Shown piece by piece: positions 1-64,000 of a stretch of DNA of 64,000 nt. This DNA is from Dehalococcoidia bacterium (GTDB taxonomy: Bacteria; Chloroflexota; Dehalococcoidia; Bin125), in contig JAJEJC010000001.1 in the NCBI GenBank assembly GCA_022828105.1, positions 424,090-488,089 of the forward strand, given 5' to 3'. Position 1 is the stretch's first letter. The number at the start of each line of letters is the position of its first letter. Position numbers and translations under genes: made by a program. The notes beneath the pieces were generated by a model, which was not told the DNA's origin, ran no database searches, and was given only the letters and a program-made list of their open reading frames with translations.

Positions 1-62
1 TGTATCTTTGCGCGATACGAGTGAATCCGTCGGCGGGGCGGAGGCTCGATGAGGAGGACACG

Positions 63-2057
63 ATGAGCGAGCGTTCCTATTGGCAACGCATGAGCCGCAA
101 GCGAATGAGCCGCCGCGGCATTTTGCGAGCGTCAGCACGTGCCGGCGTCGGCGCTGCCGGACTTGCTCTGGTCGGCTGCGGTGACGATGACGACGACCAG
201 GCGGTCGCCCAGGTCCAGCAGTCGCAGCAGCAGGACCAGGCCCAGGCTCAGCAGCAGGCGATGCAGCAGCAACAGCAGCAAGCCATGTCGCAGGACCAGG
301 CCGAGCAGCAGGCTCAGCAGCAGGCCGCCCAACAGCAGGCCCAGGAGCAGACTGCGCAAGAGCAGGCCGAACAACAGGCCGCGCAACAGCAGGCGATGGT
401 CTCCGACAAGAAGTACGGCGGCTACCTAATCGAGCAGTCGGCCAACGTGTACGAGACCTATGACGCGCAGCGCACCGTCGCTTCGCCGGTGCTCCAGGTT
501 CTCGCGCGGGTGCAGTCCAAGATCCTGCGCTTCGCCAACCCTGACCTCGGCACCCTCGAAGGAGACCTCGCTGAGGCCTGGGAGCTGCCCGACTCAACCA
601 CGATTGTGCTGCATCTGCGTGACGGCGTGAACTGGCATGCCGACGGCCCCGGCGCCAACCACCCGGCCGCCGCCGCCGGACGCGCTCTGACCACCCAGGA
701 CATCGTTTGGAACATCGACCGCCAGCGCAACAAGCTGCTCGAAAGCGGCGAAGAGGCCGGCAACTTCGGCCGCTCCGCCTACTGGGGCGGCGTCGCCACG
801 ATCGACCAGGGGGACAACAGCGTCACCCTGAACCTGGTCGAGCCCGACGCCACGTTCGTTCAGGGCTTCGCCAATGAGTTCAACCTGATCAACCAGCCCG
901 AACTCGTCGGCGGCACCGAGGACCAGTACACCGAGGTCGACGCCTCCAAGGTGATCGGCACCGGACCCAACATCCTCACCCGCTGGGATCCGGGCGAGGG
1001 CATCTCGGCCGTGCAAAACCCCAACTTCTACGGCCTGCCCAACAAGCCGTATCTCGACGGTTGGGTCTGGGTCCAGACCTTCCAGGACCCCAACGCCTAT
1101 CGCATCGCGTTCGAGCAGAAGCAGGTCGATTCGATGACCGACCCTGACCCGAACACGATCCTCGCGATCCACGACGACCTGATTGACGAGACCTACCTCA
1201 CCTTCCAGGGCGTCGCCAACACCGTGGCGATCTTCACGCCTTCGAACAAGGCGCCCTGGAACGACCTGCGCCTGACCCGCGCCATCGACCTGGCGACGAA
1301 CCGCCGGCAGCTCATCCAGCAGTTGCACAACGGCCTCGGCAAGGTCTCCGGTCCGGTCTCCTGGATGCAGGAAGCCTGGGCGATTCCCCAGGAGGATCTC
1401 GAGACGATTCCCGGCTATCGCGTCGACAAGGAAGCCGACCTCGAGGAAGCGCGCGCCCTCTGGGACGCCGCCGGCGGGCCCGACCTCGGTCAGATCGACT
1501 GGGTCACCTCCGAGCTCTGGGCTTCCCGAGCCGCCTGGTCGGCGACGCCGGGCATCATCGCCGAGATGTTCAACCAGGCGTTCAACACCGACCAGTTCAA
1601 CGGCATCACCAAGCCGTACTTGGAGATCATCCCGTCCTGGATCGCCAAGGACTTCGACCCGTTCTTCAGCTGGATCCCGAACATCGAGATCCCCGACGCA
1701 CGGGCCGACATGATCGGCGCCTTCACCACCGGCGCTGGCTCCAACTACTGGGACGTCTCCGACCCCTACATCGACGAGACGCTGATCGCGGCCAAGCAGG
1801 AACTCGACTACGAGACCGCGAATCAGATGATTCGCGACGTGCAGGACTACGTGATGGAACGCGGGCAGTTCGGTCGCAGCATCTGCTACAACTACATCTA
1901 CCCGTGGATCGGCTACAACTACAACAAGATCGAGAAGAAGTCAGACGAGGAAGGATGGAACTTCCTCGCCGTCAGCCTCCAGGCGATGGAGCACTACCTC
2001 GATCTGGACGACCCGTCGGCCTCCGACCGGCAGGCGCCGTCGCCGGTGCCGCTCTGA
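63..2057 (+). CDS. ABC transporter substrate-binding lipoprotein, family 5 (peptide/nickel type)
   Basis: Extracytoplasmic solute-binding protein feeding the two permeases downstream. The N-terminus has a twin-arginine motif (SRRGIL, residues 16-21), a hydrophobic stretch and a lipobox ending at Cys39 (LVGC), so it is probably Tat-exported and lipid-anchored. Asp-rich residues 41-45 lead into a Gln/Ala-rich linker of about 75 residues, then a family-5 binding fold of about 540 residues. ATG at 63 is preferred because GGAGG sits at 52-56; an in-frame GTG at 21 would add 14 residues without a better RBS. The ligand cannot be deduced; family members bind oligopeptides, opines, nickel chelates or sugars. 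Length is about 664 aa, longer than usual because of the linker. Confidence 0.9.
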   Translation: MSERSYWQRMSRKRMSRRGILRASARAGVGAAGLALVGCGDDDDDQAVAQVQQSQQQDQAQAQQQAMQQQQQQAMSQDQAEQQAQQQAAQQQAQEQTAQEQAEQQAAQQQAMVSDKKYGGYLIEQSANVYETYDAQRTVASPVLQVLARVQSKILRFANPDLGTLEGDLAEAWELPDSTTIVLHLRDGVNWHADGPGANHPAAAAGRALTTQDIVWNIDRQRNKLLESGEEAGNFGRSAYWGGVATIDQGDNSVTLNLVEPDATFVQGFANEFNLINQPELVGGTEDQYTEVDASKVIGTGPNILTRWDPGEGISAVQNPNFYGLPNKPYLDGWVWVQTFQDPNAYRIAFEQKQVDSMTDPDPNTILAIHDDLIDETYLTFQGVANTVAIFTPSNKAPWNDLRLTRAIDLATNRRQLIQQLHNGLGKVSGPVSWMQEAWAIPQEDLETIPGYRVDKEADLEEARALWDAAGGPDLGQIDWVTSELWASRAAWSATPGIIAEMFNQAFNTDQFNGITKPYLEIIPSWIAKDFDPFFSWIPNIEIPDARADMIGAFTTGAGSNYWDVSDPYIDETLIAAKQELDYETANQMIRDVQDYVMERGQFGRSICYNYIYPWIGYNYNKIEKKSDEEGWNFLAVSLQAMEHYLDLDDPSASDRQAPSPVPL

Positions 2058-2098
2058 TCCAGCATCGTTCTTCGTCCACGACCAGGAACGAATCCGAC

Positions 2099-2135
2099 GC
2101 ATCCCCGCTGTTCTCTCGCAGAACAGCGGGGATGC
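2099..2135. other. Strong inverted repeat between binding-protein and permease genes
   Basis: A perfect 16-bp stem (2099-2114 with 2120-2135) closes a 5-nt loop, CTCGC. It lies 41 bp after the binding-protein stop and 40 bp before the first permease. No T-run follows, so it is unlikely to be a full intrinsic terminator. By analogy with the malE-malF intergenic stem, it may protect the binding-protein mRNA and lower permease expression; that role is inference. Confidence 0.7.
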
Positions 2136-2175
2136 CCGTTACCCTCAGTGAGCACCCGATTGCAGGTCGAACGCG

Positions 2176-3132
2176 ATGCAGGGCTACATCATCCGCAGGA
2201 TTGTCGGCGCCGTATTCGTCGTATTCCTGGTTGGCACGTTCTCGTTCTTCGCGATTCGCGTGCTCCCGGGCGACTTCGCCACCGCGTCGCTTGGCCTTGA
2301 CGCCGGCAGCGCCAATGCGGAGACCATCGCACAACGCAAGGCTGACCTCGGTCTCGACCTCCCGATCGGCGAGCAATACGCCAACTGGCTCTGGGACACT
2401 GTCCGTCTCGACCTGGGCACATCGTTCCTGACCCAGAACTCGGTCTGGTACGAGATCGGACGCTCGCTGCCCTACTCACTTGAGCTCGGCGTCCTGATCA
2501 TGATCGTCGGTTTCACGGTCGCAATCCCCGTTGGCCTGATTTCAGCCATCTTCCAGGACAAGGCGCTGGACTACAGCCTGCGAGGTCTGGCCATCTTGGC
2601 GCTCGCCGCGCCCGTCTTCTGGACGGCAGCGATCGCCTCGCTGGTCGTGCTCCAGTGGGACCTCTTCTTGATCGACGTGATCGGCCAACCGCATCTCTGG
2701 GAAGATCCCGGCAGAGCGATCACCTGGTATCTGATTCCGATGTTCGCCGGCGGCTTCGCCGGCACGGCAACCACGATGCGGCTGCTGCGCTCGCAGATGC
2801 TCGAAGTGCTGCGTCAGGATTATGTCCGCACCGCGCGCTCGAAGGGGCTCACCGAGTCCGCAGTCATCATCCGCCATGCGCTGCGCAACGCCCTGCTTCC
2901 CGTCCTCACGGTCATGGGCGTCACGATCGCCACGATCATCGGTTCCCAGGTCATCCTCGAGAACATGTTCAACATCCCCGGCATCGGCAACAAGGTGCTC
3001 ACCTCGCTCTTCTCCCGCGACAACCCCGTTTTCCAGTCCGTCGTGCTGATCATTGCCGTCTTCACCGTGCTCACCAACCTCGTCGTCGACATCATGTACG
3101 GCGTCATTGATCCACGTATTCGGCTCTCGTAA
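2176..3132 (+). CDS. ABC transporter permease, DppB/OppB family
   Basis: Inner-membrane permease, 318 aa, with an N-terminal TM helix, a periplasmic loop and five further hydrophobic segments. The cytoplasmic EAA-type loop is visible near residues 215-235 (DYVRTARSKGLTES), followed by RHALRNALLPVLTV, typical of DppB/OppB/GsiC. It lies between the binding protein and a DppC-type permease, with 12 bp to the next gene. The Shine-Dalgarno is weak (AGGTCG). No ATPase genes accompany it here, so they must lie outside the window or be shared. Confidence 0.9.
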   Translation: MQGYIIRRIVGAVFVVFLVGTFSFFAIRVLPGDFATASLGLDAGSANAETIAQRKADLGLDLPIGEQYANWLWDTVRLDLGTSFLTQNSVWYEIGRSLPYSLELGVLIMIVGFTVAIPVGLISAIFQDKALDYSLRGLAILALAAPVFWTAAIASLVVLQWDLFLIDVIGQPHLWEDPGRAITWYLIPMFAGGFAGTATTMRLLRSQMLEVLRQDYVRTARSKGLTESAVIIRHALRNALLPVLTVMGVTIATIIGSQVILENMFNIPGIGNKVLTSLFSRDNPVFQSVVLIIAVFTVLTNLVVDIMYGVIDPRIRLS

Positions 3133-3144
3133 AAGGGGACGCAG

Positions 3145-4125
3145 ATGAGCCAGATCGCCGATCCAACCGTCGTCCCGCTTCGCGACCCAACCATCCTCGA
3201 GCGCCTGGGTAGTTCGATGGTCAGCCTCGGCCGCTTCCTGCGCGGCAAGCCGCTGGGCGGCTCCGGACTGATCGTGGTCGTGATTTTCATCTTCGTCGCG
3301 CTGCTCGCGCCCTTCATCCAGCGGCACGACCCGGACAAGATTTTCGAAGGGCCGAATCCCGACTACAAGGCCAACCCGACGGTGATTGAGTTGGCCCGCA
3401 ACCCAGATGTCGGCTCGCCGGTAGTCGTTGAGCAGTTTGTCGAACCCTCGAGCGGACATTGGTTCGGCACCGACAAGTTCGGCCGCGACATCTGGTCGCA
3501 AGTCGTGCACGGCGCGCGGCTCAGCCTGATTGTCGGACTTGGCGCTTCGGTGATCGCCGTGGTTGGAGGCCTGATCATCGGCATGATCTCGGCCTACTAC
3601 GCCGGGTTGGTCGACCTGCTCATTCAGCGCCTGGTCGATATGTTGCAGGCGATCCCGTTTCTCGTCCTCGTACTCGTCTTCACGCAGATCACGGAGCGAT
3701 CCGTTCTGAATGTGGTCTTATGGCTTGGAGTCGCCGGCCTGGCGATTACGACCCGGCTGATTCGCTCGGCCGTCCTCGGCGTGCGCGAGAGCGAGTTTGT
3801 GCTCGCCGCCCGCGTCGTCGGAGCGAGCGACCTGCGGATTATGATCCGCCATGTACTGCCCAACGTTGTCGCCGTGCTGATCATCGCCTTCAGCATCGGG
3901 ATCGGCGCCTACATCCTCGCCGAGGCCTCAATCTCCTTCCTCGGAGCGGGGCCGCAGGGCATTCCCAGTTGGGGACAGATGGTCCAGGCCGGACGCGGCT
4001 CGCTCGACCTGCATCCCTGGCAAACGGTGTTTGCAGGAGCGGCGATCATGCTGATTGTGCTCGGTTTCAACCTGCTCGGCGACGCCCTCAGGGACGTTCT
4101 GGATCCACGCCTGCGCGGCGCTTGA
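3145..4125 (+). CDS. ABC transporter permease, DppC/OppC family
   Basis: Second inner-membrane permease of the importer, 326 aa. After the first TM helix (about residues 40-62) there is a long periplasmic insert (about 65-110) before the WFGTDKFGRDIW segment characteristic of DppC. The EAA loop reads EFVLAARVVGASDLRIM. RBS AAGGGG precedes the ATG. Its 3' end overlaps the convergent SDR gene by 38 bp, which leaves no room for a conventional terminator. Confidence 0.9.
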   Translation: MSQIADPTVVPLRDPTILERLGSSMVSLGRFLRGKPLGGSGLIVVVIFIFVALLAPFIQRHDPDKIFEGPNPDYKANPTVIELARNPDVGSPVVVEQFVEPSSGHWFGTDKFGRDIWSQVVHGARLSLIVGLGASVIAVVGGLIIGMISAYYAGLVDLLIQRLVDMLQAIPFLVLVLVFTQITERSVLNVVLWLGVAGLAITTRLIRSAVLGVRESEFVLAARVVGASDLRIMIRHVLPNVVAVLIIAFSIGIGAYILAEASISFLGAGPQGIPSWGQMVQAGRGSLDLHPWQTVFAGAAIMLIVLGFNLLGDALRDVLDPRLRGA

Positions 4126-5536
4126 CCCCGTTCGCCAACGCCTCGGCCAGGCGCCGGAAGATCAGCATGTGCACCGGCCAGAGGGCGTACCAGTAGACCA
4201 GGCCCCAGACTCCGGCCGGATGGAAGTGCGCCTGCAGCCGCACCATCGAACCGGGCTCGGTTGCTTGCACCGACAGCTCCAACACTGCCGATCCGGGCAG
4301 TTTCATCTCGGCGACCAGCGTCAGACTCCGTCCCGGTTCGACGGCCGCGACACGCCAGAAGTCCAGCGGATCGTCGATCCGCAGCTCGCTAGGGTGCCGC
4401 CGACCTCGCCGCATCCCGACGCCTCCCAGCAGGCGGTCGACCGCGCCTCGCAGCCGCCACAGCCAGGTCGCGTAGTACCAACCGCGCGCCCCGCCGATCG
4501 ATGAGATGTCCTGCCAAACCTGTTCCGGCGCTCTCGCCGTGGTCACGTCAACTCGAACCGACTTGTCGAACCACGAGACATCATGACGCTGCCGCCGATA
4601 GCGGAACCCGCCCTCGGTCCAGCGAATCGTCAACGCGGCTGAACGCTCCTCTTCCAGCGCCTGTGCCACTGCCTCCGCGTAGCTGCGCCGCTGGATCGGA
4701 ATCAGCTCACGCAGTTCGTCGGGACGCTCGGAGACCAGGTCGTGCCGCAGGCCGTCGATCAACGGTCGGGCGATGCTGGCCGGTACCGCCGTCACCAGGT
4801 CCAACCAGTAGGACGAGAGGCGCGGACTCAGCACCGGCAACGGAACAATCCGCACCTTGCGGTCCACGACCGCGCCGAACTGACGCAACAGGTCGCCATA
4901 GCTCAGCGTCTCGGGACCCACGGCATCATAGGTATGAGACCGGCCGTCGTCATCGAGGGAGAGCAGGGCAACCAGGTACTCCATCAGATCGTCGAGCGCA
5001 ATCGGCTGGCTGCGCGATCGCACCCAGCGAGGCGCCAGCATCAACGGCAGGTGATAGACCAGGTCGCGGATCACCTCGAACGCCGCAGAGCCCGGTCCGA
5101 CCACGATTCCGGCGCGCAGCTCCGTCACCGGCGTCGGACCGTTGCGCAGGATCTCGCCGGTCTCCATCCGCGAGGCGAGATGCGGCGAGGCTCCGTCCGA
5201 GGGCTGCAAGCCTCCCAGGTAGATGATCCGCCGCACGCCCGCCACAGCGGCCGCCTCGCGGAGGTTGGCGGCCGCCCGTCGGTCCACTTCCGAGAAGTCG
5301 CCGCCCGATGCCATCGAATGGACCAGGTAGTAGGCCACCTCCACGCCCACCAGCGCATGCTGTAGCGAGTCGGGCTCCAGCGCGTCGGCGCGCACGCACT
5401 CAACCGCATCCCAGTTCCTCGCGCGCAGCGCATCAATGCGCCGCGCCGCAGCCCGCACCTCATGCCCGGCAGCCGCAAGCCGGGGCGCGAGGTGTCCGCC
5501 CACATACCCGCTCGCACCCAGGATCAGGACTTGCAC
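4088..5536 (-). CDS. SDR family NAD(P)-binding oxidoreductase with DUF2867 C-terminal domain
   Basis: Predicted cytoplasmic oxidoreductase, about 482 aa. The Rossmann motif GASGYVGG is at the extreme N-terminus, followed by an NmrA/atypical-SDR core. The second half (from about residue 320) matches the DUF2867 type, related to START/SRPBCC lipid-binding folds, with the WYYATWLWRLRGAVDRLLGG stretch and a C-terminal hydrophobic helix. The start is set at GTG 5536 because the Rossmann strand (VQVLILGASG) begins there; an upstream start at 5560 is possible. Substrate unknown. It overlaps the convergent permease gene. Confidence 0.85.
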   Translation of the reverse strand: MQVLILGASGYVGGHLAPRLAAAGHEVRAAARRIDALRARNWDAVECVRADALEPDSLQHALVGVEVAYYLVHSMASGGDFSEVDRRAAANLREAAAVAGVRRIIYLGGLQPSDGASPHLASRMETGEILRNGPTPVTELRAGIVVGPGSAAFEVIRDLVYHLPLMLAPRWVRSRSQPIALDDLMEYLVALLSLDDDGRSHTYDAVGPETLSYGDLLRQFGAVVDRKVRIVPLPVLSPRLSSYWLDLVTAVPASIARPLIDGLRHDLVSERPDELRELIPIQRRSYAEAVAQALEEERSAALTIRWTEGGFRYRRQRHDVSWFDKSVRVDVTTARAPEQVWQDISSIGGARGWYYATWLWRLRGAVDRLLGGVGMRRGRRHPSELRIDDPLDFWRVAAVEPGRSLTLVAEMKLPGSAVLELSVQATEPGSMVRLQAHFHPAGVWGLVYWYALWPVHMLIFRRLAEALANGVKRRAGVDPERP

Positions 5537-5573
5537 TACGCTGTCACCGCAGACGAGCAAGCGATTCAGTTGG

Positions 5574-6797
5574 CTACGAAGTCAGTGCCGCTTGAAGCAT
5601 GCTCAGCTGCACCAACGAGTAGATCTGCTGCCAGTGATTCCTTGACTTCCCGACCTTGTTTGGGCTGTTCGCAAACTCGATGCTTGCACGATGAGTCGTT
5701 CGAACCAACGAGACTGCTGTTGCTGCCCAGCGTTCCCGTACAGAGCTGAATCCTCCCTTCCACCTATAGTTGCCATCCTCCCCATATTCAACCATGCAAC
5801 GGAATGCGGCCAACATCGGAAACAGTGCACTGTCCATCATCCGTTGATCATGCGATTGGCCAATGAAGGGAAACACGTATTCCCCGCGCTTCCGGCTGTC
5901 TACGAACGCTAGGGATCCGAACCGGCCTCCTCCCTCCTTGGCGTTCCAATAGTTCCTTGCCTCATACCGGATTCGATCAGAGAGCTCCAAGATATCTTTG
6001 AGGATTGGCCGCATTCGCAGATACTCCTCCGGATCGTCCTCGAACGACTTGAGTGCGTTCATTTTCTTCTCATGTGCTGCGATCGGGTGTCGAAGCTCTT
6101 CAAGCCCATTCGGATAGAGCTTGATGTTGAAACACGTCATGATCGCTACGATGTCGCGGGCGTCGAGTTCTCGCTGCTCACCTTCACGCCACGCGATCTG
6201 TTCGAAGTACGGTTCATCACGTAGCTCATCCTTGAGCCAGTCGAACCGCTTCGCAAGGTTGTCCAAGGACATCGCCTGAACCTGGACGGACGTGTTTAGT
6301 CCCGCGGCCAAGTCCGGAATCCAGTCTGGATCAACGTTAGTCAAGATCTCCACTTTGACGAACTGATCTGCAGGAATGCCCTCCAGCACATCGTTCCCTG
6401 GCTGACTAAGCTTGAGGTACTCCTCGAAGAGCGCATACGTGTGACCGCCATCAAGTATTCCGTGTCCTGGGTGCGTATCCGACTGCTCCTCTAGTGTGAC
6501 AACACACCAGTTTGTGCCGTCTCTCTTGACGAATCGCACGTCACCCGCGACTATCGTGATTCCCTTGTGCTTCAAGTGGAATGTGCCCGGGTGAACACCG
6601 CCTTCGCCGAGGAGACTCTGGCGAATTTCCTTATAGACCTTTCGATTGACGTTGGGCTCTCGGGGATTGGGATCTAGCGGCACACCAGTGGGCAGATCAC
6701 AGATTCTCGCCAACAGAATGTGCCGCTCGAGCCCCTTGAAGTTGGGATCGGGGAGTTTTCTCGAGTACTCAGCGGGAAACAGGAAAGAGCGCGACAT
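5574..6797 (-). CDS. AIPR-like protein, putative abortive-infection/phage-resistance factor
   Basis: 407-aa cytoplasmic protein. The FHLKHKGITIVAGDV segment (about residues 74-88) followed by a GHGILDGGHTYALFEEY segment (about 112-128) resembles the AIPR/DGQHR-type superfamily, whose members are linked to abortive infection and, as DndB-like proteins, to DNA modification. The family call rests on these two motifs only. No methylase, nuclease or Dnd partner is adjacent. Its base composition looks less GC-rich than its neighbours, which suggests acquisition. It stands alone between housekeeping genes, with its own candidate promoter upstream. Function in defence is inference. Confidence 0.55.
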   Translation of the reverse strand: MSRSFLFPAEYSRKLPDPNFKGLERHILLARICDLPTGVPLDPNPREPNVNRKVYKEIRQSLLGEGGVHPGTFHLKHKGITIVAGDVRFVKRDGTNWCVVTLEEQSDTHPGHGILDGGHTYALFEEYLKLSQPGNDVLEGIPADQFVKVEILTNVDPDWIPDLAAGLNTSVQVQAMSLDNLAKRFDWLKDELRDEPYFEQIAWREGEQRELDARDIVAIMTCFNIKLYPNGLEELRHPIAAHEKKMNALKSFEDDPEEYLRMRPILKDILELSDRIRYEARNYWNAKEGGGRFGSLAFVDSRKRGEYVFPFIGQSHDQRMMDSALFPMLAAFRCMVEYGEDGNYRWKGGFSSVRERWAATAVSLVRTTHRASIEFANSPNKVGKSRNHWQQIYSLVQLSMLQAALTS

Positions 6798-6875
6798 TGA
6801 AGATCTCCTATCTTGGTCGCCATCCGGCGCGCAAGGTGCTGTGTGTCAACCTCCAGTCCAAGAGGTGACGCGTTG

Positions 6876-6905
6876 ATCTTGGCACATCTTCTGCGGTTCT
6901 GTCAA
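6876..6905 (-). promoter_or_regulatory. Candidate sigma-70 type promoter for the AIPR-like gene
   Basis: On the minus strand a perfect TTGACA (6905-6900) is followed after 18 nt by CAAGAT (6881-6876), which matches three of six -10 positions. It lies about 80 bp upstream of the AIPR-like start. A second TTGACA occurs at 6849-6844 without a convincing -10. Weak evidence, given by consensus only. Confidence 0.3.
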
Positions 6906-6914
6906 GTGCCCGAA

Positions 6915-7373
6915 CTACCTCGTAGCCATCGCCTCCAGGACGCGGAACTCCGTGTAGTTCTCCGGCAATCCGGCTTCGACGGCGGCCTCGCGCATCGCGT
7001 CCAGCGCGTCGTTCCAGCCCTCGATCCAACCAAGGGAAAACTGCGCGCCAAACGGCGTGTCCGCACCTTCCCCGTCGCCGACGATGCGCTCGCCCAGCCG
7101 CTCCACCTCTCCGTGCGGCAATCCATCGCGGTAGCCCTGCGTCTCGACCGCCGCGAACGCCTCCGCGTATGCCGCATCCTCGGCGCGGCGCACATCGTCT
7201 GAGGTGCGCATGTTGAATGGGTCCAGCGTGGCGCCGATCAGGGCGGCCAGCAGCACGCCGAGCACCGTCGCCACCATCGTGTGCCGACCAATCGGGTCAC
7301 GGCCGCGACGCCACCACGACTGCTCCTGTTCGTCCGTTCCCCAGGTCTGCAGGGATGTTCGCCGCTCGCTCAT
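6915..7373 (-). CDS. Tandem membrane protein A1 (single-TM, WN motif family)
   Basis: About 152 aa, function unknown. Layout: polar N-terminus with tryptophans (SWWRRGRDPIGRHT), one TM helix (about residues 33-52), then LDPFN, an acidic helical region and the motif GWIEGWNDALDAM near the C-terminus. It is a paralogue of the genes at 7831-8307 and 8880-9338. ATG at 7373 overlaps the stop of the preceding B1 gene by ATGA, so the pair is translationally coupled. The hydrophobic segment followed by a charged domain suggests a bitopic membrane protein. It is the last gene of the AOR-linked string. Confidence 0.8.
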   Translation of the reverse strand: MSERRTSLQTWGTDEQEQSWWRRGRDPIGRHTMVATVLGVLLAALIGATLDPFNMRTSDDVRRAEDAAYAEAFAAVETQGYRDGLPHGEVERLGERIVGDGEGADTPFGAQFSLGWIEGWNDALDAMREAAVEAGLPENYTEFRVLEAMATR

Positions 7374-7753
7374 CGGCGCAGCGCTTCCCACGCCCCGAAG
7401 GCCGAATCGACCTCCAGCTTGTTGCGCTTGGCGTCATTCAACGCCAGGTCAATCGCCGTGTTCCAGGCGAAGTCATATGCGCGGCGCAACCCGTCCTGCG
7501 GATCGCCCGAGGCAAGCAACTCGGGCAACGCCAACTGCGCCCGCCCCGCGCCGTCCAACCGGCCGCGCTCGAACGCCGCCTCGTAGCCGTCCAGGCGGCC
7601 CTCACGCTCGCCCCGCACCTCCGCCTTCGCAATCTCCTCCGGCGTCACCTGATCGAGGGCCGAAATCAACCAGCCGATTGCCGCCGTCACCGCCATGGCT
7701 GCAAGCAATGAGAACAGGACTTGTCGCGGCAGGTCATAGCGGAGCAGGCGCAT
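7370..7753 (-). CDS. Tandem membrane protein B1 (single-TM, WN motif family)
   Basis: About 127 aa from ATG 7753; a longer form from 7786 is possible, but paralogues B2 and B3 begin with the equivalent MRxLR/MRLEPD sequence. A basic N-terminus (LLRYDLPRQ) leads into one TM helix (about 12-32), then LDQVTPEEI, a helical region rich in Gly/Arg/Glu (RGEREGRLDGYEAAFERG), the motif AYDFAWNTAIDLA and a terminal WEALRR. It partners A1 through a 4-nt overlap. No known domain recognised. Confidence 0.8.
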   Translation of the reverse strand: MRLLRYDLPRQVLFSLLAAMAVTAAIGWLISALDQVTPEEIAKAEVRGEREGRLDGYEAAFERGRLDGAGRAQLALPELLASGDPQDGLRRAYDFAWNTAIDLALNDAKRNKLEVDSAFGAWEALRR

Positions 7754-7830
7754 TCCGTGAGCGTACACGCGAATCCGCATCCCCAATCCCCTGATTACTC
7801 GGCGACCCGCGTTGGTACACTTCGACGCCG

Positions 7831-8307
7831 CTAGCGACGTTCAATCTCCGCGAGCAGCTCCAACTCCCGCTGCCGCTCGTCCTGAGGCGCGTGTGCTCGC
7901 GTGGCTTGCTCCAGGCTGTCCAGCGCGTCGTTCCAGCCCTCCATCCAGCCCTCATGTACGCCGCGAATCCAGGGCGCATCCCGCTCGGCGTGCTCCAGGC
8001 CCAACGCCACCAACGTGCGTTGCCGACCCTCCACGATGCCCCGCTGCTTGCCTTCCTCGTAGGCGAGTTGATATGCGTCGTCGAACGCCTCCAGTTCAAC
8101 CTCCGATAGATCGAACTCCGTCGTCACGTCAAGCGGATCGAAGACAACGCCGACCACCGCGACCAACACGATCGCGAAGATGAATGCCACGATCGAGTGC
8201 ATCCCGGTGAAGTCCGCGCCCCGTTGCCACCAGGCGCCCGCCGCCGGATCGCGGCTGCGATAGTCGCTCAGTCCGTGCCGCCGCGGTCGCCTCGGTTGTC
8301 TGCTCAT
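7831..8307 (-). CDS. Tandem membrane protein A2 (single-TM, WN motif family)
   Basis: 158 aa. It has the same plan as A1 and A3: polar N-terminus with AWWQRGADFTGMHS, TM helix (about 39-58), FDPLD, an acidic stretch rich in Glu/Leu, then GWMEGWNDALDSLEQA. The ATG overlaps the stop of B2 by 4 nt. Sequence identity to A1 and A3 outside the motifs is low, so the A copies diverged long ago. Function unknown. Confidence 0.8.
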   Translation of the reverse strand: MSRQPRRPRRHGLSDYRSRDPAAGAWWQRGADFTGMHSIVAFIFAIVLVAVVGVVFDPLDVTTEFDLSEVELEAFDDAYQLAYEEGKQRGIVEGRQRTLVALGLEHAERDAPWIRGVHEGWMEGWNDALDSLEQATRAHAPQDERQRELELLAEIERR

Positions 8308-8699
8308 CGGCGCAGCGAGTCCCAGTACGTCTGCCGTCTGAGCTGTAGGACCGGCGTGCGGGACGCTTCCTCGATGGCGCGATCGATCGCCTCGTTCCAG
8401 GCAAGCTCAAACGCAAGCTCACGACCATCGGCGAACGTCCCTGTCGCCACGAGGGCGGCAATGTCGCTGCGCGCGGCGAAGAACCCTTCCTCCCTGCCGT
8501 CGCGCTGGCCATCCGCCATGCCGCTCGCACGGCCTTCGGCATGTTCCGTCTGCTGGACGAACTCAACCTGCGACGGCGGTACCCGCCAGAAGAACGTGAT
8601 GATCAATCCGCAGGCAATCGCAACCGCAAGCCCAATCAGAAACGCCTTGATGCTCTGCCTGGGAATGTCGTGCTGCCAGAGCAGGCGCAACCGTCGCAT
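8304..8699 (-). CDS. Tandem membrane protein B2 (single-TM, WN motif family)
   Basis: 131 aa. The N-terminal RLRLLWQHDIPRQS is followed by a TM helix (about 18-40), a helix with repeated small/charged steps (EGRASGMADGQRDGREEG), AFELAWNEAIDRA and a C-terminal YWDSLRR. It lies 7 bp downstream of the MoaD fragment and is coupled to A2 by an ATGA overlap. It belongs to the same family as B1 and B3. Function unknown. Confidence 0.8.
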   Translation of the reverse strand: MRRLRLLWQHDIPRQSIKAFLIGLAVAIACGLIITFFWRVPPSQVEFVQQTEHAEGRASGMADGQRDGREEGFFAARSDIAALVATGTFADGRELAFELAWNEAIDRAIEEASRTPVLQLRRQTYWDSLRR

Positions 8700-8706
8700 C
8701 GCCGCG

Positions 8707-8883
8707 TCAACCGCCCGCGACCGGCGGGAAGATGTCGAGTTCGCTCTCGGGGGTCACGCGGCTCTGCAAACCCTCGATGTGGCGGGGGTCGCGTCCGTCG
8801 ACCATGATCGCCACGAACCGGCGCACCGTTCCGTCATCGTCGATGAGCTGGTTGCATTGCACAGGGTCCAGTCTTTCGGTCAA
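8707..8883 (-). pseudogene. MoaD/ThiS-like fragment, N-terminus missing
   Basis: In frame from TTG 8883 to TGA 8707 the sequence encodes about 58 residues matching the C-terminal two-thirds of the MoaD at 9735-10007, including DDDGTVRRFVAIMVDGRD and the terminal PPVAGG. It lacks the first beta strands (MQIRFYATLRP) and has a gap after ERL. By eye, 128 of 139 aligned bases match the intact moaD. It overlaps the stop of A3 and has no RBS. A small translated protein keeping the Gly-Gly tail cannot be excluded, but a duplication remnant is the simpler reading. Confidence 0.75.
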
Positions 8884-9338
8884 CGAGCGTTCATATCATT
8901 CAGCACAGCGAACTCCACGGCGTCTGCTTCCAGTCCAACCTCCTCAGCCGCCGTCCGCATCGCGGCCAAGGCATCATTCCAGCCAGCCACACGCCCCTGT
9001 TTGAATCCTTCCCCGAATGGACTGTCTGAGGCCGGCTCTTGGCCGGTCACCAGAAGCGACTGTAGCCGTCGAAGATAACCCTCTTCATCACCGTTCGCGA
9101 AGGCCAGCTCGGACACGTCGGCATAACCGCTCGCACAACCATCGCGATATGCCTGCTCAATGTCGTCTTCACCGCGAAGTCCAAATGGATTGAGCGTGAC
9201 ACCGACGATAGCGCTGATCGTGAATCCCGCAATCAAGCCCAGGATCGTATGCCAAGCGATCGGGTCAAGATGGCGGCGCCATCCGCCTTGATCAGGGATC
9301 CCTGCTCCGAAACCACGTGTTGACTCACGACGACTCAT
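8880..9338 (-). CDS. Tandem membrane protein A3 (single-TM, WN motif family)
   Basis: About 152 aa from ATG 9338 (GTG at 9341 adds one residue). The polar N-terminus (GGWRRHLDPIAWHT) precedes a TM helix (about 33-52), then LNPFGLRGEDD, an acidic helical domain and GRVAGWNDALAAMRTA, ending NDMNAR. The TM-LNPFG and WNDAL parts align directly with A1. It follows B3 after 4 nt. Function unknown. Confidence 0.8.
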   Translation of the reverse strand: MSRRESTRGFGAGIPDQGGWRRHLDPIAWHTILGLIAGFTISAIVGVTLNPFGLRGEDDIEQAYRDGCASGYADVSELAFANGDEEGYLRRLQSLLVTGQEPASDSPFGEGFKQGRVAGWNDALAAMRTAAEEVGLEADAVEFAVLNDMNAR

Positions 9339-9342
9339 CACG

Positions 9343-9723
9343 TCACCGCTTCAACGCTTCCCACTCGTCGAACGCAGCGAGTGCCGTGAGTTTTCTAGGC
9401 TGGGCTCGGTCCAGCGCGTACGAGATGGCGGTGTTCCATGCGTAGTTGTAGGCCATCCGGTAAGCCTCATCGAAGTTGCCTGAATCGACCAGTTCTAGCA
9501 AATCTTCCGACGCACGTTCCGCACCAGCGAGTATCCCTTTGCTGTGCTCGGCCACGTAACCCCTTTGCCGACCGACACCGAATCCGCGGTCGTACTCGTT
9601 CTCTATCTCATGCACCGGAATCTGATCCAGCGTGGTGAACAAGAACCCGAACAGCGCAGACAATGCGACAGCCACCGCGAATCCCTTAACGACGTGCCGG
9701 AACAAGTCTGGTTCAAGGCGCAC
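9343..9723 (-). CDS. Tandem membrane protein B3 (single-TM, WN motif family)
   Basis: 126 aa. It begins MRLEPDLFRHVVKG, then one TM helix (about 12-33), LDQIPVHEI, a helix with Gly spacing (DRGFGVGRQRGYVAEHS), AYNYAWNTAISYALDRA and a terminal WEALKR. It lies 11 bp after moaD, so this is the copy nearest the AOR gene and probably in the ancestral position. Function unknown. Confidence 0.8.
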   Translation of the reverse strand: MRLEPDLFRHVVKGFAVAVALSALFGFLFTTLDQIPVHEIENEYDRGFGVGRQRGYVAEHSKGILAGAERASEDLLELVDSGNFDEAYRMAYNYAWNTAISYALDRAQPRKLTALAAFDEWEALKR

Positions 9724-9734
9724 CGGTAGTCACC

Positions 9735-10007
9735 TCAACCGCCGGCGACCGGCGGGAAGATGTCGAGTTCGCTCTCCGGGGTCACGCGGCTCTGCAAACC
9801 CTCGATGTGGCGGATGTCGCGGCCGTCGACCATGATCGCGACGAACCGGCGCACTGAGCCGTCGTCGTCGAAGAGCTGCGCGCGCAGACCGTCGTAGTCG
9901 CAGGCGAGCCGCTCCAGGACCTCGCCGATCGTGTCCGGCGGGTCAAGCAACTCTACGCTGCGCCCGCCGACGATTGGCCGCAATGTCGCGTAAAAGCGGA
10001 TTTGCAT
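9735..10007 (-). CDS. MoaD/ThiS family sulfur carrier protein
   Basis: 90 aa, ubiquitin-like fold. It starts with the typical first strand (MQIRFYATLR) and ends in the Gly-Gly needed for thiocarboxylation (PPVAGG). MoaD proteins donate sulfur to build the molybdopterin dithiolene. Its place directly after the AOR gene fits a dedicated carrier for the tungsten/molybdenum pterin cofactor of that enzyme. MoaD-like genes beside AOR genes are common; a ThiS role is less likely as no thiamin genes are near. Confidence 0.88.
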   Translation of the reverse strand: MQIRFYATLRPIVGGRSVELLDPPDTIGEVLERLACDYDGLRAQLFDDDGSVRRFVAIMVDGRDIRHIEGLQSRVTPESELDIFPPVAGG

Positions 10008-10030
10008 GGGCTGCTCGGAGCGCCCCCTTT

Positions 10031-10111
10031 GTCGCTTCGCGACATCTCCCCCGCTTCGCGGGGGAGAGAAGAAGAGGCGAGTGCGATATCTCCCCCCGCC
10101 TTCGGCGGGGG
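10031..10111. repeat. Three consecutive hairpins, each with a TTC loop
   Basis: Between the AOR and MoaD genes lie three palindromes that all close on TTC: GTCGC-TTC-GCGAC (10031-10043), a 10-bp stem (10045-10067) and CCCCCGCC-TTC-GGCGGGGG (10093-10111). The last two also share CTCCCCC-type flanks. They look like REP-type intergenic repeats. Lying within an operon, they may stabilise the AOR mRNA end or attenuate downstream genes; that is inference. Confidence 0.7.
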
Positions 10112-10129
10112 AAGAGTGGAGGGGGACTG

Positions 10130-11989
10130 CTACGCGATGATCTCCAGCTCGCGCAGCTTGGCTTCTCCCACGACGCCGTCGTCCCAGCCTCGGGCGTCGT
10201 AGTACTGCTCCTTCATCTGGTCGAGTTCGCAGACGTGGCCTTCAGCCGGTCCGCTGCCTGGTTCGGTCAGAAAGCGCTCAGGCAGCGAGTCGTCGCTGCC
10301 GTCGAAGCCGGCCAGGTTGTTGTAGTGGCGCTCCAGGTTGTAGATCCGCTCGCCGGCGACCATCACGTCCTCTTCGGACATTGGCAGGCCGACGACCGTC
10401 TCGTAGAGCGCCGCGTATTCTGGCGCGCCGACCGCGAATGCGGAGAACTTGCACAGATCGAGCGAGTCGGAGAAGGCGTGCAGGTCCTGGAAGATCTTCA
10501 GCAGCGGGCCTTTGCCGTCCCATTCCAGCGGGTCGGTCTGGACCGGGATGCCCAACAACTCCGAGGCGGGCGTGTAGCCGCGCAGATGGCAGGCGCCGCG
10601 GTTCGAGGTTGCGTAGCCGAGGCCCTCGCCCTTGATCCCGCGCGGGTCGTAGGCCGGCACGGCCTGGCCCTTGACCGTCATCGAAATCTCCGGGTGGCCC
10701 CAGATTGCCGCCGCCTTGGCCGTGCCCTGACCCAGGGTCTGGCCGATCGACGAGGAGCCCATCGCCATTTCCTCGGCCACGCGCACCATGCCTGCACCGT
10801 CGCCCCAGTCGAGCGGCGTGTCGACGTAGCCGCGTTCCGACGCCTCCATGTACATCGAGATCACGTTGCCGATCTCAATCGCGTCCATGCCGTAGTCGTT
10901 GCATTGGTCGATCACCTTGGCGATTACTGCCGGATCGTCGTTGCCGCAGTTCGCGCCCAGCGACCAGGCCGGCTCGTACTCGAAGGACTCCATCTTCAAG
11001 CCCGCGTGCGGGCCTTCCGTGATCTCGACTTCCTTCTTGCAGGCCACCGGGCAGGCGTGACAGGTCGGCTCGGCGGTCAGAAAGTCGTCGCGCATCGTCT
11101 CACCCGAGACGGCGTTCGCGGCCTCAGGCGTTGTCTGCGTCATCTGCGAGTTCTTCGTCCCCAGCCCGCCGACCGCGTTGACCGCGTTCATCAGCACATT
11201 GGTCCCGAAGGCCGAGAGCGCTCCCGATCCCTCCTTGAGCGAACCGTCGTCGTTGACCGAAGACGGCGCCGTGACCGGCGACTCCATAATCAGCTTCAGG
11301 TGCGCGCCCTGCGCCTCGCGGAAGGCCTGGCGTTTCTCGCCCTGCTCCGGTCGCCAGCGACCCTCGCGCGTGCCGCGCACGACCACGCACTTGAGATTCT
11401 TCATCCCCGCCACCGCGCCCGTGCCGCCGCGCCCAGCCGCCCGATCGTCCTCGTTCAGGAACGAGGCGAACAGGACCCCGTTCTCGCCAGCCTGGCCGAT
11501 CGACATTACCGAGACGTCGGTCTTGTTGCCGCTGTCAGAGCCGAAGTGCGCAACCGTGTCGTGAATGCCCTTGCCCCAGATCTCGGAGGCGTCCCGAATC
11601 GCAACCTCGCCGCTCTCCACTTCGAGATAGACCGGCGAGTCCGACTTGCCCGTAATCAGCACCGCGTCGAAGCCGGCCCAGCGCAGCCGCGCAGCCGACC
11701 AACCGCCCATGTGCGAGTCGGTGACCGTGCCGGTCAGCGGAGACTTCGTCACGAAGGCCAGCCGTCCCGACATCGTCACTTCGGTCCCGGTCAACGGTCC
11801 GTTGACCAGCGCCAGCATGTTGTCCGGCGAGGTAGGATCGACGTCCGCACCGTTGTCGAGCAGGTACTTGACCCCCAGCCCACGAGCGCCGATGTACTTG
11901 CGCGCGTCGTCCTCGTTGATGCCCTCGTAGGAAACCGTTCGGTCGCTCAGATTGACACGAGCCACCCGATTCGCAAAGCCGCCGAGTGC
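10130..11989 (-). CDS. Aldehyde ferredoxin oxidoreductase family (tungsten enzyme)
   Basis: About 619 aa cytoplasmic oxidoreductase of the AOR family, which oxidises aldehydes (or related substrates) with ferredoxin using a W/Mo bis-pterin and a [4Fe-4S] cluster. Visible signatures: N-terminal GARGLGVKYL, Cys ligands in CHACPVAC (about residues 309-316), the DYGMDAIEIGNVIS pterin-binding region, RGACHLRGYTP, and the fourth Cys in LDLCKF (about 511). ATG 11989 is chosen for AAGGGA at good spacing and because the conserved N-terminus starts there. It heads the string with moaD and the tandem membrane pairs. The particular substrate is unknown. Confidence 0.92.
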   Translation of the reverse strand, partial: ALGGFANRVARVNLSDRTVSYEGINEDDARKYIGARGLGVKYLLDNGADVDPTSPDNMLALVNGPLTGTEVTMSGRLAFVTKSPLTGTVTDSHMGGWSAARLRWAGFDAVLITGKSDSPVYLEVESGEVAIRDASEIWGKGIHDTVAHFGSDSGNKTDVSVMSIGQAGENGVLFASFLNEDDRAAGRGGTGAVAGMKNLKCVVVRGTREGRWRPEQGEKRQAFREAQGAHLKLIMESPVTAPSSVNDDGSLKEGSGALSAFGTNVLMNAVNAVGGLGTKNSQMTQTTPEAANAVSGETMRDDFLTAEPTCHACPVACKKEVEITEGPHAGLKMESFEYEPAWSLGANCGNDDPAVIAKVIDQCNDYGMDAIEIGNVISMYMEASERGYVDTPLDWGDGAGMVRVAEEMAMGSSSIGQTLGQGTAKAAAIWGHPEISMTVKGQAVPAYDPRGIKGEGLGYATSNRGACHLRGYTPASELLGIPVQTDPLEWDGKGPLLKIFQDLHAFSDSLDLCKFSAFAVGAPEYAALYETVVGLPMSEEDVMVAGERIYNLERHYNNLAGFDGSDDSLPERFLTEPGSGPAEGHVCELDQMKEQYYDARGWDDGVVGEAKLRELEIIA

Positions 11990-12086
11990 CATAATCGTTC
12001 CCTTCACCATCGCTCTGGGTTGCGCCGTCAAAGATAGCGGATTGCCCGTGGCAACCTGTCCCGGTATGGGCGACAGGTCTGATCGC

Positions 12087-13721
12087 TCAGGGTCGCATTC
12101 CGTATCTCACGCGGACGCCGAGCTGGCTTGGCAGTTGGGTTTCGTACGCGATCTTGAGCCACTCGGCGAGCATCGGACGCGTATCGCGCGGATCGATGAT
12201 CTCCTCGACCGCGAACGCCTCTGCCGCCGAGAACGGATCGCGCAGCGCAATCAGCCGTTCCTCGATTGCCTTGCGATGCGCCGCCGGATCGTCCGCCGCC
12301 TCGATCTCGCGGCGGTAGGCGGCGGCGACACCGCCCTCGATTGGCAGAGATCCCCACTCGCCCGACGGCCAGGCGATGCGGAAGCAGAAGCGGCTGAAGT
12401 CCTGGTGCGCGCCACCGGCGACGCCGTACAGCCTGCGCACGACAACGGTCGCCCAGGGCACCTGCGAGTCGTTGATCGCGGCCGCCGCTTTGACGCCGGC
12501 GCGCAGCGTGCCCGCCGATTCTCCCGGACGCCCGATCAGGAATCCCGGCTGGTCGGCCAGGTTCACGATCGGCAGGTGGAAGACGTCGCAGAGATCGACG
12601 AACTTCTCAAACTTGCGGGCCTCCTTCGCGCCCATCGCGCCGCCGTAGTGCATCGGATCGTTGGCCAGCAGTCCGATCGGCATGCCGCCGATCCTGGCGA
12701 AGCCGGTCACCTGGGCACGACCGTAGTAGCGGCCGATCTCGAAGAAGGAGTCCCGATCCACGATTAGCTCGATCATCCGGCGCACGTTGTAGCCGCGATT
12801 GCGATGCTTCGGGATGATCGAGGCCAATCGCTCTTCCCTCCGCTCCAACGAGTCGCCGCACTCACTCACGGGCGGCAACTGATGCACGTTGGTCGGCAGA
12901 TAGGAGAGAAAGCGGCGAATCTGGCCCATCGCGTCTGCTTCGTCCTCGGCATCGTTGTCGACGACCCCGCTGCTGCGCGCGTGGACCTCGTAGCCACCAA
13001 GCTCTTCCTTGGTCAGCTTCTCGCCCATCGATCGCTCGACCAGCGGCGGCCCGCCGGCGAAGACCTGCGATGATCCTCGGACCATCACCGAAAAGTGCGA
13101 AGCGGGCACCTCGGCCGCCGGCAATCCGGCGACCGAGCCCAGCGCCGCCGAGACCACCGGCGATTGCGACATCAGCTTGCCCCAGCGCTCGGGCCAGAAC
13201 AGCTCGGGCAGGTATGTTCGACCCATCTCAGCCGTGGCGCGGATGTCGCCGCCGAACCCGTCGATCAGACGGATCATCGGGACCTGCATCTCAATCGCCA
13301 GCGACTCGATGTGTCCGCTCTTGTCGCCCCCGCTGTGAATCCGGATCTTGCCGCCGTTGCCCGACTCGGCCTCGGAGCCGCTGCGCGGCCGCGAAGTGAA
13401 GTCGCCGCCCGACACTGCAACCGGACGGCCGTCGATCTGTCCCGTGCCGATCACCGTCGCGGCCGGATGGAAGCCGACCAGTTGGCCGTCGTCGTCGTAG
13501 TAGCCCGCGCCGGCCAGGATGCCGCGCTCGCGGAAGGAGCGCTGATCGAGCAGCAGGTCGATCCGCTCGCGGACCGTCAAGTTGCCGCGCTCATGCTGCT
13601 GCCTGACGCGGTCGGGACCGCCCATCTGCCTGGCCAGATCGCGGCGGTGCGCCATCTGCTCGATCTCAGGCTGCCAGACGGGCTCTTTCGATTCGGAGGT
13701 TCGTGGGGGCTGTTCCGTCAT
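12087..13721 (-). CDS. Acyl-CoA carboxylase carboxyltransferase subunit (propionyl/methylmalonyl type)
   Basis: About 544 aa. It transfers carboxyl from carboxybiotin to an acyl-CoA, or works in reverse in decarboxylases. The crotonase-like double domain is evident: KIRIHSGGDKSGHIESLA region, MGEKLTKEELGG, and the C-terminal half with NLADQPGFLIGRPGE, the oxyanion region ARKFEKFVDLCD and PLEGGVAAAYRREI-type segment. ATG 13721 has GGAGAAG upstream. No biotin carboxylase or biotin carrier is adjacent, so its partners lie elsewhere. Substrate preference cannot be read from sequence alone. Confidence 0.85.
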   Translation of the reverse strand: MTEQPPRTSESKEPVWQPEIEQMAHRRDLARQMGGPDRVRQQHERGNLTVRERIDLLLDQRSFRERGILAGAGYYDDDGQLVGFHPAATVIGTGQIDGRPVAVSGGDFTSRPRSGSEAESGNGGKIRIHSGGDKSGHIESLAIEMQVPMIRLIDGFGGDIRATAEMGRTYLPELFWPERWGKLMSQSPVVSAALGSVAGLPAAEVPASHFSVMVRGSSQVFAGGPPLVERSMGEKLTKEELGGYEVHARSSGVVDNDAEDEADAMGQIRRFLSYLPTNVHQLPPVSECGDSLERREERLASIIPKHRNRGYNVRRMIELIVDRDSFFEIGRYYGRAQVTGFARIGGMPIGLLANDPMHYGGAMGAKEARKFEKFVDLCDVFHLPIVNLADQPGFLIGRPGESAGTLRAGVKAAAAINDSQVPWATVVVRRLYGVAGGAHQDFSRFCFRIAWPSGEWGSLPIEGGVAAAYRREIEAADDPAAHRKAIEERLIALRDPFSAAEAFAVEEIIDPRDTRPMLAEWLKIAYETQLPSQLGVRVRYGMRP

Positions 13722-13821
13722 GATCTTCTCCCAGCACTTCCCTGAGTATCGCGCAGGCCGACTCGACGCCGGATCGGCGCTATCTTCGACACAACGCACA
13801 CCGCCATTGCAGGGGGAGCCC

Positions 13822-14634
13822 ATGACGACGACCGCCATCTCGATTGAACCACTGACGCCCAGCATCGGCGCGACCATCCACGGCGTTGACCTGACCCAGC
13901 CGCTCGACGAAGAGACCTTCCAATTCATCCACGACGCCTGGATGGAACACCTGGTGCTCTTTTTCCGCGATCAACCGATGACGCCTGACCAGCACCTCGA
14001 GTTCGGTCGCATGTTTGGCGAGCTGCACATTCATCCAGCCGCGCCCTACGAGCACGGCAATCCCGAGCTGATGCGTATCCACACGGACAAGGACTCGTTC
14101 CGCAACAACGGCGAACGCTGGCACTCCGACGTCTCGGCCGACGAAGAGCCGCCGATGGCCTCAATCCTGCACATCAACACCGTCCCCTCGCAAGGCGGCG
14201 ACACCTGCTGGTCCAACATGTACGCCGCCTGGGACGGGCTCTCGCCGCAAATGCAGACGCTGCTCGAACCGCTGACGGCGCTGCACGCATCGGACTACTC
14301 GGGTCAGTACGGCGACCACAAGCCGCAGCGCGAGTCGCCGCGCGCCACTCACCTGATCGCGCGCACGCACCCCGTGACGGGACGCAAGGCGCTGTTCGTC
14401 AACTCCAGCTTCACCAGGCGGATCATCGGTCTGCCGATCGAGGAAAGCGACGCGCTGCTCGGCTTCCTCTTTGAGCACGTCAAGAACGTCAACTTCCAGT
14501 GCCGCTTCAAGTGGGAGGCCAACTCCGTCGCGCTGTGGGACAACCGATGCACCCAGCACATGGCGATCTGGGACTACTACCCCGAGTCCCGCAGCGGCAT
14601 CCGAGTCACCGTCAAGGGCGACAAGCCGTTCTAA
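13822..14634 (+). CDS. TauD/TfdA family Fe(II)/2-oxoglutarate dioxygenase
   Basis: 270 aa. This family oxidises taurine, alkylsulfates, chlorophenoxyacids and other small acids with Fe(II) and 2-oxoglutarate. The His-x-Asp iron ligands appear in RWHSDVSADE (about residues 101-110), the distal His in NRCTQHMAIWDYYP and the 2-oxoglutarate-binding Arg in RSGIRVT. ATG 13822 is supported by AGGGGGAG at 13811-13818. It is divergent from the carboxyltransferase and convergent with the hydrolase. Substrate unknown; taurine is only one option. Confidence 0.9.
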   Translation: MTTTAISIEPLTPSIGATIHGVDLTQPLDEETFQFIHDAWMEHLVLFFRDQPMTPDQHLEFGRMFGELHIHPAAPYEHGNPELMRIHTDKDSFRNNGERWHSDVSADEEPPMASILHINTVPSQGGDTCWSNMYAAWDGLSPQMQTLLEPLTALHASDYSGQYGDHKPQRESPRATHLIARTHPVTGRKALFVNSSFTRRIIGLPIEESDALLGFLFEHVKNVNFQCRFKWEANSVALWDNRCTQHMAIWDYYPESRSGIRVTVKGDKPF

Positions 14635-14641
14635 GCGCGGC

Positions 14642-15673
14642 TCAGCAGCCAATCGCCAGGCCGGCCAGGTCGCGGGCGGTGTCTCTCGACACGTCGGGGC
14701 AGGTCATGGGGAAGACCTCGGTGCCGTGGATTGTGCCCATCACCTGTCGACAGCGTGCGGGCACGCCCGACTCAAGCAGCAAGCGGTAGAAGGCGATTCC
14801 CTCGTCCCTGAGCGGGTCGCACTCATTCACCGAGATCACCGTCGTCGGCAGACCGATCACGTCCTCCGCCGATGCGAACAGCGGCCAGGCGAGCGGGTCC
14901 TCGGACTCGAACGCCTCGATCCCGTAGCCCATTGCTCCGTTGTTGTTGTGCAGGTCGAGCAGGATGCCGTTGTTCTCGATGGTCGAGGGCAAGTCCTCAC
15001 GCGGCCAGCTTCCGGCGATGTAGGGGCAGAGCGCGTAGAGGCCCTGGATCAGGCCGATGTCGCCCTCGCGTAGCAGCTTCATCCCCGTCGCCAGCGTCAA
15101 GTTTCCGCCCCCGCTCTCGCCCGCGATGATGATTCGCGATGCGTCGATGCCCAGCCGCTCGGCACTCTCGGCGAGCCAGCGCAGGCCCGACGCGCAGTCG
15201 TTCAGTCCTGCCGGATAGGGCGCCACCTCTGGCGCCGACGACGGCGTCACCGAGTTGCGGAAGTCGACCATCGCCACGGCGACTCCGTTCTGCGCGATGA
15301 TCCGACCCCAGGCCTTGTAGTTGCCGTCGTAGCACGACATCGACGCCATGCCGCCGCCGTGGATGTAATAGACCGCCGGCAGCGGCTTGTCTGATTCGGG
15401 CGCGATCATCTGGACGTTGATCGTGTTGCCGTCGGGCGAGGATGCGAACGTCTCGGTGATAATCGTCAAACCATCCGAGGGCGCGATCTCCTCGGTGTCG
15501 CTCATCGCCAGGAAGGCGGCCAGACCCGCGCGCATGGCGACCGCCTCCTCCGAGTTGGCCTGGGCCAGGATCTCCTCCCGGCTCGAGGCGTCAGGCTGGC
15601 CGGGGATGTCCAACTCGCCGAACATGGCCTTGATTCGCGGGTCGATTCGTGGGTCTTCCGAGAGCTTGCTCAT
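14642..15673 (-). CDS. Alpha/beta hydrolase fold-3 (HSL family) esterase
   Basis: 343 aa. Hormone-sensitive-lipase-type esterase: oxyanion motif HGGG (YIHGGGMA, about residues 103-110), nucleophile elbow GESGGG with the catalytic Ser, Asp in VNECDPLRDEG and His in GTIHGTEVF. No signal peptide, so cytoplasmic. RBS GGAAGGCGG precedes ATG 15673. Natural substrate unknown; family members hydrolyse short acyl esters or lactones. Confidence 0.9.
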   Translation of the reverse strand: MSKLSEDPRIDPRIKAMFGELDIPGQPDASSREEILAQANSEEAVAMRAGLAAFLAMSDTEEIAPSDGLTIITETFASSPDGNTINVQMIAPESDKPLPAVYYIHGGGMASMSCYDGNYKAWGRIIAQNGVAVAMVDFRNSVTPSSAPEVAPYPAGLNDCASGLRWLAESAERLGIDASRIIIAGESGGGNLTLATGMKLLREGDIGLIQGLYALCPYIAGSWPREDLPSTIENNGILLDLHNNNGAMGYGIEAFESEDPLAWPLFASAEDVIGLPTTVISVNECDPLRDEGIAFYRLLLESGVPARCRQVMGTIHGTEVFPMTCPDVSRDTARDLAGLAIGC

Positions 15674-15786
15674 TATTGCCGCCTTCCGCAGGGCCTTCTT
15701 CTGGGAACGTCCGTCAGCATCAAGCTACAGCCCAGCGAGTAGCCTGAGCGCCGACATCGGGCAACACGAGAGAGGAAGCGCGACGC

Positions 15787-16110
15787 GTGAGCAACATCGC
15801 CATCTGGGTCAAGGTCAAGGTCAAGCCGGAGGGGCTGGACAGGTTCCTGCACGCCATCGAGGTCGACGCGCTCGGCTCCGAGCGCGACGAGCCGGGCTGC
15901 CTGCGATTCAACGTCCTGCAGGACGCCGAGGACGAGCTGACCTACTACTTCTACGAGGTCTACGAGAACGAGGCCGCCCTCGCCGCTCACCGCGAAGCGC
16001 CCCACTACGCCGTCTGGTCCGCCGCCAGGGACACGCTCGACGGAGACATCGAGATCACGCGCACCGCCGCCGTCTTCCCCTCCGATCCCGGCTACTGGTC
16101 AAAGGGCTGA
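15787..16110 (+). CDS. Antibiotic biosynthesis monooxygenase (YgiN-like) domain protein
   Basis: 107 aa, a dimeric alpha-beta barrel of the ABM family. The pattern NIAIWVKVKVKPEG, EPGCLRFNVLQD, YYFYEVYENEAALAAHREAPHY is typical of small quinol/heme monooxygenase-like proteins. The start is GTG 15787 with GAGAGGAAG upstream. It is divergent from the hydrolase; its 3' end overlaps cobU by 19 bp in convergent orientation. Physiological substrate unknown. Confidence 0.88.
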   Translation: MSNIAIWVKVKVKPEGLDRFLHAIEVDALGSERDEPGCLRFNVLQDAEDELTYYFYEVYENEAALAAHREAPHYAVWSAARDTLDGDIEITRTAAVFPSDPGYWSKG

Positions 16111-16643
16111 ATCTCCGGCGGCTTGAGCCGGAGGGGGAGGCCAGCGGCGATGAACGTGACCTCGTCCGCCTCTGAGGCGACGAGTTGGTTGACGCGGCCG
16201 AGTTCATCGGAGAAGTCGCGGCTCAATCGGTTTGAGGGCACGACGCCCAGCCCGACCTCGTTACTGACCACGATCCATGACGCGTCCTGCGCGTGGTAGC
16301 AGTCGAATAGGCGGCGGGTCTGGTCGAGGACGTCAACGTCGTCTTCGGCGAGGAGCAAGTTGGAGACCCAGAGGGTCAAGCAGTCGAGCAGCACGATGTC
16401 GAATCTGTCTGCAATCGGCGCGAGCTCGCCGACGATGTCCAGCGGGGTTTCCAGCGTGTCCCACTCAGCGGGCCGATCCTCGCGATGCTTGCGTATCCGC
16501 TCCGACATGTCGTCGTCGAGCGGCTCGGCTGTGGCGACGAAGAGCACGCGACCGTCGCGAGCCCGTTCGCCAGCCAGGCGCTGGGCGTAGGTGCTCTTGC
16601 CGGCCCGCCGGCCGCCGAGAATCAGGGTCAGTCTCTTGCTCAC
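16092..16643 (-). CDS. cobU: Adenosylcobinamide kinase / adenosylcobinamide-phosphate guanylyltransferase
   Basis: 183 aa. It phosphorylates adenosylcobinamide and attaches GMP in the nucleotide-loop branch of B12 synthesis. P-loop GGRRAGKST is at residues 10-18; the family signature VSNEVGLGVVPSNRLSRDF is intact. Full length for CobU/CobP. The start is GTG 16643, 3 nt after the stop of the phosphatase gene. Last gene of the riboswitch-led B12 operon. Confidence 0.95.
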   Translation of the reverse strand: MSKRLTLILGGRRAGKSTYAQRLAGERARDGRVLFVATAEPLDDDMSERIRKHREDRPAEWDTLETPLDIVGELAPIADRFDIVLLDCLTLWVSNLLLAEDDVDVLDQTRRLFDCYHAQDASWIVVSNEVGLGVVPSNRLSRDFSDELGRVNQLVASEADEVTFIAAGLPLRLKPPEIQPFDQ

Positions 16644-16646
16644 GGC

Positions 16647-17324
16647 TCAGTCCTCCCCGATGGCGTCCAGGTCGTGCAAGTGGCTCGTGTCGTTCCACAG
16701 GTCCAGGACGCCGCCGTCCGGATAGCTGCGCACCAGCGACAACGCAGCCGTGTCCAGACGCACCCGCCAGAAGTGTTCGACCGGCAGATCGAGCAGGCAG
16801 ACGAGCAGCGCGCGCAAACTGCCGCCGTGTGCAACGACCAGCAGCGAGTCGCCGGGCGCGCAGCGCTGCGTCGTCGCTTCGCAGAATCGGCGCACGCGCT
16901 CCAACACGTCGTAGGTGTTTTCCCCGCCTGGCCCCGCAAAGTCCTCGTGAAATCCGTCAAGTCGGCGCGACAACCGATCGGCGTCGCGCGCTTCGACCTC
17001 GGCGACGGTCAGCCCCTCCCACTCGCCGTAGGAGAACTCTCGCAGCTGCGGCGCCTGCGTGATTGGCGGTGCCGACTCGCCGATCAGCAAGCGCGCGCTC
17101 TCCATCGTGCGCGAGAGGTCGCTCGCGTAGACCGCCGAGAATTGCGTCCCGCGCAGCCTCTTGGCAAGGGCCGCGATCTGACGCCGTCCGCGCGCGTTGA
17201 GTGGGACATCGCGCTGGCCCTGGATGCGTCGGGCTCGGTTCCAGTCGGTTTCACCGTGCCGGACCAGGGACCAGTTCACGCACTCGACTTGCTGGACCGA
17301 TCGGCGTGAGGCGTCGTTGCTCAT
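16647..17324 (-). CDS. Histidine phosphatase family protein, CobC-like
   Basis: 225 aa phosphoglycerate-mutase-like phosphatase with the catalytic RHGETDWN (about residues 21-28), GQRDVPLNARGRRQ, and a second His in VVAHGGSLRAL. Within a B12 nucleotide-loop operon, such genes usually encode alpha-ribazole-5'-phosphate or cobalamin-phosphate phosphatase (CobC); sequence alone only proves the superfamily. It lies 10 bp after cobS. The start at 17324 is chosen because longer forms lack family similarity. Confidence 0.85.
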   Translation of the reverse strand: MSNDASRRSVQQVECVNWSLVRHGETDWNRARRIQGQRDVPLNARGRRQIAALAKRLRGTQFSAVYASDLSRTMESARLLIGESAPPITQAPQLREFSYGEWEGLTVAEVEARDADRLSRRLDGFHEDFAGPGGENTYDVLERVRRFCEATTQRCAPGDSLLVVAHGGSLRALLVCLLDLPVEHFWRVRLDTAALSLVRSYPDGGVLDLWNDTSHLHDLDAIGED

Positions 17325-17334
17325 GACTCCATGC

Positions 17335-18123
17335 CTACCAGAAGGGGGCGTCGAAGAGGTCGGGCAGGGCTGGGGCCAGTGCAACGCCGAGGACCAGCGC
17401 CAGCACTTCGCCCAGCTCATTGACCGCGCCGTAGGCGTCGCCGGTCATGCCGCCGAGCATTCCCGTCATCCAACGCCCCAGGATCAGCGACGCGACCGAG
17501 ACCGCGGCCATCAGCACCAGTCCGCCGGGACCGAGGAACAGGGCCGAAACAAGCGCGGCCGTGAGCAGTCCGACGGCCGCGTGCCAGTGCCGGCCATCCT
17601 GCTGCAGCGACGTGCCCACACCCTGGGCTCGCGCGTAGGGGAAGGCCGCCATGGTCAGCAGCATCCCAAACCGCGCCAGGCAGGGGAAGACGAGCAGCAA
17701 ACCGATCCGTGCAGCGTCAGGCGTGCTTGCCAGCAGGCTCCATTTCGTCACGATCAGCGCCGCGCCGCCGATCACGGCGAACGCGCCGACATGCGTGTCG
17801 CGCAGGATTCGCAACCGATCCTCCGCCGTGTACGCCCCGAACAAGCCGTCGCAGCAATCCAGGAATCCCTCGGTGTGCAGCGCCCGAGTCAGGATCAACA
17901 GGGCCGCAAGCAGCAGCGCGCCGACCACGATCGGCGGCAGTCCCTCGCGCGCGGCGGCGTCGAGTCCGACCAGCGCCGCGCCCAGGGCGAGTCCGACGAA
18001 CGGAAACCAGGCCCGCGCGGCGCTCGTCGGCGTCTCTCCGGCCGAGGTGACCGGCAGGATCGTGAGAAATCCGAACGCGTGACGCAGGCTGTCCACTAGC
18101 TCGGCTCGCTCGATGGCTCGCAT
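17335..18123 (-). CDS. cobS: Adenosylcobinamide-GDP ribazoletransferase (cobalamin synthase)
   Basis: 262 aa integral membrane enzyme joining adenosylcobinamide-GDP with alpha-ribazole(-phosphate). Family features: N-terminal AFGFLTILPV, the acidic motif in EGFLDCCDGLFGAYTAEDRL (about residues 86-105), and GDAYGAVNELGEV near the end. Multiple TM helices. The start overlaps the cobT stop by 28 bp. Confidence 0.95.
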   Translation of the reverse strand: MRAIERAELVDSLRHAFGFLTILPVTSAGETPTSAARAWFPFVGLALGAALVGLDAAAREGLPPIVVGALLLAALLILTRALHTEGFLDCCDGLFGAYTAEDRLRILRDTHVGAFAVIGGAALIVTKWSLLASTPDAARIGLLLVFPCLARFGMLLTMAAFPYARAQGVGTSLQQDGRHWHAAVGLLTAALVSALFLGPGGLVLMAAVSVASLILGRWMTGMLGGMTGDAYGAVNELGEVLALVLGVALAPALPDLFDAPFW

Positions 18124-19172
18124 TCGCCGTCGGAGACCCCCGCCTGCTCGAAGGTCGCCATGTCGTTGAGGCAGGCGGCGGCAGCGTCGACGATGCCCAT
18201 GGCCAGCACTGCGCCCGAGCCTTCGCCGAGCCGCATGTCAAGGTCCAGCAGCGGCGTCAGCCGCAACTGCTCCAGTGCGACGCCGTGACCAAGCTCCGCC
18301 GAGCGATGGCCGGCAATCAGATAGTCGCGGCTCAGGGGCACAATCGACTGGGCGATCAACGCGGCCGCCGCCGTGATGAAGCCGTCCAGCACCACCGGCG
18401 TGCGCCGCGAGGCCGCGCCAAGCACGACGCCAGCCAGAACGCCAATCTCGAACCCGCCAAGCGTGCGCAACACATCCATGCCGTCCGTAGGGTCGGGTTG
18501 GTTGACGCCGATTGCCTGTTTCACCACGGCCACCTTCTGGGCGAGTAGCTCATCGTTGCTCGATGCGCCTCTACCGGTCACGTCCTCCGGCGGACGCCCG
18601 CACAGCACCGAGACGATCGCGGCGGCAGAGGTCGTGTTCGCGATGCCCATCTCTCCGACGCCGATGATGTCGTCGTAGGCCGCCGCGGCGCGCGCGATCT
18701 TGGCCCCTGTGTCGAGTGCAACCTCGGCCTGCTCCAGCGTCATCGCCGGGCCTTCGGCAATACTCTGCGTTCCGAATCCCAGCCTCACCGAGACCAGCTC
18801 GTCCGCTGGACCGACCGGGACGGCGACACCGGCGTCGACGATGGTCAGATCGACGCCGGCTCGTTGCGCGAGCGCATTAACGGCTGCGCCGCCTTCGAGG
18901 AAGTTCTGCACCATCTGCGCGGTGACCTCCTGCGGATAGCTGCTCACCCCGCTCGCGGCGACGCCGTGATCGGCAGCAGCCAGGATGAGTTGCTTGCGAT
19001 AAGCGCGTGGATGCTCGTCGCCCTGCATGCCGGCCAGCAAAATCGACAGATCTTCCAGCCGTCCCAGGCTGCCCGGCGGCTTCGTCAACCGCTGCTGGCG
19101 GCGCTCCGCCGCCGCCATCGCTTCACGGTCGAGCGGCTCGATGATCCGAAGGATGTCGTCGAGCATGATCAT
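18096..19172 (-). CDS. cobT: Nicotinate-nucleotide-dimethylbenzimidazole phosphoribosyltransferase
   Basis: 358 aa, the usual family length. It activates the lower ligand base by transferring phosphoribosyl from nicotinate mononucleotide. Motifs: PPGSLGRLE near the N-terminus, GVSSYPQEVTAQMV, VGEMGIANTTSAAA, GRGASSNDELLAQK and the C-terminal catalytic-Glu region LDLDMRLGEGSGA. The start is 19172, or ATG 19166. It follows the BtuR remnant by 19 bp. Confidence 0.95.
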   Translation of the reverse strand: MIMLDDILRIIEPLDREAMAAAERRQQRLTKPPGSLGRLEDLSILLAGMQGDEHPRAYRKQLILAAADHGVAASGVSSYPQEVTAQMVQNFLEGGAAVNALAQRAGVDLTIVDAGVAVPVGPADELVSVRLGFGTQSIAEGPAMTLEQAEVALDTGAKIARAAAAYDDIIGVGEMGIANTTSAAAIVSVLCGRPPEDVTGRGASSNDELLAQKVAVVKQAIGVNQPDPTDGMDVLRTLGGFEIGVLAGVVLGAASRRTPVVLDGFITAAAALIAQSIVPLSRDYLIAGHRSAELGHGVALEQLRLTPLLDLDMRLGEGSGAVLAMGIVDAAAACLNDMATFEQAGVSDGECEPSSEPS

Positions 19173-19191
19173 TGCAACGGGTCCGCGCTCT

Positions 19192-19424
19192 CTAGAACTC
19201 GATACCGGGTTGGGCCTTGATTCCCTGGTCCGCGAATGGATGCTTAACCAGCGTCATCTCCGTGACCAGGTCGGCGTAGTCGATCAGCTCCTGCGGCGCA
19301 TAGCGACCGGTGATGATTACGTGCATCGACTCGGAACGGCGCTTGAGCGTGTCGATGACATCGCTCGCGGCGACCCACTCGCGCCACCCGGGGCGCGGCC
19401 TGTTTCGGCGGCTGACCGGTATCC
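19192..19424 (-). pseudogene. Truncated BtuR/CobO (corrinoid adenosyltransferase), C-terminal remnant
   Basis: Directly after the ABC ATPase stop an open frame runs to TAG 19192 and encodes the end of a CobO/BtuR-type ATP:corrinoid adenosyltransferase: [19 protein letters not shown], then [20 protein letters not shown] and IEF. Only about the last 65 recognisable residues remain of roughly 170-200; the N-terminal P-loop part is absent and there is no start or RBS. The ancestral operon therefore carried btuR between btuD and cobT. A deletion or a collapsed assembly could explain it. Confidence 0.85.
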
Positions 19425-20353
<929 letters not shown>

Positions 20354-20357
<4 letters not shown>

Positions 20358-21454
20358 AGCGAGTACACCTGTCGCTTGTTCCGGATCAACAGGAAGATGA
20401 AGAAGGGCGCGCCAACAAACGCGGTAAGCACTCCCAAGCGGAATTCGGCCGGTGCGATGATTGTGCGCGCCACCGTGTCCACCGCGAGAATGAACACCGC
20501 GCCGCCCAGGGCGCTCATGGGAATCAGGACGCGGTTGTCCGGACCCAGCAGCAGTCGCATGATGTGCGGGATGACCAGTCCGACAAATGCGATCACGCCG
20601 CTGACGGCGACCGCCGCGCCGGTCGCCAGCGCGGCCGTGACCAGCAACAACACGCGCATCCGACCGACGCGCACGCCCATCGAGCGTGCTTCGTCGTCGC
20701 CCAACATCAGCAGATTGAGGTCGCGAGACATCAGCAGCAAGAGGAGTGTCGCGCCGAGGATCAGCGGCGAGGCGATCCTGGCGTGGTCCCAGGAGCGCGA
20801 GTCGAGCCCGCCTGCGAGCCAGAACAGCACCTCCCGCAACGACTCATTGTCGGGCAGCAAGAGGATGATCGCCGAGACGATCGCGCCGAGGAAGGCGTTG
20901 ATCGCTACACCGGCCAGCAGCAACGTCGCCATCGAGAATCGGCCGCCTACCGCGGCAATCGCGTAGACGAGGAACGCGGCCGCGATGGCGCCGACGAAGG
21001 CGAACACGGGCAGCGCCATAAGGAACAACGCCGCCGCCCCAGTGGAGATGGCCACTACCGCTCCCAGCGCCCCGCCGGCGGAGATGCCGATGATGCCGGG
21101 GTCGGCCATTGGGTTGCGGAACAGCCCTTGCATCGTCGCGCCGGCCACGCCGAGGGCGATGCCTACCGACGCGCCCACCACCAAGCGGGGCATGCGGATC
21201 TGCTCAATCACAAGCTGTTCGGTGCGGCCGAACTCGGACGCCTCGATGCCGAGCGGCGAGAGCAGAATTCCGGCGACGTGACCGACGGGAATCTCGACCG
21301 GCCCCAGACTGAGCGAGACCAGGCCGACGATGATCACCAGCGCCAGCAGCGCTGCGGCGCCGACCCCCAGCCGAGCGGCGACGCCCATCCGTCGGTAACC
21401 GCTCAGGGTCGGCCGGGGCCACCAGAGCCATCGGGAGACTCGTACCACCGTCAA
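20354..21454 (-). CDS. btuC: FecCD-family permease, vitamin B12 transporter (BtuC-like)
   Basis: About 366 aa, roughly ten TM helices. Family features include RMPRLVVGASVGIALGVAG, the MQGLFRNPMADPGIIGISAG region and GVIAFVGLVIPHIMRLLLG. The start is set at TTG 21454 because GGAGG at 21465-21461 gives six-nt spacing; GTG 21448 is the alternative. That GGAGG is buried in a hairpin, and a cobalamin riboswitch lies upstream, so translation is probably B12-repressed. Imports corrinoid with the BtuD-like ATPase. Confidence 0.88.
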
Positions 21455-21460
21455 CGAACA

Positions 21461-21482
21461 CCTCCAGCGTCTCCGCTGGAGG
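21461..21482 (-). promoter_or_regulatory. Hairpin sequestering the btuC Shine-Dalgarno
   Basis: A 9-bp perfect stem (CCTCCAGCG at 21461-21469 pairing with CGCTGGAGG at 21474-21482, plus-strand notation) with a TCTC loop. On the transcript its 3' arm contains GGAGG, six nt before TTG 21454. It lies about 90 nt downstream of the riboswitch core and is the obvious candidate expression platform for translational control. No long U-tract follows. Confidence 0.6.
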
Positions 21483-21569
21483 CTGGCTGTTCGACCTGAC
21501 CGGCGCCATCGCAATCGGAGCCCGGAGATCGAGGGACCTCTCTGATGCGGAGAGTCATCACCTCATCGT

Positions 21570-21755
21570 CCAGGCAGGTCTCCTGGCTTGCGGAGGGATC
21601 GCTCGCGGCGTTCTTCCCATCGACCATCGGTCGACAGTGGTCGCCGCATCCCTTTCCGGCTCTGACGAGCCCCGCTCACAGTGGCGCTACCGCGGCGGAT
21701 TCTCACCGCCTTCCCTATTCTCCCGGGACGGGCACCTGGACGATTGCTGATTGCC
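21570..21755 (-). ncRNA. Cobalamin riboswitch
   Basis: Read on the minus strand, the leader carries the conserved core in order: GGTGCC, GGGAA, GGCGGTGAGAATCCGCC, the B12 box GCCACTG (complement of 21679-21685), GGAAAGGGATGCGGCGACCACTG and the closing AGCCAGGAGACCTGCC (complement of 21574-21589). This is the classic adenosylcobalamin aptamer arrangement. It precedes the btuC-btuD-cobTSCU operon, so it should repress uptake and salvage when B12 is abundant. Exact ends are approximate. Confidence 0.92.
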
Positions 21756-21810
21756 CGAAGGCTAACACAGGCGCGCGCCCGGGCCGGTCGTCACCCGTCG
21801 TCATTGGCCG

Positions 21811-22530
21811 TCAATTGATGCCCAGCACCGCGTAGTCGCCATCGAGGATCAGGCGGATCGAGACGTAGATGCCCACAATCGGTATCAAGACCCAGACGGC
21901 GTTCGGGCCGAGCACGTAGATGTAGAAGTCGCGCGCCGCGATCAGCTTCCACTTGCGTCCGACGAAGAAGCTGACAACGTACAGCGAGGACGCATACACC
22001 CACTGCCAGAAGAGCATGGCTCCGACAATGCCCGCCGCCATCGCCGGGATCACACCGCCCGTGTACGCCGCGTACAGCATCAGCGACGGCGCGATGGTGA
22101 CGAACCCGTTGCCGATGTCGATGTTGAATCCGTACGTGTTCCGATCGGCATAAGCCGAGTCGAACATCGAGTACGTCGCCCACACTTCCGCCCAGACGGT
22201 CGGAGAGAGCGAGCGTCGAATCGGCACCCTGGCGGTCAGGAACTCAAGAGCCGGAGTTCGGCCGCTGTCGCGCTGCCACTCGCGCCAGTGCTCCGCGCGC
22301 CGTTCGATCTGATCGCGCCGGAAGTAGAGGCAGGTTTCCCAGTAGCAGATCAGCAGATTGATTGAGAAGAACAGGCTGAACAGGAAGTGGAAGGGGTCCA
22401 ACCCGTCGTGCAGCGCGTAACGGGCGGCGATCCCGGGCAGCGCCAGCAACATGATCGCAATCACGGCGATCAGACCGGCCGGCAAGCTCCAGCGGCCTGT
22501 CCGTTCCCATGCGACGCTCAAACTACCCAA
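21811..22530 (-). CDS. Conserved multi-pass membrane protein of unknown function
   Basis: Up to 239 aa. Hydrophobic segments lie near residues 17-36, 47-64, 139-160, 165-185 and 205-230, joined by a basic loop rich in Arg/Trp (RRAEHWREWQRD). No recognised domain. The start may be TTG 22530 or TTG 22521; the latter has GAGAGG eight nt upstream. It is divergent from the sterol operon with about 180 bp between them, so it could share regulation, but no functional link can be shown. Confidence 0.65.
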   Translation of the reverse strand: MGSLSVAWERTGRWSLPAGLIAVIAIMLLALPGIAARYALHDGLDPFHFLFSLFFSINLLICYWETCLYFRRDQIERRAEHWREWQRDSGRTPALEFLTARVPIRRSLSPTVWAEVWATYSMFDSAYADRNTYGFNIDIGNGFVTIAPSLMLYAAYTGGVIPAMAAGIVGAMLFWQWVYASSLYVVSFFVGRKWKLIAARDFYIYVLGPNAVWVLIPIVGIYVSIRLILDGDYAVLGIN

Positions 22531-22711
22531 CCTCTCTCGGCCCGAGGTTTAGCCAGGCGATACCTCGTCAACCAGGTGTGCAGGATAACGACGCGCAGAT
22601 GTAACTTTGTCGCCCGACGCGCGACCGCGCCGTCTTGAAGCTCTCAAACGCACGCCCTATTGTCTGGTACATATTCTTCGGCGACGACGGAGCGCCCAGC
22701 CCAGGAGCTAT

Positions 22712-23806
22712 ATGGCTTCAGACGCACCTGCCAACCAACCCGGCACTGCCGATCCTCCGGTGTTTCTGACCGGAGTCGCCGGACATGTCGGGGCCAATCT
22801 CGTGCGCCGGCTGCTCGACGACGGCGTCCGCGTCCGGGTGCTGCTCCGCCCCGATGACAACAACGAATCCGTGGAGGGCCTCGACGTTGAGAGGGCCTAC
22901 GGCGACTTACGAGACCTGGACGCCATCAGGCAGGCGCTCGCCGGCTGTCACGGCGTCTATCACTGCGCCGCGCTCGTCTCGACGATCGACGGCGACGACG
23001 CTCATCGGCGCGACGTCTTCGAGTCGAACGTGATCGGCACTCGCAACGTGCTTCAGGCGGCGCGGGAACTGGATGCCGGACGCGTCGTGGTCACCGGTTC
23101 CTTCAGCGCCGTCGGCTACGACCTCGACGACTCCTCGATTCCAACGAAAGAGTCGATGCCGTTCTATCCGATGGAACGCACAATGCCGTACGAGCGGAGC
23201 AAGGCAATGGTGGAAACCGAGTGCTGGCATGCGGCAGCGGGCGGTCAGGACGTGTTGATTGCCACCTCGTGCGCGGTCGTCGGCGGCAACGACTTCCTGC
23301 CCTCCAGGCTGGGGAGGACGCTGTGCGACTTCGCGAATCGCAAGCTCCACGCCTATGTCGACGGCGGATTCGAGTTCGTCGCGGCACAGGACCTTGTGCA
23401 GGGGCACGTACTTTGCATGGAGCGCGGGCGCTCAGGGCAGAAGTACATTTTCAGCACCGAGTTTCAGACGATCTCCGACATGCTGGATCACTTCCAGGCG
23501 GTCACGGGCGTCAACCGTCCGCGTCGACAGATTCCCTTGGGACTGATGCTCCCGTTCGCCGAGCTGTCGAGCTACCTCCTCAGCCGCTTCTGGCCCAGCT
23601 ACCCACAGCGGTTCACGCCCGGCGCGATTCGATTGCTGCAGCAGCGTCGGCACGCCGACACGAGCAAGGCGAAAGAGGAACTCGGATTCCAGCCGACCTC
23701 GATCCGCGCCGCAGTTCAGGAAGCCTACGCGTTTCACTACCAGCGCGACGCGGTCAACAATCCGCGCGCCCGGCGCCCGGAAGCGCTCGCCGCGGGAAGC
23801 GAGTAG
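22712..23806 (+). CDS. NAD(P)-dependent 3-beta-HSD/epimerase family protein, candidate sterol C-4 demethylation reductase (SdmB-like)
   Basis: 364 aa extended SDR. N-terminal Rossmann motif TGVAGHVGANL (about residues 20-30) and active-site YxxxK in YERSK; the body resembles 3-beta-hydroxysteroid dehydrogenase/NSDHL and also HpnA. The start is ATG 22712 with AGGAG at 22703-22707. It opens an operon with a Rieske oxygenase, ERG24-type reductase, CYP51 and an oxidosqualene cyclase. In Methylococcus a Rieske enzyme (SdmA) and an SDR (SdmB) remove a C-4 methyl, so that role is the best inference. A hopanoid-sugar role is disfavoured, as no squalene-hopene cyclase is present. Confidence 0.8.
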   Translation: MASDAPANQPGTADPPVFLTGVAGHVGANLVRRLLDDGVRVRVLLRPDDNNESVEGLDVERAYGDLRDLDAIRQALAGCHGVYHCAALVSTIDGDDAHRRDVFESNVIGTRNVLQAARELDAGRVVVTGSFSAVGYDLDDSSIPTKESMPFYPMERTMPYERSKAMVETECWHAAAGGQDVLIATSCAVVGGNDFLPSRLGRTLCDFANRKLHAYVDGGFEFVAAQDLVQGHVLCMERGRSGQKYIFSTEFQTISDMLDHFQAVTGVNRPRRQIPLGLMLPFAELSSYLLSRFWPSYPQRFTPGAIRLLQQRRHADTSKAKEELGFQPTSIRAAVQEAYAFHYQRDAVNNPRARRPEALAAGSE

Positions 23807-23861
23807 CCATGCGTAGTCGAATTGGTCCAGCAGTCCCGGACAGTCAGGATTGGCTCACGAT

Positions 23862-24980
23862 ATGAGCGTCGAAACGCAAGCGCGCGCTGACGGTCCACCT
23901 GCGGAAGCCGACGCCGCCAATCTGCGCCAGCAAGCGCGAGCGGTCGGCATGAACCCCGACTATTGGTACGCGGTCGAGGAAGTGCGCAACGTCAAGCCCG
24001 GCGCGGTCACCGAGGTCGTGTTCTGGAAACAATCGATCGCCCTGTTCCGTGACGAAGACGGAGCATTTCACGCGATCGAGAATCGCTGCCTGCATCGTCA
24101 AGTCAAGCTCTCGCTTGGCGAGGTTGAGGGCTGCAGACTCGTCTGCGGCTACCACGGTTGGCGATACGACGAGGACGGCCACGTCGTCGACATTCCCGAC
24201 CTGTTCGGCCGCACGCAGGTGCCAAGACTCTCAGTCCGGTCCTATCCGGTGCAAGTCCGCTACGGCCTTGTCTGGATCTTTCCGGGCGATCCGGCACTGG
24301 CCGAGCAGCGACAGATTCCCGAAATTCCCGAGCTCGAAGGACCGGGACGCTGGGCCTGCGTGCCGCTCCGGTTCGATCTCTCGGCCCATCACTCGATCAT
24401 CATTGACAACGTCAGCGACTTCTCCCACGCCTACCTGCACCGTCAGTACCGACCATTCGACGGCGCCACGCTGACCCGCCACGAGACCATCGGCGACAAC
24501 GTACATCTCGCCTATGAGACTCGAGTTGGGCGCGGTCGTATCTCGGGCCTGTTCGTCGACCATGAGCGCCTCAACACCAACTACATGGAACTGTGCTACG
24601 AGTATCCCTACCAGCGCTCGAACACCGACGACGAGATCAAGCATTGGCTCTTCGTGCTGCCAATCGATGAGCGAACCACGCGCACGTTCTTTCTCTTCTA
24701 CTTCCGATCGCTCAAGATCCCGATGCTGCCCGTCCGCATTCCCCGCTGGGCAATGACCACCGTGCTGCGCCTCGCCAACCGAATGCTGATCGGCCCGCTG
24801 CTCTCGCAGGATCGCTGGGCAGTGGAAGCCGAGCAGAGCGGCTACGAGCACAACTGGGACGCCCCGCCGATCGAGGTCAATCCGGTCGTGCGCTCCTTCC
24901 AACAGGTAACCGTCCGCAAGTGGCGGGAACACCTGGAGCGTGAGGAACACGAAACGGCCGCGAACGCGAACGATGCCTGA
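23862..24980 (+). CDS. Rieske non-heme iron oxygenase, candidate sterol C-4 demethylase (SdmA-like)
   Basis: About 372 aa. Rieske [2Fe-2S] ligands: CLH at about residues 76-78 and CGYH about 20 residues later. Mononuclear iron ligands: NVSDFSHAYLH (about 180-190) with two His and the bridging Asp. The C-terminus has hydrophobic stretches. Start ATG 23862 (TTG 23850 is possible). Adjacent to the SDR and overlapping the reductase by 8 bp. The class fits SdmA, which oxidises the sterol C-4 methyl; the electron-transfer partner is not in the window. Confidence 0.82.
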   Translation: MSVETQARADGPPAEADAANLRQQARAVGMNPDYWYAVEEVRNVKPGAVTEVVFWKQSIALFRDEDGAFHAIENRCLHRQVKLSLGEVEGCRLVCGYHGWRYDEDGHVVDIPDLFGRTQVPRLSVRSYPVQVRYGLVWIFPGDPALAEQRQIPEIPELEGPGRWACVPLRFDLSAHHSIIIDNVSDFSHAYLHRQYRPFDGATLTRHETIGDNVHLAYETRVGRGRISGLFVDHERLNTNYMELCYEYPYQRSNTDDEIKHWLFVLPIDERTTRTFFLFYFRSLKIPMLPVRIPRWAMTTVLRLANRMLIGPLLSQDRWAVEAEQSGYEHNWDAPPIEVNPVVRSFQQVTVRKWREHLEREEHETAANANDA

Positions 24981-26070
24981 CATCCCTTCGGCCTGGACGT
25001 CGGTGTCCGGCCAGCACCTGCTCGAAGCTGCGGCGATCTTCATCGTCTTCGTCGCCGTGCTGCTCGTCGGTTCGAAGTGGCTGCCGGGTCGCAGGATGGC
25101 CGGCCGACCGGACCCCGACGGCGTCACGCGCACCTACCAGCTCAACGGACTCGCCCTGTTCCTGACGGTCATGTTGCTCGTCATGCTGGGCGAAGTCTTC
25201 AACCTGTTTTCGCTGTCGATCCTGCACAGCCATTTCGCCGAGCTGTTCATCGTCGCGAACGTCTTCTCCTGCGCGATGTCAGTGGGCTTGTACGTGCTGG
25301 CCTCGAACACTCAGACGGAGCCGCCCGGACTGTTGCGAGGCGTGTTCTTCGGCCGCCAGCTCAACCCGTCCTGGCTCGGCGTCGACCTGAAACTGTTCAG
25401 CTATCGACCGTCGTTGATCGGTCTGGCGCTGTTCAATGTCTCCTTTGCCGTCGTCCAGTACGACATGAACGGCGGTCTCTCGCTGCAGATGATTCTCTAC
25501 CAGGTCTTCACGCTCGTATACGTGTTGAACTACTTCCAGTTTGAGTACGGAATGATCTACACATGGGACATCGTCGCCGAACGGTTTGGCTGGATGCTGG
25601 CCTGGGGCGACTATGTGCTGGTGCCGTTCTTCTACTGCATTGGCGGCTGGTGGGTGTTGCACGAAACCGACTCGTTTCACGGCGTCGCCGCAGCGGCGAT
25701 CTGCGTACTGTTCGTTGTCGGCTTTGCGATGTTCCGAGGCGCAAACGAACAGAAGCACCGCTTCAAGCAAGACGCAGACGCATCGATCTGGGGGCGACCC
25801 GCTGAATCGCTCGACGGCCGTCTGTTGGTATCCGGCTTCTGGGGCGTGGGCAGGCACTTGAACTACACGGGTGAGATCTGCGTGTACTTCGCCTGGGCCC
25901 TGACGACCGGGTTCGCCTCCTGGATTCCGTTCGCCCTGCCCGTCTGGCTGACGGCTCTGCTGTGGCATCGTTCTCGGCGCGATGATCGCCGCTGTCGGCT
26001 CAAGTACGGCGAGTTGTGGCAACGCTACACGCAACGCGTGCCCCATGCGTTGATTCCACGCGTCTACTAG
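24973..26070 (+). CDS. ERG4/ERG24-family sterol reductase (candidate C-14 sterol reductase)
   Basis: 365 aa, about eight or more TM helices. Both family signatures are visible: FGRQLNPSWLGVDLKLF (about residues 128-144) and the C-terminal SGFWGVGRHLNYTGEI with RRDDRRCRLKYGELWQRYT, ending VPHALIPRVY. This family reduces the sterol C14-C15 or C7-C8 (or C24) double bond with NADPH. Next to CYP51, which leaves a C14-C15 double bond, C-14 reductase is the natural assignment. The start overlaps the Rieske gene by 8 bp, so translation is coupled. Confidence 0.88.
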   Translation: MPDIPSAWTSVSGQHLLEAAAIFIVFVAVLLVGSKWLPGRRMAGRPDPDGVTRTYQLNGLALFLTVMLLVMLGEVFNLFSLSILHSHFAELFIVANVFSCAMSVGLYVLASNTQTEPPGLLRGVFFGRQLNPSWLGVDLKLFSYRPSLIGLALFNVSFAVVQYDMNGGLSLQMILYQVFTLVYVLNYFQFEYGMIYTWDIVAERFGWMLAWGDYVLVPFFYCIGGWWVLHETDSFHGVAAAAICVLFVVGFAMFRGANEQKHRFKQDADASIWGRPAESLDGRLLVSGFWGVGRHLNYTGEICVYFAWALTTGFASWIPFALPVWLTALLWHRSRRDDRRCRLKYGELWQRYTQRVPHALIPRVY

Positions 26071-26102
26071 ACTCGACATCTCAGAGCCAATCGAGGACGA
26101 CG

Positions 26103-27500
26103 ATGGTCCAATTGCGCAGTGCTCCGACCGCGATGCGGGAGCCCCGTCCGATTCCGGACCTGGACGGCGGCGCGCCTCTGCTCGGCCACCTCTGGGAGTT
26201 CCAGCGGGATCCTGTGGCGATGCTGGAGCGCGGCCGGCGCGAGTTGGGCGACCTGTACCAGTTCAAGCTTGGCCCCCGAGGGTTCGCGCTGTTCGCCGGA
26301 CCCGAAGCACACGACGCCTTCTTCAACGCGCCCGAAGACCAGCTCAACGCGAAGGCCGTCTATCAGTTCACGGTCCCCATCTTCGGTCGCGGCGTCGCCT
26401 ACGACGTCGCACCGCAGATCATGGACGAGCAGCTTGGCTTTCTCTATCCGGCGCTGCGCGAAGCCGCAATGCAAAAGTTCGCCCGGATCATGTTCGAGGA
26501 GACATCGCAACTGGCCGACTCGCTGGGCGACTCGGGAGCAATCGACCTGCCAGAGACGATGAACCAGTTGACGGTCAACATCGCCAGCCGCAGCCTGATC
26601 GGACAGGAAGTCCGCGACCAGGTGGACGCCGGCTTCGCCGATGCCTATCACGACTTGCAGAAGGGCATCAACACCCTGGGCTTCTTCCTGCCCCGCCTGC
26701 CCACTCCCGCGCATCGCAGCCGCGACCGGGCGCGCAGGCAGGTCGCCGATCTGTTCAGCGGAATCATGACCTCCCGCCGTCAGATTGAGGATGCCGCCGA
26801 CCGGCCGGACGACTTCATGCAGTCGCTCATGGAGGCCGCCTACAGCGACGGCCGCAGACTGAGCGAGGACGAGATCACCGGCATCCTGCTAACGGTCCTG
26901 TTCGCCGGCCAACATACGAGCGCCGTGCTCGCCACCTGGACCGGGCTCGAGCTGCTCAGGGCGACCGAGTATGTGGGCCGGGTCAGGGACGAAACGCGGG
27001 ATATCTACGGCGACGTTGGCGAGATGAGCCTTGAGGGTCTGAGACAACAGCTGACCATGGAGCACGCCGTGCGCGAGTGCGAGCGCCTGCATCCGCCGCT
27101 GATCATCCTGATTCGCAAGGTGCTCAAGCCGATGCCGTTCGGCGACTACGAGGTGCCGGCAGGCGCGCTGGCCATGGTCTCGCCCGCAGTGTCTCACCGA
27201 TTGCCGGAACTGTTCGCCGAGCCGGACCGCTTCAACCCCGACCGCTTCGCAGCACCGGCTCGCGAAGACAAGCAACATCCCTACGCGCTGATCGGGTTCG
27301 GCGGCGGCAAGCATCGATGCATGGGCAAGCACTTCGCCGAGATGCAGGTCAAGGCAATCTGGACGGTGCTGTTGGACCGCTTCGAGTTCGATATCGACAC
27401 CGAGTTTCCCTCACCCAACTACGGGAGTTGGGTGACGGGTCCCGTGACGCCCTGCAGGCTCCGTTACCGGCGCCGCGCGCAGGGAAGCGTGTTTCGGTGA
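26103..27500 (+). CDS. cyp51: Cytochrome P450 CYP51 (sterol 14-alpha-demethylase)
   Basis: 465 aa. CYP51-specific B'-helix motif AVYQFTVPIFGRGVAYD (about residues 83-99), I-helix FAGQHTSAVLATW (about 266-278), ExxR in VRECERLHPP and heme-binding FGGGKHRCMGKHFAE with the Cys thiolate. These go well beyond generic P450 features. It removes the 14-alpha-methyl of lanosterol-type sterols in three oxidations. No N-terminal TM anchor, as in bacterial CYP51s. The stop overlaps the GTG start of the SQE-OSC fusion (GTGA). Confidence 0.93.
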   Translation: MVQLRSAPTAMREPRPIPDLDGGAPLLGHLWEFQRDPVAMLERGRRELGDLYQFKLGPRGFALFAGPEAHDAFFNAPEDQLNAKAVYQFTVPIFGRGVAYDVAPQIMDEQLGFLYPALREAAMQKFARIMFEETSQLADSLGDSGAIDLPETMNQLTVNIASRSLIGQEVRDQVDAGFADAYHDLQKGINTLGFFLPRLPTPAHRSRDRARRQVADLFSGIMTSRRQIEDAADRPDDFMQSLMEAAYSDGRRLSEDEITGILLTVLFAGQHTSAVLATWTGLELLRATEYVGRVRDETRDIYGDVGEMSLEGLRQQLTMEHAVRECERLHPPLIILIRKVLKPMPFGDYEVPAGALAMVSPAVSHRLPELFAEPDRFNPDRFAAPAREDKQHPYALIGFGGGKHRCMGKHFAEMQVKAIWTVLLDRFEFDIDTEFPSPNYGSWVTGPVTPCRLRYRRRAQGSVFR

Positions 27501-30500
27501 CGGACGCTGACGCCGGCCGTTATGACGTGGCAATCGTCGGCGCCGGACCGGTAGGTAGCGTTTGCGCGATTGCCCACGCACGCAAGGGTTATCGAGTTGC
27601 GCTGTTCGAGGCCAATCCGGCGGCGTCTAACCGACTCGCCGGCGAGTGGCTCCATCCTCCCGCCGTGCAGGTGCTAAACGAACTCGGCATTTCGGTCGAA
27701 GGCGAGGTTCCGAGCACCTCGGGTGAAGGCTTCGCTGTGTTTCCCGAGGATGGTCGGGAACCGATCGTCCTGCCCTACGCCGATGGATCGCACAGCCTGG
27801 TCTGTGAACACACGGCCCTGGTCTCCCATTTGCGACAGGCTGCCGGAGACGAACCAGGAGTGGATCTGCGGGTCCACGCCCGGGTGCGCACCGTCGAGGA
27901 CGGCCAGATCACATTCACTCACAACGGCGTGGAACACTCCGTCGTCGCCGAGCGCATCGTCGGCGCGGATGGGCGATCCTCCGTTGTTCGGCGATCACTG
28001 GGCCTGGGCTCACAAACGAGAACCTGTTCGCGCATGATTGGGCTCACGCTGCGAGACGTGGAACTGCCGCTCGAAGGCTATGGCCACGTCGTCAGCGGAG
28101 CGCCAGGCCCGATGCTCATCTACCGCTTGAGCGAGGATCAGGTCCGGGCAGTCATCGACATCCCGCTCGACCTCGCTCCCAACGAGTGGAAGGGCCTGCT
28201 CTCGGACTCGTATGCCCGCTGGATTCCGGAGACGCTGCGCCCCGCGTTCATCGAAGCCTGGTCGGACGAGCGATTTCACACAGCCGTCAACGTTGTCAGC
28301 CCCCGTCTCACCTACGGCACCTCACGTCGAGTGCTGATCGGCGATGCGGCGGGACACTACCATCCACTGACCGCGACCGGGATGACGCTTGGTTTCGGCG
28401 ATGCGTTCGCGCTGGCCCAGGGCGAAGAGTTCGGCAACTTCCGCAACCATCGATTCGAGTCAACCCGCGTGCCCGAATTGCTGGCAATGGGACTCTACGA
28501 GGTGTTCGCCGATCAGCGGGCTGAAGGGACCGCGCTCCGACAAGCTATGTACAACCGCTGGCGGGCAAACGCTGTGGTGCGTGGACGCACCATGCGGCTG
28601 CTCGGCTGCGAGGACACCTCGATTCGCAGTCTGAGTCGCGAGTTCTCGACCACGGTGCTCTGGGCACTCTGGGCGAGAGTCCCAAAGTCGCTCAAAACAA
28701 GTGCCTGGCGCGACTATCGCGAGGTCGCCTGGGGAATGAGCAATCGCCTGGCCTGGCTGCTGCGGGCCGCGTGGCACCTGTACAACGTGAGACGGGCAGG
28801 CGGGACGGGAGCCGAACGCCCAACCGAGGCGCTGGCCAGGGCATTCCTGACCTCGATGCCCTCCGGATCATCGGCCCCGCCTCGAACCGAACCGCGCGTT
28901 GAGGCCGATCTGGACCCACCCGATGCAAGTTCTGCGTTACAGCGTGCCGCCGTTCGGCTGCTGGACCTCCAGACCGAGGACGGCGGCTGGGAAGGCGAGA
29001 TGGTCTGGTGCCCGATGATCACGGCGCAGTGGGTGCTGCTCCAGCACATCCTCGGACGCCCGATCGCCCCCGACCGCCAAGGCCGCCTGCTGCGCTACTT
29101 CGAACAGTCCCGCCTGCCCGACGGGCAGTGGGGTCTGCACGATCACTCCTCGCCGCATCTGTTTGTCACGACGCTGGTCTACGTCGCCTCGCGCTTGCTC
29201 GGAGTCGAGCGCGACGATCCGCTGATCGCGCCGGCGCTCCGCTTCATCCAGGCCGAAGGGACGCTCGGCATCCCGAGTTGGGGTAAGTTCTGGCTGTCCG
29301 TGCTCAATCTGTACGAATGGGACGGACTCCACCCCGTGCTGCCCGAGTTGTGGAGTCTGCCGCGCCGGTTCCCACTGCATCCCTCGAACTGGTACTGCCA
29401 CACGCGGCTGATTTACATGGCTATGTCCGCAATCTTCGCACGCCGCTTCCAGGCGCCCCTGACGCCGCTGATCGAGTCCTTGCGCGAGGAACTGTATCCC
29501 CAGGGCTACGCGGCCATCGATTTCCCCGCCGCCCGCAGCCGACTGCGGACGGCCGACCTGTTCGCTAAGCCGACCGTCTGGCTGCGCCTCCTGTACCGAG
29601 GGGCGCAGCTTGTGCAGCGTTTCCACGTCAAGCGTCTGCGCGAGCGGTCCGTCAATGCGATGACCGAGCAGATCAAGTGGGAGCTGAACACCACCGACCA
29701 CACCAGCATCTCGCCGGTCAGCGGACTGCTCAACATCCTTGCGCTGTGGCTGCACGATCCGGAGGACGCCGACGGTCAACGCGCGCTAGAGCAGGCCGAC
29801 AAGTGGTTCTGGGAAGACGAGGAACGCGGCGCGCGGTTGACCGGCGCGAGAAGCGCTTCCTGGGATACCGGGTTCGCGCTCCAGGCGCTAGCGTCCGCCG
29901 GCCACGTCGACGGCGTGCCCGGCGCGCTAGAGCGCGGCGCTGCGTACCTGCGCGAGCAGCAGATCCCTGCCAGCTTCCCCGGATTTCGCGAGGCTTACCG
30001 CAACGATCCGCAGGGCGGCTGGTGTTTCGCCGAGCGCTGGCACGGCTGGCCCGTGTCCGACTGCACGGCCGAAGCCGCGCTCGGCATTATCGCCGCCGAG
30101 CGAGCCGCCGACCACAGGTCCGGCGACAATCAACCGCTGCGGGACGCCGTACACTTCATGCTGCGCGCCCAGAATTCCGACGGCGGCTTCGGCAGCTACG
30201 AGGCGCAGCGCTCGCGCTTCGATCTCGAACGAATCAATCCCGCCGAGATGTTCGGCGAATCGATGACCGAGCATTCGTATGTCGAGTGCGCCGCCTCGTG
30301 CATGGCGGCGATCGTCGCCTGCCGCGAACACGCCCCGCAGGTCGTCGATGCAGACGCCGAGCGCGCCCTCGCGCGAGCCGACGCCTGGCTGCGCCGCACC
30401 CAGTTCGATGATGGTTCATGGCGAGGCGTCTGGGGGGTGCAGTACATCTACGGGACGTTCTTCGGAATCCGAGGCCTGATCGCCGGCGGCGCACAACCCG

Positions 30501-30868
30501 GAGACCCGGCCCTCCGCGCCGCTTGCCGCTGGCTGCTGGATCGCCAGCGCGAAGACGGCGGCTGGGGCGAGCACCACAGCGGCTGCCTGAGCCGGCAATA
30601 TGTCCCGCACGACGAGAGCCAGGTGATCCAGACCGCCTGGGCGCTGATCGCCCTGCTCGAAGCGGGCGACGAACACTGGAGCGCCATCGCCCGAGGCGCA
30701 GGATTCCTCGTCGACAATCAATGCGGGGACGGCGGCTGGCCGAGGCAAGACATGGCCGGCGTTTTTTTTCGCACCGCGCTGCTCGACTACGTCCTCTACC
30801 GCCAGTACTTCCCGTTGCATGCGCTCGGACTCTACGAAGCTCGACGCACCGCCCAACACGCTCGCTAG
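27497..30868 (+). CDS. Squalene epoxidase-oxidosqualene cyclase fusion protein
   Basis: 1123 aa in one uninterrupted frame from GTG 27497. Residues 1 to about 425 are a squalene-epoxidase-like FAD monooxygenase: GAGPVGS dinucleotide motif (about 15-21), DGRSSVVRRSLG, and GDAAGHYHPLTATGMTLGF. A low-complexity linker (about 430-478; SGSSAPPRTEP) follows. Residues about 479-1123 are an oxidosqualene cyclase: several QW motifs (DGQWGLHD, DGGFGSYE, DDGSWRGVWG, DGGWGEHH, DGGWPRQD) and the catalytic VSDCTAEA with D855, not the DxDD of squalene-hopene cyclases. It would epoxidise squalene and cyclise the product to a protosterol. No Shine-Dalgarno precedes an internal ATG. It closes the sterol operon. 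Confidence 0.93.
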   Translation: MTDADAGRYDVAIVGAGPVGSVCAIAHARKGYRVALFEANPAASNRLAGEWLHPPAVQVLNELGISVEGEVPSTSGEGFAVFPEDGREPIVLPYADGSHSLVCEHTALVSHLRQAAGDEPGVDLRVHARVRTVEDGQITFTHNGVEHSVVAERIVGADGRSSVVRRSLGLGSQTRTCSRMIGLTLRDVELPLEGYGHVVSGAPGPMLIYRLSEDQVRAVIDIPLDLAPNEWKGLLSDSYARWIPETLRPAFIEAWSDERFHTAVNVVSPRLTYGTSRRVLIGDAAGHYHPLTATGMTLGFGDAFALAQGEEFGNFRNHRFESTRVPELLAMGLYEVFADQRAEGTALRQAMYNRWRANAVVRGRTMRLLGCEDTSIRSLSREFSTTVLWALWARVPKSLKTSAWRDYREVAWGMSNRLAWLLRAAWHLYNVRRAGGTGAERPTEALARAFLTSMPSGSSAPPRTEPRVEADLDPPDASSALQRAAVRLLDLQTEDGGWEGEMVWCPMITAQWVLLQHILGRPIAPDRQGRLLRYFEQSRLPDGQWGLHDHSSPHLFVTTLVYVASRLLGVERDDPLIAPALRFIQAEGTLGIPSWGKFWLSVLNLYEWDGLHPVLPELWSLPRRFPLHPSNWYCHTRLIYMAMSAIFARRFQAPLTPLIESLREELYPQGYAAIDFPAARSRLRTADLFAKPTVWLRLLYRGAQLVQRFHVKRLRERSVNAMTEQIKWELNTTDHTSISPVSGLLNILALWLHDPEDADGQRALEQADKWFWEDEERGARLTGARSASWDTGFALQALASAGHVDGVPGALERGAAYLREQQIPASFPGFREAYRNDPQGGWCFAERWHGWPVSDCTAEAALGIIAAERAADHRSGDNQPLRDAVHFMLRAQNSDGGFGSYEAQRSRFDLERINPAEMFGESMTEHSYVECAASCMAAIVACREHAPQVVDADAERALARADAWLRRTQFDDGSWRGVWGVQYIYGTFFGIRGLIAGGAQPGDPALRAACRWLLDRQREDGGWGEHHSGCLSRQYVPHDESQVIQTAWALIALLEAGDEHWSAIARGAGFLVDNQCGDGGWPRQDMAGVFFRTALLDYVLYRQYFPLHALGLYEARRTAQHAR

Positions 30869-30895
30869 TCTCTACTGCTTGGCGTCAACCAGGTC

Positions 30896-31825
30896 CTAGC
30901 GGCCGGTGATGGAGCGCAGCGCGAAGAGCGCGTTGGAAGGCCGCTCGGCGATCCGCCGCATCAGGTATGGATACCAACGCTCGCCGTAGGGAATGCTCAT
31001 CCGCAGCCGCTCGCCGCGTGCGCGCATTGCCGCGCCCAGCTCCGGCCGCACGCCGTACAGCATCTGAAACTCCCAGTAACCGATCGTCGGCTCGGTCTCG
31101 GCCAGACGGCGCGCCGCGGCATGCAGGACCGGGTCATGCGTGGCCACGCCGACATCGGCTCCCGCCCGCCAGAGCTGCTCCAGCAGCCCGGAGTACGCCC
31201 GACGGATTGGCCCGGCGCCTCTGTGCGCGACCCGACTCGATTCGCTGTAGGCGCCCTTGGTCAGACGCACCCGCGCGATGCCCTCGTCGATCAGCGCCTG
31301 CGCATCCTCCGGCGTGCGCCGCAGATAGCTCTGCAACGCAACGCCGGTCAGCTCCGACCGCGCCGCCGCAGTCCGATACAGCGCCAGTGTCGCGTCGACG
31401 GTGCCCGACACCTCCATGTCGAGCTCGACCCGCACGCCGTGCGCTGCGGCCGTCTCGACGATCGCCAGCAACCCACGCTCGGCCGTTTCGTATGAAATGC
31501 CCAGCCCCAGCAGCGTCGGCTTGACGCCCATCCGCGCGTCCAGGCCGGACGTGTCGCCGACGGCCGCCGCGAGCGCACAGTACTCGGCGACCGCCTGCTC
31601 CGCATCGGTCGGATCAGTCACTTCCTCGCCCAGGAACGAGAACTTCGCATTCGCGCCCTGCAATCCGTCGGCGTTTTGCGACAATCCCCGCGCGAGCGCC
31701 AACGCGTCGTGGCGGGTGTCGCCGGCGACAAAGCGCCGCACCAAGAGTCGTTCGAATCCGCCCGCGCGAGCGGCCCGCTCCGCCCAATCCTGTTTCGACA
31801 GCCAGATCAGTCCCGACCGAAGCAT
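30896..31825 (-). CDS. Proline dehydrogenase
   Basis: 309 aa FAD enzyme oxidising proline to pyrroline-5-carboxylate, a TIM barrel of monofunctional bacterial ProDH size. Signatures: KPTLLGLGIS, VELDMEVSGT, GVALQSYLRRTPED, RLTKGAYSES, ATHDP, EFQMLYGVRPEL and IPYGERWYPYLMRR. ATG 31825 has GGAGG six nt upstream. No P5C dehydrogenase is adjacent. The 3' end faces the sterol operon across 27 bp. Confidence 0.92.
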   Translation of the reverse strand: MLRSGLIWLSKQDWAERAARAGGFERLLVRRFVAGDTRHDALALARGLSQNADGLQGANAKFSFLGEEVTDPTDAEQAVAEYCALAAAVGDTSGLDARMGVKPTLLGLGISYETAERGLLAIVETAAAHGVRVELDMEVSGTVDATLALYRTAAARSELTGVALQSYLRRTPEDAQALIDEGIARVRLTKGAYSESSRVAHRGAGPIRRAYSGLLEQLWRAGADVGVATHDPVLHAAARRLAETEPTIGYWEFQMLYGVRPELGAAMRARGERLRMSIPYGERWYPYLMRRIAERPSNALFALRSITGR

Positions 31826-31871
31826 CGTCGCCTCCGTTGCCAGACGCGCAGCGTAACAGCGACCGAACAGA

Positions 31872-33299
31872 TCAGGAGCGGACGGGCGCTGCAATGGATG
31901 CAGGCAGCCGGAGCGAGACGGTCGTGCCCTGGCCCGGTCCTTCGCTGGCCGCCTCGACCGAGCCGCCATGCGCTTCGACGATGGCGCGGGTGATCGCGAG
32001 CCCCAGCCCGGTGCCCTGCACGCCTCGATGCCGAGCCTGTTGCGTGCGGTAGAAGCGATCGAAGATGTGCGGCAGGTCAGACGGATCAATGCCGATGCCA
32101 TCGTCAACGACCGAGATGGCGACGCCCTCGTCCGCGCCGCTGCGGACGTTGAGCACGACGCTTCCGCCGGGATCGACGCTGCTGATGGCGTTGCCGACCA
32201 GATTTCCGAGCGCCTGGCTGATCCGGCCGCGATCACACATGATTTCAGGCAGCCCCTCCACCGCCTGCAACGAGAGCCGGACCTGGCGCGTCTGGGCCTG
32301 CGGCTGCCAGCGTTCCAGTTCGGCATTCAGGAGAGCGTCGAGAGTGACGGTTTCGAAGTTGAGCTGCAACTCGCCGCGGTCGGTCTCGGCGAGCCAGTCG
32401 AGGTCCGTGACGAGACCACGCAAGCGTTCGACTTCCTGGATGATGTGCTCGGACGCGGCGTCGGACGAGTGCAGGCCGTCGCGCAGCCCGGCAGCCTCCA
32501 GTTGGATCACGCTGAGCGGCGTGTTCAGCTCATGCGACACGTCGTTAACCAACTGCCGACGCAGCTCGCGCTGCGTCTCGAGGGTCGAACTCATTCGGTT
32601 GAAGGCGTCGCTCATCCGGCCGAGTTCATCGGACGTCGAGACCTGCAGCCGGGCCAGGTCTCCCCGGGCGACGGCTTGCGTCGCCTCGGTCAACGCACGT
32701 ACCGGCGCGGTGATGCGCGTGGACAACCAGACGGCGAAGAGGATCGCGGCTCCGACCGTGACCAAGCCGCCGATCAGGATGATGGTCAGCAGCGTGCTCA
32801 GGAATCCATCCGACTCGGTCGACAACAGTTCGCGATTGACGTCGACGTAGACATGGCCGGCCGGTTGATTGGAAGCCGCCGCCGGTATCGGCTCGCGATG
32901 CCCGTCCAGACTCGCCCCGCTGCTTCCCGGAGCGAGCTGACCGAAGCTGTCCAGCACGATGCTGCCCTGGGCGTCGACGATGACGATGCGGACGGGGTCC
33001 TGGTGGAGGATCTCGATGTGGTTCTCCTCGCCAGACCCGGACCGTTCCCGCTGGACCGCCTGGCCGTAGGCGTAGCCGGCCTGTTCGAGGACGGTGTCGG
33101 CTGTCTGCCATCCGCCCGCCTCGGCGTGGGCCCGGCTCAGGCTCTGGGCCAGACGGGCCGCTTCATCTTCGCCGATCTGCTCGACGAAGACGCCGAGCCG
33201 GGACTCGGTAGCGAAGTAGGCCACCAGGGAGCTGACAATCACGGTGGCCAGGACCATGACGATGGTTGCCGCGACGATCCGTTGGCGCAGCGACATCAT
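31872..33299 (-). CDS. Sensor histidine kinase (HAMP, HisKA, HATPase)
   Basis: 475 aa. N-terminal TM (about residues 9-29), extracytoplasmic sensor, second TM (about 168-190), HAMP, then H-box DVSHELNTPL with the phospho-accepting His, N-box NLVGNAISSVD, G1 DDGIGIDPSDL and G2 GTGLGLAITRA. Its start overlaps the stop of the response regulator by ATGA, so they form one unit. The extracytoplasmic domain has no recognised ligand type. The signal sensed is unknown. Confidence 0.93.
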   Translation of the reverse strand: MMSLRQRIVAATIVMVLATVIVSSLVAYFATESRLGVFVEQIGEDEAARLAQSLSRAHAEAGGWQTADTVLEQAGYAYGQAVQRERSGSGEENHIEILHQDPVRIVIVDAQGSIVLDSFGQLAPGSSGASLDGHREPIPAAASNQPAGHVYVDVNRELLSTESDGFLSTLLTIILIGGLVTVGAAILFAVWLSTRITAPVRALTEATQAVARGDLARLQVSTSDELGRMSDAFNRMSSTLETQRELRRQLVNDVSHELNTPLSVIQLEAAGLRDGLHSSDAASEHIIQEVERLRGLVTDLDWLAETDRGELQLNFETVTLDALLNAELERWQPQAQTRQVRLSLQAVEGLPEIMCDRGRISQALGNLVGNAISSVDPGGSVVLNVRSGADEGVAISVVDDGIGIDPSDLPHIFDRFYRTQQARHRGVQGTGLGLAITRAIVEAHGGSVEAASEGPGQGTTVSLRLPASIAAPVRS

Positions 33300-33979
33300 T
33301 CATCCTCCGCAACGAATCGATAGCCGGCCCCATAGACGGTCTCGATCGGTTGCGAACCTGCGCTTGCGCTGGCGATCCGCTTGCGCAGGCGCGCCACCTG
33401 ACTGTCGATGGCGCGGTCGAAGCCGTCGAAATCGTGCGGGAAGGTCAACGAGATCAACTGGTCGCGGCTCAGCACCTGATTTGGATGCCGCATGAAGGTC
33501 GCGAGCAGGGCGATCTGCGCCTGGCTCAGCTCAACGGGCTCGCCATTGACGGTGACGCTGGCGGTCGTTTCGTTGAGGCTGATCGCGCCGCTGGTCAGCA
33601 CCTGTTGCACCTTGCCTTTGACCCGGCGCAACACCGCCTCCGAGCGGGCGATCACCTCGCGCGGATCGAACGGCTTGACGATGTAGTCGTCGGCGCCGCT
33701 GTCGAGTCCGATGATGCGCTGCGCCGGCGCTTCCCTGGCCGTCAGCATGATGATCGGCACATCGGACTCGCGGCGCAGAATCCTGCACAAGTCGACGCCG
33801 TCCAGCCGGGGCAGCGTCAGGTCGAGGATGACCAGGTCGGGCGTCGTGCGCCTGGCGGCGTCGAGACCTGTCTGACCGTCATGCGCGACCTCGGCTGAAT
33901 ATCCGGCTTGCTCAAAGTAGAGTCGCACCCACTCGGCGATCCTCGTGTCGTCTTCAATGATCAGTACATTGCCGCTCAT
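33296..33979 (-). CDS. OmpR-family response regulator
   Basis: 227 aa. Receiver domain with IIEDD, phospho-accepting Asp in LVILDLTLPR (about residue 54) and Lys in YIVKPFDPRE, followed by an OmpR/PhoB winged helix (SQAQIALLATFMRHPNQVLSRDQL). Co-transcribed with the kinase just downstream. It is divergently placed from nothing obvious: the Ser/Glu-rich lipoprotein upstream is on the same strand and could be a target, but no operator is visible. Confidence 0.95.
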   Translation of the reverse strand: MSGNVLIIEDDTRIAEWVRLYFEQAGYSAEVAHDGQTGLDAARRTTPDLVILDLTLPRLDGVDLCRILRRESDVPIIMLTAREAPAQRIIGLDSGADDYIVKPFDPREVIARSEAVLRRVKGKVQQVLTSGAISLNETTASVTVNGEPVELSQAQIALLATFMRHPNQVLSRDQLISLTFPHDFDGFDRAIDSQVARLRKRIASASAGSQPIETVYGAGYRFVAEDE

Positions 33980-34102
33980 GGTCGTTCCTGGGGGAGATCA
34001 AGCCAGGACGCGGCGCCTCCCGTTGGCGCCGCGTCCCGAGAGTGGGAACTGTGTGGATGCTATCCCTCGCAGCTCCGACTCACGCGCTCTGCCAACAACG
34101 AG

Positions 34103-35272
34103 CTACTCGTGCCCGCCGTTGCCGTGCTCGCCGCCGGATTCGCCGGAGGACTCACGTCCCTCGCCCGACTCGCCGGAGGACTCACGGCCTTCACCCGACT
34201 CGCCTGACTCGCCGCCTTCGCTCGAGTGCGGTTGTGGGCCGGGGCCGCCGCACACGAACACTTCGAGGTGGACGACGTAGCCGTCGAACGAGACGCCGGC
34301 GAGTGACGGCTCGCTGTCGACCGAGATGCTGGTCGAGACCTGCTGCCCGGGAGCGAGGTCGCCGATCACGTCCGGTCCCAGCTCGCCGACGGTCCGCGTG
34401 CCGGACTTCAGGTGCGGCTCGGACTGCACGAAGCACAGCGTTTCGCCGGTGGTGTTGCGGACGGTCGTGTGCATCGTGCCCGTGGCCTGGTCGAAGCTGG
34501 CCTCGACCGCCATGCCGCCGAGCACACCAGTCCAGGTCTCGTCGAGCGGCGTGATTGGGCTGGACATCTCGGCTTCGCGACTCTCGCCGCCGCCTTCGCT
34601 GCCCTCACTGCCGCCTTCGCCGCCGGCGCCGTGTTCGGCGCCGCCTTCGCTGCCTTCGCCGCCGCCTTCGCCACCGCCGAATTCGGCGTGGGTCGTCCAT
34701 GCGGTGAACGACTCCGGCGTGGACGGCAGTACGATGTCCAGCGTCTCGCCCGGGGCGAGATCGGTCGGCGTCGTCGGCCCGAGCTCCGCTCCGTTGTCGA
34801 GGTGGATCTCAACCCGCACCCTGGTCAGGACGCTGTTGGAGACGTTCTCGACGCTGCCTCGGAAGGAGTTCGACGCGTCGTCGTACTTGAGCACCAGTCG
34901 CGCGCCGTTGCGGACCTCATCGAACGTGGCGTCCGCTGCGAGCGAGTTGGCGCCGATCGCCTCGCCGCCGTTGGACTCGCCCGACTCGCCGCCGCGCTCG
35001 TTGCCCTCGTTGTGCTGGCCGCCCTCGCCGCTTTCGCCGGCCTGGCTGCCGTGCTCGCCGCCGGACTCGCGGCCCTGTTCGCTGTTGCCGTTGTGTTCTC
35101 CTCTCGAACGGTCTTCCGCTCGCTCCGACGTCTCCTGGTGGGCGACGGCGGACTCGGTGGCCCCTCGGTCGTCGGAGCCGGTCGCGCATCCGATCAGGAC
35201 TGCGCCTCCAACCATTGCTCCCACGATTGGTCCGACCAGGACCGTCTTCTTCAGCAGCTTCGCGAGTGTCAT
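34103..35272 (-). CDS. Lipoprotein with two beta-sandwich-like domains and Gly/Glu/Ser-rich linkers
   Basis: 389 aa. The lipobox VLIGCATG places the acylated Cys near residue 29. The mature chain is Gly/Glu/Ser/His-rich (about 40-110), then a domain of about 90 residues (LVLKYDDASNSFRGSVENVS, LAPGETLDIVLPS), a second acidic low-complexity linker, a second similar domain (VRNTTGETLCF, LAPGQQVSTSISV) and a repetitive C-terminal tail of ESGEGRESS units. The domains resemble FxLYD/Ig-like surface modules. The charge and repeats suggest cell-envelope or metal/matrix interaction, but no function is proved. Confidence 0.75.
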   Translation of the reverse strand: MTLAKLLKKTVLVGPIVGAMVGGAVLIGCATGSDDRGATESAVAHQETSERAEDRSRGEHNGNSEQGRESGGEHGSQAGESGEGGQHNEGNERGGESGESNGGEAIGANSLAADATFDEVRNGARLVLKYDDASNSFRGSVENVSNSVLTRVRVEIHLDNGAELGPTTPTDLAPGETLDIVLPSTPESFTAWTTHAEFGGGEGGGEGSEGGAEHGAGGEGGSEGSEGGGESREAEMSSPITPLDETWTGVLGGMAVEASFDQATGTMHTTVRNTTGETLCFVQSEPHLKSGTRTVGELGPDVIGDLAPGQQVSTSISVDSEPSLAGVSFDGYVVHLEVFVCGGPGPQPHSSEGGESGESGEGRESSGESGEGRESSGESGGEHGNGGHE

Positions 35273-35394
35273 TGCGCTCTCCTTTCATGAGATTGCTGCG
35301 TTGACACTCAAGATGACGGGGAAATGTGGCCGAATTGTGTCGTCCGAGAGCGGATTGCTCCCCTTGGGAAACTTGCACGGAAGTACACAAACAA

Positions 35395-35420
35395 GTCGCC
35401 CCCGCGTAGGCGGGGGCGAC
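35395..35420 (-). terminator. Intrinsic terminator after the 68-aa gene
   Basis: An 11-bp perfect GC stem (35395-35405 with 35410-35420) and 4-nt loop. In the minus-strand direction it is followed by TTGTTTGTG, a modest U-rich tract. It lies between the small gene ending at 35514 and the lipoprotein start at 35272, insulating the two. Confidence 0.7.
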
Positions 35421-35513
35421 GCGATTCTGACTCCGGCGAACGTCACCGACGAGGCGACGGACGCTGCCGACACCTCGGCGCCAAGGCTGGAGCGGGGCGA
35501 GACGGGACGCCGC

Positions 35514-35720
35514 TTAGGTTGCGGCGTCGACGGTGTTGGGCCAGATGCCAAGCGAGATCCTGATCTCGTTCAACGACATCCCCGAGGTGATCGTCGCCGC
35601 CGCTTGCAGCGTGTCGTTGTCACCGGCCGCGCTCTGGTCGCGCATCTCTTCATAGAGCTGAATGGTCATTCGTCGTCGCAGTTCGGCGGGAGATGGAGCT
35701 TTGGTCTGTCCGGTCGTCAT
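35514..35720 (-). CDS. Small protein of unknown function
   Basis: 68 aa from ATG 35720, with AAAGGA at good spacing. It contains a basic stretch (ELRRRMTIQLYEEM) followed by a predicted helix and SGMSLNEIRISLGIWPNTV, which may be a second helix pair. No signal peptide or TM. A good RBS and a following terminator support expression. The SLNEIRISLG region vaguely recalls a small DNA-binding or antitoxin helix, but no homologue is recognised. Confidence 0.5.
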   Translation of the reverse strand: MTTGQTKAPSPAELRRRMTIQLYEEMRDQSAAGDNDTLQAAATITSGMSLNEIRISLGIWPNTVDAAT

Positions 35721-35879
35721 GGTGGTCCTTTCAACTGGCCACCGAAATCCTAGCCGCCGATTCGGCCCGCGATCCGAGCACATGAAGTAGGAAATTGGCA
35801 AGCCTGCGCGTCCCGATCTGATACGGCAAGGACGCCAGACTGCTCGGTTGCAGGTGCGGCCGGTGCGGTTGGGCCGACA

Positions 35880-37166
35880 CTAGCGGTCGCTGTCGCCCGC
35901 CCGCATCCAGTCCGCCGCCGTCAGATCGGTGTACAGTCGCCGGCGCCAGAGCCACCAGCGCACACGCGGTGTCGAGAGAGCCAAGAGAGCGGCTCCGAGC
36001 AAGCAGCCGGCCATTGCCAGCAGCGCCGCCTGGGGGCCAAACGAATCGACCAGCGCGCCGGCAATGATGGCGCCAATCAGGATCGTTCCCTGGGCCAGAT
36101 TCATCATGGTCAGGGCCTGGGCGCGCATCTCCTCGGGGGCGTGAGCGAGCAGCGCGAGGTTGGCGACGGTGACCATGTTGTAGACGCAGGCCGTGGCGAA
36201 GAACACGCAGACCGCGACCACCGCGAGGTGCGGCGCCAGAGAAATCCCGACCAGTGCGACTCCTCCCGTCGCGATCAAGCCGACCATCAGCAGGTTCGGC
36301 GAGCGGATCTCCTTCAGCGATGCCAACCAGACCGCGCCGACGGTCGCGCCAAGACCACCGACGGCCGCCAGGTAGCCCACCCAGGAACGGTGTTGGCCCA
36401 ACTCGTCGATCACGACCAGAGGCATCAGTACCGCCTCGTAGGGCTGCAGGAACATGTACGAGACCGCCGCGATGATCAGCACGGCCAGCGGCCAGCGCGT
36501 GTCGATCGACCAGCGCGCACCGGCCGTGATCTGCCGAATCATGGACCGCTCCACGTCCCGCTCGCCCGGCTGCGACTCCCCGCGGCCTTGGATTAGCGTC
36601 CCAAGCAGCGCCGCCAACAGGCTGAACGCGGTCATCAGGCCGAACATCCAGGTGAAGTCGGCAACGCGCAGCAGCAATCCGGCCAGCAGTGCGCCGCCGA
36701 TCTTCAACGAAGTCTGTCCGGTCTGCGAGAGCGCGGTGGCCGAGCGTAGATGGGAGGACTCGACGATTGTGGGCAGCATCGCCCGGCGACCCAGATTGAA
36801 GAAGACGAAACCAATCCCCGACAGGCCAGACAGCGCAATCACCTGCCAGCTTTGAGCCTGTTCGACGATGAGCAGGACGAACAGCACGCCCGAGGCGGCG
36901 GCGTTGGTCAGAAACGACCCGATCAGCACACGCCGATAGGGGTAACGGTCAACAATCACACCGGCGAAGGGAGAGAGCAGCAGATTGGGCGCCATCCAGG
37001 CTGCCAGTACGGCGCCCAGCAGCACGGCGGAGCCGGTCAGCTCGACAATCAGGACGGCGCGGGCAACCAGCTCCAGCGCCAGCGCGGCCGAGCGCACGAA
37101 CGTGGCCGCCCAGAGGACCCGGAAGTCGCGGTAGCCGAATGCGGCAAAGGTCTCCGGGTTGAACAA
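35880..37166 (-). CDS. MFS transporter
   Basis: 428 aa with about 12 TM helices. The N-terminal FGYRDFRVLWAATFVRS and WMAPNLLLSPFAGVIVDRYPYRRV segments match the enterobactin-exporter/MFS_3 type, usually drug or siderophore export. A cytoplasmic loop rich in charged residues (GRGESQPGERDVERS) separates the halves. Substrate unknown. It is divergent from the histidine kinase at 37439 across 272 bp. Confidence 0.85.
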   Translation of the reverse strand: MFNPETFAAFGYRDFRVLWAATFVRSAALALELVARAVLIVELTGSAVLLGAVLAAWMAPNLLLSPFAGVIVDRYPYRRVLIGSFLTNAAASGVLFVLLIVEQAQSWQVIALSGLSGIGFVFFNLGRRAMLPTIVESSHLRSATALSQTGQTSLKIGGALLAGLLLRVADFTWMFGLMTAFSLLAALLGTLIQGRGESQPGERDVERSMIRQITAGARWSIDTRWPLAVLIIAAVSYMFLQPYEAVLMPLVVIDELGQHRSWVGYLAAVGGLGATVGAVWLASLKEIRSPNLLMVGLIATGGVALVGISLAPHLAVVAVCVFFATACVYNMVTVANLALLAHAPEEMRAQALTMMNLAQGTILIGAIIAGALVDSFGPQAALLAMAGCLLGAALLALSTPRVRWWLWRRRLYTDLTAADWMRAGDSDR

Positions 37167-37438
37167 GAAGCGCCCCTCTGCGCTCGCAGCCTGAACACTC
37201 GTCGACCTCTCAGGGAGTCGATGCAGCCAGCCGCCCGTTGTCCGCGTTGACTCTCAGGCATGACACCCGTCCGAGTCGTGATTGAGATAGAGCATTCCAT
37301 TCCGTGTCCGAATTGCGATAGATCAGACAGACGGCAATGGCCTATCTCTTTTGCCCACTTTGCGAATAGCAGGATGCCCAACAGAGATTGGTGCAAGTCG
37401 CTCTCCTAATCGCAGAGCGGCCGATATAGATTCCAATT

Positions 37439-38728
37439 GTGAGCGACGCACATCAGAGGGCACTGCAACAGCACGAACATGTGCCAATTCAGGCCGAGAC
37501 TCGGCAAGGGTTGACGGAGGGAAGCGCCTTCCTGTGGGGATGGTTGACGCCGGTCACGCTGAGCGAGCCGGACGTCGTCGCTTATGCGACCCGAGTCTCT
37601 CTCTGGGGCCGTTGGTTCATCTGGATTGTCGTCATCTTCCTCGCTGCCTACCGTCCCGACTTCTGGTACCCCGAGCGAGCGGAAACGGTGGCTCTGCCGA
37701 TCCTCCAGTTGTTGGCCAATGGCCTGCTCCACTACCGGCTGCGCACACGGAAGCCAATCACTCAGCGATTGCTGTTGTTGGTCAGCATGTCGGACCTGGC
37801 GCAGATCGTGTTTGCCATCGCGATCCTCGGTGGCTTCTCGACCTTCGCCTACATCGGTTTCTATCCGGCGCTCGGCCTCTTCGCCGTCCTCTTCTCCTCC
37901 ATCTGGGCCACCGTTGCCTGGACATCCTTCGCAGCATTGGCCTATGTCGCGGTATGCGTCTGGACCGGCGGTGGACTGGACCTTGAGCAGGGCGAGGAGA
38001 AAGTGCTGGTCGCCCGAGTGGCAACGATGTACATCGTCGCTGTGGGCATCGGTATGCTCGTCCGCTTCGAGCGTCTCCGTTGGCAGTCGGCAGTCTCCCG
38101 CGAACAACAATTGCGCAGGGAACGGATCGAGCTGTCTCAGCAGATCCACGACACGACCGCCCAGACCGCGTTCATGATCAACCTCGGTATTCACCGAGCC
38201 AGGACCCTGGCGGACGAATCCAACGAGGAGTTACTCTCCGCTCTCGACGCGACCTCCTCACTGTCGCAGTCGGCGATGTGGGAGATGCGCGGACCGATCG
38301 ACGCCGGCCACATCCTGGAGGGTCGAGAGCTTGGTCAAGTGCTGTCCTCGCACTGCGCCACCTTTGAACGGATCACAGGGATCACCACCACCATGTCGCA
38401 GACGGGGTCCGAGCCGACCATGCCGACCGAAACGCGCTCTCGCCTGTTCTCCATCGCCCACAACGCCCTCACCAATGCGTTTCTGCACGCCAGTCCGCGG
38501 CGAGTCGAAGTCGGCCTGTGCTTCAGCGGCGACGAAGTTGCCCTGCGCGTGGCGGATGACGGCGTCGGCCTGCCCGACGATTACGCCGGGCGCGGTCGTG
38601 GGATCAGCGGCATGATGGCCGAGGCCGTCCGCTTGGGAGGAACGCTGACGCTGGACGGCGAAGCCGCGGGAGGCGGAACGATGATCACCTGCATTGTGCC
38701 TCGCCAGAGCGACTGGAACGGAGACTGA
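37439..38728 (+). CDS. NarL-type sensor histidine kinase (HisKA_3)
   Basis: 429 aa from GTG 37439. Five or six TM helices occupy residues about 55-215 with short loops. The dimerisation/H-box reads ERIELSQQIHDTTAQTA (His at about 238), then an ATPase domain with NALTNAFLHA, VADDGVGLP and RGRGISGM. Partner regulator starts 1 bp after its stop. The membrane-embedded sensor resembles DesK/LiaS-type kinases; the signal is unknown. Confidence 0.9.
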   Translation: MSDAHQRALQQHEHVPIQAETRQGLTEGSAFLWGWLTPVTLSEPDVVAYATRVSLWGRWFIWIVVIFLAAYRPDFWYPERAETVALPILQLLANGLLHYRLRTRKPITQRLLLLVSMSDLAQIVFAIAILGGFSTFAYIGFYPALGLFAVLFSSIWATVAWTSFAALAYVAVCVWTGGGLDLEQGEEKVLVARVATMYIVAVGIGMLVRFERLRWQSAVSREQQLRRERIELSQQIHDTTAQTAFMINLGIHRARTLADESNEELLSALDATSSLSQSAMWEMRGPIDAGHILEGRELGQVLSSHCATFERITGITTTMSQTGSEPTMPTETRSRLFSIAHNALTNAFLHASPRRVEVGLCFSGDEVALRVADDGVGLPDDYAGRGRGISGMMAEAVRLGGTLTLDGEAAGGGTMITCIVPRQSDWNGD

Positions 38729-38729
38729 G

Positions 38730-39422
38730 ATGTCTGCCAGCAGTCCAGTCAGAGTGATGGTGGTGGATGATCATCCAATCGTGAGAAGCGGCTTGCGAGA
38801 CCTGCTCGAGGACTCCGGCAAGTTCGTCGTGGTTGCGCAGGCAGGCGACGGCGAGGAGGCGTTGCGCCTGGCCGAGGCAGCGCAGCCGCAGGTCGTGATC
38901 ATGGATGTAATCATGCCTGGCAAGGACGGCATCGAGACCTGTCGCGAACTCATGACCCTGCTGCCCGAGACCCGGGTGATGATGTTGACCGCCGCAACGC
39001 AGCAGGATGCCGTCATCGATGCGGTCGCCGCCGGCGCCAGCGGCTATCTCGAGAAGTATGCGCCGCCTGAAGCCTTGGTCGAGGCACTGACGGACGTGGC
39101 CGAAGGCCGTCTCCCTGTCCCCGACGAGGCGGTCAAGCAAGTCTTTGCGATGCTCAAGGGTCAGCGCCAGACTGACCCCGGCAGACCAGTTGACCGGTTG
39201 ACGGCGATCGAGCGGCAGACCTTGACGCTGTTCGCACGGGGCATCCCGTACGCAGAGATCGCCAGGCAGCGGGGCAACAGCGTCGTCACCGTGCGCAACA
39301 CGCTCTACCGCATCCAGGACAAGCTGGGCATCGAGACCAAGCAGGAACTGGTGATCTGGGCAGTACGCAGCGGCCTGCTCGACGACGACGTCGTCGGCAT
39401 CGATGAACAGCGACTCACGTAG
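38730..39422 (+). CDS. NarL/FixJ-family response regulator
   Basis: 230 aa. Receiver domain with VVDDHPIVRSGL, phospho-Asp in VIMDVIMPGKDG (about residue 57) and a C-terminal LuxR-type helix-turn-helix (LTAIERQTLTLFARG, IPYAEIARQRGNSVVTVRN). Translated with the preceding kinase. The secreted repeat protein 160 bp downstream is on the same strand and is a possible target, by proximity only. Confidence 0.94.
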   Translation: MSASSPVRVMVVDDHPIVRSGLRDLLEDSGKFVVVAQAGDGEEALRLAEAAQPQVVIMDVIMPGKDGIETCRELMTLLPETRVMMLTAATQQDAVIDAVAAGASGYLEKYAPPEALVEALTDVAEGRLPVPDEAVKQVFAMLKGQRQTDPGRPVDRLTAIERQTLTLFARGIPYAEIARQRGNSVVTVRNTLYRIQDKLGIETKQELVIWAVRSGLLDDDVVGIDEQRLT

Positions 39423-39584
39423 CGTCCCCCGTCGATCGGGCCGAAGGCCGTCGTGCGTCCGCATGAGTTGTTGAACCGCTGCATCTCAGTAGAGCAAAAG
39501 GGAAAACTCGAACCGGCTCATCTGATCTATTGACCCCCGACGCCCGTCGGCACACTCGACGCAGGCGCTGAGGGGGACAATGAG

Positions 39585-42500
39585 ATGCGTGTCGAGAAGA
39601 GTCGGAATCGAACAGCCAGGTGTTGGCGCATCGCCGCCCTTGCCCTACTGCTTGTCGTGATCGTTGGCGGTCTGCTGTCGGTCACGACTGCGCGTCATGC
39701 AGCTCGTGGCCAGGAGCGAGTCCAGGATGTCGACGCGGACATCCGCGTCTCGGCTCAACGCCTCGAAGACGGCGAGGTGCGATTCGGCTTGCGGGTGCGG
39801 GACGCCGGCGGCGGCTGGGCGGCGCCGGTCACGCCGCGCGCGCACCGGTTCGATCCGGCCAACGTCCGCGTGGGCCGATGGCTCGTCAGCTCCCCGCTAG
39901 TCCTGGAAGTTGAAGACGACGGTCGCGGACGACTCGTGCGCAGCCGCCTGTTCGAGCCTTCCAACACGGACGAGGTCACGCTCGTTACCGGGCTGGATGA
40001 ATGGGCCGGCGACGTTCACTACTCCGCATTTCACGACGATCAGGGCGATCTGGTCACCAGTGTCTCGATCTACAGCGCCGCGGTCGGCGCGCCGGATGGC
40101 GAGCTGAGGACCACGATCACTTGCCGGGGCGGCGAGACCTCGGTCGTCATCGGCGGTCTGCCCAGCAACCTCGGCGACGGCTCCACCGGTCAAGAAGTCG
40201 ACGTGACCTGGTCTCTGGACGACGATGTGAGGCTTGCCGAGCGTCGCATTGTCGAGTCGGCTGGCGCGGGACTCGAACTCGTTCCAATTGCAGGAAACAA
40301 GCTGGCCGAAGCGCCTCTTGGGTTTGCGACACGGCTCTCCCTATCGATCGAGATGACTCCTGCTCTGACGACCAGCATCGACCTGGAGGCGCTTCGCGCA
40401 CTGCCGGTCTACAACAACCTGCGCTACTGCGATGGTGAAGCACGCCCCTCGGGTCACACCGAACTGCGCGTCCGCGCGCAGGTCCGCGCCGACCGGCGGA
40501 TCGAGTTCGCCGTCCAGCAACGCACCGCCCGCGGCTGGAGCGACGACATTCGGCCTCGCATCAGGGTCATGCGCGCGTTCGGCGACGCGACCAACTGGCT
40601 GTCCTCGACACCGGTCTCCGTGAACGTCGAACTCGAACGCGGCGCAGAGATCAGTCTGCCCGAGCCTGTGGCGCCAGTCGTCCCCGAACCGATTCTTCCT
40701 GTGGACAGAAGCGGCTCGTACACCGGCTCGCTCTCATATGAGGTGGAGCATCGGGACCTCGAGGGCTACTGGCCGACCAAGCTGAACTCGGTGCTCACAG
40801 TGAGCAGCGACCAGGGATTGCAGCTTCAAGTTGGATGCTTCGGCGACGAACGTCAGGTGCTGCTGAGCGGCGCGCCCTTCGACGCCGGCGGCGACCTGCT
40901 CCTCGCATTCGACGACCGCGAAGCGAGGGTCAACTGGAGCGTCGACACCTCCGAGGTTGCGTCCACGTGGCGTCCGGACGACGTAGAGCGAACAATCGAA
41001 CGTCTCCGGCAAGCGAAGAGTCTGTCCGTCAGCCTCGGGCGTGGGGATTCAGCGCCCATCTCGTTCGATGTGCGTCACCTGTTCATGACTCGGATCCAGG
41101 CAAACATCGACCATTGCGGCAACTATGCGGAACCGGACTGGCGGCCGATCACCGACGCCTCGCGCGTCGACCATGAATCAGGCGCCTACTACGGGGTCCT
41201 GTACCGCGAGTGGAACGGCTTTCGTCGCGACAGCCATGTCAAGACCACTGCCATCGACAGCGCACCTGCCGCTGCCGGCGGCCCCTTCACGCTCCTCATG
41301 ACTTGCAACTCCCGGATCCTGACCTTCCAGATTGAGCGGCTCCCCGATGTGGGCAACCCTACGTCGATTCGCCTCAGGCTCGACGGCGGTGACCCGTTTG
41401 AGGTGCCTGCGAGCGTCTTCGACGTATGGGATGGCACGACGCTCTTCGCGTTCAATCCCGATCTTGACGCAATCAGGCAGGGAACGACGCTCCACTTCGA
41501 ACTGGGTACGGATCGGCATGCCCGGGGATCCTTCAACCTCACCGAGCTGTTCGGCACTCCGATCCAGACCAACTTCGACAACTGCGACCGGGACTACTGG
41601 TCATCGCCGCCTACCTACGTCCCTGTCGTTGCTCAGCGCGAGCGGCTGTCTCGAGTTCTCGTCTATTCGGCATACCACGATGAGGGTGGCACGGTCTCCT
41701 CCGGAGTGTGGTCCACCGCAGTGGACATACCGCAGATCGATGGTGCGATTGAGATGCAAGCAACCTGCTACCGCAGCTCGGTGTCGCAGGCCCTCATTGA
41801 AACACCTCTGGAGGTGGATGCAGGCCAGGTATCCGTGTCCTTGACGGTTGATGGCCGCTCGTTCGGATCAACGCTCTGGCACAAGGAGCAAGTGGGATCC
41901 TTTGGCCTGCTGATTCACCCGTCGCCCCGTCAACTGATGGCTCAACTCCGCGGAGCATCCGTCGCAGTTGTGGAGGTCCCTGAGCTAGCGAGCGTGCCGA
42001 TCACCTTTGATGTGAGCGGCATGTTCGATACGCCGGTGCAAGCGAACCTCGACGAGTGCGGCTACTACAAGCAGGGCGAGGTTCGCTCGCTCCCCCTCCC
42101 GCTGAACGTCTTCGGCGTCAGCTCGATGCCGAACGTAGACGACGGCGTAACTGAAGTCATCGCCTGGCTGCGGATTCCTGGCAATCCGACGATTGTCCAG
42201 GCGGATCTGCTGGCTGTCCATTGGCGAGTCGATGAACCCAATCTCGGCTTGATCATGACCTGTGGGCCAAGCGGCGTTTCCATGAGCATCTACGGAGAGC
42301 GCACATCGGAGCTCGACAGAAATCACTTGCGGGTGCAGTGGCGGACAGATGGAGGTGCAGTCCACCAGGCGATCTGGCAGGTCGCCCAGTTCTCCACGGG
42401 GTCGACGCAGGTCAGCCCCGAGTTCGCGGGTTCGGTGATCGCGTCTTGGCGCAACGCGTCCGAACTGGAACTCACGCTCCTCGATGCCATACCTAGTAGT

Positions 42501-43139
42501 CATCGCTTCAATCTCGATGCGCTCTTCGACAATCCGGTCGCCAACACCTTCGACGAATGCCTGACCATGCCGATCCCGCCGCAGTCGCCGCCGGTGACAG
42601 GCGTTCCCGTGACGTTCGATGCCCATCTCAAGTATGCAGCGGACCGACTCCAGGGTTCATCATGGATCAACAGCTTTGTCCAGTTGAAGGACGACAGCCC
42701 CCAGCCGGATCAAGCGGACGACCCTGATACCCGCTCGGAGTTGTCCGTCTCCTGCCGCATCGATGGTGTTTCGGTCCGCGTCAGCAAGTTGGACGCGATG
42801 CAGCCGGTGTTTGTCGCCGGAGACACGGTCGAAGTCACCTGGAACATTGACGGTCGATCGCACACTGAGATGTGGGATGTGTGGTCCACGTTCAATCACC
42901 ACGACATCTCGCCACCCGACGACGCAGGCTTCTACGCCGCCCTCAAGGACGCCGGGACGCTGACCATCCGCGTCGTGTCGGACCCCGTCATCACCAAGAC
43001 ATTCGAACTCGAACGGCACGGCTTCTGGGACACGCCCGTCCAGCCAAACCTGGACGCATGCGCCGCCGCGGAAGCCCCGGTTGGGGACCAGCGACCGCCA
43101 TTGGCCCTCGAACTCTCGAAAGTGATTCCGTCCGGGTGA
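39585..43139 (+). CDS. Large secreted protein with six Cys-paired repeats
   Basis: 1184 aa. Signal peptide or signal anchor at residues about 15-35. Two copies of a small domain (about 48-112 and 288-350; RVSAQRLEDGEVRFGLRVRD and LRVRAQVRADRRIEFAVQQR). Six units of about 150-190 residues, each with a first Cys in a xxCxxxxxxxxI strand (TTITCRGGET, LQVGCFGDER, LLMTCNSRI, MQATCYRSS, LIMTCGPSG, LSVSCRIDG) and a second in (V/I)QxNxDxC near the unit end (IQANIDHC, IQTNFDNC, VQANLDEC, VQPNLDAC). The spacing suggests one disulphide per unit. RBS AGGGGG precedes ATG 39585. Function unknown; probably cell surface. Confidence 0.8.
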   Translation: MRVEKSRNRTARCWRIAALALLLVVIVGGLLSVTTARHAARGQERVQDVDADIRVSAQRLEDGEVRFGLRVRDAGGGWAAPVTPRAHRFDPANVRVGRWLVSSPLVLEVEDDGRGRLVRSRLFEPSNTDEVTLVTGLDEWAGDVHYSAFHDDQGDLVTSVSIYSAAVGAPDGELRTTITCRGGETSVVIGGLPSNLGDGSTGQEVDVTWSLDDDVRLAERRIVESAGAGLELVPIAGNKLAEAPLGFATRLSLSIEMTPALTTSIDLEALRALPVYNNLRYCDGEARPSGHTELRVRAQVRADRRIEFAVQQRTARGWSDDIRPRIRVMRAFGDATNWLSSTPVSVNVELERGAEISLPEPVAPVVPEPILPVDRSGSYTGSLSYEVEHRDLEGYWPTKLNSVLTVSSDQGLQLQVGCFGDERQVLLSGAPFDAGGDLLLAFDDREARVNWSVDTSEVASTWRPDDVERTIERLRQAKSLSVSLGRGDSAPISFDVRHLFMTRIQANIDHCGNYAEPDWRPITDASRVDHESGAYYGVLYREWNGFRRDSHVKTTAIDSAPAAAGGPFTLLMTCNSRILTFQIERLPDVGNPTSIRLRLDGGDPFEVPASVFDVWDGTTLFAFNPDLDAIRQGTTLHFELGTDRHARGSFNLTELFGTPIQTNFDNCDRDYWSSPPTYVPVVAQRERLSRVLVYSAYHDEGGTVSSGVWSTAVDIPQIDGAIEMQATCYRSSVSQALIETPLEVDAGQVSVSLTVDGRSFGSTLWHKEQVGSFGLLIHPSPRQLMAQLRGASVAVVEVPELASVPITFDVSGMFDTPVQANLDECGYYKQGEVRSLPLPLNVFGVSSMPNVDDGVTEVIAWLRIPGNPTIVQADLLAVHWRVDEPNLGLIMTCGPSGVSMSIYGERTSELDRNHLRVQWRTDGGAVHQAIWQVAQFSTGSTQVSPEFAGSVIASWRNASELELTLLDAIPSSHRFNLDALFDNPVANTFDECLTMPIPPQSPPVTGVPVTFDAHLKYAADRLQGSSWINSFVQLKDDSPQPDQADDPDTRSELSVSCRIDGVSVRVSKLDAMQPVFVAGDTVEVTWNIDGRSHTEMWDVWSTFNHHDISPPDDAGFYAALKDAGTLTIRVVSDPVITKTFELERHGFWDTPVQPNLDACAAAEAPVGDQRPPLALELSKVIPSG

Positions 43140-43169
43140 ACCGACTTGATCCCTGCTGCGAGGGCGAGG

Positions 43170-44195
43170 TTAGGCGTTGAACTGCGGGACCAGGAAGTCG
43201 TGGTCCTTTTCGTAGACCTGCACGCGGCCGCGGCCGCCGTCGCTGATCGCGATCCGGTCCTGACCGTCAATGGCGATGCCGCGCGGCCGGTCGAAGACGC
43301 CGAACTTGATCAGCTCCACGGGATTGACCCGCTTGAACGCCTGCGTGTACTCAGGATTCACGTCCATCACCTGCTGCGCGGCTTTGGAGAACTCGTGGGC
43401 GTCCCCCTGCAAGCTGCAGATGATGTCGCCGTCGGGATAGTAGATCTGCACCCGGCGGTTGCCCCAGTCGCAGACGTAGACGTCGCCGTCGCTGTCAACC
43501 GCGACATCGGCCGGCCGCTTCAGGCTGCCGCCGTCGTCGATGCCGATCTCCGCGTAGCGCGAGCCGAAGCGCCCCACGAACTCACCGTCGGGCGTGAACT
43601 TCTGTACCCGGTCGTTGCCCCAGTCGGCAATGTAGACGCAGCCCTCTTGGTCAATCGACAGTCCCCACGGCTGATTGAGTTGTCCCTGCTCGGATCCCTG
43701 CGTTCCCCAGCAGCCCAGATACTCCCCGCTGACGGCGTACTGCTGCACGCGGTGGTTGAGACTGTCCACCACCAACATCCGGTCGTCGGCGTCGAACGCG
43801 ATGCCCGAGGGCCGATTGAACTGCCCGTCGCCGGTGCCGAACTTGCCCCACTCGCCGATCGGCGAGCCCTCTGCGTCATATCCGAAGATGCGGTGGTGGT
43901 AGGCGTCAGCACACCAGACCGTGCCGTCCCGGGCGAGTGCGAGGCCTTCCGGCCACTGCAAGTCCCCCACGCCCATCTCGCCGAGGAACTCGTCCTCGAT
44001 CCGGTGCTTGAGAATCTTCGGACTCAGCGCGCCGGCCCCGCCGCCGTACTCGGCCAGGCCGATATCGGCCACATACATGGTGCCGGCGGGCGTCATCGCG
44101 ATCGGCGTCGGATAGGTGTATCCCTGCGGACCCACGAAGTGCCCGATCGAGTGTCGGAAGTGCCAGGTGCGTCCGGCGACGGTGGTGGTCAACAT
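43170..44195 (-). CDS. NHL-repeat beta-propeller protein
   Basis: 341 aa, no signal peptide. About six NHL blades are visible (GTVWCADAYHHRIFGYD, MLVVDSLNHRVQQY, CVYIADWGNDRVQKF, VYVCDWGNRRVQIY). ATG 44195 is preceded by GAGGAGG. NHL propellers bind peptides, RNA or act as lyases; nothing distinguishes these here. It lies 16 bp downstream of the DUF1501 gene and probably shares its transcript. Confidence 0.88.
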   Translation of the reverse strand: MLTTTVAGRTWHFRHSIGHFVGPQGYTYPTPIAMTPAGTMYVADIGLAEYGGGAGALSPKILKHRIEDEFLGEMGVGDLQWPEGLALARDGTVWCADAYHHRIFGYDAEGSPIGEWGKFGTGDGQFNRPSGIAFDADDRMLVVDSLNHRVQQYAVSGEYLGCWGTQGSEQGQLNQPWGLSIDQEGCVYIADWGNDRVQKFTPDGEFVGRFGSRYAEIGIDDGGSLKRPADVAVDSDGDVYVCDWGNRRVQIYYPDGDIICSLQGDAHEFSKAAQQVMDVNPEYTQAFKRVNPVELIKFGVFDRPRGIAIDGQDRIAISDGGRGRVQVYEKDHDFLVPQFNA

Positions 44196-44211
44196 CTCGC
44201 TTCCTCCTCGG

Positions 44212-45369
44212 CTAGGCCGTCGCCGAGAGCTGTTCGATGAAGCTGAGCTTCTCGAACTCGCCGTCGACAATCGGCTTGGCGTCAAGGCCCATCCAGTCCT
44301 CCAGCAACGTCGAGTAGACGCCGCGGAAGTCGTGGTTGGGCACCAGATCGCCCTGTTCGAGGTCCCTCGGATTGATGCTCGGGAACTCCCCGTGCATGCC
44401 GCCGCTGACGCGCGGTCCGATCACGAAGCAACCGCCGCCGGCGCCATGGTCGGAGCCCGAGCCGTTGTCTCGCACACGCCGCCCGAACTCGGTGAACAGG
44501 AACATGACCACGTTGTCGTCGGCGTCGTGCGCCTTGACGTCGTCCCAGAAGTCGGCGATCGCGCGGGACAAGTCGGTCCAGAGCTTCTCGAAGACCGGCT
44601 TCTGATTGGCGTGCGTGTCGAAGCCGATCAGCTGGGTGTAGAAGACGCGCGTACCGAGGTCGGCGCAATGGATCGTTGCAATGTCCTTGAGGCTGCGCGA
44701 TATCTGCTCGGTGCCCCACTCGACGGTCGTCTCATAGCGGCCCAGGCCCTCTTTGAGAATGTCAGCGCCTTTGAGCGCGTCCAGGCCGGTCCGGCCCAGG
44801 TACTCCTTTACGTTGCCGGTGCCGATCGCGCGGCCGTACATGTTGACGAAGCGCTCCAGCATCTTCTCGCGCTGACGTTGTTGCTCGATCCCGGTCAAGA
44901 GGCCGTAGGTCGAGAGATCGGCGACGGACGCGACCGTCACTCCCGGCACGACCAGCGCGCGAGGCAGGCCCTGGCCGATGTGGACGCCGGTGACAGGATT
45001 CTCGCCGGTCGGGTCGAGGTCGCGGATCGCGCGGCCGACCCAGCCCTCGGTGCCGACCTTGTTCGGTTCGCAGGTGTGCCAGATGTCCATCGAGCGGAAG
45101 TGCGAGCGCGGCGAGTTCGGATAGCCGACGCCGTGGATCAGCGCCATCTCACCATCGTCGTAGAGCGCCTTCAGCGGCGCCATCGTCGGGTGCAGCCCGA
45201 AGTGATCGTCGATCTTGAGCACCTCGTCCGCGCCGATGCAGAGCTCGCCGTTGCGGGCGTCGTTGTAGTGCCCATCGGCGTAGGGCACCACGCTGTTCAT
45301 GTAGTCGTTGCCGCCGGTCAACTGGATGATGACGACGACCGGGGCCTTGCTTCTGGTCGCGGTGGTCAT
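44212..45369 (-). CDS. DUF1501 domain-containing protein
   Basis: 385 aa. Resembles the sulfatase/alkaline-phosphatase-like DUF1501 family: N-terminal VVIIQLTGGNDYMNSVVPY, HSPRSHFRSMDIWHT, GFDTHANQKPVFEKLWTDLS, FTEFGRRVRDNGSGSDHGAGG. It lacks an obvious Tat signal, which many family members have. DUF1501 genes normally follow DUF1800 genes, as here. Enzymatic activity unproven in the family. Confidence 0.92.
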   Translation of the reverse strand: MTTATRSKAPVVVIIQLTGGNDYMNSVVPYADGHYNDARNGELCIGADEVLKIDDHFGLHPTMAPLKALYDDGEMALIHGVGYPNSPRSHFRSMDIWHTCEPNKVGTEGWVGRAIRDLDPTGENPVTGVHIGQGLPRALVVPGVTVASVADLSTYGLLTGIEQQRQREKMLERFVNMYGRAIGTGNVKEYLGRTGLDALKGADILKEGLGRYETTVEWGTEQISRSLKDIATIHCADLGTRVFYTQLIGFDTHANQKPVFEKLWTDLSRAIADFWDDVKAHDADDNVVMFLFTEFGRRVRDNGSGSDHGAGGGCFVIGPRVSGGMHGEFPSINPRDLEQGDLVPNHDFRGVYSTLLEDWMGLDAKPIVDGEFEKLSFIEQLSATA

Positions 45370-45414
45370 GGTCGGGTCTCTCTGTGCTGCACCTGTGAAT
45401 GTCTCGGTTGTCGG

Positions 45415-46824
45415 TTAGCCAAACTGGTACTCCGTCGTCGCCGCAATCAGCGCGAGCATCTCGCCGACCCGCTGCGACGAGCCGTCGAAGTCGTTGCTCC
45501 AGGACAGCTCGCCCTGCTCCGAAGCGTGCTCGATCAGTTCGAGCCGGGTCGCCTCCGCCACGTCGAGCGGGCCGATCAGATCGAGGCAGTGGTCGACCAT
45601 CTCGTCCGCAGCCATGCTCGTTCCGTTGGCATCGGCCACGCGTTGCACGATCTTGCGAATGCCGGGCAGCTCGGTGTTGCCGACCCGGTCGGCGACGAAG
45701 TTGATCCGTCCCACGACGGCGCCCGAGTTGATCCAGTCGCGCCCGGTCTGCCAGCCCTCGACTGAGGGCGGGTTGTGCAGGCTCTGGCCCATGTGCGCCG
45801 ACTCCTGGCCCAGCGGGATCAGGTCGAGCTGCGGGCCGAACATGTCCTCGGTCAGGCGCAGTGTCGAGACGACCGTCTCGACGGGACTCTTGACCTTCTG
45901 GAACATCGCCTCCTTGAAGAAGTCGGCGTTGAACAGCGCGCGCAGCACCGGCTTGATCTCGAAGCTTGAATCCGTGAACACGCCGGCCAGGTACTCGATC
46001 GCATCGGGGTCCCTGGGCGGCTCAATGTTCCAGGCCGGGACCTGCGCCTCGTCGGCGACGAAGAAGTTGTAGAGGTGACGCGCAATGAAGCGCGGACAGG
46101 CCGGCTCTTCGAGGATGATCTCGATGATGTCGTGACCGTCGAAGTGCCCCTTGCGGCCGAGGAACTCCTTCTCGCCGAAGTCATGCTCCTCGGGCCGGAA
46201 CTCGAACTGGAAGAAAAAGCGGTGGTTGGGCACGCGCGGAATCTTCGGGCCCAGCGTCCAACCGGTGAATGCGCGCGCGCACTCGAAGACGTCCTTCTCC
46301 GTGTAGTTGCCGACGCCCATCGAGAACAGCTCGAGCAGCTCCCGGCCCCAGTTCTCGTTGGGCGAGCGCTTGTGGTTCTCGTGATTGTCGAGCCAGTAGA
46401 TCATGGCAGGATTCTGGGCCAGCATGACCAGCAGATCGCGGTAGTTGCCGGTCCCGTGATCGCGGAACATGTCGATCTGTGCGATCAGGTGGTTGTCGTT
46501 GTCAACCTTGGAGTTGCCCACCGCAAACACGCCGTGCCAGAACAGCGCCATCTTCTCTTCCAGCGGACGCTGCGTGTTGACCAGGTGGTACAACCAGTTG
46601 GCCGCGCCGGGCAGCGTAACCGGACCGCCCGTCTCCAGCGACGGCATGTAGCGGAACAGCTGATACAGATCGGCGCGGGACACGTCGGACGGCGGATCGA
46701 CCAACAGCTCCACCGTCTCTTCGTAGCCGCGCGCGACGAACGCTTCCAGGTCGTCGCGAGACGCGCCGAACCCCGCCCGGCGCATCAGGTGCGCCATCAG
46801 GGCAATGTCTTGAGCATCGGACAT
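45415..46824 (-). CDS. DUF1800 domain-containing protein
   Basis: 469 aa from ATG 46824. Family hallmarks: LMRRAGFGASRDDLEAFV, LVNTQRPLEEKMALFWHGVFAVG, NENWGRELLELFSMGVGNYTEKDV, FTGWTL and NPPSVEGWQTGRDWINS. It is followed after 45 bp by DUF1501. The pair is widespread in Planctomycetes, Chloroflexota and Proteobacteria without a known reaction. It is divergent from the nitrite reductase gene. Confidence 0.92.
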   Translation of the reverse strand: MSDAQDIALMAHLMRRAGFGASRDDLEAFVARGYEETVELLVDPPSDVSRADLYQLFRYMPSLETGGPVTLPGAANWLYHLVNTQRPLEEKMALFWHGVFAVGNSKVDNDNHLIAQIDMFRDHGTGNYRDLLVMLAQNPAMIYWLDNHENHKRSPNENWGRELLELFSMGVGNYTEKDVFECARAFTGWTLGPKIPRVPNHRFFFQFEFRPEEHDFGEKEFLGRKGHFDGHDIIEIILEEPACPRFIARHLYNFFVADEAQVPAWNIEPPRDPDAIEYLAGVFTDSSFEIKPVLRALFNADFFKEAMFQKVKSPVETVVSTLRLTEDMFGPQLDLIPLGQESAHMGQSLHNPPSVEGWQTGRDWINSGAVVGRINFVADRVGNTELPGIRKIVQRVADANGTSMAADEMVDHCLDLIGPLDVAEATRLELIEHASEQGELSWSNDFDGSSQRVGEMLALIAATTEYQFG

Positions 46825-46991
46825 CACGAACCTCTGAACTCTCTCCGATTGGACACCGACAAGACCGATCCTGATCCGCAAGCTAGCGGGTTGCGCGCGA
46901 CACAGGGAGCGGGCGCGTTCACATATCGGACATCGGAGGAAACATGGGTGCAATCGGGAAGTCGTAAGTTGACTGCAGCAGGAGCACGTTT

Positions 46992-48530
46992 ATGCCCGCC
47001 AACAAGATCGAAGTGTTGAAGACGGCCAAAGACGGCCTCGATGTGCTCCCCGATCTGCATCGCTACGCCGACCTCGCGGCCAGGGGCCAGGATCCGCAGA
47101 TTCCCGCCGACGACCTCGAACGGCTCAAGTGGTACGGACTCTTCCATCGCAAGCAGAATCCCGGCTACTTCATGCTGCGGATGCGCATTCCCGGTGGCGT
47201 GCTGAACTCAGAGCAGATGGCCGCAATCGGCGAGATCTCCAACGCCGTCGGCCGGGGCGAGGCCGACATCACCTCGCGAATGAACGTCCAGCTTCGCTGG
47301 ATCACAATCGCCGATGCGCCCTGGCTGCTGCAGCGACTGTCGGCGGCCGGGCTGACGACGCAGCAGTCGGGCATGGACAACGTGCGCAACATCGTTTGCT
47401 GCCCGCTCTCCGGTCTGACTGAGCATGAAGTAATCGATACTCGCGCCCTCGTCCAGCGGATGCAGCAGGCGATCGTGGGCGGCAAGCGATTCTCCAACCT
47501 CCCGCGCAAATTCAATCTCTCCGTTACTGGTTGCCGCGAAGACTGCGGTCATGCGCAAACCCACGATCTCTCCTTCGTCCCCGCGATTCGCGAGGGCGAA
47601 GTCGGCTTCAACGTGCTCGTCGGCGGAGCGCTGGGCGGCATGACTCCCGAGTACGCGCAGCCATTGGATGCCTTTGTTTCGGTTGACGACTCGATCGACC
47701 TGGCGCTGGCCATTCTCGATGTCTACCGGGACCACGGTCTGCGCGAGAAGCGAAAGGAATCGAGGCTGAAGTGGCTGCTGCGCGAGTGGGGCATCGATCG
47801 CTTCAGGCAGACCGTGGCAGAGCAGTACGGCCGCCCGCTGGCGCGGACCGGTGAAGCCCTCACAAACAAGCACGGCGGCGATCACATCGGCCTGACCAAG
47901 CAGCGGGATCCAGCGCTGCGAACGGTCGGCTGCCTGGTGCCGGTCGGCCGCATCAAAGGCGACGACTTGATCGAGTTCGCCCGGCTCGCCCGAACGTACG
48001 GGAGCGCCGAGCTGCGCCTCACCGTGCAACAGAACATCCTCATGCCAAACGTGCCGGAAGACCGGCTCGACGATCTGCTCCGCGAACCGCTGCTTCAGCG
48101 TTACTCGCCGACGCCGTCCGCGTTCATCCGCGCGATGGTCAGTTGCACCGGCAACGACTACTGCGCCTTCGCCCTGATCGATAGCAAGGGCGAAGCGATC
48201 AAGCTCGCCCAGGCGCTGGAAACGCGCTTCGAGGTTCCCGCCGATTCCCAACCGGTCCGCATCCAGATGTCGGCCTGCCCGCACGCTTGCGGCCAGCACC
48301 GAACGGGTGAGATCGGTCTGCTGGGCGGCCGCAAGCGGATCGACGGCGAGATCATTGATGTGGCCGATGTCTTCGCCGGGGGCAGATTGGGCGTCGATCC
48401 GTTGCTGGCCGACGTGGCGCAGCCCGCCGTCCCAACCACCGACCTGCCTGAAGCGGTCGCCCACCAGATCCGCGCGGTTCGCGGCGAAGGCGCGCTGATC
48501 GAGCGGCCACAGCCAGCCGTCTCGGACTGA
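46992..48530 (+). CDS. nirA: Ferredoxin-type nitrite (sulfite) reductase
   Basis: 512 aa. Siroheme/[4Fe-4S] reductase converting nitrite to ammonium. Duplicated ferrodoxin-like halves; NVQLRWI siroheme region, TGCREDCGHAQ, and cluster ligands Cys-x5-Cys in SCTGNDYCAFA and Cys-x3-Cys in ACPHACGQH. Sulfite reductase is a related alternative, but the nitrate reductase and NarK that follow in the same direction make nitrite reductase much more likely. RBS GGAG precedes ATG 46992. Confidence 0.92.
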   Translation: MPANKIEVLKTAKDGLDVLPDLHRYADLAARGQDPQIPADDLERLKWYGLFHRKQNPGYFMLRMRIPGGVLNSEQMAAIGEISNAVGRGEADITSRMNVQLRWITIADAPWLLQRLSAAGLTTQQSGMDNVRNIVCCPLSGLTEHEVIDTRALVQRMQQAIVGGKRFSNLPRKFNLSVTGCREDCGHAQTHDLSFVPAIREGEVGFNVLVGGALGGMTPEYAQPLDAFVSVDDSIDLALAILDVYRDHGLREKRKESRLKWLLREWGIDRFRQTVAEQYGRPLARTGEALTNKHGGDHIGLTKQRDPALRTVGCLVPVGRIKGDDLIEFARLARTYGSAELRLTVQQNILMPNVPEDRLDDLLREPLLQRYSPTPSAFIRAMVSCTGNDYCAFALIDSKGEAIKLAQALETRFEVPADSQPVRIQMSACPHACGQHRTGEIGLLGGRKRIDGEIIDVADVFAGGRLGVDPLLADVAQPAVPTTDLPEAVAHQIRAVRGEGALIERPQPAVSD

Positions 48531-48546
48531 ATCTCAGGGAGATCCG

Positions 48547-50697
48547 GTGGCACGTCCGTCACTCCTGCGTCGCGATGGCTGGAAGCGCTCGATCTGCTGC
48601 TATTGCGGTGTCGGCTGCGGGGTCAAGGTAAAGACTCGCAACGGCGTCGTGTCCGCCGTGCGAGGCGACGAGGATCATCCTGTCAACCGCGGCAAGCTGT
48701 GCGCCAAGGGCGCGCTGCTATCCGACATCTTCGTCGAGGATGGCCGCCTGCTCTACCCGCAGGTCAGAAATGGCCAGGCCGCCGAGCCCAGGCGCGTCTC
48801 GTGGGACGAGGCAATCGGGCGCGCCGCAGGCGCTATCCGTCGGGCGATTGACGACCACGGCCCGGACAGCGTCATGCTCTACGGGTCGGGACAGCTTGTC
48901 ACTGAGGACTACTACCTGTTCGGCAAACTGGCCAAGGGCTTCATCGGGACCAACAACCAGGACACCAACTCGCGGCTCTGCATGGCCTCGGCCGTGACCG
49001 CATACAACCAGAGCTTCGGCGCCGACGCGCCGCCGGCGGGCTACGCCGACATCGAAGCGGCCAACACCTTCCTCATCGTTGGCGCCAACATGGAGGCCTG
49101 CCATCCGATCCTGTACGAGCGGATCCGGGTGCGAAAGCGGGCGGCCAAGGGCCGGGTCAAGGTGATCGTGGTCGATCCGCGCGCGACCCGGACCTCGGAA
49201 ATCGCCGACATCCATCTCGCCCTGCGCCCGGGCAGCGACGTCGCGCTTCTGCAGTCCTTGCTCTTCGAGGTTCGCCTCGCCGGCGGTCTCGACGACCAGT
49301 TCCTGCGCCGCAACACGAGTGGCTGGGCCGAGGTCGCCGAGTCGCTCGATGGCTGGTCGGCCGAGCGAGCAGTCGAACTGACCGGCCTCGACGCGGCCAA
49401 CATCCTCGAGACGGCGCGGATCATCGCCCACAACGGACCCATGTTGACGTTCTGGACCATGGGCGCTAATCAGTCCACCTCGGGCGTCGACAAGAACTTC
49501 GCGCTGATCAATCTGTCCCTCGCGACCGGCAACATCGGCAAGCCCGGCGCCGGACCAATGTCCTTGACCGGACAACCCAACGCGATGGGCGGTCGCGAGC
49601 AAGGTGGGCTGGCGACGACCCTGCCTGGACACCGCCTGGTTGCCAATCCCGAACACCGCGCAGAGATTGAACGAGCCTGGGAAGTTGCGCCGGGCTCAAT
49701 CTCGGACAAACCCGGCGTGACGGCGATCGAGATGATCGAGCGGCTGGAACGTGGGGAAATCAAGGTGGTCTGGGTCGCCGCCACCAATCCGGTTGCGTCC
49801 CTGCCGAACAGCGATCGCGTGCGCCGAGCCTTCGAGCAGGCCGAGACGCTCATCGTCCAGGACGCCTATCACCCGACCGAGACCACCCAGCTCGCCGACG
49901 TCCTGCTGCCGGCGGCCCAGTGGTCCGAGCGCGGCGGGACGATGACCAACTCCGAGCGGCGCATCTGCCTGTTGGAACAGATCACGCAGCCTCCCGGCGA
50001 GGCGCTGCCCGACTGGCAGATCGTCGTCAAGATGGCCGCCGCGCTCGGATACGGAGATGCCTTCCGCTACGACGGCCTCGAAGACATCTTCTACGAGTAC
50101 CGGGAACTCTCGCGCGGCCGCGACATGGACATCACCGGTATCTCGTATCCGCTGCTGGCCCAGCATCGCGCGGGCATCCAGTGGCCTTATCCATCCGCGG
50201 CGCGAATCGGCCCGCCCGAGGAGGGCCGGCGACTCTTCGAGCAGGGTGTGTTCCACACTCCCGACGGCCGCGCGCGGATGCACGTCCCGCAGTGGTCGCC
50301 GCCCGCGGACCGGATCGACGACGAGTATCCGCTGGCCCTGATCACCGGGCGAGTCAAGGATCAGTGGCACACGATGACGCGGACCGGCCGCTCGGCCAAG
50401 TTGATGAAGTCGGAACCCAAACCATTCCTGGAGATCAATCCCGCCGACGCCAACGGTCTCGGCATCCGCGACCGGCAAGCAGTCAGGGTCACTTCTCGCC
50501 GAGGCGCATTCGAGGTGACGGCCAGAGTGACTGAGGCGATCCGCGCCGGATCCGTCTTCGCGCCGTTCCATTGGGGCAGCCTCTGGGCAGACCACGCGTC
50601 GTCCAACCTGTCGGCCAGCGAATTCGTCGATCCGCGCTCGAAGCAGCCCGAGCTCAAATTCGCCGCCGTACGAGTCGAGCCGGCGCCCACGGACTGA
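48547..50697 (+). CDS. Assimilatory nitrate reductase, molybdopterin oxidoreductase
   Basis: 716 aa. The N-terminus carries the [4Fe-4S] motif CYCGVGCGVKV with the fourth Cys in RGKLCAKGALL. The bis-MGD domains follow (TNNQDTNSRLCMASAV, NPVASLPNSDRVR, DVLLPAAQWSERGGTMTNSERR, TGRVKDQWHTMTRTG). No Tat signal, so cytoplasmic, as in NarB/NasA/NasC. It starts at GTG 48547, 16 bp after nirA. Electron donor (ferredoxin or NADH via a partner) is not shown; formate dehydrogenase-like enzymes are related, but the context decides. Confidence 0.92.
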   Translation: MARPSLLRRDGWKRSICCYCGVGCGVKVKTRNGVVSAVRGDEDHPVNRGKLCAKGALLSDIFVEDGRLLYPQVRNGQAAEPRRVSWDEAIGRAAGAIRRAIDDHGPDSVMLYGSGQLVTEDYYLFGKLAKGFIGTNNQDTNSRLCMASAVTAYNQSFGADAPPAGYADIEAANTFLIVGANMEACHPILYERIRVRKRAAKGRVKVIVVDPRATRTSEIADIHLALRPGSDVALLQSLLFEVRLAGGLDDQFLRRNTSGWAEVAESLDGWSAERAVELTGLDAANILETARIIAHNGPMLTFWTMGANQSTSGVDKNFALINLSLATGNIGKPGAGPMSLTGQPNAMGGREQGGLATTLPGHRLVANPEHRAEIERAWEVAPGSISDKPGVTAIEMIERLERGEIKVVWVAATNPVASLPNSDRVRRAFEQAETLIVQDAYHPTETTQLADVLLPAAQWSERGGTMTNSERRICLLEQITQPPGEALPDWQIVVKMAAALGYGDAFRYDGLEDIFYEYRELSRGRDMDITGISYPLLAQHRAGIQWPYPSAARIGPPEEGRRLFEQGVFHTPDGRARMHVPQWSPPADRIDDEYPLALITGRVKDQWHTMTRTGRSAKLMKSEPKPFLEINPADANGLGIRDRQAVRVTSRRGAFEVTARVTEAIRAGSVFAPFHWGSLWADHASSNLSASEFVDPRSKQPELKFAAVRVEPAPTD

Positions 50698-50859
50698 CCG
50701 GGTCGTATCCCGCTGGTCGTCTCGCCGTTGACACGACACGCAACCGCAATCTCCGCTTCACCCTCCCGAAACACGCAGCAATCAGCGCGTAACCGGCTCT
50801 GCGTAGCGTCGTAGGTGTTGGCCTGATTGACCGACTTGGACCGACTTGGGAGGTGCACG

Positions 50860-52206
50860 TTGAATCAAAACGAGTTGGGCGGCAAAGCGACCTCGATCAC
50901 ACTCAAGAGTTTCGCTGCGCCGCACATGCGCACATTCCACCTCACCTGGCTGGCGTTCTTTCTCTGCTTCTTCGGCTGGTTCGGGATTGCTCCGATGTTG
51001 CCGGTCGTGCGCGACGACTTGGGACTCAGCGATCAGGAAGTCTTCACTTCGCTGATCGCGTCCGTCTTCATCACCATCTTCGCGCGGATCGCGATTGGCT
51101 GGGTGCTCGACCGCGTGGGACCGCGACGCACCTATACCGCGTTGCTCCTGCTCGGTTCACTTCCGGTGATGCTGATCGGGCTCTCACAGAACTACGAGAC
51201 GCTCCTGATCTTTCGCCTCCTGATTGGCGTGATCGGCGCATCGTTCGTGATCACGCAGTACCACACATCGGTCATGTTCGCGCCCAACGTGGTCGGCACG
51301 GCCAACGCCACGACCGCCGGTTGGGGCAACCTCGGCGGCGGCGTGACTCAGCTCGTGATGCCGCTTGTGATGACCGGGTTGCTCTTCTTCGTCGCCAACG
51401 AGGCGGCCGGCTGGCGGGTGGCGATGGTGATCCCCGGCATTGCCCTGTTCCTGATGGGACTCGTCTACTACCGATTCACACGGGACGCGCCCGAGGGCGA
51501 CTTCAGCGAGCTGCGCCAGCAGGGCAAGGTGACCCGGCAGACTCAGCCCGGCGCGTTCGCCAGGGCTGCTCGCGACCCGCGTGTCTGGATGCTCTTCATT
51601 GTCTACGGCGCGTGTTTCGGCATTGAGTTGACGATCAACGGCATGGCCGCGCTCTACTTCCATGATCGGTTCGGGCTCAGTCTCGTCCTCGCCGGTGTGA
51701 TTGCATCGCTGTTCGGCCTGATGAACATCTTCGCCCGCACCATGGGCGGCATCTGCTCGGACCGCTTCGGGATTCGCTTCGGACTGCGCGGACGCACCCT
51801 GTTCATGGGCGGCATGCTCTTCCTCGAGGGTCTCGCGCTGATCGCGTTCTCACGGATGGACGTGTTGATCCTCGCGATTCCGATGCTGATCGTGTTCAGC
51901 ATCTTCGTGCAGATGTCCGAGGGGGCGACCTTCGGCGTCGTGCCGTTCGTGAACAAGAAGGCGCTCGGCGCGGTCGCCGGGATCGTCGGCGCAGGCGGCA
52001 ACGCCGGCGCCGTGGCGGCAGGCTTCCTGCTCCGCTCCGAGGGCGTGGCGATGGAGGATGCGCTGCTCTACTTCGGCATCATGGTCGCCGCAATCGCACC
52101 GATCGCCCTGTTCATCCGCTTCCCCAAACGGGTCGAGGCAATCGAGCGACGGCGAATGCGCGAGGCGCTCGCCGACAACGCACGCTCGGTCGCGGTGTTC
52201 GACTGA
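50860..52206 (+). CDS. narK: MFS nitrate/nitrite transporter, NarK family
   Basis: 448 aa with about 12 TM helices. Nitrate-porter signature region with FGWFGIAPMLPVVRDDLGLS and the Gly-rich VGTANATTAGWGNLGGGVTQLVMP (about residues 143-160), plus a second GIVGAGGNAGAVAAG near the C-terminal half. TTG 50860 is chosen because GGGAGG is at 50848-50853, six nt upstream; no ATG fits as well. It completes the nitrate assimilation operon. Confidence 0.92.
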   Translation: MNQNELGGKATSITLKSFAAPHMRTFHLTWLAFFLCFFGWFGIAPMLPVVRDDLGLSDQEVFTSLIASVFITIFARIAIGWVLDRVGPRRTYTALLLLGSLPVMLIGLSQNYETLLIFRLLIGVIGASFVITQYHTSVMFAPNVVGTANATTAGWGNLGGGVTQLVMPLVMTGLLFFVANEAAGWRVAMVIPGIALFLMGLVYYRFTRDAPEGDFSELRQQGKVTRQTQPGAFARAARDPRVWMLFIVYGACFGIELTINGMAALYFHDRFGLSLVLAGVIASLFGLMNIFARTMGGICSDRFGIRFGLRGRTLFMGGMLFLEGLALIAFSRMDVLILAIPMLIVFSIFVQMSEGATFGVVPFVNKKALGAVAGIVGAGGNAGAVAAGFLLRSEGVAMEDALLYFGIMVAAIAPIALFIRFPKRVEAIERRRMREALADNARSVAVFD

Positions 52207-52246
52207 CAACCGATTGTCACCCGGCAGCAGACACTGTCCTGCTGTT

Positions 52247-52290
52247 GATCCACCCGACCCGAGCGGACACACCGTCGAATCCGGAGCCAG
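52247..52290. repeat. 44-bp dispersed repeat, copy 1
   Basis: Matches 56612-56655 in direct orientation at 38 of 44 positions, including an identical ACCGTCGAATCC core. Located just after narK, at the border of the accessory region. It could be a shared gene remnant, an integration scar or a regulatory site. Confidence 0.5.
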
Positions 52291-52313
52291 CCCTGCTCGC
52301 TTTGTCGCAAGCC

Positions 52314-54281
52314 TCAGCTTGACAGGGGTGGGGGGCCTGTCGGACCAGATTCAGCCTCTCCGTCCGATGTGCAACGGGAGAGCCAGAGTGAACCGCCTGC
52401 GTTGATCGTGAAATCCGTCGAGCCGGGCACGAGGATTCCGTCCCTGATCGCGTACCGTTGCCACTGCGTTCCATCCCAGCTCCACAACGCGCACACGTTG
52501 CGTCCGCTTAGCGCTGTCCAGAGGTTGGCCGCTGTGGTCGAGGCGCAGTCGTCTCGCCAATTGGTGTTCGTGCTCAACGCTTGGACGGTCAAGCAATCCC
52601 AGCCGGAACGAGCGTCCACGGTCCATGAGACCGTGTCGGTGTCTTCCTGCTCCGGGGGCCCTGTAGCGGTCGCGGTCAGGGTCAATGACTGCGACCCCGC
52701 CGAACTCTTACACGCGATGGGTTCGGAGCCGCCCGTCACCGTGCGGGAACCGATCTTCACCACGACGCTCCCGCTGCCACCGGTCACCTTCCAGCCAACC
52801 GTCACACTGCCACCGGTCAAACAGCGATCCGGGGAAACAGACCCTCTGATGACAAATGCTGGCGCCGGAGGAGGCGCTGCGTGAGTGCTGCTTGTGGCCG
52901 ACGCCCAATCCGAAGTGGCATCGGGATACTCAGTCAGCGTCGCACGCACACACAGGAGATAGCTGGTCGAGTCGTTGAGAGGTGAAAATCGATGCTCGAG
53001 GCCCGAGACTGTGATGTCTGCCACTTCCCCGCATGTGGCAGACGCACCCTCAACGACGTGTCGAACCTCATATCCGTCTGCACCGTTAACCTGGTCCCAC
53101 TCCAACGTCAGGCTGCTTCCGCTGCGCGCAGAAATCCGAAGATTCTCCGGTAGTAAGAGCTTCACCGTCACTATTGCCGGGAGGCTGGCTGTGTCGTTAT
53201 CGACGTAGCCAAAGTCCGTCCCCTCGACCCTGATCGGCAACACTTTCGTCCTCGACACGATTCGATACTTCGTCCTACCGCCGGGTTGATTCGGCAGCAC
53301 TGCCGATGTGGAGTTCGCTGGCACTTCTTTGACGAACACCCAACCGGATTCGCTTGCTCGCTGGACTTCGAAGTGAGACTCGATAAAGGTGTCAGGTTGC
53401 TCCCACGTCAAGGTGACTTGCTGCCGATTGGCTTCGCCTCTCAGATTGGTCACCAGCGCTGGAAGATATGCCGTTCGATAGTCGTCTTTATCCAGCTGAG
53501 TCGGAGCACCATCAGCTGGATCACACTGCGGTACGAGGTTCTAACTATTCAAGAGTGACTTCTTGTTAGGATTAGCACTTCCTGCGAGGAAGTCCGGGTG
53601 CCCAGCATGATTGCAGTAGTAGTCTGCTAGCGCCAGAATTTGCCCGAGTTCGTGAGCTATGTCATGAACGAGGTCGCGACCGGAATCGGATGGGACATAC
53701 TCTTCACTGACATCGTTGAGGCAAAGCGGGGACTCATGATGATTTGTGCTCTTCCATGATACGAGCGCCACTGATCCGTATCTTTACTGAGCCCATCGCC
53801 ATAATGCATCCTGTCAAAGCCGGCGCAGGCGCGACTCGATTGGTAGGGGCACACCATACCTGTTACTATCTCAGTCCTTGAGCCAAACATGCTTCCAACA
53901 CGAACGCCCATAGACACCGTGAGGCTGACTATGCCGTTCTCCGCCTCCCAGAGGCTTTCGGCCGTGTTACAGTTCTTCGAGACGGTGAACGCCGTGAAAC
54001 CGAGCGCCGTGTTCCAGCGCTCAATCGCCAGCGCGGTGGCCCTCGGAAAGGCTGTGCTGCAGACCGGAATCGACATGCCGTCAATAGGATTTCGTGTGAT
54101 CCACTTCGGGCCACGCTCTTCTTCCTTCTTATCCGATTGAAGAAATCCGAGATGGCTCTCCTCGCCTATATCCGCCTGCGCAGTCATTGGCCGTTAGGGT
54201 CGCTAGGCAAATCGCATACAGGAGCACCATTGTGACGATACCTAGCTGCCACTGTTGCAGCCTTCGGAAGTTGCGCCTCAT
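52314..54281 (-). pseudogene. Degraded matrixin-like protease with FN3 domains
   Basis: Pieces in order from ATG 54281: a signal peptide (IVTMVLLYAICLATLTA), a one-base shift at 54187-54188, a matrixin-like N-domain (RWNTALGFTAFTVS), a shift at the AAA run near 53783-53786, then HDIAHELGQILALAD, an in-frame TAG at 53543-53541, and open coding continuing in the same frame into two or three FN3/beta-sandwich modules and a Cys-paired C-terminus. The protease motif reads HELGQ, so the second zinc His is replaced by Gln. Several independent lesions favour a pseudogene; sequencing error could explain some. Confidence 0.7.
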
Positions 54282-54448
54282 GGCGTCTCCTGCACGTGGG
54301 TGCCGGCCTTCAGCGCCTCAAATCTGGCGATCACATCTGTGGGGGGTGTTCTAATCCGCTTGGCGTACGAATGTAATACCCGACATGTTCGCCGCTGTGC
54401 GGGTCGAGGACTAACCGTGCGCCACTCTCCTCGTCTATGTATGTCGCG

Positions 54449-56341
54449 TTAGGATCTGCCGTCAGACGCCCATGCTCTTCCCACCAGCCGCAAGCGCATT
54501 CCGGTCGGCACATACATCACAATGGCCGTCGGTCTTGCCAGTCCTTGCAGCCGGTAAGTATGCCCGCCCTCGACCGTGTACCCGTTGGGCAGCACTCGGA
54601 TGCCATCAGGCCCTACTCTCGGCACGCTAGGAGCGTCAAGCCAACTGACAGCGGCGACATTGCCACGGGCCTCGTCGAAGTAGCTCGCACTTGCTCTCTG
54701 AGTCACTGTGGCGCCGCAGGCATCTGCAGTCTCATGTGTGATAGTAAACAGAGTGCGGGAAGGCCTCGCAGAGGTATCCGCAGTTCCGGTTACGCGGAAG
54801 TGGTACCAGCAATTGCTGTATGGGAACCATGTGATTCGGTCACCTACCTGGACGGTAGCTAAGATGCTTGTGTAGTCGCGGCCGCGATAGCCCGTGTTAT
54901 TCACTAGCAAGGCGACCGCAGCGCTCACTTCAGCGAACGTCGTGGCTCCGCTCGTGAAGTCGCTCGCATCGCGCAGGAAGCTGTAGGGCCCTGCGCTCGT
55001 GGCGCCCTCGGTCGACTGGAGATTGTCGTAGCGCAGCGTCTCGCGTTCGCTGGACACTGTCGACGTCAGGCCAGCGACGGCGCTAGCTGTTCCCGAGCGC
55101 GGACCTGCCACGCTGCCGCTGGTCGCACGCAGGCGAAAGCTGTACCGTGCGTCCGCGGTCAGACCGGATACGGTGTGGTCGGTCGTGGCTCCTGTGGATC
55201 CCGCGATCTTGGTCCACGCGCCCCATTGGCCCTCGTCCCGCCGTTGGCGGTACTCCCAATGCGTGACCCCGGTCGCACGTTCAATACTCCAGTTCAACGC
55301 CACTGCTCCGGAGGCAGCCGTACGCGCGCTCAGGCTCGGCGCGCCCTGGGCAACAAGTTCAACCATCGTCTCTGCCGACGCGCGGACCCCGCGTTTGTCT
55401 CTCGCGAGTGCGCTGAACGTCTTGCTCTGCTCGGCCAGCGGCGCGCCCGTCTGTTCGTCCAAGGCCAGCGGACCACAGTTGACCCGGTGCGACTGCACGG
55501 TTGCCAGATCGATCTTCTTGTCGCCGATGAACAGCCGGTGCGGCAAGAGCCCGCCCGTAATCTTCCAGCTCAGCTCGGTCAGCGTGTTGGCCGTGCAGAC
55601 CGCGCCCGAGGAAGTCAAGGTCAGCGTGAGCGGATCGACCGCGTAGGCGGTCAACCGCGCCGCCGGGCTCTGCGCCCCCTGACCGTTGAGCGCCAGCAGG
55701 TTGATCGCGTACTCGGTCTGGTCCTCCAGTCCTGTGAGCTCGTAGCTGGTCGCACTCCCGGCCAACTCGACCGAGCCCAGGAATTGGTCGTCCGATGGCT
55801 TGCGCCAGCGCAGCCGGTAGCCGGCCGCGGTCCAGCCCGCGGGTTGGCTCCAGGACACGCTCAGCGAACTGGCGCTGGCCGCCGTCAGGCTCAGCTCCTG
55901 GGGCGCGGTCAGGGGCGTGCGGAAGTTGCCCCGCAGGATCGCCAGAATGGCGCCGTTACCGCCCGAGACCAGGACGCGGACCACGTAAAGCCGGCCCGCC
56001 AGGAGGCCGGTGATCCGATAGCGGCCGCCCGTCGCGGCGTAACTCGGCCCCTGCGGAAACTGCTCGAACCGGCGCCATTGGATCGTGTAGAGCGCCGCCC
56101 CCTCGACCTCGTCCCAGGTCACTGCCAGCGAACTGGGCGTGGCCGACTCCAGGTTCAACGGCAGCTCCGGCGCCCCGTCGCCCTCGGCCTCGTCCGCCCC
56201 GGCCGCGCCCCAGACGAGAACGACCGCGAGCAGCACGGTCGCGACGACGGCCGTCCAGCGGCGCAGCCGGATTGGGGAGCGTCGAGCGGGTGTGGGACCA
56301 ACCTGTACCAAGAGACCGACCTCCGTGAGTCGCTTGCCCAT
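54449..56341 (-). CDS. Secreted fibronectin-III repeat protein (C-terminus frameshifted)
   Basis: 630 aa. Signal peptide at about residues 29-49 (VVATVLLAVVLVWGAAGA). FN3 modules follow (SSLAVTWDEVEGAALYTIQW, SLSVSWSQPAGWTAAGYRLR, VALNWSIERATGVTHWEYRQ) with a beta-sandwich module between (LSWKITGGLLPHRLFI). The C-terminus is a non-FN3 domain with WFPYSNCWYHFRVTG. The frame ends after GRAWASDGRS, but shifting by one base in the GGG at 54480-54482 opens 50 more plausible residues (HGRLTADPNATYIDEESG to HPPQM at 54331). Surface adhesion or carbohydrate binding is the usual role of such proteins; not shown here. Confidence 0.8.
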   Translation of the reverse strand: MGKRLTEVGLLVQVGPTPARRSPIRLRRWTAVVATVLLAVVLVWGAAGADEAEGDGAPELPLNLESATPSSLAVTWDEVEGAALYTIQWRRFEQFPQGPSYAATGGRYRITGLLAGRLYVVRVLVSGGNGAILAILRGNFRTPLTAPQELSLTAASASSLSVSWSQPAGWTAAGYRLRWRKPSDDQFLGSVELAGSATSYELTGLEDQTEYAINLLALNGQGAQSPAARLTAYAVDPLTLTLTSSGAVCTANTLTELSWKITGGLLPHRLFIGDKKIDLATVQSHRVNCGPLALDEQTGAPLAEQSKTFSALARDKRGVRASAETMVELVAQGAPSLSARTAASGAVALNWSIERATGVTHWEYRQRRDEGQWGAWTKIAGSTGATTDHTVSGLTADARYSFRLRATSGSVAGPRSGTASAVAGLTSTVSSERETLRYDNLQSTEGATSAGPYSFLRDASDFTSGATTFAEVSAAVALLVNNTGYRGRDYTSILATVQVGDRITWFPYSNCWYHFRVTGTADTSARPSRTLFTITHETADACGATVTQRASASYFDEARGNVAAVSWLDAPSVPRVGPDGIRVLPNGYTVEGGHTYRLQGLARPTAIVMYVPTGMRLRLVGRAWASDGRS

Positions 56342-56783
56342 GCCTCTCTATTGTCCTAGAAATCATGTGAGCTATTCGTGCGTCCAAGCCTCTGTATCGG
56401 TGCTTGTCAAGTGTTCCTGGGAACTCATGCAGATTGCAGGCCCGTTCCGAGCAGGTCTCAGCGTGAACATCGTCTTCGCGACGACAGGAAGTGCACAGTC
56501 CCCGTCAGCCTGGGGCGGTTGCTTCAAGACGCCGCGTGTATCGCCGATAACGCAGGTAGCGTGGCGCGGACAACGGACCGAACACTTGCGTGAATCTCGC
56601 CGCAGGCGTCCGATCCACCAGACCGGTCCGGACATACCGTCGAATCCAGAGCCAGTTCTGTCGTTCCGACGCGACGCCGAGGAGAGCGCGCGGTTGGGAC
56701 CCATCCAGAGCCTGTAGTTCCCCTGCAGCATCCAGGCCTTGCGCGGACACCACGCCGCGCCTGCGCCCCACGGAGCTGCGGGG
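56342..56783. other. Intergenic stretch without a supported gene
   Basis: About 440 bp between divergent genes. No convincing coding frame. It holds the second copy of the 44-bp repeat. Must contain the promoters of both neighbours, but no clear -35/-10 pair stands out. Confidence 0.5.
56612..56655. repeat. 44-bp dispersed repeat, copy 2
   Basis: Direct repeat of 52247-52290 (38 of 44 bases). Here it lies upstream of the replication-relaxation gene. The two copies bracket the two FN3 genes. Confidence 0.5.
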
Positions 56784-58508
56784 ATGCTCAGCGATCAACG
56801 GCTTTCCGACGAACAACGACGACTTCTGCGACTGATCGGTCTAATGCCTCTGGCCTCGGCCGACGACCTCTCACTCGTACTGGACACTCCGGTCGACGCG
56901 CTGCAACGCCGATTGGCCCGGTTGAGACGGAACGGCTGGCTCGGCTCGATCCGGCGCGGGATGATCGAGCCGCCCCGCGCGCGCTGGTTCCTGACCCGCC
57001 GCTCGGTCGAGCGGCTCTACGCGACCGACCACTCGCACCCCGGTCCGCGCGAGCGCCACCGCTACCAGCTCGCCTGGCCGCTGCCCGGCACAGAGACCGG
57101 CCGCCGCGATCAGCCACCGCTCGACCTGCGCCACGAGCACCTGGGGCCGGAGACCGAGCGCTCAGGCTCGCTGCTGCGTCTGCCCGCCGACGACGCCCAG
57201 CACGAGCATCCGCCCTGGACCGCGACCGGCCGCGGCGCGCAGTACTGCCTGCGCCGGCTGGCGATGCTGGAGACGATCTACCGGCTCGCACCCGTCCTGC
57301 TGCGCGACGGCTACCTGCGCGTGCCCGCTCCGACGCCGCCGTTGAGCGACTTCCGCCTGCTCAGACGCAACGGTTTCTTCGTCGCCGTGGCCCGCTACGG
57401 CGACGACCTCTGGGCGCCCTTCAGCTATGCCGGTCTGCACGCCACCGAGCGCGTGCTGCGGCGCAAGCAGCAGCACCGCTTCTGGAACCTGGACTGCTAC
57501 CTCGCCCGAGAGCGGCGCAGCTTCCGGATCAGCAACCGCGTCTTCTACGAGGACCCCGAGCAGGAGGTCGAACCATCGGCCCTGGTCGTGATCGCCGCCG
57601 ACCGCTGGGCCGCCGACCTGGCCGGACGCAGCCTCGACGCGTCCACGCCGACCCTGGTCTGCACCCCCGACCGGCGCTGCGGACCGGCCGTCGAACCGCG
57701 TCCCTCGCGCGACCGCATCTCCGAGCCATGGGCGCGGAGCATCCTGGGCCGGCCCGAGCGACTCGCCCGCTGGCTCAGCCGCCGTCCCGACCTGGAGATG
57801 CTCGACCGTCCCGCCGCCTACCGGCTCTTCCTCTTGCTGGCCGAGTTCCCCGCCATGCGCGCCGACGCGCTGCGTGAGATCGCCGGCGTCTCGCCGCGCC
57901 TCGCCGGCCGCATCCTGCGCGGCTTCATCGAGGCCGGACTGGCCGTGCGCCTGGACGGCCGCTTCTACCTGGCCGAGAACGGCATCCGCCGCGCGGCCAA
58001 CCTCAGCCGCATCCGGCCGTCCATCATCCGCAGCCGACACGGCGCGTACCTGCAGCCGCGCTACCGACGCCACGAACTGATCCACAATGACGCCGTCAAC
58101 CGCCTCGCGCTCGGGTTCGCCCGCGAGGGCGCGCGCGTCTACGGCGGCTGGCGCGGCGAGGTCAACGTCCCCGGCCTGACCCAGCTCCGGCCCGACCTGC
58201 TCGTGCTCGTCGAGGAGGGACCCTTCGGTCCCGGGCCGCACGCGGTCGAAGTGGAACGCACCGCGGTCGGCCGGCGTTCGGTCGCGGCCAAGCTCAATCC
58301 CTACCGCCGCGCCGCTGCCGCGCGCCAGGGAATGCCCGCGCTGTTCGTCTGCGAGACCGAACGCGCGGCCGCCAATTTCGCCGCCGCGGCCGGCTCGCTG
58401 CCGCTGCTCGTGACCACCCTGACTGCGGCCCGATCGGGCCCGTTGACCGGCGATCGCACGGTCTGGATCGGAACCGGCCGGACCGTCAGCCTGCGCTGCC
58501 GAGACTGA
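56784..58508 (+). CDS. Replication-relaxation family protein
   Basis: 574 aa. N-terminal winged helix (LSDEQRRLLRLIGLMPLASADDL, split at about residues 8-30), middle region with a second winged helix (about 360-410; REIAGVSPRLAGRILRGF), and a C-terminal nuclease-like segment with RPDLLVLVE, HAVEVERT and a following Lys (VAAKLNPYRR), recalling a PD-(D/E)xK fold. Family members occur on actinobacterial plasmids and integrative elements. Unusually rich in Arg and Ala. No integrase or relaxase is adjacent. ATG 56784 has GGAG eight nt upstream. Confidence 0.7.
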   Translation: MLSDQRLSDEQRRLLRLIGLMPLASADDLSLVLDTPVDALQRRLARLRRNGWLGSIRRGMIEPPRARWFLTRRSVERLYATDHSHPGPRERHRYQLAWPLPGTETGRRDQPPLDLRHEHLGPETERSGSLLRLPADDAQHEHPPWTATGRGAQYCLRRLAMLETIYRLAPVLLRDGYLRVPAPTPPLSDFRLLRRNGFFVAVARYGDDLWAPFSYAGLHATERVLRRKQQHRFWNLDCYLARERRSFRISNRVFYEDPEQEVEPSALVVIAADRWAADLAGRSLDASTPTLVCTPDRRCGPAVEPRPSRDRISEPWARSILGRPERLARWLSRRPDLEMLDRPAAYRLFLLLAEFPAMRADALREIAGVSPRLAGRILRGFIEAGLAVRLDGRFYLAENGIRRAANLSRIRPSIIRSRHGAYLQPRYRRHELIHNDAVNRLALGFAREGARVYGGWRGEVNVPGLTQLRPDLLVLVEEGPFGPGPHAVEVERTAVGRRSVAAKLNPYRRAAAARQGMPALFVCETERAAANFAAAAGSLPLLVTTLTAARSGPLTGDRTVWIGTGRTVSLRCRD

Positions 58509-58540
58509 GCGCGACTCAGGCCCGCAACAGCGCCCTGTGC

Positions 58541-58574
58541 CCGGCGCCCAGCGCCGGACGCCGCCGGGCGGCGT
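58541..58574. other. Two adjacent GC-rich hairpins after the replication-relaxation gene
   Basis: CCGGCGC-CCA-GCGCCGG (58541-58557) followed immediately by ACGCCGC-CGG-GCGGCGT (58558-58574). Both have 7-bp perfect stems. They begin 33 bp past the stop codon. No U-tract follows, so a terminator role is only possible; an extended REP-like element is the alternative. Confidence 0.5.
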
Positions 58575-58696
58575 GCTATCTGGGGAGGGGGAGGGGCAGC
58601 AAATCGCGCTCAACCCCTTGCCGGGGCGCAGGCGGACCCGCCTCTGCGGGCCTGCGTGCGGGCGTGCGTGTCGGCGCGATTCGAGCCAAATTGAGA

Positions 58697-59458
58697 TCAT
58701 TTACAAGACGAGATCGTCTCCTCCACTCGCGGACGGCAACGCCGATCAGGTGCGTTGTACATGAGGGAGAAATGTTGATCATTAGGATCTGGATCGGTAG
58801 CAGCCTGCCCAGAGCCCGGCACGCGCAATCGATTGCATGACGTGTAGTCACTGAGCCCTAACACGTGCCCAAGTTCGTGATTCAAAGTAGAGAGTCGTAC
58901 TGTTCCAATGACAATAGTCGAGTACTCAGTGCTCTGATACACGGATCGCGCCGAGAACAGCTTTCGGGGCGGATTAGCCTGTTTGGTCGAATAGTACGCA
59001 GCTCCCGCTCCTGATATGAGACGCACCCGCACTTCTACATCCGCACCGTCCGAGTTGCTGCTACACGAATTCGTCGCTCCTGTTGGGATGTAATGCTCAA
59101 ACGGTCCGCTGCTGTTCCCATCGCTGTCGTTGAAGGACATGTTGGACAGCGCTGTCGCCCAGGCATCGATCGCGCGTTGCAGCTCAGCGGTCACGGTCGA
59201 ATCATCGGTGCAGATAATCGTAGCTCTACCTTCGATTACATTCTGATTCAGCCACTCCGCGCCTTCGGTGTTTGAGTTATCGTGCGCTGCGACCAGCGGC
59301 GCTCCACCGTTGTCTGGAGCGCTGCGCACCGGCGACCTGAAATCCGGCTCTACGGACCTGTCTTCGACGGTCGAACTGGTAGCGGGACTTGGGCCGATGC
59401 CCAATGAACCTGCGGCGACGGCCAGCCCCGTCACTATCGCCAATGCTAGTAGTCTCAA
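58697..59458 (-). CDS. Matrixin/snapalysin-like secreted zinc metalloprotease
   Basis: 253 aa. Signal peptide (LALAIVTGLAVAAGSLGIG). Zinc-binding HELGHVLGLSD (about residues 193-203) is the HExxHxxGxxD form of metzincins such as snapalysin, and SLMYN downstream supplies the Met-turn. The prodomain-like start and CSSNSDGADVEV segment fit the matrixin fold. The ATG overlaps the stop of the upstream beta-sandwich gene by ATGA, so the two are coupled. Substrate unknown. Confidence 0.85.
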   Translation of the reverse strand: MRLLALAIVTGLAVAAGSLGIGPSPATSSTVEDRSVEPDFRSPVRSAPDNGGAPLVAAHDNSNTEGAEWLNQNVIEGRATIICTDDSTVTAELQRAIDAWATALSNMSFNDSDGNSSGPFEHYIPTGATNSCSSNSDGADVEVRVRLISGAGAAYYSTKQANPPRKLFSARSVYQSTEYSTIVIGTVRLSTLNHELGHVLGLSDYTSCNRLRVPGSGQAATDPDPNDQHFSLMYNAPDRRCRPRVEETISSCK

Positions 59459-60467
59459 TCCGAACTCCCTTCACGTTGCGGCGGCTTGCCGACTGAGTCG
59501 ACCAGCGAGTCAATCGCCGCACCGATCGAATCGGAGCTCGTCCCGGTCGCGCCTTCGGACACCTCAGGATGACGCCTGTGCAACGCGCCGTCTTCGTACA
59601 GATAAATCCAGGCATCAACACCCACGATCAAGTGATCGTGTACTCTGTCTCCGCACCTGGGATTTGGGTCATTCACAGCACATTCTCGCTCCACCATTCC
59701 TCCGACCTCCACGTCGTATCCCTTAGGTGCCGTGACCAGGAAGCCAAGAAAGCGATAGGTCTCGCCGCGACGAAGCATGTCGCCGGTTGTGCCAGTACCC
59801 AGATCGAGCAAAACGTAGACGGCTACGGTCGCTTCCGCCGTTCGACGTTCGCGTCTGTCACTACCCCGCGAATCCTCTTCCAACCGGAGTCGACGTTCGG
59901 GTTGGCCCGATACAGGCGCGTCACACCGTCTTGCGGGCTGACTTCCTCAAAGGACGTACCCACCGAAGAATCGGCGCAGGCAACCATCGCCTCTCCAGAA
60001 GCGCCTACATAGCTCCCTTCCGCGTCCCTTGATTCGCCGTCGACCACCAGTGTGTAGGGCAGAGTGCCGCCGACGACGTGCCACCGCACCGATGTTTTCG
60101 CGAACACCCGCCAACCGGCCGACACAAACTCATGCACGCGAGCGCCTTCATCATTCGTCCGCAGCTCCCATCCCCCTACGTTTCGTGCCCGCTCGGTCTC
60201 GCAGATCTCCGCTGCGCTGAGCGTCAGCGCCAAGGCCTCACTGTCCTGCTGCGTCTCCGGTGAGTGCCTCTGTTCTTTCCGCAGACCGCCCGGACCCTCC
60301 GCCGACACTCCTTGCGACTCCGCTTCCGTCACCTCTGTCACCGCCTCAGTCCGTTGGCCGACGCCTGCCTCTCGGGCAGCGAAGACGGCAACAACGGCCA
60401 CTACCCCAGCCACGACCACGAACGACGCTAGGTGTCGCATCCGCAGCTGGCTCAATCTCGTTCGCAT
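59455..60467 (-). pseudogene. Membrane-anchored beta-sandwich protein P1, frameshifted
   Basis: N-terminal TM anchor (about residues 14-32), polar linker, then the P-family core (VRWHVVGGTLPYTLVVDGES, then SRDAEGSYVGASGEAMVACA). The frame breaks near 59845-59847: alignment with P2 (VTDANGRTAEAS) shows one missing G at the AACGTCGAACG site, after which the second frame continues RTAEATVAVYVLLDLG through IVGVDAWIYLY to 59455. One base repairs the gene to about 337 aa. Real loss of function and a sequencing error are both possible. Coupled to the metalloprotease downstream. Confidence 0.8.
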
Positions 60468-60776
60468 GTCGGTCTCCGTCTCTGAAGCGGCTCAGCCCAG
60501 GCTCAGAAGGCCTGCGACGCGCCACTCACGCGCCTTCGGTCGCCGCCCTCGTCTGCCATGAGCGCTCGAAGATGAAAGCTCTATGTTGCCGGCTGATACA
60601 GGATTCACCGTCTGCGTGAATCGGGTTAGGGAGCGGAACAGCGGCACCGGGCGGAGGCTGAAACGAACGCAACGGTGTCTCCTTGGGGTCCGGTGACCTC
60701 CCATGAAAGCAAATCGGTTGCAGCGTAACGGAACATTTATGACTAACATAGGACTATTGGGGAACAACATGTGAGG
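60468..60776. other. Intergenic stretch without a supported gene
   Basis: About 310 bp between the end of P2 and the start of P1. I see no convincing coding frame. The P1 leader at 60474-60493 shares about 18 of 20 bases with the P2 leader (61776-61795). Confidence 0.5.
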
Positions 60777-61769
60777 TCATGCCATCTCGTGGGAGTTGGT
60801 CTTCGGCTGAGTGCCCACCGAATCGACTAGGTCGTCGAGCAGGCTGTCAACCAAGGCAGCGTTCGAGTCGTCAGCACCGGCCACTCCGTCAGATTCTGGC
60901 CACCGACCCGCTTCGGCAAAATCGCTTCGGTAGAGATGTACACCGGCATCCAGCCCGACAATTCCGAAGCACCATTCCTCTTCGCAGCGCTCGTCCGCGG
61001 GGAGGTCCTCTGGGCACTCAGGCTCAGCGGTGCCGGCGATGAACATGTCATGCGTGGCCGGCGCAGTGATCAGGTGGCCGGCCACCCTGTAAGTCTGGCC
61101 GCGCCGGAGAACTTGTTCGTTCTCGTGCTCGTCCAGGGTGCCGTCCACTCGCAGGATCACATAGACCTCAGTAGAGGCCTCGGCGGTCCGTCCGTTGGCA
61201 TCGGTCACGACAGCGCGAACCGTCTTCGAGCCTGAGTCAATCATCGGGACAGCCCGAAGTGCGCGGTCACCAGCCCCGTCAATGAAGGACTGCACGGACG
61301 TGGTCGCGCAGTACGTCACTCCTTGACCGCTTGCCCCTATGAACGGCCCGTACTCGTCCTCGGACGCACCGTCGATCGTCAGCTTGAACGGACCGGTTCC
61401 CCCGCTAACCGTCCATGACACCTGAAACTGCCTGACCTCATAGTGCCCAACGAAGCTTCGTACAGTGCGGACATAGTTGCCCTCATCGTCGTAGACCGCC
61501 TCATCGACGCCGTAGGATTGGCCGCGGGTTGTCTGGCAGCGGCTCGGACCGGTCAGGGTCACGGTCAGCGGCTCTGCGGACTGCGCTTGCTCCTCGTCCC
61601 TTTGTTGTTGCGTCTTCTCGCCTTCGCTCGACTCAGTCCCTGCTCCAGCCCCTTCGCCGTCCAATCCTATCTCCTGAGCGCCGCAGACAGTGGTTGCGGC
61701 GACCGCGCTAGCCAGCACCAGAAACAGTCCCAGGTCGCGGGCTTTGAGTCGCTTCACTGCGGCACTCAT
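60777..61769 (-). CDS. Membrane-anchored beta-sandwich protein P2
   Basis: 330 aa from ATG 61769. N-terminal anchor (about residues 10-28; LGLFLVLASAVAATTVCG), Gln/Glu-rich linker, then the shared core: TVTLTGPSRC, YDDEGNYV, VSWTVSGGTGPFKLTIDGAS, GPFIGASGQGVTYCA, IDSGSKTVRAVVTDANGRTA, EVYVILRV, GQTYRVAGHLITAP and IVGLDAGVHLY. Cys pairs are conserved. It is intact, unlike P1. No protease gene follows it directly. Function unknown. Confidence 0.8.
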   Translation of the reverse strand: MSAAVKRLKARDLGLFLVLASAVAATTVCGAQEIGLDGEGAGAGTESSEGEKTQQQRDEEQAQSAEPLTVTLTGPSRCQTTRGQSYGVDEAVYDDEGNYVRTVRSFVGHYEVRQFQVSWTVSGGTGPFKLTIDGASEDEYGPFIGASGQGVTYCATTSVQSFIDGAGDRALRAVPMIDSGSKTVRAVVTDANGRTAEASTEVYVILRVDGTLDEHENEQVLRRGQTYRVAGHLITAPATHDMFIAGTAEPECPEDLPADERCEEEWCFGIVGLDAGVHLYRSDFAEAGRWPESDGVAGADDSNAALVDSLLDDLVDSVGTQPKTNSHEMA

Positions 61770-61918
61770 ACAGCGCTCCGTCTCTGACACGGCTCGGCTC
61801 GGATGCGGCAACGGCGACCTGCGGCGCCGGCGCGCCCCGAGCAACGTCGCCCGGAGGCTGCTCGACATGCGGCTGCGGACCCTGGCGGCGCGTTTACTGT
61901 CTAGTCGGGCGCGGCGGC

Positions 61919-62203
61919 CTATGCGATGACCATGTTGGGACCCCAGCCATCCGCATCAGCCACCGCCACCGTGATGATGTAGCGCTTGCCGCTCTGCAAC
62001 CCGGTCAACTCCACCGAGCGAGGCTTCCAGCAAGCCAAGAATGAACAAGAGCGGAGATACTTCCGCGGGAATATGTCGCGCGTCTGCCACGTGGCCCCGG
62101 GGGTGTTCTCAGCCCAACGCACCCGGTATCCGTCGACGTTGTCGGGCAGCGTCTCAGGGACAACAGTTCCGCCCCAAAGACGCTTCGCCGGGGAGCTAGA
62201 CAT
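61919..62203 (-). pseudogene. Isolated fibronectin-III domain fragment
   Basis: 94 codons with the FN3 pattern DGYRVRWAENTPGATW, SVELTGLQSGKRYIITVAVA and DADGWGP. No signal peptide, partner domain or RBS. It looks like the 3' remnant of an FN3 surface gene similar to that at 54449-56341. Confidence 0.5.
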
Positions 62204-62749
62204 CCAATCGGAACCGCAACTCGAAAGTTCTCGATTTTGTCCAGTTTGGTGGACCGTCGTGTACCGAACTGCGAACTTTCGTGTGGGAGGTAGTACTGCG
62301 ACATCCAGGCAGGCAATTCCTCAGCCCAAGGCACGGGCCGTGAGGGCAGCGAGGGCGCGCAGCAGCGAGGGTAGATGCGATCACCTTGCTCTTAGTGGCC
62401 GCCCGGAGAGACGCGCCGCTTTCGTTCCCTAGTCAACGTTGGCGCTAGCCAGGCGGAGCGATTCTCGACGCCATCGATACGGTCTCAGGAGCCGACATCA
62501 GGCCCGACTACAGAGACGGCTGCGAAGTCACCGGAGGCCGACAATGCGCACGGCCAAGCGCTAGGCCTGGGAATCTTCGAAACCACCATGCAGTCGGCAA
62601 GCGGAGCTTCGCCTCAGATCTTTGCCGAAAACCGCAACGCTAGATGCTTTTCGACCGAGGCAGGTCTCTTGCCTTGAACTGCCCCAAGGTGGACCTGTGT
62701 AGCGCTCTGATATCGTGAATTTCCGGGAAGCAAGGGGAGGGTGTCCTGA
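62204..62749. other. Intergenic stretch without a supported gene
   Basis: About 545 bp before P3. Short frames exist, but none carries recognisable features. It may hold the degraded upstream part of the FN3 fragment and the P3 promoter. RBS AAGGGGAGG for P3 is at 62732-62740. Confidence 0.5.
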
Positions 62750-63772
62750 GTGGGGGAACGCCTTAAGCGGATCGGGGTCCGACAAGCGGGCACCTTCGTG
62801 ATGATCGCGGCAATCGTGGCCGTCTCGGTCGTGATGATCGGTCGCGAGCTCGGGATTGGTCGGCAGGCGGCAGCGGTGCCGGAGGCTGCAAGCGCGGAGC
62901 CGACGGCGGAACCGGCGAACACCCCGCCCGCCACATCTGACCCTGCCGCTGAACCCCAGGAAGCTGAACCCGAGGAGTCGAGCGAGAAGCTGAAGCTGAC
63001 CCTGGAAGCTAATCCCTACTGCGAAACCGGCGGCGGCATAGGCTTTTCTGGCTCAGTGTTCGAGTACGACGATGACGGCAACCCAGTCGGTCGCACAGAC
63101 GTGGACCTTGGGTATGGACGGGTGGCGGAAACGCAGGTTCGCTGGGCGGTCTCGGGCGGTACTGCACCGTACCATTTGACGATCGACAACGAACCTCGGG
63201 ACGGACGTGGCCCTTATGCAGGAGCGACCGGCGTCGCGTCGGTCAGTTGCGCTCCGAACCCAGGCAAGGTGTTTTATGACGACTATGAGGAAAAGCGACG
63301 TTACCGCGAGGACCCTCAGATCGACTCAGGTCTCAAGACCATCCACGCCATTGTGACTGATGCCGCAGGTGCAACCGCGGCTGAATCAATCGACATCTAC
63401 GTAATCCTTCAGCTCGGAGGCGCGGGAACGATGCGTGGGGGGGAGTGGCATCAGTATCGACTCAATGCAGGTAAGACCTACCGCTATGAGGGTCACCTAT
63501 TCACTGTTCCTGAGAGCATAACGATTTTGCCGGGGGATACGTGGGAAGCAGACGGAGGTGGTTGGGGCCAGGTACTGCATGTCGCGGGCTCTGAAGTCGA
63601 GATCCACATCAATCGCCATGGCGAGGAAATTGGGCGCTCTTTTGCACGCTCGACGTCGCTGGCCGAAGATGCAATCTCTGGGCCTGACTATGGATCTGCG
63701 TCAATCAATGAAGCCCTTGACAGATTCATCGCATCGCGTGGCAAGCCGCCGACAGTTAACCCCAACGAATAA
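62750..63772 (+). CDS. Membrane-anchored beta-sandwich protein P3
   Basis: 340 aa from GTG 62750, with AAGGGGAGG nine nt upstream. N-terminal TM anchor (about residues 14-34), Ala/Pro/Glu linker (about 40-80), then the P-family core: YDDDGNPVGRTDVD, VRWAVSGGTAPYHLTIDNEP, GPYAGATGVASVSCAP, IDSGLKTIHAIVTDAAGATA and YVILQLGG, GKTYRYEGHLFTVPE. It is followed after 5 bp by a metalloprotease gene, the same order as P1 and its protease. Function unknown; the anchored P protein could be an inhibitor, chaperone or substrate of the protease. Confidence 0.8.
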   Translation: MGERLKRIGVRQAGTFVMIAAIVAVSVVMIGRELGIGRQAAAVPEAASAEPTAEPANTPPATSDPAAEPQEAEPEESSEKLKLTLEANPYCETGGGIGFSGSVFEYDDDGNPVGRTDVDLGYGRVAETQVRWAVSGGTAPYHLTIDNEPRDGRGPYAGATGVASVSCAPNPGKVFYDDYEEKRRYREDPQIDSGLKTIHAIVTDAAGATAAESIDIYVILQLGGAGTMRGGEWHQYRLNAGKTYRYEGHLFTVPESITILPGDTWEADGGGWGQVLHVAGSEVEIHINRHGEEIGRSFARSTSLAEDAISGPDYGSASINEALDRFIASRGKPPTVNPNE

Positions 63773-63777
63773 CATCC

Positions 63778-64000
63778 ATGACTGTTCGTCTATTCCTCTA
63801 TGCCGTAGCGGTTGGACTTGCCACGGCGTTTGGTGTCTTGGGTGGCTTCGGACATGAAGCCGAGAGCAGGGTGCATGTTGCGCCGAGTCACAGCAGCGGG
63901 TTCTTCGAACCACGCAACCCCGCATCGCATGCCGACGCCAGCACCTGGGTCGGCGCAAAGAACCGCCTCAACCAGCATGTCGTTGAAGGGGCAACGACGA
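63778..64000 (+). CDS. Matrixin-like secreted metalloprotease, 5' part only (runs off window)
   Basis: Starts at ATG 63778 and stays open to the window end (74 codons). Signal peptide (LFLYAVAVGLATAFGVLGG), then a region ending NRLNQHVVEGATT that matches WLNQNVIEGRATI in the protease at 58697-59458. The catalytic part lies beyond the window, so the protease call rests on N-terminal similarity and on the shared P-protease gene order. Confidence 0.65.
   Translation, partial: MTVRLFLYAVAVGLATAFGVLGGFGHEAESRVHVAPSHSSGFFEPRNPASHADASTWVGAKNRLNQHVVEGATT

What the first reader, a model, noticed from the sequence alone, without database searches (positions are those of the whole stretch)
58697..64000. 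Repeated two-gene cassette: anchored beta-sandwich protein plus metzincin protease
P1 followed by protease (60467-58697) and P3 followed by protease (62750-64000) share gene order, tight coupling and sequence, in opposite orientation; P2 is a lone extra copy and 52314-54281 is a decayed protease-FN3 relative. The membrane-anchored P protein could regulate, tether or be cleaved by its cognate secreted protease, a possible new surface-remodelling or competition system.
Basis: partly seen in the sequence, partly recalled or inferred. Interest (0 to 1): 0.62.

Follow-up and report, generated by a model that had tools for sequence, protein, structure and literature searches.

The report
Swappable surface anchor–protease gene pairs
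Relatives of sponge-dwelling Chloroflexota bacteria carry pairs of touching genes, one for a surface-anchored protein and one for a secreted protease; because the last domain of the first changes together with the cutting domain of the second, the two are probably a matched protease and its keeper.

Summary
The cassette is real and reaches beyond the window. P1-protease (P1 split by a one-base frameshift) and P3-protease are paralogous pairs; a third pair lies elsewhere in the genome. All 16 proteases of this metzincin subfamily with readable upstream sequence directly follow, or are fused to, a partner. This includes two genomes of another family, where the partner seen there is not a P (LRR-FN3 in G107). 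The constant piece of the partner is its C-terminal ~110 residues ("C-dom"), which match no family searched. One relative has three single-ORF fusions. Between this genome's two long-tailed copies, the Ig domain (84%) and tail (83%) are conserved, but C-dom (34%) and catalytic domain (31%) differ. Across nine pairs, C-dom tracks the catalytic domain independently of the Ig domain. Proteases are repeatedly truncated behind intact partners. Best reading: a surface-anchored cognate partner that binds the catalytic domain and probably restrains it, like potempin-KLIKK, Mtz-Tim and AprI-AprA pairs, but with an unrelated, module-swapping partner. Pairing is well supported; inhibition versus tethering versus cleavage is untested. 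Verdict: new variant of a known kind.

The parts
62750..63772 (+). P3: membrane helix, acidic proline-rich linker, PKD/Ig-like domain, C-dom
   Evidence: ORF; helix 3-33 and confident beta domain in the model; PKD-like by weak fold match
63413..63769 (+). C-dom of P3 (residues 222-340), the part that varies with the protease
63778..64000 (+). Start of giant metzincin M3 (>2,326 codons; continues in L004:5868-12845)
   Evidence: HELGHVLGLGD motif and Met-turn
59455..60467 (-). P1, in two frames (60467-59823 and 59883-59455) joined by a one-base frameshift near 59,845
58697..59458 (-). Metzincin M1, 253 aa, TTG start overlapping the P1 stop by 4 nt, HELGHVLGLSD, no FN3 tail
60777..61769 (-). P2: lone P copy with C-dom, no protease or protease remnant behind it (upstream start at 61868 also possible)
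52314..54281 (-). Decayed metzincin-FN3 gene (frame breaks, stop, HELGQ)
   Evidence: motif fragment also found by profile (C4:477516-477776)
54449..56341 (-). FN3 surface protein before the decayed metzincin; its end weakly resembles C-dom and, in another frame, reaches an ATGA overlap with the metzincin start at 54281: candidate decayed fourth pair
   Evidence: FN3; C-dom match only E 0.7-0.9; frames. Weak

Best explanation
The cassette encodes a cognate pair. The upstream gene makes a protein held on the outer face of the membrane: a short basic N-terminus, a membrane helix (or a lipobox in some copies), a spacer (PKD/Ig here, LRR-FN3 in G107) and a C-terminal domain, C-dom. The downstream gene, starting within a few bases of the partner's stop, makes an exported metzincin, often with a long FN3/Ig-like tail. 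C-dom binds the catalytic domain of its own protease and most likely keeps it latent or inhibited at the producer's surface, so that the producer is spared and the enzyme acts once released. Shown: universal adjacency and near-overlap, single-chain fusions in one genome, block-like divergence of C-dom plus catalytic domain, co-variation of the two independent of the Ig domain, and repeated loss of the protease with the partner kept. Inferred: direct binding, inhibition rather than mere tethering, and surface location. The substrate (host matrix or neighbours' surface proteins) is unknown.
For: All 16 readable proteases have a C-dom partner directly upstream or fused, with gaps of -4 to +5 nt. 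Three single-ORF fusions in G002, where the protease's own signal peptide is gone. In another family the partner body is LRR-FN3 but C-dom is kept (profile-profile E 1.9e-5). P3-M3 against P4-M4: Ig 84%, C-dom 34%, catalytic 31%, tail 83%. Partial Mantel C-dom with catalytic given Ig: r 0.44, p 0.004 for nine pairs; r 0.63, p 0.0035 for six. About nine proteases broken behind intact P, one broken P before an intact protease. Precedents: potempins encoded before KLIKK proteases (PMC7296668), Listeria Mtz-Tim (PMC8235301).
Against: No interface was modelled and nothing was measured. C-dom and the catalytic domain are physically adjacent, so a linked block transfer could give the co-variation without binding. 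Proteases are bigger mutational targets, which weakens the decay argument. Eleven of 29 P loci show no protease trace. Tethering alone would explain the fusions equally well. The anchor is predicted, not shown.
Confidence: 0.52

Rival explanations
1. Tether: C-dom is a docking site that holds the secreted protease at the cell surface without inhibiting it, turning an exoenzyme into a surface enzyme. The G002 fusions are the covalent form of the same arrangement.
For: Fusions place anchor, C-dom and protease in one chain; the anchor is kept across copies, as helix or lipobox.
Against: Does not predict the retention of intact partners after protease loss, nor P arrays. A generic dock need not co-vary with the catalytic domain.
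Confidence: 0.25
2. Cleaved partner: the protease cuts P and releases its ectodomain, which is the active signal or effector, as reported for Listeria Mtz-Tim.
For: A direct precedent for an anchored partner cleaved and released by its metzincin (PMC8235301); a long flexible linker follows the membrane helix.
Against: The linker is the least conserved part and is almost absent in some copies next to a protease (L064); lone P copies would have no cutter.
Confidence: 0.12
3. No specific partnership: repeat-rich surface genes cluster and recombine, and the P-protease order is inherited linkage without interaction.
For: Tails of the two copies were homogenised (dS mostly 0.1-0.5 against saturation in the block), and both contigs end inside the same repeat. 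The P Ig domain resembles repeats inside the proteases.
Against: The same order and overlap recur in another family with a different partner body; fusions keep the order and remove the internal signal peptide.
Confidence: 0.08

Closest known systems
Potempins and KLIKK proteases of Tannerella forsythia (PMC7296668)
   Same: A small anchored (lipoprotein) partner encoded directly before a secreted protease and specific for it; pairs vary together between strains.
   Different: Potempins are small lipoproteins reported as inhibitors; here the partner is large, mostly helix-anchored, multi-domain, without detectable similarity to a solved structure, and inhibition is untested. Different phylum.
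Mtz-Tim pair of Listeria monocytogenes (PMC8235301)
   Same: Secreted metzincin with HExxHxxGxxH/D plus an anchored partner encoded next to it, found as pairs in several bacteria.
   Different: There the protease gene comes first, the partner is TIMP-like and is cleaved and released, and the pair is phage-linked. Here the partner comes first, has a PKD/Ig, FN3 or LRR body, and no phage context was seen.
Alkaline protease AprA and its inhibitor AprI of Pseudomonas (from own knowledge and cited in PMC8235301)
   Same: Bacterial metzincin with a dedicated inhibitor.
   Different: AprI is a small periplasmic inhibitor, not a surface-anchored multi-domain protein; no sequence relation was found by profile search of the PDB.
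Polymorphic toxin-immunity systems (from own knowledge)
   Same: A variable active domain swapped together with its partner; lone partner copies and partner arrays.
   Different: The variable domain is N-terminal, the partner is upstream and surface-anchored, no delivery system was looked for or seen, and toxicity is unproven.

Membership tests
Metzincin metallopeptidases | Zinc motif HExxHxxGxx(H/D) | tested here: met
   M1 and M3 HELGHVLGL.D, M4 HELGHILGLSH; lost in two copies as HELGQ
Metzincin metallopeptidases | Met-turn downstream of the zinc motif | tested here: met
   Invariant Met (M224 in M3) in the alignments
Metzincin metallopeptidases | Fold / sequence similarity to solved metzincins | tested here: met
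   Profile matches ADAMTS-5 (E 1.1e-5), serralysins and snapalysin-type proteases around the motif only; own model useless
A named Pfam or NCBIfam metzincin family (M7, M10, M12, M6) | Score above the curated cut-off | tested here: not met
   All hits below cut-off
PKD/Ig-like domain (P spacer) | Beta-sandwich fold | tested here: inconclusive
   All-beta domain with confident core strands; best short matches are collagenase PKD domains but none reaches E 0.001
Potempin / Mtz-Tim type pairs | Partner gene adjacent to a secreted metzincin | tested here: met
Potempin / Mtz-Tim type pairs | Partner homologous to potempins, TIMP or AprI | tested here: not met
   No significant PDB sequence hit for the P or C-dom profiles; so 'works like', not 'is a'
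Potempin / Mtz-Tim type pairs | Partner inhibits (or is cut by) the protease | not testable with these tools
   Needs biochemistry or complex prediction
Polymorphic toxin-immunity systems | Active domain and partner swapped as a block | tested here: met
   on few pairs
Polymorphic toxin-immunity systems | Toxic activity and neutralisation by the partner | not testable with these tools

The most novel reading that the evidence does not exclude
A polymorphic, toxin-immunity-like protease system: C-dom plus catalytic domain is an exchangeable specificity module between a constant surface anchor and a constant FN3 tail, and lone partners are kept as immunity against the proteases of neighbouring kin in dense sponge microbiomes.
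Probability: 0.2. Interest if true: 0.82.

Novelty: new variant of a known kind. Interest (0 to 1): 0.6.

Why it matters
Matched pairs of a secreted metzincin and an anchored partner are known from a few bacteria. This would be an unrelated case in Chloroflexota, with a partner domain (C-dom) absent from the libraries searched, natural fusions, and a natural domain-swap experiment between two copies in one genome. It makes a simple question testable: does the partner domain set protease specificity and latency? It also gives a marker (C-dom immediately before a protease) for finding such pairs in uncultured symbionts, where FN3 and LRR surface proteins are abundant but unexplained.

Tried and rejected
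P as a signalling receptor: rejected, since only about 14 residues precede the hydrophobic stretch of the membrane helix (sequence; helix). P or protease as a known defence protein: no PADLOC hit. Assigning the protease to a named metzincin family: nothing above cut-off. Structure of M1 from its sequence alone: useless (pLDDT 35). PDB fold search with P3: only weak PKD-like and Ig-like matches. PDB sequence search with the P and C-dom profiles: nothing significant. Genome-contig scan with the P alignment: two loci only, but it named relatives. A phylum-wide protease search added only motif-level hits (G451, G093). Structured RNA near the cassettes: no Rfam match. A literature search for metalloproteases in sponge Chloroflexota gave nothing relevant.

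Full report
Setting. The window is contig 4, bases 424,090-488,089, of a 2.74 Mb genome in 10 contigs. A scan of named genomes found two records with close P genes, both titled Dehalococcoidia bacterium, isolates jk18x9bins.53 and jk18x40bins.26. The jk18 bin names are those of the Caribbean Ircinia sponge study PMC9531527, which also reports enrichment of FN3 and LRR proteins. The organism of the window is therefore a relative of sponge-associated Dehalococcoidia; its own habitat is not shown.

Observation. P1-M1 on the minus strand and P3-M3 on the plus strand are paralogous pairs, and P2 is a lone copy between them. P1 is interrupted by a one-base frameshift near 59,845: its anchor and Ig part and its C-terminal part lie in different frames. 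M1 is a short metzincin (253 aa). M3 continues beyond the window for more than 2,326 codons with FN3 and Ig-like repeats, and the contig ends inside it. A third pair, P4-M4, lies on contig 2 and ends at the same sequence, so both contig ends are probably caused by the shared repeat. The genome has four P genes and three proteases, and every protease is directly behind a P. The decayed metzincin-FN3 gene at 54281-52314 is confirmed: the zinc motif reads HELGQ, and there are frame breaks and a stop.

Parts. P has a short basic N-terminus, a membrane helix, an acidic proline-rich linker, an all-beta PKD/Ig-like domain and a C-terminal domain with a conserved G-x-T-Y-R-x-x-G and a terminal helix with an S-x-G-x-x-P motif. 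Two P proteins of the G001 array have lipobox-like starts (LAGC, SAGC) instead of the plain helix, so anchoring seems to be kept by different means; this is read from sequence, not tested. The protease has a signal-peptide-like start, a short pro-segment with an invariant His in an H-x-D motif in most copies, the HExxHxxGxx(H/D) motif and a Met-turn. In the proteases and P proteins only the FN3 repeats give a credible curated Pfam match; a Myco_19_kDa hit on the repeats is taken as spurious.

Distribution. P occurs in 13 of 393 sampled genomes of the class, all in one family. The protease profile finds five genomes of one genus and one of another family, G107. In G107 the gene before the protease is an LRR-FN3 protein, not a P, but its last ~110 residues resemble P's C-terminal domain (profile-profile E 1.9e-5, probability 78%, 92 columns; a plain profile search without the G107 sequence gives only E 0.2), and stop and start overlap as ATGA. 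A search with C-dom then gave further partners in families f33 and f2, and two more pairs: a second in G107 and one in G227. C-dom is thus the constant element, and the body before it varies.

Adjacency counts. Proteases with readable upstream sequence: G000 3, G004 2, G014 4, G012 1, G002 3 (fused), G107 2, G227 1, that is 16, all with a C-dom partner immediately upstream or fused. Two of the 16 (second G107 pair, G227) were found through C-dom and so are not independent; several of the 16 are truncated genes. One further protease at a contig edge (G014:C15:26) could not be judged. Thirteen measured junctions have gaps of -4 to +5 nt (the G227 junction reads TGATG, an overlap of one base). 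In the other direction the link is looser: of 29 P loci with readable downstream sequence, 9 are followed by or fused to a protease encoding the catalytic region, 9 more by a truncated protease or a matching protease start, and 11 by neither. The remnant calls rest partly on short matches (best E 3.8e-8, weakest 0.016), but all begin in the same register as true proteases.

Fusion. In G002, three single open frames of 1,262-1,353 aa run membrane anchor, Ig, C-dom, protease, repeats; the signal peptide of the protease is missing and the pro-segment follows C-dom directly. One of the three has HELGQ and is probably inactive.

Module swapping. Comparing P3-M3 with P4-M4: Ig 84% identical, C-dom 34%, catalytic domain 31%, tail 83%. 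Synonymous changes are near saturation in the central block and low in most of the tail, so the tail was homogenised more recently. The M4 catalytic domain is 68-75% identical to those of G004 and G014, whose tails are only 59-62% identical to M4's, whereas the M3 and M4 tails are 83% identical. P4's Ig is likewise nearest to P3 (84% against 59%), while its C-dom is nearest to G004 (52% against 34%). So a block made of C-dom plus catalytic domain, bounded by domain borders, has a different history from both flanks. The Ig domain itself has high synonymous divergence, so for P3-P4 alone faster evolution of C-dom could substitute for a swap; the incongruence with G004 and G014 is what argues for exchange. 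Over nine pairs, C-dom identity tracks catalytic identity after removing the Ig effect (partial Mantel r 0.44, p 0.004; six non-fused pairs r 0.63, p 0.0035), while Ig does not track it after removing C-dom. Physical linkage inside the block could produce this without binding, so it supports but does not prove recognition.

Asymmetric decay. Proteases are truncated or interrupted behind intact P genes in about nine cases (G014 four, G012, G001 two, G007, G015), against one broken P before an intact protease (P1 here). Partners seem to have value without their own protease, as expected of an inhibitor. The proteases are larger targets, which weakens the point.

Mechanism and rivals. The evidence says cognate pair (about 0.8). 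Whether the partner inhibits, only tethers, or is cut by the protease is not decided. I favour a restraining surface partner because co-variation with the catalytic domain and retention of lone partners fit inhibitors, and because two studied pairs of similar layout exist: potempins encoded directly before KLIKK proteases and described as their specific inhibitors (PMC7296668), and Listeria Mtz-Tim, where the anchored partner is TIMP-like but is cleaved and released (PMC8235301). The conserved His of the pro-segment may provide separate latency; this is inference.

Novelty. The kind, a secreted metzincin with a linked anchored partner, is known. The partner domain, the exchangeable bodies, the natural fusions and the block swapping were not found in the libraries and papers searched here. 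Verdict: new variant of a known kind, interest 0.6.

Noticed in passing
window 56739-58508 (+): 589-aa protein with a Replic_Relax domain (PF13814, above cut-off) between the decayed pair and M1; it may mark a mobile element.
   Followed up: no
window 62247-62300; G000:C2:161167-161218; G000:C1:6541-6581: A 41-52 bp repeat (88-95% identical) lies upstream of P3 and P4 and at one unrelated intergenic place; it contains imperfect inverted repeats.
   Followed up: partly
L063:5514-9832, L066:7036-11354, L086:3977-8292, L087:8121-12472: A conserved tandem pair of large exported proteins (about 660 and 770 aa), each with two Ig plus C-dom units and no Pfam hit, often close to P loci in the genus.
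   Followed up: partly
L062:3753-10120 (G001): Array of six P genes without a complete protease; at least two still carry a protease start behind them.
   Followed up: partly
window 53,670 region; L067:2614-6402: The same loss of the second zinc His (HELGQ) occurs in two separate copies, one in an otherwise open fused gene.
   Followed up: no
L004 and L012 contig ends; L063 and L065 ends: Giant repeat proteins end at identical sequence at contig ends in two genomes, which points to assembly collapse in the tails.
   Followed up: no
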